Shown: piece by piece, positions 1 to 64,000 of the stretch
How the letters are laid out: each line of letters begins with the position of its first letter
Numbering within the stretch: the stretch's first letter is position 1
DNA from: Tetraselmis striata
Taxonomy: Eukaryota > Chlorophyta > Chlorodendrophyceae > Chlorodendrales > Chlorodendraceae
Reading direction: 5' to 3'
Length of the DNA: 64,000 nt
Assembly: GCA_006384855.1 (NCBI GenBank)
Contig: VCJN01001730.1
Location: 310,001-374,000 of the forward strand
The notes under the pieces: model-generated
Database searches by the model: none
The model's input: only the letters and a program-made list of their open reading frames with translations
Told to the model about the DNA's origin: nothing
Position numbers and translations under genes: made by a program

Positions 1-222
1 GCGTCGTCGACGGCACAGCCTCCCGGGGTGGTGAAGACACTGACGGATGACAAGAAGCGGAAGAGGCCAGTGAAGAAACGCCGAGGTAAGAAACTGACGG
101 TCGCGGAGTCGGAGGCGGAGTCGGAGGCGCAGGCGGAGGCGGAGGCGGAGGCGGAGGCGGAGGCAGCGAGATCGTCGAAGCGGAGGGTCCCCCGGGCACG
201 CAAGAACAAGAACAAGCAGTAG
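1..222 (+). CDS. C-terminal fragment of a lysine-rich, probably nuclear protein
   Basis: The frame is open from base 1 to a TAG at 220-222, so only the last 73 codons or so of a longer gene are visible. The peptide has a strongly basic stretch (KKRKRPVKKRRGKK, a plausible nuclear localisation signal). A run of Glu-Ala dipeptides follows, encoded by a GAGGCG microsatellite at about 115-165, and then a second basic tail ending in KNKNKQ. No domain is recognisable. The low-complexity acidic and basic alternation is common in nucleolar or chromatin proteins, but that is inference. A C-rich stretch begins right after the stop. Confidence 0.35.
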   Translation, partial: ASSTAQPPGVVKTLTDDKKRKRPVKKRRGKKLTVAESEAESEAQAEAEAEAEAEAARSSKRRVPRARKNKNKQ

Positions 223-1850
223 CCCCCGCCCCCTTTACCCCCCCCCCCCCCCCCCCCCACAGGCGGGAGCGGCTGGCGGCGAGGGGGGGCGGGGGGGGGC
301 GGGGCGGGCGTGGTCCCCCCGCCCCCGCACCCCCCCCCCCCCCCCCCCCCCGGGCCACATCCCCCGATGGCAGCTGTCGCGAATATTGTAATTCAATCAT
401 TCTTCGGCAAACCGCTGCCTGCCCCCGCCCTCCCCCTCGCGAATATTTATGTAACGTGAGCACTCTTTGGCAAAACATGGCAGCCAAACCGCCCATCTGA
501 TGACCTTTGATCGGACGGCTGGCAGGCCCGATCAGCTGTACTAGTACTGCAAATTCCCCAGTGTTACCAAATACGTACGGCTGCGATTTGCGCTCCCATG
601 TACTAATAGTCGTACTTATCCACAGGACGACTAGGGTTCGTGCCCGGGTACCGGGTACCGGGTACTACATCCCCGGTACCGGCGTCATAAATATATCGCG
701 TACTACCCGGTACTACACGGACAACCTTGTACCTTGTACGTCAGTGCCATGTACGCTTCACCGGGCTGGTACGACTACCAGAATGATGACAAAAAGGATT
801 TATCGCCCGCCGGCAATAACGCCGGATGTACTCGCACGTAACTGGATGGACGTGCCGCCACCAGCAGCAGCCTTCACGGATAAATAATAGTCGCTAGTAG
901 TAGTGCTTCGTCACCTGTATGTCACATCTGAATCTCACAGTGTAAGTAACTCGAAGATCTCGTGGGCGTGCCCATACGCCGCGCGTGCGCGCCGCACATC
1001 TTCTTGCGGTAACGTGGTTAGGGCCCGTACAGTCTCGTACACGCGGCGCATCTCACGCGCCCATGGCAAAGCACTCGTAGCCACGGACGACACCTCGGCG
1101 CGGACCGCCTCGTATAAGGGGCCAAGGGCGGGCCGGTACTCCCGTACCAACTTTGGCAGGACAACCGATTGCGCGGAATAAAAAGATTTCGGTACCAGAA
1201 ATAGCATAATAAATAATATACTCGCCAGCTACGGGCGGTAGTAGCAGCGACTACTAATAGTTACATGAGCTAGCTGCAAAGGGCACTAGCGACTACTGGT
1301 ACTACTTTTCTAGTACTACTTTTTGCAGCAGGTGGATTTGTTACTGTCCTTTTTGTAATTCACACCTGTACTGGTAGGGACGGCTCGCGAGGTCATACCA
1401 TGTACTGATCGAGTACACGCGGTCATCGTCGTGCCACCTGCGTGCGCGGGGGCTGTCTTCAGATACCTGCGTCTCGTCCGTCTACAGGTATTTGCAGTTT
1501 CGCACAACTAGCGGCATTGACGACAACCAGCAGCGGCCTGCTCAGACGCAAGCACTGTTATGGGCATGTTCTCTCGGAGCTTAGGGGCTCGGGTGCCGTC
1601 GGGGTCGCGATGGGCAGTTGCAACTTTGTGATGGCGGGTCCAGCGGACGCTACTACGCGAGCGCGCGGCATAGAATGATATGTATATAACGCTGTATATA
1701 ACGCTGTGTATGTAACGTAGTTGTGTGTGACGACGCAACTACGATCGGGTGGCTCGGTCGCGCAATTTGTTCATCCACAGGTGTGTATCTGTTTATCTGT
1801 TCATTGCGTATGTGGTGTGGTATGATGTGCAACACAACCCCCTCGAGTCA
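223..1850. other. intergenic, low-complexity and repeat-derived DNA
   Basis: C homopolymers lie at about 240-258 and 331-350, with G-rich DNA between them. GGTACC-type short tandem repeats occur at about 644-680, followed by scattered TAGTACTAC-like sequence. A minus-strand ORF of 90 codons (935-1207) encodes a helical-looking peptide with no recognised family and may be an old transposon fragment. No supported gene was found. Confidence 0.5.
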
Positions 1851-1881
1851 CCATGCGTCCATCCACAGCATGGACGCATGG
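1851..1881. repeat. dispersed imperfect palindrome, copy 1
   Basis: The arms ATGCGTCCAT and ATGGACGCAT face each other around a short CACAG-type centre, forming a near-perfect hairpin or cruciform motif. The same motif recurs at 1993-2020, 3976-4122, about 4201-4275 and 4360-4440. Confidence 0.75.
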
Positions 1882-1992
1882 CGACTGTGGAGGGAAACGA
1901 ATACCAAATCCGTATACCATGTTCGATACGAAAGGAGCTCCTTACCTCAAAGCGAATATACTCGTTGATGTACTCAGTTATTTTTTTATGTG

Positions 1993-2020
1993 CCATGCGT
2001 CCATCCACAGGATGGACGCA
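1993..2020. repeat. dispersed imperfect palindrome, copy 2
   Basis: This is the GCGTCCATCCACAGGATGGACGC-type palindrome again, about 140 bp from copy 1 and separated from it by unrelated sequence. It is therefore dispersed rather than a single tandem array. Confidence 0.7.
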
Positions 2021-2098
2021 AATATATTCCAGCCAGATAATAATAGCCTTGCTTGAAACGGAAAAGGAATGGACACACTCGGCTTAACTAATAGAAGG

Positions 2099-2602
2099 CT
2101 AAAGTAATGAAAAGGCACTCGCCCGGAGCAAGGTTCCGTTGGGCCTCTTCCACCACAATTCCTGCTTCGACTCTTCGCGGGAATAAATGTAGGAATAACC
2201 TTGAGCGGGGGATGGAGGAGACTCCTCCGGTTGGAGCGCGAGCTTGAGTCGGGCAACGAGGATATCGCGTGAGCGATTCTGCCCCTCCGCATGCATCTCC
2301 TTACGGGTCTCGCGAACATCAAACAAGAATTCGTCGCGGCAACGTGCTTCCACCATCGTGGGTGCCGATGGGTCAAGGGGCGAGCCAATGAGTCGAAAGA
2401 GGCTATTGTTGCTTTTGCAACAAGGATGAACGGCCTTGCGGTCGTGTGAGTCAACAACAAACGCGCACGAGAGGATGCCCTCTTGGGTATCGCGACGAAA
2501 GCTCAAACCGGTGGTCTTTCCTCCACCAATCGCGCCATCGCGTTGAATGTAGCGATACTCGGCTTGGCCAAGCTTACCGGAATTGCGAGGTTTATTTGGC
2601 AC
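2099..2602 (-). other. unassigned open frame of about 167 codons
   Basis: A roughly 500-bp frame is open on the minus strand, with a second long minus-strand frame (1978-2460) overlapping it. I recognise no family. It lies between palindromic repeats and a tandem duplication, so a decayed mobile-element ORF is more likely than a host gene. No splice sites or poly(A) signal could be tied to it. Confidence 0.2.
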
Positions 2603-3127
2603 GACACAAGTGCGTGAATCGGCTTGGAAGATGAAGTGAGCGCCATCGGATAGGAAGGGGGAGGTGGGGATGAGCGACGGCGAGAGACTGTGAAATGAGA
2701 AGAACCTTGATGGTGAACCGCCCTACGATCGTCCTCAGTCAAACCTTGGGTGGTATTTCGGATTGTATGTTGACTCGTCGGTCAAAGGTTGCCCTCCATA
2801 TCTGTGGTTGCGAGCACCCGGTCAACGCAAATCACATACCGATCAATCGCAGTACATCGTACAGTATGGATTTATTTATCGAACCAGTACTACTGTAAAA
2901 CTACACGAATTGATATGCTATACAATACATTCCGTAATACATCGAACGATATTAATCGGTATAATATTTATTATCATACATGCGCTCTTTCAGTACTTCG
3001 TGCTAAACCCCTGTGGCGGCGCCGCCGCCATCGGGCCCAATCTGCTGACCAAGGGCTGCTGACGAGAGTTCATAACTCACTTCTCCACCACCCTCAACAC
3101 CACCATCTACTTCCTCGCGAGCCTGCC

Positions 3128-3533
3128 CAGACATGTCCGCCGCGTTCCCGGTACGGACCGAGCCTTGCCATTTCCTTTGCCTGAACCTGACATGTGGTTG
3201 GATGCGGTATCGTTCGCGACCGAGCAGGTCAAGCGCGGGATCAGGTCACCCGCCCATCTGCCCTATCGGTCAACCGCCAGGTAAGTCACGCCCATGAACC
3301 CATAACTTAGCACCTCGCCGAGAACCGCCAGCTTCCCGATACCTATCCGCCGCTTTCACGATACCGAGCCTTGCCATTTCCTTTGCCTAAGCCTGACATG
3401 TGGTTGGATGCGGTATAGTTCGCGACCGAGCAGGTAAAGCGCGGGATCAGCTCATCCCATCTGCCCAACGCCCCTATCGGTCAACCACCAGGTAACGCTC
3501 ATGGACCCACAATTTCGCACTTCGCCCAGCCTC
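3128..3533. repeat. two-copy tandem duplication, period about 206 bp
   Basis: The block containing ACCGAGCCTTGCCATTTCC starts at 3157 and again at 3363. The similarity runs through the GACATGTGGTTGGATGCGG segment to CTATCGGTCAACC and the AGGTAA that follows it, with scattered substitutions. The plus-strand translation of each copy starts open and then meets an AGGTAAG/AGGTAAC donor-like site, so this may be a duplicated exon fragment. The rest of 2603-3127 and 3534-3975 shows nothing further. Confidence 0.7.
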
Positions 3534-3975
3534 GCCCACCTCAAATGACAAGAGTCGAGTCTTGCGCCGCTAGCCTACCCACGCAACCTCGGGCTCTCTG
3601 TGTCTCCGCATTGTTATGTTGTTGTACTGACCAATATGTGCCGATGGCGCTGCTATGCGCCTGCAGACGGCGGCCACTCGGCCGCCCGGCCTCATGCAAT
3701 CCTCGATATCGAAGATATGGAACTCGCCATCGACAGCCCTACTCTGCGAATAGGAGTCCCACCCTGCTAGGGGCAAGAGTATACGTAACCACCTGCAACT
3801 GAAACGCGGCAGGTGAGAGAGGCATCGTCCATCTTATTTAGCTAAATATGTATTTCAAGAGCCCTTGCTTTCAGTAGATGCCGGGTTTCATATATTAATG
3901 GACATTTTAAATATCTCATTTCCTCAGGGGTAATACATGGTATTTATTTGGTTTTGTAGTAGCTTGTTTGCCTGC

Positions 3976-4122
3976 GTCCATGCTGTGGATGGAAGCATGT
4001 GTCCATACTGTGGATGGAAGCATGTGTCCATGCTGTGGATGGAAGCATGCGTCCATGCTGTGGATGGACGCATGCGTCCATGCTGTGGATGGAAGCATGC
4101 GTCCATCCACAGGATGGACGCA
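3976..4122. repeat. 25-bp tandem minisatellite ending in an inverted unit
   Basis: Five consecutive 25-bp units of the type GTCCATGCTGTGGATGGAAG plus CATGT/C start at 3976, 4001, 4026, 4051 and 4076. A sixth unit at 4101-4122 carries the opposite-oriented CCATCCACAGGATGG core. Each unit is itself a partial palindrome, so the array can fold in many registers. Confidence 0.85.
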
Positions 4123-4200
4123 ATGGTCCTAATCTATTTGATCCATCTTAGCGCCTAAAGGCGGCCCGTATCCAGCGAGTACCCTACCGGTACCGGTACA

Positions 4201-4275
4201 TGTGCCCATCCTATGGTTGGGCGCTTGCGTCCATCCTGTCGATGGGCGCATGCGTCGATCCTTTGGATGGACCAT
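4201..4275. repeat. diverged palindromic minisatellite units
   Basis: About three degenerate units with CCATCCT and GATGG cores are recognisably the same family as the 25-bp array just upstream, with more substitutions. They are followed by GCGTAGTCAGCGTAGTACATT, which recurs in diverged form near 4460. Confidence 0.55.
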
Positions 4276-4359
4276 CGCGTAGTCAGCGTAGTACATTGTC
4301 GCATTTATTTGTACTCGGTAGTAAGTATAGCGATTACCGGTACGGTACCTGTATAATTA

Positions 4360-4440
4360 TGCGTCCATGCTGTGGATGGACGCATGCGTCCATGCTGTGG
4401 ATGGACGCATGTGTCCATCCTGTCCTGTCCATCGCATGCC
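4360..4440. repeat. palindromic minisatellite, two good units plus a degenerate one
   Basis: GCGTCCATGCTGTGGATGGA occurs twice in tandem and is followed by a degraded CCATCCTGTCCTGTCCATC unit. It is the same family as 3976-4122. Confidence 0.75.
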
Positions 4441-5459
4441 TACATCCTACTACGGATGATGGGCGTAGTCAGCGTGGCACATTATCACTTTTCTTTGTAC
4501 TGGTGTTAATAACAAAAGGGCAGTGAGAAATCCACCTATAGTGCTAATAAATGCTAAGAGTAGTATTACTAGAAAATCAACACATCCAGCCGCCTAGCAG
4601 CGGCCCGGTCTTTGTACTGGTATAGCGATTAATATGCCGGAATACCGTATCGGTACTCGTCTTTTACGGTACTTTCTATTACTAGTAGTGACTAGTGAAA
4701 CTTCATTAAATTTAATCATGATGACGGCGCATTGCGGGTTTTTTGCGCTATTTATGTATGCACTCACTCATTTTACGGTATGACAAGCATATTGGCGATA
4801 GCGTAATTACATTACACTAAAAAGTAAAAAATAAGCAGAGCGAAACTCGAAATTCGGGCTCTGATGAGCAGCAGGTATTGTCAGCATGCTGCAAATAATT
4901 TCGGTTTCATGTACGGGACCGGGGTACCGTAAATCGTACTGCTTTTAAGGCAAGGTACGGTACCGGTACCATACTTTTGATTATTTTGCAGTAAAACACT
5001 CATCGCTTTCGGCCGGGTTACAAGCTCATGGCCCTTTGAATATACGAGTTCATGGCTGCAACAAGCCTCCTGTAGTGGCTTACAGGTACAGGTAGTTGGT
5101 TATTTAGTCCAGAGTATATCTTATGCTTATATTCAAAATAAGACAAAAAATGCTGAATGTCTTTCGAGAGCAAAACTTGGAATGCGCTAATCCATGCTTA
5201 ATACTCATAACAATCAACAATCGATTAACTCGTGCTAAGATCAATGACGGCAAGGGACGGAAATACGAATAATGTTATTTCTCAATGTGTCCCTTTCGAT
5301 AACCATTTTGCTTTATTATTGCAGCCTCCCGTATCGCCAAGGAGCACATACTTGCAAGCACTACAAGCCGATGTTGCCATATCGAATCAAGGTAGGGGGA
5401 GATACCTCGGTCTGTGCAAAAATGGTTGTCGTGAGTAGCAACGCCAACCAACGACCTAG
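4441..5459. other. intergenic, no gene seen
   Basis: This is AT-richer sequence than the gene-bearing part of the window, with scattered GGTACC/GTACCGG motifs. No frame longer than about 75 codons looks credible and no RNA gene is visible. Confidence 0.5.
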
Positions 5460-5669
5460 GTGTCGATGCCGATACCGGCAATGCTGGGGGCTATCACGGT
5501 GATGATCATGATGCCGTTGTCTACCAGCGGCGAAGAGAAGGAAGATGGGGATGAAGGTGATGACGAGGACGAGGACGAGCAGGAAGGCGGGCACTCCTCC
5601 GAGCCGGCGGATTCAGAGGAGGGTGATGATGCTTCCAGTGATAGTGATGATGATGCGCTGGGTGACTAA
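5460..5669 (+). other. short ORF with an extremely acidic C-terminus
   Basis: From about residue 24 the encoded peptide is almost entirely Glu, Asp, Gly and Ser, ending in a DSDDD-type tail before TAA. It resembles the acidic final exon of a eukaryotic nuclear protein. However, no acceptor site or upstream exon could be connected, and such GA-rich DNA readily yields spurious acidic frames. It is reported only as a possible orphan exon. Confidence 0.2.
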
Positions 5670-6387
5670 GCCGCTGCCGCAAGCGGCCCCAGTCATGTGT
5701 GCGCGTAGGCACTTGGGCGGCCGCGCCTATTTTCTAATTGAGAGCCGGCCATGAATACATGTGTAACAATGTGTCACCACAATTGGTTTCGGAGCATCTG
5801 CATATTATTCATGTCCTCGCTTCATGCCTTTCGGATGCATGACAAACATGATGGTTTCGAAGCTTGTCTAGGAGACTTTACTCTTGCATTGCTTGTATAT
5901 ATTACCATCCATGTGTTGCTGCGTGGTAGCTTTGATCATACATGAAAATAGCAATGGCAATGTTATGGTTTCAACATTTCTATTACAGACTTGGTTAGCT
6001 ATAATTACTGACAGCGCCCACTACGTTACTTGGTAATACAGTACCAAGTTATATCCGTGATCATCATCTGTACCAAGCTAAATCGGCGATCATCATGTTG
6101 CCCCATCCATGAAAGCCCGCCAGGGGCAAGACGTCGGCACTTAGATTATTTTGTGGCGCGTGTCTTGTCCCTTGAAAACAAGGGTTTTGAGGCCAACATT
6201 GCTTAACACCGCAACCATGAAACTTTTGACGAACCCAACATTTATTTTGAACCAATGTTGTAGCCGCGCGTGCGCTGCCGATGCATCGTTAGTAGCAGCA
6301 GAGGTACAAGGTAACGTAGCAGGGTATGGATACCATAGATCAAATAGAATTATATTATTACATTGACACTACTACAAAACAAATGAA
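5670..6387. other. intergenic, no gene seen
   Basis: This is mixed-composition sequence without a convincing frame or structured RNA. Small ORFs overlap on both strands and look random. Confidence 0.5.
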
Positions 6388-6530
6388 CATTCGGGGCCCT
6401 TCCCCCCCGTTCACAATAGGTGTGGGTTCATTATAGGCGAACGTAATGAGTACTAAAACCACGGTTTGTGCCCCCTCCCCCTCGTTCACTATCGGGAAAG
6501 GTTCACTATAGGGGTAGGTTCACTATACGT
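6388..6530 (+). repeat. short dispersed repeat with GTTCACTATA motifs, copy 1
   Basis: It starts with ACATTCGGGGCCCTTCCCCC, followed by GTTCAC...GGTTCATTATA and further GGTTCACTATA motifs. A related segment, in the same order, lies inside the first modelled intron of the FPGS gene at about 18050-18150. A third relic, GGGGGATTCATTTTAGAGG, sits at the end of the 3'-UTR repeat at about 7482. Confidence 0.5.
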
Positions 6531-6539
6531 GCTGATCAC

Positions 6540-7190
6540 GTGGCACGTTGCTCTGGGGGCGACTTCAATCACGCCGCACACAAGTGGGCGGCACATGGCC
6601 TTTCCGACGTTTGCCACGACGTGAAGACACATTGCCATAGACGAGGGTGTCCAGAACCTCACAGACCCGCCGGTGCTTGTTTCTCTTCCGAAGGGCAGCG
6701 CCGGCCGGCCGGCCGATGTTGGGCTTTTTGGGTATGGTGGTATCCGCGGGAACACGGTTGCTGTCGATACCACCATTGCCCCTATCCTCGGCATGTCAAG
6801 CTCGGATCCAACGATTGCATTGCGGGCCGCAGAGCGCCACAACATCCAAAAGTATGACGAGGGTGTCCGAAACGCCGCCGGCCGTCGCTTTGTTCCTTTC
6901 GCCGTCTCCAGTTCGGCTCGCTGGCCCTGCACGCTGAGGCTTTCTTGGTGGAGCTCGCGAAAGCTAGCCACACGCACACTGGCCAGAAAATCGGCCAAAG
7001 AGCTCTTGTCTGCGTGGCGCCGCCGTTTCTCCTTGCTCATCAACATGGCGCATGCAGACGACGTTCTTGGCGGGGTCGCGGCGGTGCGCGCGGCACGTGA
7101 TGGTGCTCATGCGCCTGCGTCGCGTCGCTCGTCAGCCTGTGCTGTTGCGATGACCCGGGTCATCGGCTGCAAGCGTACTCAACGTGGCTG
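6540..7190 (+). pseudogene. decayed C-terminal part of a non-LTR-like retrotransposon polyprotein
   Basis: In the plus frame from about 6673 the translation contains RPADVGLFG, then VAVDTTIAPIL, then a KYDEGVRNAAGRRFVPFAV block. After a frame change near 6915 the similarity continues as FGSLALHAEAFLVELAKA. This order (RPADV, an [AV]DTT/DVT strand, K..KY, a small aromatic block) is what I associate with the region after the reverse transcriptase in RTE/L1-type elements, often read as a degraded restriction-like nuclease fold. That assignment is from memory of the family. No RT domain remains, and the copy is 5'-truncated and frameshifted, so it is dead. It runs directly into the 3'-UTR-like repeat at 7187-7490. 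Confidence 0.5.
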
Positions 7191-7490
7191 ATGGCCTACC
7201 CCGGGGCGGATCCCCATTGGTTTCATGTTTCCCTTTTGGTCGTTCAGATCGTTCCTTGGATTCAGTCAGTGCTTCCCTTGACCCTTTGGTTCCTTGGCAG
7301 CTTGGCAACTTTGTGTTTCCCTTGGCTCTTCCTTACTTCTTGGCTCCCCGGCCTCCTGCTTGATCTTGGTTTCAGGCTTATGTCTCTCTTTTGCTGGCAA
7401 CCTTTCATAGTTGCTTTTGGTTCTGTTTGTAATGCGCACATGCTAAATCACTGTTGTAAAATATTAATATTTTCATTATAGGGGGATTCA
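7187..7490 (+). repeat. 3'-UTR-like dispersed repeat, copy A
   Basis: From GGCTGATGGCCTACCCCGGG the sequence is rich in TTGGTTCC and CTTGGC motifs and includes TTATGTCTCTCTTTTGCTGG and CAACCTTTCATAGTTGC. A shortened, diverged copy lies at 37438-37690. Because copy A follows the retroelement C-terminal fragment, it is best read as that element's 3' untranslated region. Confidence 0.7.
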
Positions 7491-10226
7491 TTTTAGAGGT
7501 TGTGTCACTGTATGTAATTATATAGTCCCTATTCAGCAGTAATAAACATAAATAAGGCAAGCGTGTAGGGGGCACTGGCGGTAGCAGCAGGGGTTCCCCC
7601 TGGTACCAGCAGCAGTCGCAGGTAGCCGGGTCCGGGGTACGGGTACCCGTACGAGCACAGCACCTTATTGTAAGTAGATAACGCCGAAGCTGATAAATAA
7701 AACAATAATGAGGATAATAAAACGCTTGTCGCTACTTTGCAGCGCGAGCTACGTAGAAGACCAGAAGTCCTTATTCATCCAAGGCGGAAAGACGCGCCGG
7801 TTCACTTCCACCATTAATACGCTAGAGGCCACTCAGACAACTATTCGTACGTCGGGGCAAAACCTACCGTAACGGTTATATATTGTCCGGTTGTCCCGCA
7901 AATTGGCCGCCCAACAGCTCTCAGCACCCGCAGCTTTACAGCTTACAAGCACACATAAAGTAGCTCCCCGCAGCGGCCAGCCCAATGACGGCTACAGCAT
8001 AGCCCAACTATGCCATCTTTGGATGCCGGCGCACCTGCAAGAACCCGTATTCTGGCATATGTTCAAGGCCACTGCCAGTGGTCTTACATCTATAAAGTCG
8101 AGGCCGCAGCCTTTGACGCTTCTGCCACTTGCCTGAAGGCTGAGCAGTGCAGCTCAGCCAGACACCCTAGGGAGGGGGTGGGGGGGGGGGGGGGGGGGGG
8201 GGGGGATGGGCACATAAATTGAACGGAGGGAGCAGCAACTGCCACGTTTCTTGGCATCTCCGCTCCCTCGCACTACTCTGCACCAGCCATCTTGGTTGCT
8301 CAGCGTGCCGAGCTAGCTAACGGCCCTCGAGAGGGCCACACAGGTTCGCCATGGTTGGTTTGCTGCATGTCTAGCTGCCTGTCCATGCTGATGCAGGCAG
8401 ATTTTAATTAATACTAACCAACTACGGATGCCAACGCAACTACAAGAACAACTATTGTAAGCACCCGCCCTGCCCTCCACGACTCAAATATAGATGAATC
8501 AATCACGGAATCAAAACGGATCTGATAACAATTTGCCGTCCCCACTGTTCCAGGAGAAAATATTCTGGTTATTATTACAGTCGCGTCGGCACCCGTAACG
8601 AACTAAGGGCTGCCAGCCGGGCAGCAGCTGTCGACTGTCTTGGCCTTCAGTGGCGGCCCCTGAAGGAGTTATTGTTGTGGCACCTGGCTCTTGTGGCCTG
8701 GCCTAGTAGGGGTGATGCTGGGATTGACTGGAGGTGAACCGGCGCAGGGGGGGGAGGGGGCGGGGGGGGGCTGGCAGCAGGCCTCATCAGTGGCATTCCA
8801 GCTGGCCAAAAACGGGTATGAAAAAGAAAAGCCTGCATCCTTCACAACTGCATGTAAGCATTATGTAACCCTTGTAGGAACACTCACTACAGTTCTGCTA
8901 TATTGTTGTGTGTTCATCTGAGCTTTCCAGGGTAGGTCAAATTCTTATTGCTGGTGCTTTTGTTCCCGTGCCGGCCCCTGCATAGCCATCAAGGCAACAA
9001 GCCATGCAGGACTGCCGTGCAGCGGCTGTTCCTATCGCCGGGAGCACCCATAGAAGCACGGTCCAGCACCAGCTCCTTATGGATTCTTAGCTATGCTGTC
9101 CGGCGCAGCGGCTGCTCAGCACGGCTGGATCGATAACCCAGCGCGGTACTCTGTGACCATTGCTGCCCTTATTCTTATCCAGCATCTGGAGAGGGACGCT
9201 TGGCTCGCACGTCTCCATGATCGGTACGGGGCCGACCGTGCTTCGCCATAATCGGCAGGCCTGCGCTCCACGTGTTGCCATAATTGCCTGCCAGCGGCGA
9301 TCTAACAGACATCGCCGGTTTAGGCGGCGGCGGAAGTGTTCAATACCGCCATTACAGGGTCGCCGTATCCAGAAAGGGTGGTGTCACAAGAGAGATATGT
9401 AATTAAGTATTAAACTCGCGAGGGGTTCCCGACCCACCGTAGGTGTTGTTATTCAATGAAAAAGGTGTCAATATTTATTGCAATTCGTAGCAGTAGTAAG
9501 ATGTGAAATCCATTCAGCATGCTTTGCCAACCTGCCAGCGTGCCAGGTAGGTCGAAGCCTGCCCAACCATTTGACCAGTGAGGAATTTACTGTCGTGGCC
9601 GGAAAGAAGATCTTCTGGCAAGATCATTGCGGCAGAAATTGGGCAGCGTGCTGCTCGATTTTGGAGTGCCTCGTAGGTAGGCCGTGCTAAGATCCCAGAC
9701 ATGCTATGAACATGGCTATCAGTACTCATTACGCTATCACTTACTGATTAGTTAAAAAAAGCTTATGTTCTCTGTTCAATTGGCCTCAATGAGGGGGACA
9801 AAAGTATGCAGTAGGATTGATTGAACATGTTCCCATGATAGCTGCATTCACAGAATCGTAATATATCCCCCCTCGCTCATCATATGTCAAATTATGGCAT
9901 TTCCTGGCACGAATTCGACTGACTCTGTTTACACTGGCGCATCACTACGGGTGTTCGCGCACCTCCAAGAAAAGCAGCAGGATATAGGAGTGTTTGGTGG
10001 TGCCTAGCTGCTCTTTTTTTCGAAACAAATTTGTTGTGTATTTGAAGGATTTTGGGTGGTGAAACAGACGGTCTTTTACATGACTGTTTATCACTACAGG
10101 TGCGTAGGTGCCCGTACTGCAGCATCGGCTTTCATCTCGTGAATACAATAATCACACTGCTGAGGCTCATTCATCTATTGAAACAGCGCCATGCACGTCG
10201 GGCATACGGAAAATGTAGTCATGAGT
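7491..10226. other. gene-poor stretch, 2.7 kb
   Basis: It holds a G homopolymer at about 8181-8205 and G-rich tracts near 8740-8772. No frame could be tied to a known family. The plus-strand segment around 9110-9260 has a short open stretch but is interrupted on both sides. Confidence 0.45.
10076..10080 (-). promoter_or_regulatory. candidate poly(A) signal TGTAA for the MFS gene
   Basis: TGTAA on the minus strand lies about 190 nt after the MFS stop codon. A second TGTAA at 10227-10231 is only about 40 nt after the stop. Green algae commonly use TGTAA 10-20 nt before the cleavage site. Confidence 0.4.
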
Positions 10227-10269
10227 TTACATGTATACACACAAAACACAATATAGATGGGTGGCTGCC

Positions 10270-11874
10270 CTACACCTCGGCCTCCCTGCTGCTTGTGCTG
10301 GGGCTATCTGGTATGGATTTGCTAAGTTCCAGAACAACTGGCTGGGGGTCAGCCTCAGCCTCAGCTTTAGGCGTGTCTGCATGCTCTGTTGGTTTGACCT
10401 CATTCTCCTTCGCCGACTTTGGCACAAATGGCCCTTTGCGCAACAAACCAAAGAACATAATATACAGAATTGCTGCCGCAAGGAGGAAGATGCCCATCAC
10501 CGTGAAGGCATTTGGAGCACCAATGGAATCCTGAAGAGCGCCAAATATTAGGGGGGCTGTAAGGCCTGCAGCGCCCTTAAAGGATGTCATGATGGAGAAG
10601 ATGCCCCCTGCCAGCCCGTCAGAGTTGCAGAAAGCAATTGGTAGAGTGTCCATGAGCGGGGTGCACCCGTAGGTGATGCCAAATGCCAATGCGAACACGA
10701 TCACGTTGAGCGCCAGGCTGGTCGAGCTTGTAAATACCACGGTCACCATGGCCACCAGGAATACAGCAGTGCCGTACAGGCCGGTGCCATACCAGAACCG
10801 ATGTGCAGGTAACCGCCTGAGCAGCTGTCCAGTGAGTAGAGAACCAAGCACGCTCGCAATGGAGGAGGATGTCAACAGAAAGTTAGCGCGACTCTGCTGC
10901 TGGTTGCTGTCGCCCAAGGGGTTGTAATGCTGCAAGTAATCGTAGTAGATGAGGGGTCCAAACTGAGTGCCGGCCATTATCAGCTGCTGGAACATGAATG
11001 CCATGAAGCCGAGGTACCAAGTCCTCCACCACTTCAGCGCCGCATTCATGTTCTTTGGCTTGCCCGGCCCCGCCGTGGTCTTTTTCGCAGCAACAAGCGC
11101 GTCACGTTCGTCTTCATTGAAGACCTTGGTTGTCTCCGGGGAATCCATCATGCAGAACCAGGTCATGACTGCCGCCACGGCGCAGTAGATTCCGTACACC
11201 AGGTACACGTAGCGCCAGCCAGCCAACATGATGATTCCGGCCAACGGGCCAAAGAAGATGCCGCCCACTGTGTTTGTCACGTACACCACGCTCCAGCTAC
11301 CAGAGGTCTCTGAGGCTGTGAGGTGCTTGTCCATATTGCGGTACAGGATCGGCTGGACGCAAGCCTGGGTCGCGCCGACGGCCATGTTGCAGAGTGCAAG
11401 ACTCCAGAAATTGGGCAGCCCGGACTTGAGGATGGTAAGGCCGCCCATCGCCAGTAGGTTAAACGACAGCCAGCGGCGCTCGCCGACCTTGGTGGCGATG
11501 TACAGGCTTGGATACTGAAGTGTCGAGAATGTCAGGAAAAAGGCGCTTAACACCAGGCCGAACTGAGAGCTACTCATTCCAAGCGCTTGCGATTGCGGCG
11601 CTGCGACAGCCGAGGTCGCGAGCTTTGACAGCATGTTGGCCCACATTACCGGAACGGTGTGGAGGAGCAACGCCTTCTTCGACTTGCGAAGCGCGTCATT
11701 CAAATGCGACGGGCCGTCACGGCCCTCCTCGGCAGCAATCTCTGAATCGTCCGCGTCTGCTGGAAGCTGACTGGACCGACTCCCCGAGAGGACGGCAAGA
11801 TCGGCTTCTTGGTCGAGTGACACTTCGACGAAACTCGGGGCCGAACCGGCCTCGGCGCCTGCCGGACTCTCCAT
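10270..11874 (-). CDS. major facilitator superfamily transporter, ACS-like
   Basis: A single uninterrupted frame of 534 codons, unusual here because neighbouring genes are intron-rich. After a roughly 70-residue acidic, Ser-rich cytosolic N-terminus come about 12 hydrophobic segments. Family features are visible: a loop after TM2 with GERRWLSF, WRYVYLVYGIY around TM6, and a central hydrophilic loop beginning DSPETTKVFNEDERDAL. The pattern DSP...F..DER.A after TM6 resembles the anion:cation symporter group (allantoate/nicotinate permease-like and NPT-like proteins). The C-terminal 60 residues are hydrophilic. The likely role is H+- or Na+-coupled import of an organic or inorganic anion; the substrate cannot be read from sequence. 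The start at 11874 is the first ATG of the frame and gives a full-length MFS protein. Confidence 0.85.
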   Translation of the reverse strand: MESPAGAEAGSAPSFVEVSLDQEADLAVLSGSRSSQLPADADDSEIAAEEGRDGPSHLNDALRKSKKALLLHTVPVMWANMLSKLATSAVAAPQSQALGMSSSQFGLVLSAFFLTFSTLQYPSLYIATKVGERRWLSFNLLAMGGLTILKSGLPNFWSLALCNMAVGATQACVQPILYRNMDKHLTASETSGSWSVVYVTNTVGGIFFGPLAGIIMLAGWRYVYLVYGIYCAVAAVMTWFCMMDSPETTKVFNEDERDALVAAKKTTAGPGKPKNMNAALKWWRTWYLGFMAFMFQQLIMAGTQFGPLIYYDYLQHYNPLGDSNQQQSRANFLLTSSSIASVLGSLLTGQLLRRLPAHRFWYGTGLYGTAVFLVAMVTVVFTSSTSLALNVIVFALAFGITYGCTPLMDTLPIAFCNSDGLAGGIFSIMTSFKGAAGLTAPLIFGALQDSIGAPNAFTVMGIFLLAAAILYIMFFGLLRKGPFVPKSAKENEVKPTEHADTPKAEAEADPQPVVLELSKSIPDSPSTSSREAEV

Positions 11875-12104
11875 CTCGCAGGTCGACAGACCACGGATCC
11901 GGTCGGGACTGGTGGCAGAGGGAAGTTGCTGCTGCTGTCGTTAGTGGTCGGGGCAGCGCCGGGAACGCGAGGCTGTTCACCGGTATGCTGGGGCCAAACC
12001 CTGGGTGGTCGGAGTGGTGGTGGTGTGTGCTGTTCGTCGACGTCGAGTTTACATGGTCGTCCACTCACGCCGGTATTTATCCTGCCGCTATTGCCTTCTG
12101 CCAG

Positions 12105-12122
12105 ATATGTTGATATATATTT
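12105..12122 (-). promoter_or_regulatory. possible TATA-like element upstream of the MFS gene
   Basis: An AATATATATC-type AT-rich stretch lies on the minus strand about 240 bp before the MFS start codon, in otherwise GC-rich surroundings. Position and composition are the only evidence. The remainder of 11875-12495 shows no gene; short overlapping frames at 11700-12140 are antisense to the MFS N-terminus. Confidence 0.2.
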
Positions 12123-12495
12123 TAAAAATAAGCCGGAAGTATGATCATTATTATACTGGCGCAGCGCCAGTCCGGGAATACTTGAATTCGGAGATATGGG
12201 TGATAAATATTTAATATCAGTATATTTCCGGATTTATCGGTCGCTACATCATAATTAATAACACTGATAGATAGACTAGCGTAGGTAGACGAGCGCTACA
12301 ACACGGTCGCGCCCTGCTGAAGGTGCTGATATTGACTCAGCAGGCAGTCATGCAGTACCAGGAATAGACTACGCCAGGCAGTACTAGCGCGTAGTGTATT
12401 GGAGGATTTTGAGCTCAACCCGCGCGGGCTGCTGATGATTATTATGGCGCCGCGACAACATAATAAATAGCGACTATCGACCGAGGATTACGATC

Positions 12496-12681
12496 TGATC
12501 TAAACTAGTTTATGGGGTTTCCATCCTTGACCTAACCGCTTTTCGGCTACAAGTGCTGCGCAGTGGTACGGGAACTAGTAACTGTTGTTGCGCCCTTGTT
12601 GGGTGCAGCACGAGTAGACATAAAAGCAGCCAGAACAGCTGAGCCTGCCATCTTCCAGTTTTCGCTGCGTTCCACGCAGCG
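12496..12681 (+). repeat. A1 terminal direct repeat
   Basis: It begins TGATCTAAACTAGTTTATGG and ends TTCCACGCAGCG, and matches A2 base for base by eye over 186 bp. It contains a CATAAAAG TATA-like box, so it can serve as the element promoter. A small inverted motif CGCTGCGTTCCACGCAGCG lies at its 3' end. Confidence 0.9.
12619..12626 (+). promoter_or_regulatory. TATA-like box in the A repeat
   Basis: CATAAAAG lies about 170 bp before the ORF1 ATG. The same box is present in A2 (about 15535-15542). Transcription started here would run through both ORFs and into A2. Confidence 0.35.
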
Positions 12682-12794
12682 ATGTAAAAACTGTCTCGTA
12701 ACCCGTTGCGAGCAAGGTCACCCCAGGTTGTTCAAGACCACACCCGGCTCGCCATCCGAGTGTGATATTCTCGTCCGTACGTCCGTGCGTTACT

Positions 12795-13670
12795 ATGTCA
12801 GATGGAGAAGAACCCGTCGCTGAGCCGACGTTGGAGTCGCTGAACGCAGATATGAGGGCACAGTCTTCATTACTGCGAGAGCTGGCTACAGCTGTGGCGC
12901 AATTGACGGTTCGTGATCGCGTTGTTGATGGAGAAGGAGCACATGGCTCCGGCTCAGGGCAGCGTTTCGCGAGACAGCCGACAGGCAGCGGGGGAGCCGC
13001 AGAGCGCCCCGACTTGCTAGAGCTAGCCCAGAGCGGCCGTGTCGGAGCAAAATCCGTGAGTGCCGAGGATGATTACCTCGCGGTGCCAGAGCTACTGCAG
13101 AGAGCAGAGTCTGGTTACGAGGCCGTTCGACCGGTCAGCCGAGTGCCTGGACTTTTCCCCTTGAGCACCGACCTAACGAACGAGTACCTCAAGCAGGATG
13201 ACCGGCGTCTGCCGGCCCAGGAGGAGTACTTGTGGATGTCGTGTTTCGGGGCTCACATGGCCGCCCTTTTCGTGGCGCTCGACGAGCTACTGCCCTACGT
13301 CCCTACCAGCAACCAGGACTTCACCCCCTACCTCGCGAGAGCCCGGAATCACGCCGAGGCCATCGACAAGGCGTTTCGGTTTCGTTTGGCCTTCCTACGG
13401 AAGCTCAATGAGATCAAGCGTGTGCACGGTGACCAGGGTGTTCTGGACGTGCTGCGAGCCCAGCATTTTCAGCCTGCTTCGGAGCATCTGGGTTCCGCGA
13501 TTTTTGGGGACCTCATGCGGGACTACGAGCGTCGTGTCTTCGAGGCGACCGTTGCCAGCAGCGCCAAGGCGACCGCTACTTCTCGAGTGGCGGCTGCAGT
13601 TGCAGGTCGCGGGCGTGGGCGAGGACGTGGCGGCGGACGTGGACGTGGCCGCGAAGGTGAGCACGAGTGA
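12795..13670 (+). CDS. ORF1 of the YR element, Gag-like protein
   Basis: The 291-residue ORF begins at the first ATG in frame (MSDGEEP). It has a short N-terminal helix that could be a coiled coil (residues about 12-40), a disordered Gly/Ser-rich linker, and a helical core (about 85-260) containing LFPLSTDLTNEYLKQ and the WMSCFGAHMAALF segment. The C-terminus is RG-rich (GRGRGRGGGRGRGRE), typical of RNA binding. The position before the YR gene and the RG tail fit a DIRS-type Gag, but no zinc knuckle is present and the assignment rests on context. The stop is TGA, and the same frame continues open into the YR ORF. Confidence 0.6.
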   Translation: MSDGEEPVAEPTLESLNADMRAQSSLLRELATAVAQLTVRDRVVDGEGAHGSGSGQRFARQPTGSGGAAERPDLLELAQSGRVGAKSVSAEDDYLAVPELLQRAESGYEAVRPVSRVPGLFPLSTDLTNEYLKQDDRRLPAQEEYLWMSCFGAHMAALFVALDELLPYVPTSNQDFTPYLARARNHAEAIDKAFRFRLAFLRKLNEIKRVHGDQGVLDVLRAQHFQPASEHLGSAIFGDLMRDYERRVFEATVASSAKATATSRVAAAVAGRGRGRGRGGGRGRGREGEHE

Positions 13671-13883
13671 CGGTGTGGGGCGCCGTTCGTCGGAGCTGCA
13701 GGAGCCTTGCGAGGTCACCTTTCGGTGACCGCCGCAAGACGCACCCTTGCAGCTCAACGGCGGGATGAGCGCCCTGTGTCAGGACCTGACCCCCCCACCT
13801 TACAGACTTCATTTAGACCTTCCTCGGTGCGGCGCTTCTTACAGCTACAGCCGAGTGCGGCTCAACCATCCGCACACCTGCAC

Positions 13884-15332
13884 ATGGCGGCTCAACCATC
13901 CGCCTTTCGTACAACCCCACCTTTGCGTTCGTCGGTTGTTACACTACGAGTTACAACCGGTTCGCAACGACCAAGTTTCGCGCGTGTACGTTACGCACGG
14001 GACAGGCGCTACGAGCGCGAAGGGCGCGCGGGGCGGCCCTCCTACCTGAACCTAGCCCCGCAAACCCGTACCGAAGCTACTGCAAACCCGTCCAGCAACT
14101 ACCGGCCAACCGCCGGGAACCTAACCGCTGCTGCCGAGTACTTTGCGAACAGTGGCCGTGCCGGTGGCACTCTGTCAGTAAAACGACGCACTTACGAAAT
14201 CGACGAGCCCGCAGCTATCGCTCCGTGGGCTGCGTCACTGCGATCCCGACTACAGGACGCGTTCGGCTCAGACGAGCTAGGCCAGCGGACGCTCGACCTG
14301 CTCTCCAGCTCCCTCAGCGCTCAGACCCTCAAGAGCTACGCCGGCAGACTGTCTCAGTTCGCTGAGTTCTGCCACGACTCCGAGAACATCAGCCCGCTAG
14401 AGGCGACTACTGCTACTGTTGTTCGGTACGTTGCCTGGATCGGGGAGCGAGGGCACATCGCAGCTAAGTCGCTGCAACCCTACCTGTCTGCAATCAACAC
14501 CTTCTTCGAGCTGCACAACCTCGTCCCGATCGCCAAGGACAGCCTACACCTCACTTCGGCAAGGCGTGGGTTAATGTTGCGGCAGCGCCGACTGGACGCT
14601 GCCCCCTTGCGTGTCCCTCTGCCTGCGGATGTAGCTTACCGCTTCGTCTCAAAGGCCGAGCTAATTGTGTCTGCTCCTTACCCAGAGTCCCACCTCGACT
14701 ACCGAGCCCTCTTGGCCTCGGTTGTCAACTTCCTGTTCTTTGCCAGGGGCCTTACTGGCGTCTCCTGTCGAGCGCAAGATGTGCATGTCGACACCTACAA
14801 CATCACCTTGCAAATCTACCGCGAGAAGGGTCGCGCTGGCCGTCGGGGACCCGACGACCTGCGCGTACTTCTCCTTCCAGTGTCCGAGCACCCTCGAGTG
14901 GCACGACTCTTGCGGTACTTCATCGACAACGTCCAGTCTGTCCCCCTGGTTACTGTTGGCTTGGCTGCCTCCAACTTCTGGGCTGTCAATGTGGCTGAGC
15001 AGTCAAAACCTTGGACTGCGGCTACGATGTCAGACTGGTTGTCTACAGCGGTCAACCTAGTCAACGCTGCCCCTCCTGCTGGCACTTCCTGGACTTCCCA
15101 CAGTCTACGTAAGGGCGCAGCCTCTGCAGCAAACGCCATCGGAGCGCCACTGTCCCACATCCGCTACCAAGGCGGTTGGGCCACTAACTCCGATGTCGTT
15201 CTGGACTACATCGACCCCAACGTTCTTCCTTCTCCTGGCGCGTGGTTCTTCTTTGGACACATCGCCCCCCTCCGCCACTTCCAAGTCCAACAGGACTCCG
15301 CAGCGGTGGCCTTCCCAGTGCCTCCTTCATGA
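13884..15332 (+). CDS. tyrosine recombinase of the split-repeat element
   Basis: The frame is open from just after the ORF1 TGA (13671) to TGA at 15330-15332. The first in-frame ATG is at 13884, giving 482 residues. The N-terminal 130 or so residues are Ser/Arg/Pro-rich. A SAM-like core-binding domain follows (LSAQTLKSYAGRLSQFAEFC, then YVAWIGERG and the YLSAINTFFELHN helix). The catalytic domain has FLFFARGLTG (probable box I Arg, residue 288), REKGR (Lys 315, beta-hairpin), HSLRKG (His 406, Arg 409), GGW (Trp 432 in the second His/Trp position) and VVLDYIDP (nucleophile Tyr 442). All catalytic positions are present, so the enzyme looks active. Expression could be by TGA readthrough from ORF1 (about 845 codons in total) or by internal initiation. 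It would catalyse integration of a circular intermediate. Confidence 0.85.
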   Translation: MAAQPSAFRTTPPLRSSVVTLRVTTGSQRPSFARVRYARDRRYEREGRAGRPSYLNLAPQTRTEATANPSSNYRPTAGNLTAAAEYFANSGRAGGTLSVKRRTYEIDEPAAIAPWAASLRSRLQDAFGSDELGQRTLDLLSSSLSAQTLKSYAGRLSQFAEFCHDSENISPLEATTATVVRYVAWIGERGHIAAKSLQPYLSAINTFFELHNLVPIAKDSLHLTSARRGLMLRQRRLDAAPLRVPLPADVAYRFVSKAELIVSAPYPESHLDYRALLASVVNFLFFARGLTGVSCRAQDVHVDTYNITLQIYREKGRAGRRGPDDLRVLLLPVSEHPRVARLLRYFIDNVQSVPLVTVGLAASNFWAVNVAEQSKPWTAATMSDWLSTAVNLVNAAPPAGTSWTSHSLRKGAASAANAIGAPLSHIRYQGGWATNSDVVLDYIDPNVLPSPGAWFFFGHIAPLRHFQVQQDSAAVAFPVPPS

Positions 15333-15385
15333 CTTGGCGCTACCCCTTCTCCGTCAATCCACCGCTCTCTACGTTCGCTCAAGAC

Positions 15386-15411
15386 TGGCAAAACCAGACT
15401 CAACTTTGAAA
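15386..15411 (+). repeat. B1 internal direct repeat
   Basis: A 26-bp sequence beginning TGGCAAAACCAGACTCAACT, identical to B2, placed directly before A2 with no gap. Confidence 0.9.
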
Positions 15412-15597
15412 TGATCTAAACTAGTTTATGGGGTTTCCATCCTTGACCTAACCGCTTTTCGGCTACAAGTGCTGCGCAGTGGTACGGGAACTAGTAACTG
15501 TTGTTGCGCCCTTGTTGGGTGCAGCACGAGTAGACATAAAAGCAGCCAGAACAGCTGAGCCTGCCATCTTCCAGTTTTCGCTGCGTTCCACGCAGCG
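15412..15597 (+). repeat. A2 internal direct repeat
   Basis: The 186-bp copy of A1 starts at the base after B1. Similarity to A1 stops sharply after CGCAGCG. Confidence 0.9.
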
Positions 15598-15665
15598 CCC
15601 CCCCTGACTCCGTTTTCCCTCCACGCTTTTCGCTAAACCTTCCTGCCAATTTCGGCTCTTGACCG

Positions 15666-15670
15666 TGTAA
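15666..15670 (+). promoter_or_regulatory. TGTAA poly(A) signal in the A2-B2 spacer
   Basis: TGTAA lies in the 93-bp spacer between A2 and B2. A transcript started in A1 and ended here would carry the A sequence at both ends, apart from whatever lies before the start site, as expected for an element replicated through RNA. Confidence 0.4.
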
Positions 15671-15690
15671 AACAGCCTGCGCGACCTTTT

Positions 15691-15716
15691 TGGCAAAACC
15701 AGACTCAACTTTGAAA
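15691..15716 (+). repeat. B2 terminal direct repeat, right end of the element
   Basis: A 26-bp sequence identical to B1. Beyond it the sequence (CGCAGCAATCG) has no counterpart after B1, which fixes the right boundary at 15716. Confidence 0.88.
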
Positions 15717-15955
15717 CGCAGCAATCGTCTCCCCGGGATATATGGAGATAGTAGTCGCTATTAATCCTTACTCGTCGTACACGCGCGAATGTATTAACAC
15801 TTGCGCATCGCCATCATTAATCCTTACTTCGTCAGCAATCGGCATCCGCCCGCCCGCGAGTCCGCGAGAGTGATCGGTTAGTACTTCACGCGATTTTATT
15901 AGTCGCTAGCTCCGATGCGCGCGCCAGGGAGCGTGCTGCTGCAAGGAACAAGACG

Positions 15956-16149
15956 CTGGATTGCTGCCTAAACGGCCGTCGTAGAGACGCTGCAAGGGTT
16001 TCACTGGTGCCAGTCCGGTCCCGGGAGCGAAAAAAAAACGCTGGCAGCGCGAACACGGACTTTTTTTTCGCCCCCGGACTGGACAGGACTGGTAACAGTG
16101 AAACCCTTGCAGCGTCGTCTCTACGACGGCCGTTTAGGCAGCAGTCCAG
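15956..16149. repeat. 194-bp fold-back inverted repeat with 22-nt loop
   Basis: The left arm (15956-16038: CTGGA, TGCTGCCTAAACGGCCGTCG, TAGAGACG, CTGCAAGGGTTTCACTG, CCAGTCC, CGGGAGCGAAAAAAAA) is the near reverse complement of 16061-16149. The arms differ by a 3-nt and a 5-nt insertion and a few mismatches. An A8 run at the left arm tip pairs with a T8 run at the right. No ORF lies inside. It may be a fold-back MITE or a small-RNA hairpin; the sequence alone does not decide. Confidence 0.85.
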
Positions 16150-17786
16150 TTGCGGAAAGCGAGGCCAGTGACGACGGATGAATTTCCAACACTGTTGGAC
16201 CACCGCGGTTAAAAACGCGCCATCAAAATACCCGGCACTGACCACGAAAGATCTGTCCTACCCGTTTGGGGCGTCGGCCCAGTGGAGTAATACGAGTTGG
16301 GGCAAGCTCTATCTCGCGGAGCAAAGCATTTTGGGAGTGGGATACAAGTGCAACAAAAAGGCAACGTGAGGGAGGGCCCGACGCCACAACTAGAAAATTT
16401 TCCCGATTTCAGAAAAATCCAGGGCTGAAGGGCGGGAGGGACCCCGCCCAAAATAAAGGCAGTCAGTCTGCTGGTGTTGCCGCAATAACCTGACTACTAA
16501 TAAAATCCCTGAACTCGGGAAGTAACAACCCCAAATTATGACGGTGATACCTGACCCCTAGTGATACCCGCACCGCGGGCACTCCACCACCATCGTTCGA
16601 TAGTCTCAGATTCACTTCCACCACATGCCGGGAACCGCTCAGGCATGGCATGAATCCGGGCCAATCGGCGGGCAGTGGGAAATACTCGGGGGCGTAATTG
16701 TATCTCATAATGTGCACCCCGGCCACAACCCCCGCGGGGACACCCGTACCGGACCGGCAACGGATTTGACGCACACGACGCCTCAACATGCTATAGGGAT
16801 ATTATTCCCCAGGTGTTAGTACGGGCTAATGCTGCCGACGATTCGTAATTCGCCCACACCGATGCCTTTACTAGTTTAGCGGCAAAACGCGCGGCTATAG
16901 CGGCCTCCACTAAACTGGAAGACCCGCCCCCTCAGCTAGCCCTAGGTTCGCCCTAGCTATAGTTGATCAAACTACCACCGCATCACAGTCCCCGGTGTCG
17001 ACGTGTTAGGGCGCGCCCGACTTGGCTGATGACCTCCACACGGATTCTGCTAGGTTTCCATCATTCAGTGCTGGCTGCTACCTACAGCTTATCATCATAC
17101 TTGGTGCGAGTACCCGTACTGGTAGCCGTGCGTGGGAGCGCCCGTCGTCGTCAACTCCGCAGGTGCGCTGCTGCTGCCTCATCCGCGGGACATATATAAG
17201 ATTATCGGATAAGCAATCTACGAACTCACGCGAAAGGGTGATCGTCACTGCCAAGCTCCGAGGATCACCGCCGCCGCCACGAGGAACACTACAGCGTTAC
17301 GGGTACAGGAGTGGAGGGCAATCGCAACAAGAACACTGAGCATAGCAGCACCTGCTGCGAAGCTATGCTGGGCGACTGTCACGGCATTGTTCAGACGTTA
17401 ATCAAGGAGGCCTCTTAGCAGGGTGTGTCGGACCTATAATGTAGAATTACAACCCTAAAAACCCTTCTTAAACCCCATGCACGGCTGCTGCTGGCGACCG
17501 TCAGAGCCCATCAGGCGCCCGAGCAGTGCGTTGCTGGCGAGGCGCGGGGCACCGATCGCTGCCGCCACAACTTTATGGCTGTTGCTGTTGAGCTCGGTTC
17601 AACTGCTCGGTGCTCATGTTCGCGCTGTCGAGCTCGGCCGGCTGCTTTGCCATCTGTTGCCGTCACGGGCAACGGCCGATCCGGTGACTACAGCAGAAGC
17701 AGACCCTTGTGGTCGCCCCCCCCCCCCCCCCCCCCCCCCCCCAACCCGAGCGCCGCCTTCGCCTGGCACGCGACGATCCCGCGAAG
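16150..17786. other. intergenic and possible 5' leader of the FPGS gene
   Basis: No gene is supported between 16150 and 17470. From 17477 and from 17575 two overlapping frames encode Ala/Arg/Ser/Cys-rich N-termini that resemble organelle targeting peptides (the latter begins MAVAVELGSTARCSCSR). They are followed by a 27-nt C homopolymer at 17716-17742. They could be a first FPGS exon, but none of the donors tried keeps phase with the downstream exon. Confidence 0.35.
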
Positions 17787-20043
17787 ATGGGGAGCCCAGT
17801 CCAGCCGCGCAGCTATGACGCCATGCTCGGCGCGGTGAGCACTCTCATCCACCGCCAGACGCGCCCCAAGGGGCTGCAGCCGCACCAGACCGCGCCCCAG
17901 TCGACTCGCACTTTCCTGCAGGTGCCCCGCCCCTCCCCAATGAGAACCGTAGCCCCCCCCCATTCCCGCTTCGCCCCAGCGTGTTCGTACCCCCGAGGGC
18001 GACGCTGCCGGTTGGGGCGCTACAGCAACCTTACCCCTGCGAGTGTAATAAACATTCGGGGGCCCTTCCCCCTGTACACTGTGAACCTTATCGGGGGCGG
18101 GTTGAATATGGGCCGGTTCATTATGGAGGTAACGTCACTGTACCTGGTACTGACTGTGCGCTTGTGAGCAGCGGCTGGGCATCGAGCGGGAGGTGCAGCA
18201 GCTGAGCGTCATTCACGTCGCCGGGACCAAGGGCAAGGTGAGCTTCCGAGGGTGGGCGGACCAATGGGCCGTCAAGCCATGCTGGAAAGCTCAAACCTCT
18301 TAGCAGGATCATGAGGATGTGTCGCAGTGGCAGTCCTTGTGCCCCAGTCCAAGGCAGGGACTGGCCTGCGCATGAGCGGGTTCTGTTGCTTGTTCGGGCG
18401 TGTGCAGGGCAGCACCTGCTGCATGGTGGAGAGCATGCTCAGGCACAGCGACTGCCGTACCGGGCTGTACACCTCCCCGCACCTGGTGCGCGGCCCGCCT
18501 GGCCCCACAGCCCTACGCTGCCTTGCCTTGCCGAGGTGAGGTGAGGCATCCCTCGCCGCTGGCTACTGAGCGCCGCTGACAGGGCCGCCTTGGGCCGATG
18601 GGCGTGTGCATAGGTGGACATCCGCGAGCGCATACGGCTGCAGGGCAAGCCGGCGGAGGAGGACGTTTTCCTGGAGAACTTCTGGTGGACGTTTGACACG
18701 CTGACGGTGAGCACGACAGAACAGCAATTGTGGATACATGAGTAATCATTAAATGTCCTGATAAGCAATATGATATATCACGATGAATTATTCTGTATTA
18801 TATAACGCCGTCGCCAATCTTGGCGCTGTGTCCTGCCGGCAGCTTCCTCACCGCTTTCGCCCCCGCTCCATCTGCTGATAACCGCTCATGCTGACGCCCG
18901 CAGGAAAAGGCCACCGACGAGCTCGGCATGCCGTTTTTCTTCGAGTTCATGACGCTGCTGGCGCTGCGCGTCTTCGTGCAGCAAAAGGTGGACGTCGCGG
19001 TGCTGGAGGTTACGACCCAGCCAGCGGCGCGCCATCCTGCTGCCATCCTGCTGCAGCACGGTGATGATGTGTCGGGCAGCATCGCGAACCATGTCACGGC
19101 GTGTACGTTGGCATGCTGACAGGCCAGCTGTGTGCAGGTCGGCATCGGCGGGCGCATCGATGCCACCAACATCGTCGACCACCCCGCCGCTTGCGGCATC
19201 ACCGCCCTCGGCTTTGACCACATGGAGATCCTGGGCGACACGCTGCCAAAGGTCCCCCTCCCTCTCTCTCCGTCTCCGCCCCCCCCCCCCCCCCCTTTAC
19301 CCCATCCCATCCCGTCCCTAGTATCGTCAACCGACAAGCAGCTGCAACGCAAAGCCCTCTCCACCCCCGCCCTGCGGTACAACAGGCCACCCTCCCTCCG
19401 CTGAGTGCCTTACCGCCATGCTGCAGATTGCGTTTGAGAAGGCAGGGATCATGAAGCCGGGCGCGCCGGCGGTCACGGGGCCGCAGCAGGACTGCGCCAT
19501 GCAAGTCCTGAAGGACCGGGCCGCGGAGGTGTGCTGCGCTGCCCCCCCCTCCCTCATACCTGTCCCTCCTCAGGTCAGCATATGCAGCTGGATCGTTCAG
19601 CACCGCCTCGAGTCCCCCCCGAACTCAATCCGTCTATCCCCATCTTCCTCCTCGTCCTTTCCTCCCCCTCGTTACTCTCCGCTCACCAGATGCCGCTGCG
19701 CCCCCTACTCTAGGTTGGCTGCGATCTGGCACTCTCGACCCCGCTGGAGCGCTTCTCGACGCCCGGCAGCCGCCCCGTGGTGTTGGGGCTGGCAGGTGCG
19801 CCGGTGGGTGCTGCGCAATCGCTGCCTGACCTGCCGCCCAGGGACGATGGGGCGATAGCCCTCACGCCCCGGCGCTGCGCTGCAGGCGACCACCAGCGGG
19901 ACAACGCCGCCGTTGCCGTCCAGCTGGCAGCGCGCTGGATGCGAGGCGCATCGGAGCGGGCAGAGCTGGCGCACCTCAAGCCGCTCCTGGTGGGTGCTGC
20001 TTGTTGGTGCTATTTAGTATGTGGGCATGGGTCTCCGCGCGCG

Positions 20044-20087
<44 letters not shown>

Positions 20088-21140
20088 GAGACGGACTGGA
20101 GCTGAGATGGATTCGCCAGCGGGTAGGAGAGAGAAGGTGTGTGGGGGGGGGGGGGGGGGGGAGGTGATTGGGGGCATGAATGCACTCATGATAATTGGAA
20201 ATACAAAATACACTTTTCCACGAAATGGGAATGTTTTGTGGAAAAGTGAAACATTTTGTGTGGGATGTTTGCGCAAAATCCCCCCCCCCCCCTCCCACCC
20301 CCATCCGCCCCGTTTCCTCTCTTTCTGCGGCTCGCGCAAAGAGCGACCAACAATAAAGAAGTCTCCAGTGTGCAGCGGAAATATTGCAGCGGTATTGCAA
20401 GCCCATCCAAAGCAGTGTGGCCATGGGAAGGCAGCGGATGAGATGATCTGCTAGTTAGGCTGGGCACCACTAGTCGGCTGGTGCGACGGAGCTTGGCCTC
20501 CACCCGCACCCGCGCGCCCTCACCTGTGTCAGCCCTCCGCCCCGCCTGGGCTGAGCCCTGGTGCGGATGTGAGTGACGACGTGCCCCGTGCAGGCGAGCC
20601 TGGAGCGCGGCGAGCTGCCACCGCCGCTGCTGCAAGGCCTCGCGGCCGCCAGCTGGCCGGGCCGGGCGCAGGTCATTCACGACACGCAGGTGCCTCGGCC
20701 CGCCGTGCCCCCGCCTGATCTCCTCTGCATCAACACCGGGACCAGCGTCTCTGCTTAATTCACTCTTAGCGCTGATCAGCTGATTGCATGATTGCGGATG
20801 TTTTGAGAGTTTGCACCGAAATATCTAACACTGAAATCCACCGATTTTTTTTTTGGGGGGGGGGTCATGTACCGGTAGCTGAGGGGTCACACACGCTAGC
20901 GCCAAGCTGGCTGATCTGTTCCCGGTGGGGTTGGGGGGGGGCAGCAGTGCCCCTGTGGCTGTCCTTACACCCCGGGGGATGCTGGCAAGAAGCAATGCCA
21001 TAAAGTACAGGGCATCGGTGCATTGGTGTTTCCTTTGGCATCTGCTACAAGGATCACGTAACTATTGATGTTTCACAGTCGCGGGTTTCGCTCCTCTCCG
21101 CCGCGGACAGGAATGCAGCGTCCACAGCGTAGAGGCTGCG

Positions 21141-21185
<45 letters not shown>

Positions 21186-22804
21186 TAACATGGAGATGTC
21201 AGTGGTTTGACGGCATCACGGCATCCCAGTTGGGTAAGCAGCGAAGCCCTTGGGTGCGGTATGTTCATGCAGTGTGTGGCAGACACGGTACAGAGTCCAT
21301 CTGAAAAGAGCAGGCGATCATTGCCGTGTTGGTGGGCCATTGTCAGGAGTGCCGTTTGGCCGTTGTCGTGGCATTGGCTGCGCGCTGTCTGATTTGCTGC
21401 GACTGCCCTCTGAAGTATAGATGGCATGTCTGAAACCATGTTGCCCTCACCAGAATTCGAACGTCGGTGTGCCTTTTCTTCCCTGGAATCGACGAGTGTT
21501 TCTCAGAGATTGTTTTGCGCGGCCGTGGCAGGATGGCCAGCCGCCCAGCGGCGCGGGCGTCTCCTTCTACCTGGACGGAGCGCATACGCCCGAGAGCATC
21601 GCGGAGTGCGCCAAGTGGTTTGCGTCGGTGGCCGGCGCGCCGGCGGAGGCGGCGCCCGCGGCCCCGCGTCCGTACAACGTGCTGCTGTTCTACACGATGC
21701 AGAAGCGCAACCCGGTGGAGATCCTCAGCCCGCTGCACAGCACGCTGGCCGCCAAGGTGCGCTCCGCCGGGCCCTCCGCCGTCGGGACGAGGCACGAGGA
21801 GCCCAAGGAGCAGGAAGCGCTTCTCCCCTGTCCTGAGGAGACCCCCCCCACCCCCCCCCGCCCTCCCCCTTTTCCCGGCTGACGCTCGCTGTGTCGCCCG
21901 CGCCCCCGCCCGGCCAGGGGTGCCACATGGACCACGCGCTGTTTGTGCCCCTCGATTCCTGCGTGACGGGACTGGGCTCCGGAGCGGCCAAGCCGGCGGA
22001 GGACCTGGCGTGGCAGGTGGGAGCCGCGCCCCCGCACCCCCGCTGGGAGGGGATGCCGCGTCCGCGTCTCCGTGTCTTAAATCATACAACTACATGTGTC
22101 GCCTGGACAGGCGTTGTTGATCATGTAAGGAATTAGCTGGCGCTGTTATCAGAACACTGCGAATGTGACCCTGCCAGCGGTCAAATGTAGAAGAGTGTGT
22201 AGTGGAACAATAGCGAGTCTTCTTATGGGTTGCATACGAGCCCGATCCGAGGGTTGTACTAAGGGCTCTTATCAGTGCGCTGGCACCCTTCCTCATGTCA
22301 TTGAATAGCTCGCAGGCCAACGGGCCATCCCGCCACTGATGTCCGGCGAAGCTACTGAAGCAATTGGTGCCTCCACCGTGCGCGCAGGGCTCGCTGGGCC
22401 GTGTGTGGGAGCAGCTGCGAGGGAGCCAGTCCCCCCCCGCCCCGGGGCCCGCGGTGGCGCCTCCCGAGATCGCCGGAGCTGTGCGCGTCGCTGCGCCAGG
22501 CGCGAGGTGACGCCCCGGCTGTCTGACAGTGCCTCCCTGCCTGCTCCCATGCATCAGCAGGGCGAAGGGTCGTGCGCAGGGCTGGGGGCTGCGGATGGGG
22601 TCAGCCATGCGTGAGGGGGTGAGGTGAGGAGCGCATGTTCGGCCGCGCGCATGCAGAACCACCGCCATCCCAGGCATCACGGGCGCCGTGGACGCGCTGC
22701 GCGTGATGTCCAGGCAGAACAACCTGCGCGTCAAGGTGCTGGTGACGGGCTCGCTGTACCTCGTGGGGGACATGATCAAGCTGCTCAAGGGCGGCGCGGT
22801 GTAA
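17787..22804 (+). CDS. FPGS: folylpolyglutamate synthase, 14 exons
   Basis: Adds glutamates to tetrahydrofolates (ATP-dependent), which retains them in the cell and raises affinity for folate enzymes. Modelled exons: 17787-17921, 18172-18237, 18408-18485, 18614-18706, 18904-19008, 19138-19251, 19427-19528, 19714-19795, 19886-19989, 20594-20689, 21532-21756, 21918-22016, 22388-22506, 22657-22804. All introns are GT-AG with matching phase, giving 521 residues to a TAA stop. Hallmarks: SYDAMLGAVSTL near the start, IHVAGTKGKGSTC (Mur-ligase-type P-loop), GLYTSPHLVDIRERIR, VGIGGRIDATNIV, GFDHMEILGDTL, IAFEKAGIMK, GDHQRDNAAVAVQLA and the C-domain LDGAHTPES. Human FPGS is about 590 residues with a mitochondrial leader, so a short targeting exon may be missing upstream. 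The intron after exon 10 is 0.84 kb and holds a GA microsatellite. Confidence 0.95.
18048..18150 (+). repeat. short dispersed repeat in FPGS intron 1, copy 2
   Basis: ACATTCGGGGGCCCTTCCCC, a GTGAACCTTATCGGGGGCGG segment, then GGTTCATTATGGAGG and TCACTGTA match the order of the copy at 6388 and its relatives. It ends about 20 bp before the acceptor of exon 2. Confidence 0.5.
20046..20085. repeat. GA dinucleotide microsatellite in FPGS intron 9
   Basis: About 20 perfect GA/AG repeats, followed some 60 bp later by a G homopolymer at about 20142-20161. Confidence 0.95.
21143..21181. repeat. GA dinucleotide microsatellite in FPGS intron 10
   Basis: About 19 perfect AG repeats in the large intron between exons 10 and 11. 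Confidence 0.95.
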
Positions 22805-23818
22805 CGAGAACCCCGCCGGTGTCCTGCTACCCCATCATCAGCGTCGGAGGCTGTCAAACGCCAGGTTTCTCAGTCCAGCAGCAGCAGTAGCAGTAGCTAG
22901 GCTGCTGTGCCGCGATTTGCGCCGAAACGTGAATACCACAATGCACTTATGGTTTCACACCAGTGCTCGCTTAACTTTCTAAAAAAGGCATGTGTTTCTC
23001 GGAACGTGTTCATTCGAAATGTGAATCCGCCTGCTAGGAACACGCTGCGATACATGTATCCCGGAGCTGTGTCGATTTGCAAGGACATTGTCCCCGGACC
23101 AAGACCGCAACGCAGTGGGACGGTAATCCTTGCAGCCATGCTAAGCGTAGCATGGAGGGAGTTGCCAATGCCCCTCCCCACCCCCCACCCTAAAATCCAT
23201 GACTTCATTCCCGAACCTCATTCACATTTTGGCCATTGGCTAGTCCAGTCTGATTTAACTCCCTGTTGGATGTGTCTAGCCCCCTTTCCCCCCCCCTCCC
23301 CCTCTCAATTTCGAGCCGCCTCCTATTCAAGTTTGTGAAGATGTTTCTGTAATATAGTACTCCATGCACTGCAGCCCCCCCTCCAAGAGAAGGCATGCGT
23401 AATTCATGTGGGAGTGTTCCGTGCAATTCGAAGTGTAATGTGACGCACCCTGCCTCGCCTCAACCCTACATATGTCTTCCAAGACATTGACATGCGCGCT
23501 GCGGGGGGGAGGGGGGGGGGGGGGGAGGGGGGGGCTGAGACATGGGAACCTGGCAGTCTGCAGTGCCGCAGCCTGGCAGTAGTACGCGTGTATCACGTGA
23601 GGCCGGCGCCTGGCACCAGACTGCCAAAGTACTGAATTGAGAATATTTGGCCATTCCGAATCTATCACCCCCGGCCTCCCCCCCCACCCCCGCCTTCTGC
23701 CCTCCCTTCCCAGGAGTACAGTAAGGGCCATCACGCGACACGGAACACGGGGCGCATCCAGCACTAAGCCATTGACTTAGGTCGTCAGTGGGGGGGGGGG
23801 GGGGGGGGGGATAGCTTG
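22805..23818. other. convergent intergenic region between FPGS and RPA32
   Basis: It holds the FPGS 3' UTR, polypurine and homopolymer-G DNA at 23503-23533 and a G run at 23791-23810. No gene is seen. Confidence 0.5.
23348..23352 (+). promoter_or_regulatory. candidate poly(A) signal TGTAA for FPGS
   Basis: The first TGTAA found after the FPGS stop, about 545 nt downstream. That is long but plausible for a green-algal 3' UTR. Confidence 0.4.
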
Positions 23819-23823
23819 TTACA
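23819..23823 (-). promoter_or_regulatory. candidate poly(A) signal TGTAA for RPA32
   Basis: TTACA on the plus strand (TGTAA on the minus strand), about 80 nt after the RPA32 stop codon. Confidence 0.5.
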
Positions 23824-23900
23824 AAATCACAGGCTAGCGGATTCTACATACACGGCATCCTGCGCGCCGCAGTGAGCGCCGGAGCCATCCGCCGGCGCGT

Positions 23901-26349
23901 TTAGCAGTTGGTGGACTTGAAGTGGTCGTCGTCGGTGGTGGTGTACACGTGGCACTCCTGCACCAGGAAGTCAATTGCCTCCTTCACATGCTGGGCGCTC
24001 AGCTGACCGTTGAGGCGGCCCATAACCTCCTGTGCAGTGAACCCGACCTCGCTCTGCGCGCACTCGCCGCTCTCGAACACCTGCTTGCACAGCCTCTGCG
24101 CCTGGTTGAGGCCGTCGTCGCCAATGGCGTTCACGCCGCCGGCGGGGCCGGGCGCGGCGGCGAAGGTAGGCGCCTCGGGCTGGACACAGCGGAAAGTGTC
24201 CGCGTCAGTGACCGTCAAGCGCAGCTCACATGCGCTCCGCAGCACCGGCAGATTCCTCATCCCGAGAAGTGCGCCCAGAGAGATCTGCTCTGCACAGATC
24301 TTTGCATCTTTCGTTATGCATTCACTGCGACGTTTTCACACCTCTTTCTCCGGGAACCACATTTTGCAGTCACTGTTGTTGTTTGGAACCACCCCCGGTA
24401 CCCCCCGTGAAGCATGAAAAGAGTCGCTTTCTCACTTGCTATCTTCTAGGGAATTCAGCAGAATACAACACGAGACGTTCGATGGTCTTCCATGACTCGA
24501 TCCGCAATATGATCCACTGGTGACACAATAATTCACTGATTCTTTCGGTTTGCAAACCCAGCTGCATGGCTCGGTATTGATTCGGAAACGCAGTTCTTCG
24601 GGAGTATCGCCCCAGCAGAGGGGGGGGGGGGGGGGGGGGGGGGGGTCACCTTGACACCCATGGGGCTAGGGCCGGCGTTGGCGTTGGCGCCGTGCATGCG
24701 GGTAATGTGCTCGTGCTGGAAGATGGCCTGCAGGTAGTGGTACGTCACCTGCGGGATGGACAGCAGCGGGGGACGTCTGAATCAGCGGATTGTGCCGGTG
24801 TATGGGCGGCGGGAAGCAAAACCACGTGGCGCAAGGCAGGCAGACGCCGGCGCACCTCGTTGAAGTCGGTGATGGTGCGGATGCTGTAGGCCACCACCTG
24901 GCGCTCGCCGTTGAAGCTGCGCACGTGGCCGTGGATGCGCACGTGCGCGTCGACCCGCCACTGGGCCTTGTTCTGCTGCATCAGCTCCGAGTCGTCGCTG
25001 TCCACCCAATAGCGGACGTCCAGGGTGCCGGAGCCGTCGTCCAGCTTGAAGCTCAGGCAGGTGGCGGCCTCCTCCGCATGGATGATCCGACCCACCAGCG
25101 TCACCTGCAAGGCGGACAGAAACGGGTCAGAAGAATCCGACACGTTCCTCTGAGAGGAGGTCAACCACTTCAAGCAACGTGTGTGCAAATGGGTGCAGGT
25201 AGGCTTTATTCTCATTATTCCTTCAGGGAGGGAGGGGGAAGGTACGTTAATGAGCTCCTCGCCGTCGAGCATGTACTGGTCGTCCGACGTCTGGTTGGTC
25301 GCCTGCCGTGGTCAGAGGGCACAGGAGCGTCAGTCACAGCCACCGGTGCAAACCACACCGCTGCCGATGTCGTGGTCAGGCGGAACGGTGGCGCGGTGGC
25401 GGGGCGGCCACCCATACCTCAAACAGCTGCTTGACGGTGACAGACCTCAGCGTCTGCTGGTTGCCAAACTTCTGCAGGCAGCGGGATGGGGCGCAGGGGG
25501 GAGGGTGTGAGCTCAGGGGGGTGGGCGTGCGCAGCAGGGGGGTAATTCCCCATGAGAAGGTGAAGAGAGGCGGGGAGACGGGAGGTAGTTGTACCTTGGA
25601 GCCGCCCGCTGCCGCACCGGTATCAGCTTGGCTGCGAGGTAGGGCATACCGCCGGGGAGTCAGACCACAGCACACTAGAGGATATGGGCGCCACGGAGCC
25701 ACAGCTGCGCCTGCGCGACGCGGGGCCCGAGTGGCCCTCGACAGCCACCTCCCGATAAACCTCAGATATCGCTCCAGAGTAATGGTTTCGCGGCTTTGTA
25801 TCAGACAGCTCAGTTCAGGTGGATCGTGCTCGGGTGTGGAGTACTGTAAACTCCGGACTGTCGGAGATTCGAACCGCGACGACCCCAAGGCGGATATCAT
25901 TCCAGCACGTGGTATGCTCGAATCTCGATCTTGCCAGCGACGGAGATTACTCGGCTATGGATTCGATAAAGGATTGCGTGCACGGCGTCGACTCGCGGCG
26001 ACGACTGTCGAGGCGGTCGGGGAGGGCCGAGAGTCGGTGACGACGAACGCGACGAGGGGGGCGCTCGTCGCCTTGCGCGAAGGTCCGTGATGCACCGTGC
26101 CCGGGCGGCCGCGCTGGTCAGTGGGCGATATCATGAGATAAAGCCAGGAATGCTTGGCAGCAAGTTTGCGCGGCGTGCGAGGTGTGGTCGCCGCGGCCGC
26201 GGGGCGGATACACTGCCAGGGGCGGCTGCGCCTGTCGAACCCGCGTTTGAATTTTGCGCGCACGCCTGCGCGCGGCAACGAAGCGCACACCTGGCCAGGA
26301 AGCCGCCACCGCCGAACTGGGTCCCGCCGGTCTCAAACATGGTGGCCAT
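23901..26349 (-). CDS. RPA2: replication protein A 32-kDa subunit, 7 exons
   Basis: Middle subunit of the single-strand DNA-binding RPA trimer used in replication, repair and recombination in the nucleus. Exons in transcript order: 26349-26291, 25631-25595, 25471-25418, 25302-25246, 25104-24856, 24748-24650, 24179-23901. Introns are GT-AG and phases agree, giving 277 residues (human 270). Visible parts: a Gly/Phe N-terminus (MFETGGTQFGGGGF), as in other RPA32 proteins; TLRSVTVKQLFE leading into the OB fold; LVGRIIHAEEAAT, FKLDDGSGTLDVRYWVD and VRSFNGERQVVAY in the OB fold (about 45-155); and a C-terminal winged helix (about 205-277, VFESGECAQSEVGFTAQEVM). The start is the ATG of a MATM pair in a good context; a further in-frame ATG-free extension exists upstream. 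The last intron carries a 26-nt C run just after its 5' splice site. Confidence 0.95.
24620..24645. repeat. 26-nt G homopolymer (C on the RPA32 sense strand)
   Basis: It lies immediately inside the intron after the donor of RPA32 exon 6, so the pre-mRNA reads GUGACC followed by a long C run. Confidence 0.95.
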
Positions 26350-29230
26350 TGTGGCGCCTGCGCTGAGCAAGATAGGTGGTGTGACTAGCGGGGAGTGGTG
26401 CGGGCGTGTCCGACGGGGACGTGTTGAGAGGCGGTGGCTTGAAGCGAGGACTGTCGAGTGCGATCTGCCGCTGTGTCAAGCTCGTGCGTGACGTCCGCCA
26501 GCCTGGTCGGATGCCTCTGCCTCTGCCTCCGCCTCTGGCGGGGTCGATCTGTAAGGGTGTCATCGAACGTTAGTAATGCGTGTTATATGCGTAATATTAT
26601 CGCTTGACTGAATTACAACAAGCATCGTCCGTCGCGGCGTCCGCACGCGCGCCACGATCGTTTACTCGTGTTCCTTTAATATGCTGATTAAATTCGAAAT
26701 TTCAAAATTTTCAAAACATACATTCTGCTGATCGTCGCTCGAAGCTGCATGCGACCCGCTTACCCGTCCGCACTGCGCCACGACGCCTTTGACCTAGGTA
26801 CCAGGGGGTCTACCTCAAGCTATGATCCCAGTCCCCTATCTACTCACACTGCGATAACACTTAGCCCTGACTATCGCAGGGCGCAGGGTAGGGCCGCTCC
26901 GAGTACCCGTGAACACCCTGAATAGGTGCAGTACGGGCTCCGCCGGTTGATGTCGCGTCAACCGTCTGTCACAGGGTATACTGTCTGCTGGCTTTCAGGC
27001 TTCAGAAGCAGACCCGTCATCTTATGCCCGCACGGCTGCACCCCACCTGCAGAGCTGCAACAAACTGCAATCCTCACTGTCTCTCTCTGAGGACCTCGCT
27101 TGCGTTATTGGTTCAATAGCTCGCTAGTACATCCATTCAAGTACCATCAGGTGCGCGCGTCACAGGACTGAAGTACCGATACTCTTGTGCCCTCCTTTTA
27201 TAAGCGCTTAATAGTGGTATTTTGTGCTCCAATATTTTCGCTGGTGCATGACTACGCTAGAGGCTATACCAGCGTTGCACACGCAGTGCGGCGGTGCCAA
27301 ACATGCCGACTTCACTGTGACCAGTTCAATGTTACAGTTATTTTGGTTCAGCACATACTCGCAGCCCGGCCCTCTTCGCAGTTTCCTGGCGGGTGGCAAC
27401 ATGAACTGATGGCGCTTACTGCCATGGCATGCAATATTAAACTGGGCATGCATGCAAACCATCAATTGATGGGACAAGTACGGGTCCATAACAGCTGGTA
27501 GTGTGCCTGTTATGTGCAGTGTGCCAATGTAAGATCTGAAACCTGGGGGAAATCCCCCCGTGCTGTGACTGCCACAAGCAAGCACCCCTGTGATTCTTGG
27601 AGTTCTCACATCGGAATCCAAACGAAGGTGTGTGTGTGTGTGTGTTTGATCGCATTACATCGTCCCAAGCATGTGGCTACTGACAGTCCACACTAACGCT
27701 GCACATTAGTGACGATGCACTTTGGCAGTGGGTGCCATGCACATTTGCAGCATTGCAGGATAATCGAATGGTATCTTTGTACACTATCCATTGGCAGCTG
27801 TGTCAGGCATTTTCAACTGGTGGCCTTGCTTACAGATGTTTTTTTTTTCCGAATGAATGTGCTTGAGCACGTGTTTGCTTTCTTGACCACTGCTATGAAC
27901 GGGTCCATTTTATTCATTCTCCTGCTCAAGCATAGCAAGCAGGTTCCAGATTCTTTAAAAAGTACATACAGATTGTTTCATTCACAAGTGCTGAACAGCT
28001 GCGAGATGTACCGATATAGGGACGCTGTTGCCATCCAGTCGTTGTTGCCAGGTCATCGGCAGATCACAATTACTGCACAAATCTGAGTACCACAGCAAGA
28101 TATTCAACAATGGCCTCCTCCTCCTGGACATCCTATAGAGGACAATGGGGCGGGGGGGGGGGGGGGGGGGGGGGGCAACAGCCTGTTAGTACCACTGCTT
28201 TGGGGGCATCCACAACATGTAACCCAGACAGCCCATAGCGGCAAGGCATGGCCTCATCGATCTTGGTGATTGAATGTCGTCACCCAAGCGCGGGGCGCTT
28301 GATCGAGAGTAGCAAATATTGGTAATCACAGGCCAGCCCGCCCCGTCAACATGGTGACTAGTGTGGTCGAGACATCCGCACGGCTCAGGGAATTGTAGTC
28401 TAAATTGTGTAATCCATCAGGAGTCTGGATATGTTGGTCATCATCGCCACACGGCAGTCACACCGGCCACACAGACAGCACACAGCACAGCCCACCAGGC
28501 ACCAAAAACGCAGCACCAACAACCTCCCACGTGGCACCGCAGCCGGCAGGCGTTCCTTCAGAGAGAAGATTATGTGATCATGTCCCATGGTAATTAGCCA
28601 GGGTCATTTGACACGCATGAATATAAAAAGGATTCTCATCAGCAGGACGCCAGCCGGGCCACCAACACACTGCCACATTCTTCCGTGTGCTCAGAAATAA
28701 ATAGTATCCAGGTTCATCGATCACCGTAAGAATCAGTAGCAGAACTGGCTTTTCCTGGTTATTGTTCGTCACGGCACATTTGCACAGCCACACATCTCCT
28801 GTTTAGACCTCCCCGGGCAACATGTACCTTGGATGAGTGAAGCTGTGACTTGCTTGTTCGCATCTTCAGTCTCGAGGCGAGAATGCAAGCAGCCGGAAGC
28901 CGCGCGTCTGTCCTGCAGGTGCAGACGCAAGCGAGTCAGCCGGAGCCTATACGTGCCCGTTCAAGCCGAGTTTCTCAAAACACTCGATTATGTACACACA
29001 TTGGGGGCTCAGCGCTGCTCAGGGAGTATATTTGGTGTACTCAACCCAGCAAAAGCTGGTCAGTAGTCTAACATGTAAATTTTCCGAGCATCTTTGCAAC
29101 GCTGAGCCACCTGCCACACTGGATAAGCAAACCAGTAACCAAGAGAAAGCGGGCAAGGAAAGAGGGGGGCTCACATGCGCCTGAAGAGTTTCAGAAGCTT
29201 TCGCTTGAAGGACTCGCCAAAGCAGTGATC
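26350..29230. other. 2.9-kb gene-poor spacer between RPA32 and pICln
   Basis: It should hold the RPA32 promoter and the pICln 3' UTR. It contains a GT microsatellite at about 27629-27646 and a G homopolymer at about 28152-28175. The longest frame (27709-28086, plus, about 125 codons) is not recognisable as a family and has no supporting splice or poly(A) context. Confidence 0.45.
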
Positions 29231-30135
29231 TCACTGCTCCTCCGCATCGTCAAATCGCTCAGGGTCGTCGCCCATGAGCTGATGGGAGAGCGGGGAGAAA
29301 GAGGGGGGCTCAGTTGGAGCGCAATCCAGACCCCAACAGTAAGGTGCAGACCGGGAATGCGGCGATTCTCACCTCCTCCAGGTCATCATCTTCAGGGCCT
29401 CGTAGAATCGAATCGTAGTGAGCCAGCATCGTCTCCCGCTGCGCTGGGTCGGCCCCAGCCGCCACCTCATCCTCATTGTAGAAAAACTCCCCTTCGTCGT
29501 CTGCAGGCCACAATGGTCCTCAGCATCGATGGGATCGCTACAGAAAACCAATGCAGCCGCAGTTTTTCAAGCAGGGAAAGGCAGCAGCATGTGAGGGTCT
29601 CACCGTCCATGTCAGAGTCTGGGTTCATCGCTGCGCACTCGCTCATGGCCTGAAAAATATGTTCTACTGCACAACGGAGCACCCGCAGAGGCATGAGGCC
29701 GTCAGAAGTGGTCAGACAGAGGGAGATGGCGATTGTAGCTAAGGTTCATGGAGATAGTGGCGCAGTGTGAAAGGCTGGAACTCACAGTGGTCTGGATCGG
29801 CCGGAGCCAGACGAAGCTCCGAAACAGCGCTCTCCCCGGCGCCCTCCTCTTCATCGTCATCCCCTTGGTCATCGCCATACTCCTCGTCCAGTTGCACGTA
29901 TATGCAGGGGCGATCGAAGCTCTGGACGTCGCGCGAGATGGCGTGCACGATGATCGCTTTGTACCCGACGGAGAACGCCTTGGACTGGTCGGTGTTGCTC
30001 GTCCACAACAAGCGCCTGAGAAGCGGGGGCGATTGGCCGCAGGAGTCAGGCCACGCATAGCTACTCCTCAGCGAGTGAAGAGAAGGATCGATACACATCG
30101 GTAGGGTCGTGACGAATTCGCATTTGGCAAAGAAA

Positions 30136-30173
<38 letters not shown>

Positions 30174-30376
30174 TTGGTGGTGATGAGCAAGTTGCCCACG
30201 CCCTCGTCGCGGCTCGCGCCGATGAGTAGGGTTACATCCCCGACGCTCTTGTGGACTGTCTCGTCCTCCGAGGCAAACTGTCCGGCAATAGCGGCGGTAG
30301 CTGCGGCAGAAGACAGGGGAGAGAAGGGCGTGGATGCGCCGTGGTCTAAGCCGGCGCCGCCCCCGTTGGTAGACAT
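29231..30376 (-). CDS. CLNS1A: pICln (methylosome subunit), 5 exons
   Basis: pICln chaperones Sm proteins and delivers them to the PRMT5 methylosome for spliceosomal snRNP assembly; it was first described as a chloride-current regulator. Exons: 30376-30174, 30015-29786, 29666-29604, 29500-29373, 29278-29231, phase-consistent, giving 223 residues (human 237). Evidence: an N-terminal PH-like domain with VGNLLITTKRLLWTSNTDQS, FSVGYKAIIVHAISRDVQSF and CIYVQLDEEYG; an acidic insertion (DDQGDDDEEEGAGE) as in other pICln proteins; SELRLAPADPDHLEHIFQAM; the acidic C-terminal motif region ECAAMNPDSDMDG; and an acidic tail ending ERFDDAEEQ. The exon 2-3 junction is supported by restoring Leu in PADPDHLEHIF. 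A 35-nt C run (sense) follows the exon 1 donor. Confidence 0.93.
30136..30170. repeat. 35-nt G homopolymer (C on the pICln sense strand)
   Basis: The longest homopolymer in the window. It begins directly after the GTG of the pICln intron 1 donor. Confidence 0.95.
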
Positions 30377-31334
30377 GGAGGGAGCTCCGGACCGCGCGAG
30401 GGTGGCGGCGGCGGTGGCGGCGGCGGCGGCTGAGAAATCTGCCGGCGGCGCTTGCGCGAGAGGGCGCTGCTTCTACCTCACTTGATTCCGCAAGGCACCT
30501 TCACCAAAACAGGACCCGACACGGACCCTGATACTTGGAAAACAGCGCCGGTGCGAGGGAGGTCGTAGAGACAGGCTGGTATGATTTGGGGCGGCGGTTA
30601 CAGGAGATCTAGGTACCCGTTCGCTGAGGACGTCGATCTTGGCGCAGCAGCGCTGGAGCAGGCATCAGCAGTAGCGGGTGAGGGGCGGCGCCAAGAAGTG
30701 TCTATCTCATACATAAGCCGCGCCGCACGGCCGTCGGCAATGTGCGTGGGTAATGCGCACGCCGCCTTCGCATGAATGAGATACTCGTAGCGCTGCTTGA
30801 ACTGCTCCGGCAACAGCTTCCCGACGACCTGCGGTAGGAAACGCTACTGTCTTTTTTTACATCATATTCAATAAAGCCGCAAAATCCAGTATTTCCCGCG
30901 CTATGAGATGCCACGTACGTCATTCGAGCGCTATCTGTTAATTCCATCGCTTCAGTCATCGCGCTAAATTGGAGTGTCGGTTTGGGCGACTCGATCTGGC
31001 CGGCTGTGTGTTGGCTGTGTGACCGATATTTGTCCGATGAGTCAAGAATATTCGAACAATACTCGTATACATTAGAAATTACGACAACAAGTGACGATAT
31101 CAAGGCGGCGCGGTGGCACCGCCCTTAATCGCTGTTCATCTGGGCTGGGCGGCGCAGTGTAGTGGCGGATGCTGCTACCTGCTGCTGCGCAACGAACGAG
31201 CCGTGCTCAATCGTGCGCGACGTAACCATCCACGCAGCCAGGCAGCAGGCTCAGGGTCCGAGGGCAGCTTCTGGTTGCCTCTGAACCGTCAAAAGGGCAT
31301 CTCCCACTGCTTCTGCCCCCGGCTCTTTGGCGCC
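30377..31334. other. divergent spacer between pICln and ClpR, with one exon-like minus-strand ORF
   Basis: It should contain both promoters. On the minus strand, 30826-30598 starts at a CCGCAG acceptor-like site and reads VVGKLLPEQFKQRYEYLIHA onward to a TAA. It is not recognised and could be a terminal exon of an unmodelled or fragmentary gene. The sequence at 30840-31100 is AT-rich. Confidence 0.35.
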
Positions 31335-33344
31335 ATGGCTCTCACGTCCACAGTCTCCATGCGTTCTGCGCCGCCGCAGAGGAAGGCGGGCTCCCCAGCG
31401 GCCAGGTACGAGCGAGTGCAGCTGCCCAACGGGCGGCGTCCCCCTGGCCAAGAAGCGCACCGTAGCGGTGCCTCGCCAAGCTCCCCGCACGCACGCGTAT
31501 CAGCTCCCGGTGTTAGCTTCTAGAGCTACTGGAGTGATACACAATGCCGCGCATCACAGCAGCGAAAGCGACTGGCCACGCCGTAGTTTTGTCGCCATCA
31601 TCAGCTGCCCTCCCCGCACTGGTGTTGCGCAGCGGGCTCTCCCGGCCTGCACGGCAGTGCTAGGTCCCGAAGCATGCACCTTGCGCCCCACCGCCATTGG
31701 CAGGCTGTGTGCTGCCCTGGGTGGCGCTGAGGCCTGCAGGCCCTCATTGCCTGGCACACCCTCTCACCAACTGCCACGCCCGCTCCTCCCACCCACCCCT
31801 GCTGTTGTATGCAGGCTGTCCAAGGGGCCGGCCGCGTACGTGGGCTTCGCCAAAGCAGGTGCGGCGCATGCCACGCTGCCTTAGCCCCCCCTCCTCTCCC
31901 TTGTGACAGCCAGCGCTTTTTCCCCCGTCCACCGCCATGATCGCGCTTCATGCTGAGACTGTTGTTCCCCGCCCTGTGTAGAGCGCCTCCCCACGAAAGG
32001 GCAGCCCAAGGATTTCTGGGCCCTCACCCAGGGCGTGGTGGCTAGCCAAAGGTCAGCGCCCGAGCTCAATTCCCCTAGCTGCGCACTACCCATCGTACAG
32101 CTTAGCCAGGCTTGGCGTGTGCTGACACTTTCCGGCCTAATCGTTGCTGGCCCAATCCCCCGCAGGTCCTCCTCTGGCCCCACACGGCAGGTGACCCGCA
32201 TGATGCCCATTGGCGTGCCTCGGGTACCATACCGCAGCCCCAAGGAGGGTGGCTGGCAGTGGGTGGACATCTGGAACTGCCTGGTGACCCAACTCCCCTC
32301 CAGACACCTTGTATACCCTCACCATGTCCTGGTGCTGCTGCTGCTGCTGCTCCTCTTGCTCAATCCTAACGTGCCCCCACCCACCCATATTTCCCTTCAT
32401 TCCTTCACCCCCCTCACCAAACTCGTCCTGCAGTACCGTGAGCGCATCATCTTCCTGACAAAGGCGCTCGACGAGGAGCTGGGCAACCAGCTCGTGGGCA
32501 CCATGCTCTACCTGGATTCGGAGAACAAGAAGGACATGCAGCTGTACATCAACTGCGCCGGCGGCGAGGTGGACCTCCTGGCCCACCGCCTCCCATGTCC
32601 GCTCGCATGCGCTGCCCCCGTTGGCTCCCTGCCTACGTGCGTCACTGGCTTTGAGCACAGCGCTGCTGCCGCTGCAGGTGGTGCCCTCCCTGGCGCTGCA
32701 CGACACCATGAGGCACATCGGCAGCGACGTGGCCACCGTTGGCTTTGGCGGTGCGATGGGCATGAGCGGCTTCCTGCTCGCCGTTGGCAAGAAGGTGGCA
32801 CGCCCCGCCTGTCCCTATCCCTCTCCCCCCCTGCCACCACATGGACTGCTCCCGCAGGGCTCTCAGGCTCTTCCTCTCACCCCCCCCCCCCCCCCCCCAC
32901 CCTCTCTTTGCCCCTCTTTACCCTCCAGGGCAAGCGTTACTCTCTACCCAACACCCGCATCATGATGCATCACCCCAGCGGCGCAGCTCGCGGGCAGGCC
33001 AGCGACATCCAGAACGAGGCCCGGGAGCTCGTGCGCGTCCGTGACTACACCAACTCCATCCTGGCCCAGGCCACAGGCAAGCCGGCCGACCGGGTGCGCC
33101 CCCCAAACCCCCCCCCCCCCCCCCCCCCCCTCCCTCCACCCCACCCCTTTGCCCCACCTTCGTCTGGACAGCTCGGCTCGGCTGACCAGCAAGATTGGTG
33201 CCGGACCGGCCTGGCCATGTGCAGATTGCGCGGGACTTCAACCGCAACTGCTGGTTCAACACCAAGGAGGCGCAGGAGTATGGCCTGATCGACACCATCA
33301 TCCGCCCCGCGCGCACCGCCATCCTCACGGGCATAGAGGAGTAA
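31335..33344 (+). CDS. CLPR2: ClpR subunit of the plastid Clp protease (ClpR2-like), 8 exons
   Basis: Non-catalytic ClpP paralogue of the chloroplast Clp core. Exons: 31335-31405, 31815-31858, 31982-32051, 32166-32283, 32434-32568, 32678-32794, 32929-33093, 33225-33344, phase-consistent, giving 279 residues. The N-terminus [19 protein letters not shown] is transit-peptide-like. [20 protein letters not shown] precedes the fold and is the block I associate with ClpR2. ClpP-fold landmarks: [67 protein letters not shown] and [11 protein letters not shown]. The serine position (GQAAS in ClpP) is Gly174 in GGAMGM, His199 is kept in RIMMH, and the aspartate position is Asn248, so the triad is broken as in ClpR proteins. 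The R2 assignment is less certain than ClpR itself. Confidence 0.92.
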
Positions 33345-33912
33345 GCTGAGCTGGCTGCGCAGCCACCCACCCCAATCGCCCACCCCAGCCAGGCGCTGCT
33401 GGGTAGGCACGCAGAAACTGGGCAGGCACCGGGCCCTTACCTGTAACTGCTGTGTCAGTCCTGATGCGATCCTGCCCCCCCCCCCCCCCCCCCCCTCGCC
33501 CTCCCCCCACAACACAACATCTGCCCTCCGCCCCTTTCCCTGGTGCAGCTTTCCCTCATGGGGGTTGCTTGGGTGGCAAGGGCTGATGTTGACACTGGGC
33601 TGTTGCTGTAACAAACGACATTGGTGATTGGCGGTTGGCATTCCAGTACACCAGCGCCTCAAAGCAGCGCCAACAGGAGCGGCGGCAGCTGCAGCAAGCC
33701 CGCGTCTCAGGGCAGGCAGCTTAATTTGATCGCTACTCGTTTAACGGGTCGGTTCCCCAAGAAAGCCCGCGCCCTAATAATATACATGCTGTCAGAAGCT
33801 CCCCAAGCTTCCTGGCCAGGAGGTAGTGACTACATAGACTTGGGGAAAGCTCCACACAGCCAAAAGCTGGTGGAGAGCAGAACTGCGCACCCTTCAATCT
33901 GGAGGAAGATCA
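33345..33912. other. convergent spacer between ClpR and RP2
   Basis: It holds the ClpR 3' UTR with TGTAA at 33442-33446 and 33607-33611, and a C run at about 33476-33496. No TGTAA was found on the minus strand for RP2 here. Confidence 0.5.
33607..33611 (+). promoter_or_regulatory. candidate poly(A) signal TGTAA for ClpR
   Basis: TGTAA lies about 265 nt after the ClpR stop, in GCTGTAACAAAC. An earlier TGTAA at 33442-33446 is about 100 nt after the stop. Confidence 0.45.
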
Positions 33913-36525
33913 CTATCCCTCCACGCCCAGGTAGCGGTACTCAGCAGCAGCGTCCACGCTCTCCGTCAGCAGCGCACCAGCGGACTGCGCCATCTCGGTG
34001 ACTTCCTCCATGCCCTGCGAGCCGCCAAACTCCACCCCGACCGACGCGCCGGAGCACAGCTCCTTGACGAGCTTGCCGCCATCCCAGCCTGCCTTGGCCA
34101 CCACCGCCTGTGCCTGCTCCTTGGTGAGGGTGACGGTGTTGGTGCGCAGCATGCGGGCCTGCAGCAAACGGCAGCCGGCAGCCCCCGTCAGCCACTGCCT
34201 CAATCGGCGGCCCTTAAGATGAGCCAAAACATTCCTTGTGGACAGGTACAATTACACCCTCAAGGGTGTCAGGGGGCAGGGGGGGCACAAGCAGGGCAAA
34301 CAAGACATGGGAGCTATCAGCACCCAACTTCACGCACGCATTGCGGGCAAACGGCAGCGCCGCGCCAGCTGCGGCGGGCGGGAAGAGGACCCAATGGAAC
34401 GTCTGCACACCAACACATGTGCGTTCAGCGCAGATTGCCGCATAGCCCGGCAGCACGCCTGGCTGCGCAGGAGGTCTGACGTGCGTTTTGTGGAACGATC
34501 CATCTGATGTGCCACGTCGGTAGTGATCATATTGCGTAATTGTGTCAGATTCATAATATATCTAATTGCCAATTGTCTTGTGAGACGGCCTGGTCTCGTG
34601 AGGGGCTGAATGGGGAGCGGAGGGGGCATGCCTTAGACTGAAGCGGCCTTTCGCCCCAGGTGATGAGAGGTGCCTGCACAGCCACCAACGGCAGCGGCTC
34701 TCAGGCAGCGCAACATCACGGGATAGTGGGGATGGGTGCGGCCAGTGAGAGTTGGCAGGGCACTGCCAGCCGCACGTCATCCACGGTCGGGTTGGAGGCG
34801 GCCTCCGACTCCTCCAGCGCCGTCAGCCCCTCCTGGGAACTCGCCGTCTGCGGCAGGGACAGTCAGGTTGAGGTGCAGCGCGGGTGGTGCAAGAACGAGG
34901 ACTGGGCCATGCTGTGTGGATCAATTGCGGGTGTCATCGGGAAATGGGCGGGCGGGGCGGCACCGGTGGCAAGTAGCTCCAGTTGCCGTCCTTGGGCGTG
35001 AAGTCGTAGATGTGGCTCCAGTGGTTCTGCAGGAAGTTCATCTGGACGGACTTGAGGTGGCCTGCGATGCCATGGGGCATCAGCGCCATTGACAGGCCGC
35101 TTGCGGAGGGAGCCCGCAAGGGAGGGAAAGCGGGCGCGCACCGTGCAGGCCGCGGTAGGGCAAATCGTAACAGCCAAAGCGCATCTGCGCGGAAAGCACA
35201 TGTCCTCTGAGTGGTATGGAACGCCAAAAACGACCCACGGGTCTTTTTCTCGTGCGATTGGTCTTGAGGGTCTTAATGGCGGTTCAATCAGCACACATCA
35301 ACGATCGAATATCATAATCCTCCCGTTCATCCGCTCTTCTGCTCTCATAGCATCTCCCTCTGCCTATCCCTATTAGAGCCACGGGGGAAAGGGGGGTGGA
35401 GGGGCCCACATTGGTGGAGCTCTCCACAATAGGGCGCGTACTGCACAGCATCAGGGTGTCGCAGTCGTGACAGTCGCGCGACCGAAACTGACGGCAGATG
35501 ATGGTGCACTTGCAGCCAGTGCAGTCGCGGATGAAGTAGCTACGGTCCAAGGGGGGTTGTGGGGGTTTTTTTTTGGAGGGGGGGGGGGGGGGGGATCAGT
35601 CGCCATGGAGGCCTTGGTAGAGTGGGTGCATGAGGATGCCTTCGTGCTTTCCACCCATTCGTACCTCCCGACAACCGGGCCGACAAATATGCGGCAGTTG
35701 ACGCAATCGTCGATGGTGACCTGCGCCATGGTGTCAAACAGGTAGATGTCGCAGTCCTGCGTGGCAGTCCCCGAGGGGCAGCGCCAAGGGGGAAGACGGG
35801 ACGGGGGGGGGCATCAGGCTCCGCGTGTGGGAGCAGCCAGTCTGTAGCGAGATCAGGGTTTGGCTGCGACGCACCTCACAGCGGTCCAACACAAACTGCT
35901 GGCCATTGATGGACCTGCCGTGTGAATCAATGGGATTGGCACAGCATCAGTTGGGCCTCCACGGCTGGAGTGCGGTCTTCAGAAGGCACGGCAACCGGTC
36001 CGGGCCGCTCACCCCGGCTCCCGGATCTTGACCTCCCCCTTCAACCCCACATACATGTAGTCCTTGGGATCCGGCCGCTCGCCCTTCTGCCAGGAGTACT
36101 GCTGGTCGTTCTGCTTCGCCTGCGCAGCCGGAAGTCGGACAGCCGGCCGGCTCAGAGAGTTCTGCCGGAGCTCGTGCCAAGCGCTTCCCGCCTTGCCCAA
36201 CACTGCCCTGCCTTGCCCTCCGCCGTCACCACATCACCGCCTTGCACGCTCCATCCTGCAGGTGCGCTGAAGCTTGACTGTTCGTTACCGCATTTGGCAA
36301 AGGCATGTAACCTTCTTAAGGCTATTGAGACGGAGCTGAAAGGTAGCAGCAACCAAGGGGATAGCGTTAAGGGGAAAGGAGGGAGGGGGGGGGGGGGTTG
36401 GAGGGTAAGAGCAGCTGCAGGACACCGGCTGAGTTGGGCTGCTGCGCATGTCTGGGCCAGGAGGGCCGCCGCACCAGCGGGGCCTCGTACTTACGGCCGC
36501 GCAGCTTGGAGCTCAAGCATCCCAT
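33913..36525 (-). CDS. RP2: RP2/XRP2 homologue, TBCC-domain ARL3 GAP, 11 exons
   Basis: RP2 stimulates GTP hydrolysis by ARL3 to release lipidated cargo at the cilium base. Exons: 36525-36495, 36255-36230 (26-nt microexon, tentative), 36119-36013, 35914-35875, 35756-35665, 35539-35410, 35184-35142, 35061-34964, 34847-34776, 34402-34334, 34158-33913. Phases agree throughout, giving 317 residues (human 350). The N-terminus is [10 protein letters not shown]: Gly2/Cys3 is the myristoylation and palmitoylation signal of RP2, and the exon ends in a GTAAGT donor. The TBCC beta-helix follows: [104 protein letters not shown]. In this model the GAP residues in QFR and VESS fall at Arg118 and Glu138, the same numbers as in human RP2, which supports the microexon. 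The C-terminal NDK-like domain is [20 protein letters not shown] onward. Confidence 0.92.
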
Positions 36526-37437
36526 CGTGCAGCGCCGAACGTGGAGGCTGCTGGGAGCGGGGATGGCAGCCCGGGCAGGCCGTGTTCGCGCCGAAGCGGC
36601 AGGACGGCAGCGGCGTGCGAGCGAACGAGCGAGCGTGCGCGCGTCCCTAACTAACCGGTGACGTGCTCCAGGCTGAGCAGGTGCTGCTCGCCCAACAGCC
36701 TAGCAGGCTAGAGCTGGTGGGGCTGAGCAGAGAGCGTACACTCCGAGATGGCGTGAGCCGGCAGCAGGCGTTATCTGGTTCTGTGGGCGCGCGACGACGC
36801 GTACGATGGTTTCGGCGTGACGCGACAATCGACCGGCGAGTGTCAGGAAGACGTACGTAGATCCGCCCGCAGACGGTCTGTGTGGGCGGCCCTGAGCTGT
36901 GTTCTTTGTCGTGCAGAGGAGACGGGAGCCCGGGAGGTAATCACGACGAGCAGAAAGGCTTTTATGTGTGCTGTGAGAGTCAGGCATGCCCAACAACCGC
37001 CCTACAGGTACTTCGTACGGGGTTCCGCCTACGGATTTGTCGCTACTGTACCGATTCATACCGCACACACACGTGCTCGCGTGGCCCGGACTCTGAACCG
37101 TGTGCGCATCACTCATCCATCCCGCCTTATGCGCGGGATGCGGGCCGCTTTTAGGCGGCTTGCTGTGTTGATTTTCTAATTCTGGGGAACTGCCATTTTT
37201 GTAATTCACACCGATTCATACCAGGAGTAATTACGCTTGTTATTATTCTAAATAATCTGGTAAAGCCGGCGACATGTAATCCTCAGCGAGTACACACGTA
37301 CCGCCCGCGCCGCCGCCAGTAGTAGTCGTAGTAGTACAGGTGTACACTCTCCCACAAGATGCCCTACACGAACATGCATGTAGGCGCGGCATCGCTGCGC
37401 AGTAGCATATAGCCAAACCACGTATAGTCATGAGTCT
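36526..37437. other. upstream region of RP2, no gene supported
   Basis: It contains overlapping frames on both strands at about 36700-37210 with no recognisable domain. TTTTTGTAATTCACACC near 37192 recurs at about 1347, a small trace of a shared repeat. Confidence 0.4.
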
Positions 37438-37690
37438 ATAGCAAGCGTCCTCGCCGCGGCTGATAGCCTACCCCGGGGCGGGGGTCCCTTTGGTTCCTGG
37501 CAGCTAAGTGACTTCGTGCGTGGTTCCCTTGGCTCCTTCTTGGTTCTTGGCTCCCTGTCCTCCTGCTCGACCTTGGTTTCCGGCTTATGTCTCTCTTTTG
37601 CTGGCAACCTTTCATAGTTGCGGTTAGTTATTATGTTTGTAGTGCGCTTTTGTGAAAGCCCTTATGTAATAAAAAATAAAAAACGTAAAG
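37438..37690 (+). repeat. 3'-UTR-like dispersed repeat, copy B
   Basis: It shares GCAAGCG, GATAGCCTACCCCGGGGCGG, and TTATGTCTCTCTTTTGCTGG with CAACCTTTCATAGTTGC with copy A at 7187-7490. It lacks the upstream protein-coding part and carries internal deletions. It ends in AATAAAAAATAAAAAA-type sequence, as expected for the 3' end of a 5'-truncated retroelement insertion. Confidence 0.7.
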
Positions 37691-39640
37691 TCATGAACTT
37701 AAACCGAACCCTAGCTTCTATGACCTTGGTTGCAGCGCACCCTCCGAAACGTCGCGCTGCTGCATCATTTTCTGTCATACTCTTCTTCCGCTCACAGTGG
37801 AAAAATGCCGCTTTTCAACAGAAAATTGCATATTTATTGCGATTGCACGCTCTCCCTGTAACCAAAATGAATATATTGCACGCGTTTCATGGGGTTGCGC
37901 ATGCCGCCCCAAGCTTTCAAGCACGGATAATATATGATAGTAAATGAATGAATTGTGGGGGTGTCGTGCCATTTGGGTGATGACATGGCATCGCGGCCGC
38001 GCCGGCGCCACTACCCCTACAATTTTGTCAATGCTCGGAAGGGCCTAAAATTGCAGTCGATTAATTGGTATCCATTACAGGGTAATAGCAGCCATAAGAC
38101 GCGATGCGCTTTATGGCCCAAGCTTCACCATGTAGATAGCTTATATCAAAGTCCTTCCGATGCGCTACTACTGCCACGACGCAACGCGGGAGGGAGGTGT
38201 ATGTGGGAGGAAAGATAGGCATTGTGCCAAAGCACCGAATACTTTGAAATCGCAGAAATTTCGACGCATATTTGCGAGCAAACATATGCCTGCTAATTTG
38301 GGGAAACGCTATAAAGAAGAGTTGGTTGTTTACTTGAGACCTTTAGTGGGCTCGAGTCTAAGGCACTATGGGTTGCACCTTGGTGCCCGTTACGGGGCCT
38401 AACATTGGGCTCACCTGTAAAGTTTGGATGTTTGAAAACATCCAAAGTTTGAAAACGTGTTTTCGGGCTCGCACACCCCTCAAACGTTAGCAAATGGAAA
38501 TTTTGAGGGCAAAAATCTGGGAAATGCAAGTCTCCTGCATCACATGAAAGCGATTTTGCCGCACGCTTTCCAACGCGACCTCGTACGCCTCAATCCGACA
38601 CCGTTTCACGAAGATGTGCCTCTTGGCACAGTTTCCAAAACTGCAATTGCAGCAATGTTTCCGACACTGAAGGCGCTCAGATTCATGTACCCTCTCGCCC
38701 ACAGACTCGTTTTTACTCAATAAAAAACACGGGGTGGTTGTATGACACCCCGATGTCGTCGATTTCATCATCGAATACATATATAAAATAACTCGCACCC
38801 ATACTTGTCAAAACCGTTATTTATATGCTCCGAACCCGCTTACAATGCTAAGAATGGGGCCAAGTTCCAACTTTTCTATCACTTTATCACACACATCTCC
38901 GCGCCAAATGACCAACATTAACCTATTCAATACGATGCACCCAGTGCTTATTGAGTGTACCTGTATTTGGTTGAATGGCATCCAATAATATTTCCGAATA
39001 CCCGCGCAACTGTGAATTCCTGCGTGTTGTGTGATTTTTTTCTTTGTTGGGGCGGGGGGGAGACTTTTGTGGGAGGTGCACTCGTACTTGTCGGGATAAG
39101 TAACAATAATGATATAATAAATCCTGGTAGCGACTAGTTACGTAAATAAAATAACGGTACAGGTCGTCACTACAGACCTAACTACCGGTATAATGATAAA
39201 CAAAACAATTATGAATAATAACCCGCGTCAGTCTGCTAATACCGGTACCGTCGGAGCTCCATAGCAAAATGGAACAGAATTTCGTTCTAAGTAAATACAT
39301 GTTGGAACATATGTCTCACGATAATCAACATGTACACCCGACGAATCAGTATATATCCATAAACCCGGGCAAGTGTATCTCATTATCCGTATGGTCTATT
39401 TCGTCGACTTCGGAGTTGTGGTGACAGTGGCGGCGAAATACTGTTTTTGGAAGGGGTGGCACGGCCGCACGCGTCGCGCGCTCTCCGCTTTACTAGCGGC
39501 GTTACGAATAATTCAACTTGTTTTGGTAACGCCTACCGACAGCTACTGCAACAGCCGAACCAGCTCAATAAGCGTTGCCCTCCAACGGACAAACAACCGC
39601 CGGAGTGACTGAAGAGGAAGATCAAGCGACACTAGGTAGG
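37691..39640. other. AT-rich island without recognisable genes
   Basis: Composition changes sharply compared with the GC-rich neighbours. Small frames (37618-37947, 38457-38723, 39373-39612 on plus) have no recognised family. A perfect short palindrome lies at 38423-38446. The island may be an old insertion from a different source or a decayed element. Confidence 0.4.
38423..38446. repeat. perfect 11-bp-arm hairpin in the AT-rich island
   Basis: TTTGGATGTTT is followed by GA and then its exact reverse complement AAACATCCAAA. A CAAAGTTTGAAAACGTGTTT segment follows. Confidence 0.8.
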
Positions 39641-40583
39641 GTGTAGTGGGCCGCGGGGGTCGCAGGACCCTCGGCAATCCCACTACAAATAATTAGGAAG
39701 TCTGCAAGATCCGGCTCAGTTCGGGCACTTTGATCGCTGAGATATCGACAAGACTCTCGTCTAGCCTCTACCCGCTCTGGGACCCTTAACCACGGCCCGT
39801 CCGTATCATGGCACCCATCTCGAGTCGCCGACAGGGACAGACTGACGGCGGAGGGACGCACTCACGTTGGAAACACTAGCACCGCTGGTGGCCGAGCTGC
39901 GTGCGTTGTGTGGGAAGAGTCCGACACTCCGCAATTGATTCGCGGCGCCTTTTGCTAAACGTTGCCGAAGGGCACACGGACCTCATCGTGGCGGGCAGCA
40001 GGGAACGACGCAGCGCCGAGTTGACCATGCTGGCGGCTTGTCACCTCACGGGCGGAGAGCAGGCGGTAACGTTGAACTACCAGACACGTTATGTGCAATG
40101 TATGACAACCCGGGGGTGCGTATTTCGGGCAACGACCCGCCGCCGGATCGGTGCGGCGCAACTTACTAGGATGGCAGGCGTTGAACCCCCTCTCGTGCTC
40201 GTCTCGACTACACCATGTCTCGCTTCCATCACCCATGTCCGTTGGCACCATGACTCGTAGCGCGAGTTGCTCGACATAGACGGAGGAGAGGCGCCTCCAA
40301 CCTTGGAGCCCCAACAAGGTTGGAGGCTTACATGCGCAGTGTGGGAGTGGACAGGCACACCGCGACTGATTCGCTGCGCCGCCGTCAAAGCGTTTCAGAA
40401 GCAGTCCGTGACCTCGCGTGCTACCGTACGCGCCTCCAACCACGGGAGATGTGTCGATCGCCGCAGATTGACATCGACCGACACACCAACCGCAGGGCCA
40501 CGCCCGGCGTTAGTAGTGCAGTGAAGCGTGACCGAGCCCATGTTGGTATCGGTTGTACATGCCACCGGACGATTAGCGGCCGC
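39641..40583. other. GC-rich, probably repeat-derived DNA
   Basis: Overlapping frames run on both strands without a recognisable domain. A 13-bp-arm hairpin lies at 40293-40327. Confidence 0.4.
40293..40327. repeat. 13-bp-arm hairpin
   Basis: GCCTCCAACCTTG and CAAGGTTGGAGGC are exact reverse complements separated by 9 nt. Confidence 0.85.
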
Positions 40584-41560
40584 AGTAACCTCGTACCGGT
40601 GGTACCGTTGCACCGCGCACGACCGCGATGCGTAAGACAATACCGACGAATGGGGACTGGCAGATGGTCGCGCTAGTAATGACGCCTCGCCGTGCGTAGC
40701 GCGTACACCCTGCATGCCTGCGAGGCGCTAGGACACGTTACGCTACAGCAAGGTGCCGGGCATACGAGGTCGCCTCGGCGAGCAGCGCAACTGCGTATAC
40801 AGGTACCGGTACGCGTCGGCGTACACCTAGCTACATTAGCAGGTGTTATCCCGGACACTGCCGGTGTGTACGGCGTAAACCTCAACCGTCCCTGAGTAGC
40901 AGCAGCCGATGTAACCTCGTACATACCGCCGCATGACACACGATCGCATGTATGAATGGCATGTGTGCCCACACGACGGACGATGTGGAGCGCCATGAGG
41001 TTGTCCCTCTCTTGAGAACACACTGTCATATGCGGCGCGTACACGCGGGCATGCTCTGATGCGGGACCCTCGAGGCGCTATATCTCGTTGCGCCCCGGCA
41101 ACGTATCGGTAGTGCGCACCCGTGGATATCGGCACGGGGGTCGTAGAAGTACGTCGACTAGCTTCCCGGCAGTGGATCACCGACAGTCATGATGATGGGC
41201 GCTGCGAGGAGCGCAACTGCGCACACGCTTGTGTACGCCTAGCTGAACCAGCTGCGGTTAAAACCTGGTGCCGTTGTCTACAGCGTAACCTAAGTCTTTG
41301 AGGGCAGCCGAAGTAACCTCGCACTGTCGCGCCACGCACGATCGCACTGCGTACGCTCATTCGGACGAAGTTACTGGGCAGGCGGTCCTTCGGCTGATAC
41401 CGCCCCGTCGTACGTGGTGGCGTACACACCGGCGTGCCTTGCAGAACATGCACGGCGCTAGCTCTCGAGGCGTTCCACCTATTGGTGGTTCACACGCACC
41501 CGGCGATATCGGCACGAGGAGTCGAAGCAGTACCTCGAACTAGTCAACCGGTGGTGTTTC
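40584..41560. repeat. diverged tandem repeats, period about 330-400 bp
   Basis: The anchor GTAACCTCG preceded by a (G)GC(A)GCCG-like motif occurs at 40584, 40911 and 41313. Each is followed by an ACGATCGC-like segment, a GCGTACAC-rich stretch, a short unit ending GAGGCG, and a GCGAG(C/G)AGCGCAACTGCG segment before the next anchor. A fourth diverged copy lies at about 46180-46330. The copies are too diverged for a recent satellite. 41561-42336 adds a purine-rich imperfect repeat (about 42120-42290) rich in GCGAAG, GAGTACGAG and CGAGGCGAC motifs. Confidence 0.5.
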
Positions 41561-42328
41561 AGCTGATGACGATTCTGCGATGGGCGTCCCTATGGTAGCA
41601 AACTATTGCTCGCGGAGGAATTAAGGTATTATCGCCCGGATAATCCCGCCCGAGGCTGACTACGAATGATTTAGCGAGGGGAGAGGTGGCCGTCACCGCA
41701 ACGCGGGCGGCCAAGTGGGCTGCGGTAGCCCAACCCGTCAGCGATTCGGCAATGGCCACAGGGTCGATGCTGAGCGGGCAGTTGGCCGCGGTCGTTGGTG
41801 AGATGTAGTGGTGCACCGCCGTGTGAGCGATTCTCGAACATTGTTGGGGCGAGTTTCATGCGACCCCCATCACGACGCAGGTCACGTTCGTACTGCCGAC
41901 GTAGTTCTCGTTACCGTGGTGAAAACTGCTCCCCGGGGCCCGCATCGTGGGTTATTTTCGGCAGGTAATGGCTATGCTACCTAGCTATGCGCCCGGACAG
42001 ACACCTCGCGTCGCGAGAGCAACCGGAACCGCAGCAACGCGTTTTTAGCGGCCTCACAAAGCGGGGCGTCGTACGAATTCATTTCTGTTATATACTCTAC
42101 ACTGTTGTACCATGTACTGCTCGAGCCGACGAAGGAGTAAAGAACTGGCGACTGAGGCGAACAAGAACGAGTGCAAGCCAAGCGAAGTACGAGTACGAGC
42201 ACAGCGAGTGCGAGCCAAGCGAAGGCGAAGTACTAGTACGAGGCCGACGAGGCGACAGTACGAGCGACTACGAGGCGACCAGGAAGTGCATGACAGTATT
42301 ACGAGTACCCGTAGGGTGCGAGTAACCT

Positions 42329-42336
42329 GTACGTAC
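42329..42336. repeat. 8-bp target-site duplication, left
   Basis: GTACGTAC immediately precedes the left terminal inverted repeat. The same 8 bp follows the right end at 44277-44284. An 8-bp duplication is the hAT hallmark. Confidence 0.8.
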
Positions 42337-44276
42337 TTGGGTTGGGCTGCAACATCGAGTGCACTGCAGAATGCAGAAACTGCAGCCTGCAGTTAGCCTA
42401 CTGCACTGCAGCCTGCAGTACTCCCGAAAAGGGACTGCAGTGCAGTTACCCAAAGTGCCCCAAATCTCACTGGATAGCGTTTGGATGGCGCCCGCCAATG
42501 ATAACAAGCCATATGGCGACAGTTCTGGCGGTCCGAGCGCCGCGGATAGCACCGTACTCGCTTGTACCATCACACGCCGCCGCATCGGGGCACATACCAG
42601 TAGACCACACACACCAGCCGAACCTATCCTCACTTCACGCTCACCCAGGCACCACTACCTGTCATCCTCCTCTCGTCACTCTTCGTCAATAACATGGAGG
42701 GAGACCAGTTTGCCGCGGAGCAAGGCGCAGCGGCGATGGCGGACGAGGCGATGGCAGCGGACAGCACCAGCGCCGCAGCGGCCAGCACTGCCGCCAACAG
42801 CTCAGCACGAGTGACACAGACACCACTTGGGACGCAAGCCGACGATATTCTCATCGACAACGACGAAGATGACCCCCTCTTAGGACTGAACCCAGTGCCC
42901 CCCCTGTCTATCCTCAGCAAAGCCACTTTCCAGCTTACCATCATACGGCTGGCAGAATGTGTGCCAGCTCAAATTATCATGTTGACTTTTTATATATCAC
43001 GCTCTCACCTCTGCAGGTTTGAGTCCGAGCTGGACGAGATGAGGAAGGACATGAGGAAGCACATTGTCCAGCACATCCAGCCTATGCTGAGGCCGCTCAC
43101 CGAGTTTGTGCCTGAGAAGGCACACGAGATCATGGCCATGCAGCTGGACCCTAGATACTGCAAGGGCAACCTATTCAAGCTGATGGTGGGCAAGCAGGAA
43201 GAGGCCCGGGAGTTGATGAAGGAATACGATGACAAGTCGCTCCTCCCTGCGCTGGTCCACTTGAGCCGGCACATGCAGACCAAGACAGCTGATGCTGCTG
43301 GTCCATCTGAGCAAGTTTCTGCGGGTTCAGACTATGATGATGACGACGATGATGGAGATGCCTTGTATTATGACGATGGTGACGTGAGGGTTGCCACAAA
43401 CCATGCCGATGAGGCCGCCCTGTTGGCCGCCTCGGAGGCTGACCTGCGCACCTTCCGTTGTTGCAACATGCTCCCCAAGAGGACAGAGGACCCGTTGAAG
43501 TAGTGGAAGAAGCATGCTTCTTCCTTCCCCCTCATCTCTGAATTAGCTAGGATTGCTTTATGTGTGCCAGGCTCACAGATTGAGTGCGAGCGCGTGTTCT
43601 CTCTTGCTGGTCTTGTCACCATGCACTTAAGAAATGGAATGAACCTGGATAACATGGGTGCCTGCGTCTTTATTCCGAAGAATCTGGACTTCGATGCCAA
43701 GGTCAAGGAGCTACTGGCGTCTTACTACGGGGAGGCTGCTTTCAGCGCTGTGGCGGCGGATCTACTCAAGCCATGCGGGGAGGATTGGCTGGCCAGCCAA
43801 GTCCTTGATGGCGAGGGCGAGGGGGAGGCCAGCCGCATTCAATGGGAAGCGGTGGAGTCCATGCTGGAGCAGTATGGAGCCGAGCCGGCGGATGATGAGG
43901 CGGGGGATCAGAGGGGTTTTTATGCCATCATGGGTTTTTACGCATGTTTCACTATGCATGCGTTGGGACATCATCGATGGACACACACAAATGTACACAC
44001 AGTAGGCTTTTCCCCTCTGTAGGCAATTTAATGATGTATTACAGCTTCCACCACGATTGCTGCCCCGCCCTCTGCATCCGCCATGGCAGCCCCTTTGCCC
44101 TTCACTGTCCCGCCCTTCCCTTCCCTAAAATCAGCAAATGCAGTGCTACTACAGCCTGCACTGCAGCCTGCGGCTAAGGCTGCAGTCAACGGGCTGCAGT
44201 ACTGCAGCCTGCACTGCACCCTAATGCACTGCATTGCAGCCTGCAGTATTGGAAAGTGGACTGCAGCCCAACCCTG
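42337..44276 (+). mobile_element. hAT-family DNA transposon copy, about 1.94 kb
   Basis: The left end reads TTGGGTTGGGCTGCA. The right end, reverse-complemented, reads CAGGGTTGGGCTGCA. That is a 15-bp terminal inverted repeat with 13 matches; the right end keeps the canonical CAGGG of hAT termini while the left has CA changed to TT. Both ends carry subterminal arrays of CTGCAG and GCCTGCAGT motifs (42342-42450 and 44130-44262), the kind of sites hAT transposases bind. The 8-bp flanking duplications are perfect. The internal gene encodes only the C-terminal half of a transposase with an in-frame stop, so the copy is non-autonomous. Confidence 0.88.
42694..44022 (+). pseudogene. hAT transposase, N-terminally truncated and interrupted by TAG
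   Basis: An ATG-initiated frame of 269 codons (42694-43503) stops at TAG and the same frame continues to 44022. The part after the stop (KKHASSFPLISELARIALCV, then SQIECERVFSLAGLVTMHLR) is the hAT C-terminal dimerisation domain. The TAG falls where family members have a second Trp of the W-W-K pair, so a TGG to TAG change is the likely lesion. Before it, MQLDPRYCKGNLFK matches the LDPR..K motif, and an acidic Asp run precedes the dimerisation domain. The BED zinc finger and the first two catalytic Asp regions of a typical 600-700-residue hAT transposase are missing. An unspliced-looking stretch (about 42919-43017) ending CCTCTGCAG just before FESELDEM could be an intron. Confidence 0.8.
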
Positions 44277-44284
44277 GTACGTAC
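44277..44284. repeat. 8-bp target-site duplication, right
   Basis: GTACGTAC directly follows the right terminal inverted repeat and is identical to 42329-42336. Confidence 0.8.
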
Positions 44285-45049
44285 GCATGCGTACCAGCAG
44301 GAGCGCGATTGTTGTGCGCGCTGGTATTACCTAGCGTTAGATAGAGCGCTGCCTTAGGAGTGTCTTAGCAGTAGGTACTAGAACGTACTAGAACCATCTA
44401 GAACGCTATAGCGTGTGCGAGTACTTCTCGTATATGCATGATAGCGAATGAATATACCACTGTGTTGCGGACAGATGAAGGTGTCCGGAACCTGTCTGTA
44501 GTTGGTTGTGTGTTACTAAAATAGCGACGGGCCGTGGGTTAGGACCGCACACGTCGATTCTAGTAATAGTCTAGTAGTTACACGCAACACAAGTGGCGGG
44601 AATTGGAATCAATACGCAGCACACGGAATGACGGAAACCAACGACTATAAATAGGCCGGCAAAACCACCGCCGGGCCAGTCACCCAGGTTACCGAGTTCC
44701 GGTACTGTAAAGAATCCCTTTTCCCAAATATTCGCTCACTATTCCTGGCCGTGTGGAATAACGATCCAATGGGCCCTCAGACTCAGCTCATGCATCAGGA
44801 CTATCTATGGCTAGACGGCTATACAAAGTCCTAAGGGGGCTGTGACAATTTCCCTGCTGTGTTGATGGAGGGCATTGCCATGCAGGACGTCGACATGCTT
44901 CGCATCTTAGGTAGCAGACATGTGGATTGTCTATTATGGCGCGGACAATGGGATGGCTTTGTGCGCGAGGTGCGCGTGGCGAAGTGACAGCGGCGCCCTC
45001 CTAAATTTATGGCGTATATATGCACGCACAGCGTGCAATTGCCATCTGC
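44285..45049. other. intergenic between the hAT copy and the decayed YR gene
   Basis: No gene is supported. It contains TAGAACG/CTAGAAC short repeats near 44380-44410. Confidence 0.45.
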
Positions 45050-46130
45050 AGCAGTTGCTTGGTACCGCTGTTGAGCGGACCAGACTAGGGCACTTGGCGG
45101 ACATCCTGGAAGCACAGCGCATGAGGACGTCATCTAAGGAAACCTGTGGGGCGCCGATGGGCACTTTCCTACGGTTTTGCAGTGACATAGGTGTGTCACC
45201 CCTTCCCGCAACGGTGGGCGGGACTGCCGCGAACATTTACTGAGCCCTGCATTGTGACTTAAAACACCAACCTACAAAAGTAGGAGCTAGAGTAGCCGCT
45301 ATCAGTGACTGGTATGGGCCACAGCATCGGTCGTTGTCACGCGCCGGTCGCTGGCAAATCCTGCAAGGAGGCTGCGCTTAGATAATTGCTAATGATGGTG
45401 GCAAAGCGGGCTGCACGCAAGTCCGGCACACGCCTAGCACTCGCCGTAGTCGAATTCCGCAATATTTATGGGCGGGGATTCAACTTCAGCCGATCAGATG
45501 GTTTCCACCGGCCTTTATGCCTAGTGTTTCGAAACCTAGGCTGCCTCAGGAAGCAAACTGCATCGCAGCTTTGGATAAACTATCATATCCTCCAGGATGG
45601 GTCCATTACTTTTGACCGAGCCTCAGATGTGCAGATCTGCAGAGATGCGTACTCCGCACATCCCTTCATTCGCATCTGCGTTGATGTCGAGGAAAATTTG
45701 GACAGTGGGCAAGAGGCTTTTGCTTGTATTCCAGATGTCATCGCATCATTAACATGTCAAACCGGTGCAGCTGCTAGATCAATATCTGAAGGCATTCCGG
45801 CCCCCGACGGGCGGCTTCTTGCTCACACCTCCAACTACACCGGGGTTAAGGCAAGCTACATATTCTGGCAAGCCTTATACCGGATTTTCAGTAGCGTTTC
45901 AGCAAGCATATATATGTCCGGACGTATCCCCAAGCGGCAGCCCGCACCGCGGACTTGGCACGGGTTCTCAGCCATTCGGGCCGGAAGTCGCTCGCCTCTT
46001 GGCTGTGGAACGCATACCAGAATTGGCGATTGAGCGCAAATGTGGGCCATTGGGCATGCAGAGAGGATGCGATGACGCGTATTTTCATACATGTGTGGCA
46101 CAGATTCTGCGGTTGGCTCGTAATTTGTGA
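45050..46130 (+). pseudogene. decayed tyrosine recombinase gene of a second lineage
   Basis: Plus-strand frames between about 45050 and 45240 read like a YR core-binding domain (LADILEAQRMRTSSKET, FLRFCSDIGVSPLPAT). After stops and frame changes, 45965-46090 gives LSHSGRKSLASWL (the His-x-x-Arg box), IPELAIERKCG in another frame, and then GHW. That order (HSGRK, IERKCG, GHW) matches the C-terminal catalytic half of YR proteins. At least two frame disruptions separate these pieces; one probable extra G lies in AAATGTGGGCCATTGG. It differs from the intact YR at 13884-15332 (HSLRKG, GGW), so it is another lineage. No flanking repeats could be assigned. Confidence 0.55.
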
Positions 46131-46666
46131 CTACAAGCCAGCATTCCATGCCGCGTCGCGCGGCGCGCGACACGCGCACCATCATGACCTCATGCCGTCG
46201 TGCCGTGCACGGGCGCGCTGCATGAGCCTACACGGACGAGTTTCTCCGGCGGAATGCCTTCTCCGCTGATGACGCCCCGCTGTACGCAATGCATACACGA
46301 CGGCGTACCTCGCATGTTCTGCGAAGGGTGAGTTTGAGGGTGGCCCGCCAATAAGCCGGGCAGGAACACTAGCAAAGAACGCAAAATAAAGCCCTTGTCA
46401 CCACGACATCGCGCAGCACGAGCCGTTCGTGACGATGAGTCGCGATGATCGCGCCGCACTAGCAGGGCGGCGACGGGGTTGCGCTGCTCATATTACAAGT
46501 CTTTGGTTGGTTACATGGATAGCGTCCAGATTTCAAGGAAGGGTGGGGGCGCAAGCACATTGCCGAGAAGGTGCTTTGGCATTACAACTAGCCATTTGGA
46601 GGGACAAGAAGGCCTGAGAGGCAGACCCGCGAGTTTGAACGAAGTGGGGGGAGGGTGTGGGTGTGG
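46131..46666. repeat. diverged repeat copy and start of the satellite-containing unit
   Basis: About 46180-46330 is a fourth diverged copy of the 40.6-41.5 kb repeat (CACGGACGAGTTT, TGATGACGCCCCG, CGGCGTACCTCGCA). At 46531-46564, TTTCAAGGAAGGGTGGGGGC plus GCAAGCACATTGCC is a near copy of 46989-47021. Confidence 0.5.
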
Positions 46667-46991
46667 CTGTCGCAGCGCGACCCCATGGTGGGTGCGCCGC
46701 GACAAAGGAAGGTGGGGGCAGACAAGCCCACTAGTGCGTGTAAGCACACGACGTAGCAACATGCGCGAGCAGCGCTACCCGGGTTGGCTGCGTCGGGAAC
46801 CGCACGCGGAGGTGCCGTACGGGAGTGCGATGTCGATGCAGCTCCTCGAGGCGCTGCGCGGTCGATGCAGCCCCTCGGGCGGTACGGCAAACTAGCCGCG
46901 GACATATTAGCACCGTATTTGTTCCATCCCGCGCATGCTATGAAGTAGACGACGAAGGGAAGGAAACCCCGACTACCGGTAGTAAATATTT
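46667..46991 (+). repeat. 0.33-kb direct repeat, left copy
   Basis: It starts CTGTCGCAGCGCGACCCCATGG and ends GGTAGTAAATATTT. It matches 49533-49865 with a few substitutions and an 8-bp difference (GACTACCGG versus GACTACCCGGGTACCGG near the 3' end). Confidence 0.85.
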
Positions 46992-47137
46992 CAAGGAAGG
47001 GAGGGGCGCAGGCACATTGCCAACCCATCTTGTGCGCCGGCCGCACGGCGGCGGCCGGGCGGGAGCGCAGCGACCGCCCACGAGAAAAAACGGCTGGCTA
47101 CCGTCGCACGGCGGGGCGTGCGAAGGGCGGACCGGGG

Positions 47138-47140
<3 letters not shown>

Positions 47141-47168
<28 letters not shown>
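47141..47168. repeat. 28-nt G homopolymer
   Basis: It lies between the left direct repeat and the satellite array. Confidence 0.95.
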
Positions 47169-47214
47169 AGCCGACGATGTAGTCTGTAGCTGGCTCCACG
47201 TAGCGACGGCTCGA

Positions 47215-49175
47215 TGGCGTCGACCAGCCGAGTGACTGTCCGGGGGCTGCGAAAGCGACCGGGGCATAGGACGCAGCGGCGGGCCAATGGCGCTGGCCTA
47301 CTGCATGCGCAGGCCGCGGATGCGACCGGGGGCGCAGGGTGCAGTGACGGCATGATGGGGCCGACCAGCTGAGTGCAAAGGCCGCGAAGGCGGATGGGGC
47401 ACATGGCGCAAGGTTGCTCTGTCGACGCGGCGAAAGCGGCCAGAGCATAGGGACGGTGCAGAGGCGGTCTGACGCCGCCAACCAGCTGCATGCCCGAGGC
47501 TGCGACAGCGGCTGAGGCACAGCGCGCAGCGGCGGCCCGTTTGCGCCGACCAGCTGCGTTCCCGGGCCGTGGAAGCGACCGGGGCGAAGGGTGCACTGAC
47601 GGCGCGTTGGCCCCGACTAGCTTCGAGCGCATGACGCGGAGGCGACTGGGGCGCATGGTGCAAGGACGGCCAGACGGCGCCGACCAGCCGCGTGCCCGGG
47701 TCGCGAAAGCGGCGAGGGAACAAGGTGCAGAGGTGTTAAGATGGCGCCGACCAGCTGCGTGCCGAGGCGCTGCGGCAGCAACTAACCGAGGTAGAGCGGG
47801 CAGCGGCGGCCCGTTGGTGCCGACCAGCTGGACGTCCGGGCCGCGGAGGCGACCGGGGCGAAGGGTGCACTGAGGGTGCGTTGGCCCCGACCAGTTGCGA
47901 GCGCATGACGCGGAGGCGACCGGGGCGCATGGTGCAGTGACGATATGACGACGCCGACCAGCCGCATGCCCGGGTCGCGGAAGCGACCAAGAACAAGGGG
48001 GCATTGGCGGTCAGATACGGCGCCGACTAGCTGCTTGCTTAGGTCGCGGAGGCAACCAGGAGGCACATGGTGCATGGGCGGCCCGTTGGCGCCAACCTAC
48101 TGCGTGCCCATGCCGTGAAAGCCGCCGGGCCGCATGATGTAGTGGCGGCATGCATGATGGATCCGGCAAGCCGCGTGTCCGGTCTGTGGAGGTGACCGGG
48201 GCACATGGTGCAGAGACGGTCTGACGCCGCCAACCAGCTGCGTGCCCCGGGCCGCGGAAATAACGGGGGCATAGCGTGCAGCGGCGGCCCGTTGGCGCCG
48301 ACCAGCTGCGTTCCCGGGCCGCGGAAGCGACCGGGGCGAAGGGTGCACTGACGGCGCATAGGCCCCGACCAGCTGCGAGCGCATGACGTGGAGGCGACCG
48401 GGGCGCATGGCGCAGGGAAGGCCAAATGGCTTCGACCAGTTGCGTGCCCAAGTCGCAAAAGCGGTTGGGGAACATTGGGTGCATCGGCGGTCAGATGGCG
48501 CCGACCAACTTCTTGCCCGAGGCTGCGATAGCAACCGAGGCACAACGTGCAGCGGCGGCCCGTTTGGGCCCGTTTGCGCCGACCACCTATAGGCCTAGGC
48601 CACGAAGCGACCGGAGCGAAGGGTGCACTAACGGCGCATTGGCCCCGACCAGCTGCGAGCGCAGGCCGCGGAAGCGACCGGGGCGCATGGTCCCGTGACG
48701 GTATGACGGCGCCGACCCGCCGCGTGCCTGGGTTGCGGAAGCGACCAGGGAACAAGGTGCAGTGGCAACCAGATGGCGCCGACCAGCTCCGTGCCCGAGG
48801 CTGCGGCAGCAACCGAGGCACCGCGTGCAGCGGCGGCCCTTTGGCGCCAACCAGATGCGTGCCCGGGCCGCGGAGGCGACCGGGCACATGATGCAGTGAC
48901 GGGTGCTGATCAGTTGCGTGCGTAGGCAGCGAAAGCGACTGGGGCACATGGTGCAATGGCGGCATGATGGTGCCGACCAACTACGTGTCCGGGGCTGCGA
49001 AGACAATCGAAGCAAAACGTGCAGCGACGGCCCGTTGGCGCCGGCCAGCTCCGTGCTTAGGTCGCGGAGGCAACCGGGAGGCACATGATGCATGGGCGGG
49101 CTGATAGCGCCGACTAGCGCGGGTGCCCGGAGGCGGCATATAGTGGTGGCCGGTTGGCGCCGACCATCTGTGTTC
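47215..49175. repeat. satellite array, about 67-bp unit, with higher-order repeat of about 272 bp
   Basis: Units contain GCGCCGACCAGCTGCGTGCC, a GGGCCGCGGAAGCGACCGGG block, and GGTGCA-TGACGG. Successive GACCAG/GACTAG anchors lie at 47548, 47615, 47682, 47749, 47822, 47889, 47956 and 48025, so spacing is 67-73 bp. Every fourth unit is most alike: the series GCGTTCCCGGGCC, GCGAGCGCATGACGC, CGCGTGCCCGGGTCGCG, CTGCGTGCCGAGG recurs at about 47548, 47822 and 48300. This is a higher-order repeat. Three very long minus-strand frames here (to 337 codons) are products of the GC-rich repeat and are not called as genes. Confidence 0.85.
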
Positions 49176-49532
49176 CTGGGGCTGCGGGGGGCAGCCCGGT
49201 TGTGGCGCGGAGTAGCGCGTTGAAGCCGTTGGTTCCACCGGCGCAAGACTCGTTCCTGCCCGGAAATGGCGCGCGGTCTTCTTCACCGGCGAGCCGAAGA
49301 CCGGTGGCATGGGGGGCTCTTGTGTCGCCATGCGCGAAGAATGTTTCCCCGAATCAGTCGAACGGTTGTCCGTGTGGGACACTTGTCGGCGCGAAGAGCC
49401 GGCGCACGGTGTCCTCTAGACGATCGCCGACTGCCTCCCGGCCAGCGAGACGTGTCCTCGAGCTGGGCGCGGGGCGTCACTTCTGAGTGGCTTGTAAAAC
49501 CAAAGACCTTGCATGTCACGAAGACACGAGCT

Positions 49533-49865
49533 CTGTCGCAGCGCGACCCCATGGTGGGTGCGCCGCGACAAAGGAAGGTGGGGATAGACAAGCCCAGTGG
49601 TGCTTTTAAGCACACAGCGAAGCAGCATGCGCGAGCAGCGCTACCCGGGTTGGCTGCGTCGGGAACCGCATGCGGAGGTGCCGTACGGGAGTGCGATGTC
49701 GATGCAGCTCCTCGAGGCGCTGCGCGGTCGATGCAGCCCCTCGGGCGGTACGGCAAACTAGCAGCGGACATATTAGCACCGTATTTGTTCGGTACCGCGC
49801 CTGCTAGGAAGTAGACGACGAAGGGAAGGAAACCCCGACTACCCGGGTACCGGTAGTAAATATTT
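49533..49865 (+). repeat. 0.33-kb direct repeat, right copy
   Basis: Same orientation as 46667-46991; the two enclose the satellite. The AGGAAACCCCGACTAC motif near its 3' end is repeated once more just outside, at about 49872-49890. The part between the array and this repeat (49176-49532) holds no recognised gene. Confidence 0.85.
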
Positions 49866-50178
49866 TAACGGGGCAGGAAACCCCGACTACTCGTAGTAAG
49901 CAAAATGCACGGAAAGTACAGGGGGAGGAAAAAGCCTACCCCGTACTTTAAAAAAAGGATTGCGCTGTCGTCGTTCTCCAATTCTCCAGGCTACCTGTAC
50001 AGAATCACACACCAGCCCGTCAGGACTAGACCGCCATCGCTAGACCGCCCTGCAGGACCAAACCCTTCACCAGACCACCCTGCAGCACTTAAACCGATCC
50101 TGCTCCCTAAAAGTCGGTTTTCAGACGACAGATAATTCCACCGATCGCGGCGGCCTGTTGGTTCCTGCCGGGCGCGGC
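49866..50178. other. upstream region of UPF2
   Basis: It begins with remnants of the direct-repeat motif, followed by GACCGCC/GACCACCCTGCAG-type short repeats at about 50028-50100. No TATA box is obvious. Confidence 0.4.
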
Positions 50179-51209
50179 ATGGTGGAGTCCCGCGGTGGCG
50201 GCCGCGGTGGCCGAGGGCGCGGCGGAGGCGAGGGCGGCGGGCGGCGCGGCGGGCGGGGCGGAGGCGGGGAGGGCTCCGGGAGGGGGCGAGGAGGTGGCGT
50301 GGAGGCTGGGCGTGGGGGTGGGGGTGGGGGCGGAGGGCGGGGGCGCGGGCGCGGCAGAGGCGCCAATGCCCAGCAAGCCGCGAAGGAGAAGGAGGTGTGA
50401 TCAAGCAAAGAAGGCCGCCCTCCTGCACCCAACAGCATGCTCACGCATACTGGCCCAGTCACCGCGTCAAGCAGGAGACAGGAGACTCACAGCGAGGCCG
50501 AAGGGGGGCAACAACACTGAGCTGGCCCCTTTTGGGCGTGTGCAGCGTGCTAAGGCGCAGGCGGCAGAGCACGAGCGGCTGCGTCGCGCGGAGGAGGAGC
50601 GGCAGGCGCGGGAGGAGGCGGAGCGCCTGGAGCGCCTGGCAGCGGAGCGCCTGGCGGCGGTCCAGGTGCGCGCTCTCCGCCGTATACAGGCACAGGCGGT
50701 CTACCGCCCGCGCGCCAGCAGCCACCGGGTCGCCATCCGCATGCCCAGCCAGCAGATAGCAATGCGTTCCGGCACGCATTGTCCGAACGCAGTCAGCTGA
50801 CGCCGGGCCTGGCTGGGCTGCAATTGGTTGGCAGGATGCCACATCCCGCATGCGGGAGGCCACTAAGGTGGCACAGACCAAGCGCCAGCTACGAGCGCTT
50901 AACCTGGAGCCAGCCAGGCCCAGTGCGCGGCCAACTCCTCCTCCCACCACCTCTGCCTCCAAGCAAGCTGAGCATTAGACTAGCAGTGCCAGTGCACTAC
51001 CCAGGGGAGCAGGCCTGCAGTGAGGTCTGCCACAGCGCGATCCGTCCCCTGCTCCTCCTTATCCGCCCTTGACAAGTCTGGCCTTGCCCCTGGGTGCGCT
51101 TCACTGTAGGCGAGGACCAGCTCAAGGGGCTGGACTCCAGCGTGAAGCGAAACACCGCGCTGGTGAAGCGCCTCAGCAAGGCGCGCTGCGAGCCCCTTGC
51201 AATGCGCAT

Positions 51210-51268
<59 letters not shown>

Positions 51269-54200
51269 GCCCCCTTTGAGCTGCCCCACACTACGTTGAC
51301 TGTGCTGAGGCTACTGGCGTCCCCACAGGTGGCGGAGGACGGCCATGAGCTGCTTTGCGAGGACCTGAAGAAGGCCAACCAGAGCAAGGTGCCACCCATG
51401 CGCCCACCTCCCCTGTCACCAGCCTGTTGTGTCGTCCTGGTTGCAAACGGCAGCCCTGCTGGCTGCGCCCTGCTGCCCTGCCCTGAACCCCCCTGCCTGG
51501 CCCATGCCAGTACGTGAGTGAGGCCGCTCAGGCGCTGTTGGAGGCGCCCCTGAAGGCACGGGACGTGTGGCCGGCCGCCAAGGTGCCCTTGCCCCTCGCT
51601 CGCCTCCCCGCCCTGTGTCTCGTCCGGGCCCTCCTCTGAGCAGCTCCTGTGCTCCTGCGCTCCTATGGCGTGCCCAGGTGTGCTCTGTGCTGCACCAGCG
51701 CTACGCGGAGTTTGCCGAGCAGCTGGTGGGCCCGCTGGTGGGGCTGTTCAGCGCGGGGCGCATCGGCGCAGATGAGGTGCCTGCACCGCGCAAGCGCACT
51801 AGCCTGCGTCTGCTGGCAGAGCTGCTGCTGTGCGGTGTGTACTCCGACGCTAGCGTGCTGCTCAACGTTGCTCGGGAGCTGGTGCGGCCGTGCCATCCAC
51901 CCCCCCCCCTTTTCCCCAGCCCACACCACCACTACCGCTAGTCCTCGCCCATCTCAAAGCCTCCCCTGGCTCCGCTGCGCATCAGGTGCCGAGCAGCGAG
52001 CGCGACAAGGAGGCCATGCATGCGTCCCTGTCGGTCCTGGCGGGCCTTGCCAAGGCCAACCGTGAGGAGCTGATGGCGCTGCCGTGGCGCGGAGCGGCTG
52101 AGCTTCCTGACGGTGTGACGGAGGTGGGGCCTAACCCCCATGCCCCCCCCCCCCCCCCCCCCCACCGTTCTTGCTACTCTCCTCCCTAAGCCTCTAGTCT
52201 ATCCAGCCCTCTCTTGTGCTGCTTTGGCCAGAGGCTGAAGCGCCCTCCACAAAATCGGGGCGCTGCTTGGGAACAGCAGCACCAACACGACCAGGGAGCG
52301 GGTAACGGCTATTTGTTGGCAGCGCTGACGCCAGCAGCTCCCTTACTCGCAGAATGGGGCAAACCCGCCCGAGCTGGCGGCCGCGCTGGCAGAGCTGCGC
52401 ATCGCAGCAGAGGAGCAGGAGCAGGAGATGACGCAGATATACATGCTGCCAGAGGCGTATGCGTCGCAATTTCTCGGGGTGAGCCCCTCTTCCTACCTGT
52501 TCCCCCGAGCCCCGGTCATGCCGATGTGCAATGGGTTACCGCCGGTTGCCGACAGCGTTTCGGGCTAGGGCCGAACGGAAGGGGGCGCCAGTGCTGAGGT
52601 GGGAGCGGGCGCGGGTGCGCAGGTCATGGAGGCGGCGTTTGGCGTGGCATCCAAGGCGCTGGTGGCGGAGCACCGCGGGCTGCTCCACCAGGAGGAGCGC
52701 AATGCCAAGCTCTTTGAGAGCAAGGGGGAGCTGTCGGAGGAGGCGGTCGCGGCGTATGGGAAGATTCAAAAGGACTACGAGGCGATGCAGGTGCGTGTGT
52801 GAATTGCGTGCTGCGGTGACGTGCATACAACTAGCGTGAAGATGTATTCATAGCTTACGCGGTATTGATCGCTACTGTGCCGATGTACCCACCAGGGTAC
52901 GGGCATACCCTCTGGCCTCATGCACAGACACATGCTTGCATAGACACATGCAACATCGTATGTTCAGGGATAGTACGCAGAGTGTCGCTTGCATGGGATC
53001 ACTGCAATGAAAGGTTTTCAGGTTATGATACATTCTTTACAATATACATCAAGCCAGTCGGTCGCCTACCACCTCCTATGTTGTCTGACAGAGGCACCTG
53101 AGCAATATCCCCCCCCCCCCCCCCCCCGGCCTCGGGGGCACTCACACTTAAACACACAGAAAGTTGTCGCCAGTCTCTCAGAGACGCTGGACAAGCCAAT
53201 CCCAGAGCTGCCCAAGGTGGCAGAGGAGCCGGCCGCCGAGCTGGAGGCCACGATGCCCACAGCAGAGGAGCCAGCAGAGGGGCAGAAGGACACCGTGCAG
53301 GTGCGGCGCCTTGCCTGGATGGCTGGGCGCAGCACCTAGTCCAACTGATGGGGTGTTTATGCGGGCCGGGAACCCCCTCTCCACAAATGCCCGGCTGCCA
53401 TGCCAGTTGAATGGGATGCCCACAGCTGGGCGAATCGCGCGAGTCGATTTGGCTTCAGCTGAATGGTGGGAAGGGTGGGGGGAGGGGCGGGTGGGGATCC
53501 AGCATGGGGTTGCCTGGATTCATCTACCTGCGCCTCAGGGCTGATCAGCTCAGCAGAGTCGAATCCATCCAGAGTTGGACTGAAGTCTAGCAAAGTTCTC
53601 GCTACGCCGGTGAATAGATTGAGCTCTTTTTTTCTGCATTACTCGCATTGCGCTGCTGTGCGCCCAGGGATGCTCCACTCAGCCAAAGTCCCCCCCCCCC
53701 CCCCCCCTTGCTCGCCCCCCCCCTGGCAGATCTTTGACGACGAGGACACGCGCGTCTTTTACGAGAGCCTGCCCGACCTAGTCAGCCTTGTGCCGGCGGT
53801 GCTGCTGGCCGATGGCCCCAAGCCGGGGCAGCCGGCGGAGGGCGGCAGCGACAGCGACTCTTCGAAGAACAACCAGCTGGACATGCTGCTGCTGCGCCTC
53901 TCGTCCTGCGTCTCGCGTGACCTGTGCGACGAGTTCTGTCTCAGCTTCTGCTACCTCAACTCTAAGGTGCGCCGCCGCCGCTGGCAGCCCCACAGGGTCG
54001 CCTTTATGCAATACCTGGGGAAGCTGGCTGTCGGGCGTGCGGAGTGCCACAGCATCACATGTAGTCTCAACCCAATCCCAAAACAATTTCCGTGCTCCAG
54101 GCAGCGCGCAAGAGACTAGTCAAGCTGCTGGCGGACATCCCGCGCGGCGCAGTGCAGCTGCTCCCGTACTTTGCACGCATCACCGCCACGCTCGCACCGG

Positions 54201-56905
54201 TGTTCCCCGACGTGTCGGAGGTTCCCCCCCCCCCCCCCCCTTTGCCGCCCTTCCTGTCTCCTCCCTACAATCCGTGCCGCCGGCTGCCTGAGCATATCAC
54301 TCGCGCTGCTTGTCTCCCTGATGAGGGGGAGTCTGGCTGGCCTGGCTTCAGGGTGGCTCACGCTGGCATGATATGACGTAACATGACATAACATGACATG
54401 GCAAGGCTGAGGCGGTGCTCAGCGGAACTGCCTATTTGCTCTGCGCGCAGGGAGTGCTTTTGGGCGTGAATGAGAGGATGCAGGCGCTGATGGTGCGCCC
54501 CCATCCCCCCACCCCAATCTCTCCTCCCCCCACTTGGAGCGAGCAGAATGCGCACGCAGTAAATGGCCTCATCTTTGAGGAGTGAAGGCATGGATGGCGT
54601 GGGCTGACGGTGGGTGAATGAAATCGGATCGGCGGACTGTGAAGCTGAGATGATGCGAGCGCGCTCTGCTGGGGCGCAGACGCGGCGGGACAGCAGCAGC
54701 GGCGCGCTGGACAAGCGCCTGCTCAACATTCGCTACCTCGGGGAGCTCTGCAAGTTTCGCCTCACGCCCTACGGTGCGACTGCCCGCTGCTGCGCGCCAG
54801 CGACCGACAGGCTGCGGAAGATGATGCACGCATGCCTCCCCCCCCCCCCTCCCCTTCCACCCACAACCACACCTGCCATCGCCGCCATTGCCATGGAGCA
54901 ACCCCGGCGCTGCGCTGCACAGGCACCATATTCAGCCTCTTCAAAGCGCTCTTCAATGACTTTTCTGGCCACAACATCGACATGGCATGCGTGTTCCTGG
55001 AGAGCGCGGGCCGTTTTCTCTACAAGGTCCGCTCCATGTTGGCCCTCCTTGGCTAGTTTGGACGCCTGCTCCAGGGGTCTGCGTCACCGCCAGTGCTGAT
55101 CCCGGCGCGTAAGTGGGAAAGTCTATATATGACACCCGGCACTTTAAGTACCCGGCTACCAGTCTTGTCTTCATTTTGTACCCTTTTCGTAATTACAACT
55201 GTTTGAGAGAATCCAGTGAGATCAACCACTGCCTTACTGGTGGAATTACTCAAACCACGCCGACCCCCGCGATAGCCTGAAAGCTGGGGGGGGGGGGGGG
55301 GGGGTGGGGGGGGGGGGGGGGGGGAGGTGGGCAAACACCCATCCCTGCGACCTGCTGATCTGCCTGTTCCTGCCCCCGGGTCCCGCAGAATCCGGAGACT
55401 GCGCAGCGCACCATCAACATGCTGCAGATCATGATGCGCATCAAGGTAAGCGCGGCGCATGGCCTGGCGCCGCAGGCCCGCCTCGCGGAGGCCTGGCACG
55501 GAGCCCCAGGCTGATGGTGCGGACGGTTGGCTGCGTAGACCACGCGGGACCTGGACGCCCGGCAGGCCAGCCTGGTGGACGGCGCGTACCTGCAATGCTG
55601 CCCCCCGGAGCGCAGCGCCGCGAGGCCAATGAAAAAGCGCCCGCCGGAGCAGGAGTACATCCGATACCTGGTGCGGGCTCCCGCCATGCAAGAAGGGGGA
55701 GGGGTGGAAGGCGCGGGGGAGGGGGGGGGGGGAGCATGATAGCCGCTGACAGGGTGACTAATCCAGTGGCCGGCGCTCCGTCCTGGCGGCAGGTGTACGA
55801 CCAGCTGACGGTGGACAACGTGCAGACGGTGCGGCTGCCTGGGCGCCTACACCCCCCCCCCCCTTCCCCACCACCATACCACGCGTGCAGTACAGCGGCA
55901 CAAGGCAGCGTGAAGCGGCAGCGCGAGAGGGGGCACCTGGGCTTGGGAGGGGGTGGGGGGGGGGGCAGGGGGGGGGAGCAGCGAATTGCACGGTAGGGCG
56001 CTGCAAGAGTGTGTCCTGCCCTTCAACCCTTCTTCCTCAACCCCTCCCTCTGCGTCACAGGTCATGAAGAAGCTGCGCAAGCTCCCATGGGAGACCTTCG
56101 AGCCGTACCTGCTCAAGTGCCTGCTAAAGGTGGGGCGCCCTTTCCCCCTCCTGGCCCTCTCTCTCTTCTCCCTGCTGCCCCCTCCCAGTGTGCGGTGCGA
56201 GACATTTGTGCCGTGTGCGTGGCAGGTGGTGCGGGGCCGCTTCTCGCAGGTGCCCCTGGTTGCCAGCCTGGTGTCAGGCCTGTCCAAGTACCACGACACG
56301 CTGGCCATCGCGCTGGCGGACCGCGTGCTGGAGTACATCCACCAGGGGCTTGAGGTGCCGCAACCCCCCCCCCCCCCCCCCGCAGATGGGAGTTGAGGGC
56401 CCCCCCGCACCAGCAGCCGCACCCCGCCCCCCCCCACCACCACCACCACCCACCCCCGCGTCCACGCTGATCCTTCCCAGCCCTGCAAGACGGTGCCGTC
56501 TCCGCATCCAATCCAGCCATCCCGGCAAGGCTCCATGGTGCCGGCGTTTTGAATGCCGGAAGTTGTTCGGGGAGAAGGGAGGGCGGGAGAGGTGGCTTAG
56601 CACTCCCATGAGGCTCAGCGACTATGTGGTCGATCGATAGCTGTTGGCGAGCACAAGCAGGCCGCTGCCTCGCGAGCTCAGGCGCTCACCTGAGCGCGGT
56701 CCTCTGCTGGGCGAACGCGCAGTTTGGGGAGTCCGGGCAGTACCAAGCGCGCGTGGCGCACATGCGCCTGCTGGGCGAGCTGTACAACTACCGCGTGGTC
56801 AACAGCCAGGTGGTCTTCGACACCCTGTACCTGCTCACCTCCTTCACGGAGGACATGGGATTTTCCAGCGGCTCGCGCGAGGCGGCAGTGAGCCCCCTAC
56901 CCCCC

Positions 56906-56941
<36 letters not shown>

Positions 56942-59900
56942 CCCAACCACCACGGTGCTCCGACTTGCTGTGACGCCTTTCCACCCTCTGAGACACGCTG
57001 CATACTGTGGGCATGCTCTTCATGCCAGTCCCTCTACCTGAGGCAGTTTTGCCTGCCTTAGCTCTGGCTGCCTTGTGCACACCAAGGCCGGGCCCGCTCC
57101 ACCGCGTTTCAGCCCCGCTAAGGCGCGCGGCGGGGGTGCGCTGGCCGCAGGCCGCGGCGCAGCTGTTCCGCATCCGCCTGGTGTGCGTGCTGCTGGAGGC
57201 GTGCGGGAAGTACTTTGACCGCGGCACCGCCAAGGCGCGCCTGGACCGTTTCCTCATCATCTTCCAGCACTTTGCGCTCTCCCGCTCCCCGCTTCCGCTG
57301 GTAAGCCCATCCGCCCCGCACCACCACCTGCGCTGTGGTAAGCAAGACACGGAGGGCCTCTCCCACGTGGAGCCAGGCACCTTCCAGGGGGCGCCCCTGT
57401 CAGGCACACTGCTTATCTTATCATTGTGCCATCCCGAGGACAACGCAGGGAGCGTAGTTGTGTGTGATGCTCGGCGCCGCCGCCTAAGGGCAGAACTTTG
57501 TCATGGCGCAAGTGTGTTTGCACTCATATCGGGCGCTTGTTTCTCCGCACGAGCACGCGGCGTGCTCCGCCGGCCACCCAGCAGACTCCACCCCCCACCT
57601 CAATGTCCCCCGTCCCCATCCCACCCTGCTTCCGCGCTGTTCCCCATTTCCTCCCCAGGGTCACAGAGTGTGCAGCCCTGCGGTTGGCCTGCCATCGCCA
57701 CCCTCCAGCGCCCAGCATCGACTGCGCAGCCCAGATCCCTCTACCCTACCATCAATCTGGACGGTGTGGCCAGCGTGTGCTTCTAGACGGATGCCACTCC
57801 CTGCTCCTCCCCGCCGGAATCAAATGCCGTTACTGGGTTCCTACCCGCTGCTTGTATCATCTCGTCTCTGTCAAGCCGGATGTCAAATCGATGCGCAAAG
57901 CTCTTTCCCCTCCCTCCCCTATCCTGCCCTCTCGCCCGTGTGCTGTGCTTCAGGGTCTCACTGAGCTCGTGGCCAGAGGTGTGTCCCTACGCATGCCAGC
58001 ACCCCGTCCACCCGCCTTGTAACCCCCCCCCCCCACCAAACAAATTCCCCCCTTCAGGATGTGGAGTACGACGTGGCGGAGCTGCTGTCCACGCTGCGCC
58101 CGAAGCAGCCGATGCTGGCCTCAGTGGAGGAGGCAGCGGAGGCGCTGGCGCGGCTGCAGCTGCAGCAGGACGGTGGCGAGGGGCGCGGCAAGCCGGAGGC
58201 AGAGGCAGAGGTTGATGCGGAGCCCGGCACCGCAGGTAGCACGGCGCCGGGCCCTCCGCCCTTGTGCGCGCTTGCTGGCTGCGCCAGCCTAGCGTGGCTG
58301 TTGGGCGTCCCCAGTGGACGCGCCCTAGTGTTAGGTTGGGGGTAGGGCACTCACCCGACGGCCGCGCAGGCGTTTAGGTGCCGATGACAGGAGGGCTTAC
58401 CCCGCCTCACCCTCACGAGCAACACTCGATCATGCAGGATCTAGCTGCAATTACTGGAGTTGCTGCTGCGCTGGGAGCAGTAGTGATGAGGGGCAGCACG
58501 CTACCGCGCGGCCGAGCCGCCGCCACTTTCCAGCTGCTATACAGATGCTCAGAATGCTCGGCTCACTCCAACGGTTCTTTCAACCGGATGCGGGCTGTGG
58601 AGTGACGCGCCGCTGTGTGGTCCGCAGGCTTCGAGGAGGGCAGCGATAGCGACAGCAGCGCTGGGGAGAGCGAGGGCAGCGGTGGCCAAGAAGCGCTGGA
58701 GGAGGAGGAGGAGGAGGAGGAGGAGGCGGCAGCGGAGGAGGAGGAGGGCGGCGAGGAGGATGGCGATGCCGCGGTGAGCGCACTCCGCCCCCCTTCACCA
58801 GCACCCCCTTCTATGCCGTCCAACCCTGTCAGCACCCGGCTAAACATGCGGCCATCCCCAGAGTCCTAGGCAGCCATGCAAGCCGCCGCGCCCTCTGCCG
58901 GTACGGCCGCTTCACAGATAGAACCAAAGTTGTCCGTACCATTCCATTGGGCTCAGGGATCCCGACAACAATGAGCTGTTTTGCACCATGAAGTCAGAGA
59001 TTCCATGCCATGAGCCAGTTGCTCTTTGGTAGATTTCCAGATCGCTGTGGGTTCCCCCCGGAAGGGCTTCGCTGTGTACGAAACCCGGGTGTTCGCTGCG
59101 GTGACACCCTTACAGAACCACCGCAGCTCTTTGTGAGGGCTCTCTCTCTCTCTCTCTCCCTCCGGTATTTCTCACTTCGTGACAGCAGCAAGAGCAATGT
59201 TGCAAAGCGACCCCCATTGCTGGGTTAGTGATCTTTTGGCATCACTTGTGTTGTACCTGGGAAACAGTGTCGGGTGTCGGCTTCTTCCTGCTGCTGCTAC
59301 TGTGTGTAACCGATATCTTCCTCCCCTTCCTCCGCTCCCCCCCCCCCCCCCCCCCCCCCCTCCGCTCTACCCTGCAGCATTGGCCAGCCCGCGCAGTTGT
59401 CCGCCCTGACTCTGTGGCGGCATGACGCCTCCTGCTACCCCTGCGTCACCCCACCCCTCCCGCCCTACCGCCATCGCCCTGCGTGCGAGATGCCCCGCTC
59501 AGCTGTGCCGCTGCGCCCCGCCGCCTCCCGCAGGCCGCGGCGGCGGAGGAGGACGAGGAGGAGGTGCTGGTGCGCGGGCGCTTGATGGAGGCGGAGCTGG
59601 ACGAGGACTTCGAGGCGCAGTTCATGGCGGTCATGCAGGAGGCGGCCGGCAGCCGTGGGGCGCCGGTGTTTGCGGGGATGGGCTCGCAGCTGGGCGCCAC
59701 CGGGCCACCGCAGGTGGGCCGCTCCGGCTGCCGCTGCTGTCCCGCCGCGCTTGCCGTACTGTTGCATCCCACCGCTCACTGCGGGCGCCGACGCTGGGCT
59801 AATTAAGAGCACTGCGAATGGAGTTGTTCCAGTATAGAACAACGTGGATGAATGTTGCCCACGGGCCACAATTATGGCCCTTGGCCTAGTTAACCCGGTG

Positions 59901-62388
59901 AATATCTTCGAGGCAGCTCTTCACCCATAAACCACATTCTGTGTCGCCTCACGCGCGCAATTCCCGAGCAAAACTAAGCTTTGAGTTGCGAGGACTTCTG
60001 TTTCCTATCCTGGAACAACTCTATAAGAACCTGCCCTGCCTGCCAGGGGTCAAATCTCGACGAAGCTATAGCGGACCTGCTGCGAATCTTCTTGTACAAC
60101 TCTTAGCAAGTCCAATTTGAGGCTTAATATCTAACGATTCCTATTTATGGAATCGTGGACAATGCCACCGCTGCAGTTTGTACACATGTGATTGCCCTGT
60201 GCTATAGCAGCCAGGCGGCGTATGCTCTCCCCCACGGGTGTGTGTTCCTTGTTTGGGACCAGCAAGAGTGGCGAGAGTGCTGCAATGTTGTGCCAAATCC
60301 TCGGCGCTGTCGTGACAAGCGTCGGTGCGTGTTCACCGGTGAGCTGGCTGATGGCATGAGCATCGGCTGGCATCTTAACCCCCCCCCCCCCCCCCCCCTC
60401 CCGTTTTCGATGTGTGTGCCAAAGCTTGTGGTGCGTGGCGCGGCGCCGCCGGGCGACTCCGGCGGGTCGGTGTCGTTCCGCGTGATGATGAAGCGCAGCG
60501 GGCGCGAAGACAAGAGCCGCGAGCTGCAGGTGCCCGGCACGGCGGCGATGGCGGTGAACGCCAAGGCCAAGGAGGAGGCGGAGGCGGCGGAGCGTGACCA
60601 CATCAAACGCCTCGTGCTGGAGGTCGGGCGCTCCCTGCCGCGCCTGCGCCCGCTGTGACACCGCCCGCCCTCCCACCGCTTTGCTGCCAACCGCATGGTT
60701 GCATTGTGACCCCCGCCGCGATGCCGTTGTCTGGATGGAGGCAGCCTCATGTCCTTCCTTACATGGGCTACCTTTAAACGAGAGAGAGAGAGACAGAGAG
60801 AAATCTTACATAGAGCTGAATGGGTGGAAGGGCATCACCGCCTATCAATTGGAGGGTCAGGAGGGTCCTCCGCTGCTGTATATGCCCTTACGTGCGAAAA
60901 GTGCGCACGCACAAACAAACGCACGTTGGATACCCCCGCACAATTGAATACTTTTCGCGGCCAACAAAGTAATGATTTGTTTTGCACCTTTGCGTTGGAA
61001 TATTCGTGATGTATTCGTGATTTATTCTGTCATATTTATGCGTTTTAACAGTTTTTCCTCTTCGCAGGGGGTCCAAAAACGTTATTTGTCCGCTGTCCGT
61101 TTGTCTTTGTACAATATAAGTACTGCTAACCCATTACCCAGGTGACTTTTTATGGATGGCTGAGCGGCGTCCCCCGGTTCCGACCCTGGGTACCTGGCTG
61201 TGTGGGTTGCCCCGGCATCTATGCAGGTGCTGGCAAGGTTCCAAAGATAACGCTGTGACTATTTGGCACCTGCCCCATGGTACCTATCCAAGGCAAAGTA
61301 TGGAAATTAGTTTGAAATTTGTTATAAGTGAATCAAGGTCTTTTGTCTTGACAAGCTGTCTTTACCGTCCAGCATTAGGGGAGGGCCCGCCCTTGACCAA
61401 CCCGCATGAGGTCCGCTAATTACAGCATGTAGGGCCGGGCCTCTATAGTCCACGCGGCTATGTTGCAGTCTATCGGTATTTGAAGCTTTCGTCTTGGAAA
61501 AGCCCCCCGTAGGGCTCCCGGTCATCGCAGGATCCAAGGACCTGCCACAACCGGCCACCCCGCTCAGCCCCCTGCCGCACCCAGCTGGGCACGGGTATTA
61601 TGGGTTACCAGCGCCCACCGCGTGGAGGTGGGGGTGGTGCCGCGTGGCCTGCTGCACTCAGGACCCTCCGCGCATGGTGGGCCGCTGCCTGGTAGCGGGC
61701 GCCGTACATCGGTACTAATCTTTCATGGATTGACGCTGACACCTTTGGTGTTTCATACGTGGGTTTTCGCGCATTAAAGTATAGAATATAATAAACAAGG
61801 CAAGACAGCGAATGTGGGGGTAGGTAGCATGCAACCCACCATGAGGATTAGCCCAACATTGGGCTCCCATAGGTGCAACAGCGCCTGTGTGTGTGTGTGT
61901 CTGTGTGTGTCGCTGCATGGCTGCCTGAGTGGTCAGCTGTCAGCAGTTGGTAGCACGCTGTTGCCGTGTCTTCGTACGTCGATGTAAAGGTTACAGGTGC
62001 CCGCACATGTGCCATTGTTGACGAGAACCTCTCAAGGACGGTCTGTCTGCAGCCCCCCGCCCCCCCCCCCCTCGTTTGTCCTTCATGCCACACTGTCCGG
62101 AGCGGAGCTGCCCCATTCTCTTTCACGGACTGGCTGCAGTGTGCCGGGGACACCGACTGAGCCAGTAGTTGCTTGAGGGTCACGGATGATGCTGACGGCG
62201 GTGCCATGCGGTTGCGCCCGCAGGCCAACAAGCGGGAGGAGGAGGAGCTGCGCGCCGCGGAGCGCGCCGCCCGGCAGCAGGCGGCGCGGCCGCACCACCA
62301 CCACCGCGGCAGCCGCGGCGGCGGCGGGGACGGCAGCGCGGGCGGGGGAGAGTACCGCGGCTCCCTGCCTGACTTCCCCAGCCTATAG
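50179..62388 (+). CDS. UPF2: UPF2, nonsense-mediated mRNA decay factor, 28 exons
   Basis: Scaffold linking UPF3 and UPF1 in mRNA surveillance. Exons: 50179-50394, 50546-50665, 50835-50922, 51110-51180, 51329-51388, 51511-51582, 51678-51881, 51986-52123, 52353-52478, 52623-52790, 53160-53300, 53730-53966, 54101-54220, 54451-54492, 54680-54773, 54923-55026, 55389-55445, 55539-55670, 55793-55828, 56061-56129, 56226-56354, 56723-56887, 57151-57300, 58058-58235, 58628-58773, 59534-59713, 60425-60622, 62224-62388. All phases agree, giving about 1,201 residues (human 1,272). N-terminal RG-rich tail; MIF4G-1 (LDSSVKRNTALVKRLSK, VLHQRYAEFAEQLVGPL); MIF4G-2 (IFDDEDTRVFYESLPDL, RYLGELCKFRL, GHNIDMACVFLESAGRFLY); MIF4G-3 (MKKLRKLPWETFEPYLLK, MRLLGELYNYRVVNSQVVF, LFRIRLVCVLLEACGKYFDR); acidic exons 24-26; C-terminal UPF1-binding region. 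Intron 4 needs a GC donor. Some exon ends (3, 14) are less certain. Confidence 0.95.
51211..51265. repeat. CA dinucleotide microsatellite in UPF2 intron 4
   Basis: About 27 CA units, starting 31 nt after the inferred GC-type 5' splice site of intron 4. Confidence 0.95.
55286..55324. repeat. interrupted G homopolymer in UPF2 intron 16
   Basis: 19 G, one T, 19 G. It is an exception to the rule in this window, since it is G rather than C on the sense strand. Confidence 0.95.
56907..56939. repeat. 33-nt C homopolymer in UPF2 intron 22
   Basis: It starts about 20 nt after the 5' splice site of the intron following exon 22. Confidence 0.95.
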
Positions 62389-64000
62389 GTGCAGCCGCCG
62401 GTGCGCGGGTTGTGTCTGGCGCCGGCCACCGACAAGAGAGACCGGTTGAGGCCGAAGGACGCTCGAGGGCAGCATCTCAGGGACGCTGAAGAGGGCGACA
62501 ACAATCCCTGGATACGAGCATGCGCCATCCCGGCCGACTACATATGCTCTAGGCAACACAGTGTCAAGGCGGGCAGCGGAGCGCACTTCTGCAACCTTGA
62601 GGTTGTCAGCGCCGAAGATATCAGCGCCACTGATACAATCGGCAGCGGCATTGATTGCCGCCTGCCTGTCTGTAGCGGCGCCCATCATGGCCTGAACAGC
62701 CCAACATTGGTCTGCTTTTCGTTAGGAAGCTTCGTCAGCGGCGTTGCAGGTGTAGCTAGCACCCATGGGGTGGCTCCCTCAACAGGAGGGAATGTCCCCT
62801 TGTACTTTTTGCTGTAAGTAATGCTAGCGGCAAGAGCGCCCCTATCCCGTTGCTTGCGGATAGCACCGCAGCACCTGGCTGCATGCAATGAGCGTGTCGT
62901 CCTCTGCCTCACTCCAGGGCAACACGCATACAACAGATTCCCGCTCAAGCATTTGAATTTAGCGGATCAAGCCAGTATGATGCCAAACTTGATGCCGTCC
63001 CTCACTAGCCTTGCTCATCCCTTACATGATGTCACGTACATAAATGCACCTGTATGTCATTGTGTATATCTACGGGTACCGAATTTATTATGTACTGTAT
63101 ATGTTATGTACGATTTCGAATTTTTATTCTGATCTATGTACTTGATAATGTACGGTTGATTAATTTATGTGCCGCGGTTAATTGAAATGAACCGGTGTTA
63201 CATAATGTTTCTGCTAATAGCTGAAGGGGCGTGCAATCGTGCGTACGGTCCTTATTTATGCATATACCAGTCCACATAAGTCTTTGCGCAAAGAAATCCG
63301 CGCGTATCCTCGTCTCGGTGCCCAAGCCATGGGGCCACGGGGCCATGGAGCCTTGTAATCCAGTGTATGCAATCCTCCTACGCCAAGGAGGCAGCCGTTT
63401 CTCCCGGTCATCGCACTTTTAGAAATGTTCTTCGGCAATGGCATTGCTTGGCACATGGCTAAAAGCACAGAAAAAACGGGCGATGACTAGGGGCCAACTT
63501 GTTGGCGGCGTAGCTACCATCCGTCGCATATCCCCGCGCACTGCCGGTGGTGGGTGGACGTATGCATGCTCCGTAAGACGACCGAGCTTGAGCCCAATCC
63601 ATGCACGCTACCGATGCAATGCATGGCATTCCCATGACAGTGTGCAAGTAATCCCGTCGTCGTGATGGGGCCAATCATCCCACACTTTTTTTGCCAAGCT
63701 GCAAGATAAGCGCCGTTTGCTGCGCCTCGCTGGGTGAAAGTAGCACGCATAAAGTGCCTTTGATTCCATAGGTGCATGCTTACAACGCATTGTAGGCTAG
63801 GCGCGGGCTGGCCCCCTCGACAACAATGTCGCCATTGCTGCACAGGTCTGCGCGCGTGTTGTCACACATGTCACACATCATCCAAGGGGAAAAGCCAAAA
63901 TGATGACGGGGTCCGCGCGACGTGGAGACCTATCCAAGGGGTTCTCGCTCCTGGGAGCTTGCGTGAAAGGGCACATTACATACCCCCATCATGCGCCCCC
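62389..64000. other. UPF2 3' UTR and downstream intergenic DNA
   Basis: After the UTR and its TGTAA signal (62813-62817) no gene is supported. The sequence at 63030-63200 is AT-rich, and small frames further on have no recognised family. Confidence 0.5.
62813..62817 (+). promoter_or_regulatory. candidate poly(A) signal TGTAA for UPF2
   Basis: TGTAA in GCTGTAAGTAATGC, about 425 nt after the UPF2 stop. Confidence 0.45.

Follow-up and report, generated by a model that had tools for sequence, protein, structure and literature searches.

A tyrosine recombinase element with PAT-type split direct repeats, and an end-matched reverse transcriptase family, in Tetraselmis striata

Organisation of the element

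The DNA under study (the window) comprises 64,000 nt of Tetraselmis striata (assembly GCA_006384855.1, contig VCJN01001730.1, positions 310,001-374,000 of the forward strand). It contains a copy of a family with a 3.2 kb unit (YR-only family, Table 1). The family codes for a Gag-like protein and for a tyrosine recombinase (YR) of Cre-like type, and reverse transcriptase (RT) was not found in it. An earlier note on this DNA had described identical A repeats, identical B repeats, a B1 that adjoins A2, and two ORFs in between; the coordinates and identities were confirmed. This layout supports the assignment to YR elements with PAT-type split repeats, in which the B1|A2 boundary already has the sequence that the circle junction is expected to have.

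Table 1. Features of the YR-only element along the window, and two empty insertion sites of other copies.
Feature	Position	Strand	Details
A1 repeat, left end	12496..12681	+	186 nt, 100% identical to A2
Sequence within the A start			TCTAAACTAGTTTATG
TATA-like motif	near A position 124		CATAAAAG, within the A repeat
ORF1, Gag-like	12795..13670	+	291 aa from Met 12795, C-terminus Arg/Gly-rich; frame open 12702-13670 (322 aa)
ORF2, YR	13884..15332	+	482 aa from first Met 13884; frame open 13671-15332 (553 aa)
B1 repeat	15386..15411	+	26 nt, 100% identical to B2
A2 repeat	15412..15597	+	186 nt; B1 ends one base before A2
Spacer, A2 to B2	15598..15690	+	
B2 repeat, right end	15691..15716	+	26 nt
Empty site for copy L009	between 556 and 557		exact, no target-site duplication; joined flanks 200 nt, 99%
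Empty site for copy L015	37172..37173		in dispersed repeat; exact, no target-site duplication; 93% over 100 nt

No RT was found between the repeats, in line with the earlier note: tblastn with the partner RT (RT-only family, below) as query returned no match at E ≤ 1, and Pfam detected neither an RT nor a Dam-like methyltransferase domain. For ORF2, which lies in forward orientation relative to the element, Pfam returned recombinase domains only. The predicted structure (pLDDT 64, i.e. of moderate confidence) had Cre as its best PDB match (E 3.5e-7, TM 0.39). The ORF2 product is a Cre-like tyrosine recombinase, and the YR is intact (pN/pS 0.21), as had been proposed. A GCR1_C-type C-terminal domain, which is a feature of CryptonF, had no Pfam match at E ≤ 1 in the element. 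Among the 120 listed YRs, the sole close one from outside T. striata was P0014 (90% identical), located on a 5.8-kb JGI contig. Two scans of viral contigs returned no relatives of the element.

T. striata also harbours complete PAT/TOC3-like relatives with Gag, RT and YR in one element (uPAT1, uPAT2); these and a 696-aa PAT family (PAT696) were compared. The branching of the tree did not resolve which complete relative is nearest to the YR. ORF1 (pN/pS 0.20) gave nothing credible in Pfam, and a zinc knuckle was not found. Its Gag-like character, suggested earlier, drew support from uPAT1, whose Gag-like ORF it matched with a Smith-Waterman z of 10.4, but not from two other complete relatives (z of 1.2 for uPAT2 and of 2.3), and a profile comparison with Gag of the complete families gave a weak match.

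Copy number, age and insertion

A genome-wide search for further copies, as the earlier note had advised, found the 27-nt A start with at most 2 mismatches at 2,863 sites in the 224 Mb genome, compared to 0 for the reversed control. In the copy listing (37 scored of 3,246 first-look candidates), 39 of the 41 rows were full or near-full-length copies of 96-100% identity, including the window copy. All 78 scored matches of the family had at least 98% identity, and 74 of them were without stops. The YR-only family is young, intact and present in high copy number.

Empty sites were clean in 4 of the 9 comparisons printed and revealed precise insertion without target-site duplication; the other five were one-sided or gapped at the junction and were left out. 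The recent movement that had been proposed was supported. Copies of complete families likewise had a T at position -2 (4 of 5) and a pyrimidine at position +1 (5 of 5) of the insertion target. Since this preference is common to them, it cannot single out one recombinase, and we rejected it as proof of a shared enzyme.

Concordance of the A repeats

The repeats are perfect in the window copy, as noted earlier, but not in every copy: over 30 copies A1 and A2 differed on average at 0.63 positions within a copy. Between copies the value was 4.07, and none of 20,000 permutations was as low as the within-copy value. Of the variants that occurred in a single copy, 15 were found in both A1 and A2 and 17 in one repeat only. 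That private variants often recur in both A repeats points to copying by reverse transcription and away from movement as DNA alone, which disfavours the RT-free DNA circle considered in the earlier note. Gene conversion could also produce such concordance.

An RT-only family with matching ends

The RT for the YR-only element probably comes from elsewhere. A generic search with PF00078 gave 150 matches, many of which were frames of about 1,540 aa from putative LTR elements, such that a DIRS-type RT probe was used in its place (152 matches in the genome). A second young family of 3,049 bp carries RT-RNase H as its only coding content found (RT-only family). Its 763-aa ORF contains the Pfam domains RVT_1 and RT_RNaseH; a weak match to Dam methyltransferase (E 0.0069) failed the cut-off, and homology to the YR or to ORF1 was absent at E ≤ 1. 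Of 44 rows, 38 cover at least 2,980 positions. The family has split repeats of its own, with 475 A starts in the genome, and pN/pS in both families was 0.2-0.4. Concordance of its A repeats was weaker (1.64 differences within and 2.63 between copies, 5 of 20,000 permutations), with 2 single-copy variants in both repeats and 16 in one. In the tree its RT fell, with weak support (82/80), into a group with three metagenome RTs and the P0196/P0142 family. Many copies of the latter seemed to have only an 849-aa RT frame, which made them a candidate for a second RT-only family. This was rejected, since one such copy and one with a 1,265-aa frame both proved to be the same 4.9-kb complete element with a YR in another frame.

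The A starts of the YR-only and RT-only families agree at 24 of 27 positions (z 12.1 for the first 28 nt, 0 of 2,000 shuffles) and the 26-nt B repeats agree with z 5.5 (1 of 2,000 shuffles), while beyond the ends the families are unrelated (z -0.8). Compared to uPAT1, uPAT2 and PAT696, the YR-only A start agrees at 10, 11 and 8 of 27 positions (z 1.0, 1.9 and 3.5). Matched ends alone are no proof of a shared recombinase, since uPAT1 and uPAT2 share 20 of 27 positions (z 5.2) despite each carrying its own YR.

The earlier note had proposed to look for longer relatives that combine these A/B repeats with an RT. Unexpectedly, the best-end-matched RT family is not longer but about 3 kb as well, with Gag and YR not found, and so the YR-only element is better read as half of a two-element system than as a TOC1-like non-autonomous derivative. 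Judged against the complete relatives, the gene contents of the two families are complementary. One copy of each family, YR copy L010 and RT copy C2044, lies at the identical base and in the same orientation within one dispersed repeat.

A proposed bipartite retrotransposon and its alternatives

We consider it rather probable that the YR-only and RT-only elements together make up a bipartite PAT-like retrotransposon, to which the former contributes Gag and integrase, and that the two halves complement one another in trans. For the stricter form, an obligate two-segment retrotransposon in which Gag plus integrase and RT-RNase H reside in separately inserted, separately replicating and equally short families, the balance tips just barely in favour. 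The same slight leaning applies to shared YR recognition ends being the sole tie between the segments, which would make the pair a transposon counterpart of a multipartite virus.

Transcription would start within A1, given the TATA-like box in A, and continue to the right end. The RNA of the YR-only element would be copied by the RT-RNase H of the RT-only family, with ORF1 as the packaging protein. Following PAT/DIRS models, and supported by the A1/A2 concordance, the internal B1|A2 junction may act as the template that restores the missing part of A and closes a circle with a B|A joint. The YR would bind this joint and recombine it with a target of the form T[A/T]|[C/T], which would not be duplicated; the precision of insertion is observed, and the YR is presumably the enzyme responsible. 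The same YR may also integrate the cDNA circles that the RT-only family forms, since that family has closely matching ends and no YR found of its own. Neither family would then be able to move alone, such that each would depend on the enzymes of the other. Of the earlier proposal that RT is borrowed in trans, the coexistence of an RT-only family with matched ends is established, and supply in trans is what these ends suggest.

Alternatively, both families could have arisen separately, by deletion, from a single autonomous element with these ends, an RT and a YR that is rare, extinct or missing from the assembly; they would be, or have been, its parasites rather than partners. Related complete families do exist (uPAT1, uPAT2), sibling derivatives would keep matched ends, and gene model P0130 fuses YR-element and RT-element sequence. 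We nevertheless regard this explanation as unlikely, because the families are unrelated outside the terminal ~27 nt, unlike two recent deletions of one parent, and because both halves are young and show a constraint (pN/pS, see above) that parasites would not need. Furthermore, a 4.5-6 kb spacing class was absent among the first 100 listed A starts of either family. For the YR-only family these comprised 28 close pairs 2,876-2,949 bp apart and spacings of 968, 8,812, 8,827, 10,980 and 11,537 bp; for the RT-only family, 30 of the 33 spacings below 12 kb were 2,683-2,802 bp and the remaining ones 3,073, 3,437 and 9,500 bp. An autonomous element with exactly these ends may lie beyond the first 100 listed A starts per family or within the wider spacings.

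Less likely still is that the YR-only element borrows its RT from uPAT1, uPAT2 or PAT696, with the RT-only family being incidental. The DIRS-type probe has 152 matches in the genome, and uPAT2, which is young and intact (two copies are 99.65% alike), might serve as a source of either enzyme, RT or YR. Its B repeat is also similar to that of the RT-only family (z 4.7, 3 of 2,000 shuffles). However, the A start agrees with these three families at 8-11 of 27 positions, far below its agreement with the RT-only family, and uPAT1, whose Gag-like protein ORF1 resembles, has stops in many copies.

A Crypton-type DNA element, moved as a DNA circle by its YR with RT uninvolved, would fit the presence of a YR, the lack of a detected RT and the precise insertions. 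We consider it very improbable: the split repeats with concordant private variants suggest that one A repeat was copied from the other, simple cut-and-paste leaves thousands of ends unexplained, an RT-only family with matched ends exists, and ORF1 appears to be Gag-like. An assembly duplication, raised in the earlier note, or a single deleted copy is already refuted by the 39 full or near-full copies, the 21 inspected ones with all different flanks, and the 4 empty sites.

Relation to known systems

Chlamydomonas TOC1 is regarded as non-autonomous. Like the YR-only element, it has split repeats and is short, with complete relatives of TOC type. In the YR-only element the Gag-like ORF and the YR are intact, both at a pN/pS of about 0.2. 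With PAT/TOC3-type elements of green algae, the YR-only element shares the A1-[ORFs]-B1A2-B2 split direct repeats, the forward YR and insertion without target duplication; ORF1, in which no zinc knuckle was found, is a putative counterpart of their Gag-like ORF that lacks a zinc finger (PMC4157794, PMC3266345). It differs from them in that RT, RNase H and methyltransferase were not found in it, while RT-RNase H and a weak methyltransferase match occur in a separate end-matched element. Cryptons are DNA elements with the YR as their only domain (PMC4157794), and thus likewise have a YR without RT, in contrast to the split repeats, the Gag-like ORF and the signs of reverse transcription seen here.

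Drosophila HeT-A encodes Gag, is RT-less and is thought to use the Pol of another family (PMC5537684). The YR-only element is similarly RT-less, with a Gag-like ORF and a coexisting RT family. HeT-A, TART and TAHRE are non-LTR, telomeric elements, whereas the partner RT in T. striata is of DIRS type with split repeats; TART and TAHRE own a Pol, and neither an integrase nor shared end recognition is split among these elements (PMC5537684). In the T. striata pair integrase and RT reside in reciprocal elements, both of which are incomplete. Trypanosome VIPER/SIRE also combines a split-direct-repeat YR retrotransposon with a short derivative, SIRE being a short fragment that matches the A2-B2 region of VIPER; a reciprocal enzyme split is not described in the available portion of the report (PMC6681497).

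If the bipartite reading is true, two families that need each other can share out the essential enzymes of a retrotransposon and, by rough extrapolation, still attain hundreds of copies. How cis-preference is overcome, how end recognition enforces the partnership, and how multipartite replication evolves outside viruses would become testable. RT-less elements scored as non-autonomous may then be functional halves, and annotation pipelines should therefore seek partners via shared ends. The end classes within this one genome (the YR/RT pair, uPAT1 with uPAT2, and PAT696) offer a ready-made set for studying how YRs recognise their sites.

The YR element and its two frames

The repeat arrangement claimed for the tyrosine-recombinase (YR) element in the earlier note, i.e. 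A1 equal to A2, B1 equal to B2, B1 joined to A2 and two frames in between, was confirmed. ORF2 matched the Pfam recombinase profiles PF02899 (6e-8) and PF00589 (0.0015). In phmmer its C-terminal part aligned with Cre (E 0.0018) such that the H..R, GGW and Y positions were paired, which are catalytic in Cre. The predicted structure, of moderate quality (pLDDT 64), had Cre as top PDB match (E 3.5e-7, TM 0.39). The profile of alignment A3 matched Cre as well (best 6.7e-10); its RT matches stem from the RT-bearing rows of this alignment. The first 230 residues of ORF1 resembled the Gag-like ORF of the complete PAT/TOC3-like family uPAT1 (z 10.4; score 86 vs at most 54 in 500 shuffles). Likeness to the Gag-like ORF of a second such family, uPAT2 (z 1.2), and to the 696-aa PAT family (z 2.3) was not convincing, and the match to Gag in profile comparison was weak. 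Across 21 copies pN/pS was 0.20 for ORF1 (15 nonsynonymous, 26 synonymous variants) and 0.21 for the YR ORF (29 nonsynonymous, among them 2 stops, and 51 synonymous).

Features of the YR element, its relatives and its insertion sites
Feature	Location	Size	Remarks
A1	window 12496-12681	186 nt	100% identical to A2
A2	window 15412-15597	186 nt	directly after B1
B1	window 15386-15411	26 nt	100% identical to B2; adjoins A2
B2	window 15691-15716	26 nt	
ORF1	window, Met at 12795	291 aa	between A1 and B1
ORF2	window, frame 13671-15332, first Met 13884	482 aa	between A1 and B1
RT-only repeat A'	L037	179 nt	100%
RT-only repeat B'	L037	~27 nt	
uPAT1	L078-L081	~4.9 kb	copies 95-97% alike; many other copies with stops
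uPAT2	L082, L083	4.9 kb	99.65% alike
696-aa PAT family	L036, C1633:36492-43492		CCHC Gag, 696-aa RT frame, downstream YR-like ORF; dissimilar ends
Empty site for L009	window, between 556 and 557		
Empty site for L010	in L013		
Empty site for L013	in L020		
Empty site for L015	window, between 37172 and 37173		
Close RT-only/YR-only pair	C2868:35122-41616		226 bp apart; opposite orientations
Close RT-only/YR-only pair	C634:30884-37394		264 bp apart; opposite orientations

Copy number of the YR-only family

We searched the T. striata assembly (224 Mb, 2,903 contigs) with the whole element. With 37 of 3,246 first-look candidates scored, 39 of 41 rows were full or near-full copies of ~3,220 bp at 96-100% identity, window copy included, such that the family has at least 39 copies. 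In tblastn with ORF2, 78 of 7,756 candidates were scored; identity was 98% or more in every one of them, and 74 were stop-free. The A start (27 nt, up to 2 mismatches) occurred at 2,863 sites genome-wide and its reversed control at none. The first 100 listed sites, all exact matches on contigs C1-C181, comprised 28 same-strand pairs 2,876-2,949 bp apart and 44 singles. Taken at face value, this pairing suggests roughly 800 full copies. Three of six inspected singles were B/A ends of diverged relatives (81-90%), two were A1 starts followed by the 5' coding region and one was a disrupted A. Copy number and A starts together indicate that the short RT-less form itself multiplies.

The remaining same-strand spacings below 12 kb among these 100 sites were 968, 8,812, 8,827, 10,980 and 11,537 bp. 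The wide ones of 8.8-11.5 kb (C110:60231-69069, C165:100445-109298, C29:84503-96066, C135:73331-84337) may represent nested, neighbouring or longer elements; two of the three A starts on C165 form an ordinary 2,917-bp pair. In the public T. striata gene set transposon proteins form large clusters (P0003, P0077 and P0121 with 92, 67 and 77 members), some of them apparently spliced into ORF1-YR models.

A reciprocal RT-only family

With 150 of 2,258 candidates scored, a DIRS-type RT probe had 152 matches genome-wide. The copy L037, of the family with a 763-aa frame, is a 3,049-bp element with split repeats of its own. Its single 763-aa ORF matched RVT_1, RT_RNaseH and, weakly, Dam, and the stop codon adjoins B1 of that element. 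At E<=1 the RT-only element showed no homology to ORF1 or YR, and the YR element showed none to RT. With 39 of 1,279 candidates scored, 38 of 44 rows covered at least 2,980 of the 3,049 positions, a lower bound on copy number. The RT-only A start occurred 475 times genome-wide (control 0); the first 100 listed included 30 pairs with a spacing of 2,683-2,802 bp, in addition to spacings of 3,073, 3,437 and 9,500 bp. Like the YR-only family, the RT-only family is young and numerous. Among 11 copies, chosen to include the most diverged, the 763-aa frame was kept in 8 and pN/pS was 0.38 (100 nonsynonymous variants, 7 of them stops, and 86 synonymous).

Complete relatives

Both uPAT1 and uPAT2 hold a Gag-like ORF, RT-RNase H and YR within one element. 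Their RT-RNase H was 57% and 61% identical to the RT-only protein, and their YR 37% and 39% to that of the window element. The uPAT1 copy L078 is interrupted inside the YR by later insertions. In the young uPAT2, one copy has RT and YR in a single 1,265-aa frame, and another has them in frames of 849 and 1,096 aa. The 696-aa RT frame of L036 had a Dam match above cut-off and its downstream YR-like ORF no Pfam match; L036 is complete and belongs to a different clade of PAT elements, and many genomic copies carry the 696-aa frame. A YR is also present in several RT gene models of Tetraselmis and in one of Cymbomonas tetramitiformis (P0238). The Gag-like ORF and YR of the YR element, added to the RT of the RT-only element, thus make up the genes that the complete relatives carry.

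Matched ends and proposed complementation in trans

Around the preformed B/A joint, the YR-only and RT-only families agreed at 24 of 27 A-start positions. Over the first 28 nt of A the likeness had z 12.1 (reached in 0 of 2,000 shuffles), the B repeats were similar (z 5.5), and past position 28 of A there was no likeness (z -0.8). Against uPAT1, uPAT2 and the 696-aa PAT family, respectively, the YR element agreed at 10, 11 and 8 of 27 A-start positions (z 1.0, 1.9, 3.5), with z 0.7, 2.8 and 0.5 for B. The RT-only element agreed at 11, 12 and 5 of 27 (z 0.9, 1.2, 2.4), with z 0.5, 4.7 and -0.4 for B. The argument from matched ends is weakened because the RT-only B also resembles that of uPAT2, and because two families that each encode a YR, uPAT1 and uPAT2, agree at 20 of 27 A-start positions (z 5.2).

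The earlier suggestion that RT is borrowed in trans is supported and becomes more specific: the reciprocal RT-only element with matched ends is the likely RT donor, and we infer that the two families complement each other in trans. No autonomous element with these ends occurred among the best or first ~40-150 places listed per search. Because RT was looked for in it and not found, we file the window element as a PAT-derived component rather than a PAT element.

In titles and abstract beginnings of the YR/DIRS and complementing-retrotransposon literature we recognised no description of a reciprocal RT/YR split, and we found no literature combining Tetraselmis with DIRS and tyrosine recombinase. 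Related material is contained in section 7 of PMC4157794 and in parts of PMC3266345, PMC6681497, PMC8226300, PMC5537684 and PMC13269885.

Concordance of A1 and A2

In 30 YR-only copies (C40b, with a disrupted A2, was dropped) A1 and A2 differed on average at 0.63 positions within a copy vs 4.07 between copies, and 0 of 20,000 permutations were as low. Fifteen single-copy variants were present in both repeats, such as G at A position 50 of the window copy, and 17 in one repeat only. RT-only copies showed weaker concordance (1.64 within vs 2.63 between; 5 of 20,000 permutations). Concordance is expected if, as in PAT/DIRS models, every transposition event uses one A to generate the other; gene conversion could produce it instead.

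Insertion sites

When joined flanks were compared with uninterrupted sequence, the empty sites of four copies were exact at the junction, no base being duplicated or lost. Left out were comparisons with gaps across the junction (L010 and L024 vs L020, L016 vs L015) or nearby (L024 vs L013) and one aligned on one side only (L011 vs L020). Position -2 was T in 25 of 31 YR-only copies (window background of T 0.207), position -1 was A in 15, T in 10 and C in 6, and position +1 was T in 17, C in 11 and G in 1 of 29, the right end being found in neither C24 nor C40b. RT-only copies had T at -2 in 10/11 and a pyrimidine at +1 in 11/11. The pattern is not specific to the two families, since complete-family copies have it too (4/5 and 5/5).

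The RT-only copy C2044 and the YR-only copy L010 sit at the identical nucleotide and in identical orientation in copies of one dispersed repeat (GAGGATA/TGCTG), of which L013 provides an empty copy. The YR-only copy L024 apparently lies at the same base in opposite orientation, with gaps beside the junction. This repeat family was struck repeatedly (L010, L013, L020, L024, L052/L053).

Two of 39 listed RT-only copies lay within 500 bp of one of the 78 listed YR-only copies, where uniform placement predicts 0.014; neighbouring insertions thus do occur. The Tetraselmis gene model P0130 (783 aa) fuses a truncated YR-element protein, from the first part of that element, with C-terminal sequence of the RT-only protein, from the last part of an RT-only element. 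It probably spans neighbouring elements; a composite element is possible.

Other features of the window

A major-facilitator ORF (10270-11940, opposite strand) lies ~560 bp left of A1, and a Clp-protease-domain ORF lies at 31957-33288. About 240 bp right of B2, a foldback of three nested inverted repeats (15956-16149; arms 34, 36 and 17 nt) looks like a dispersed foldback/MITE-like repeat; similar sequence flanks the copies L015, L017 and L019. A degenerate 67-bp minisatellite at 47455-49130 (24.6 copies, 63% matches) overlaps two long frames on the minus strand (339 and 313 aa), neither of which matched Pfam.
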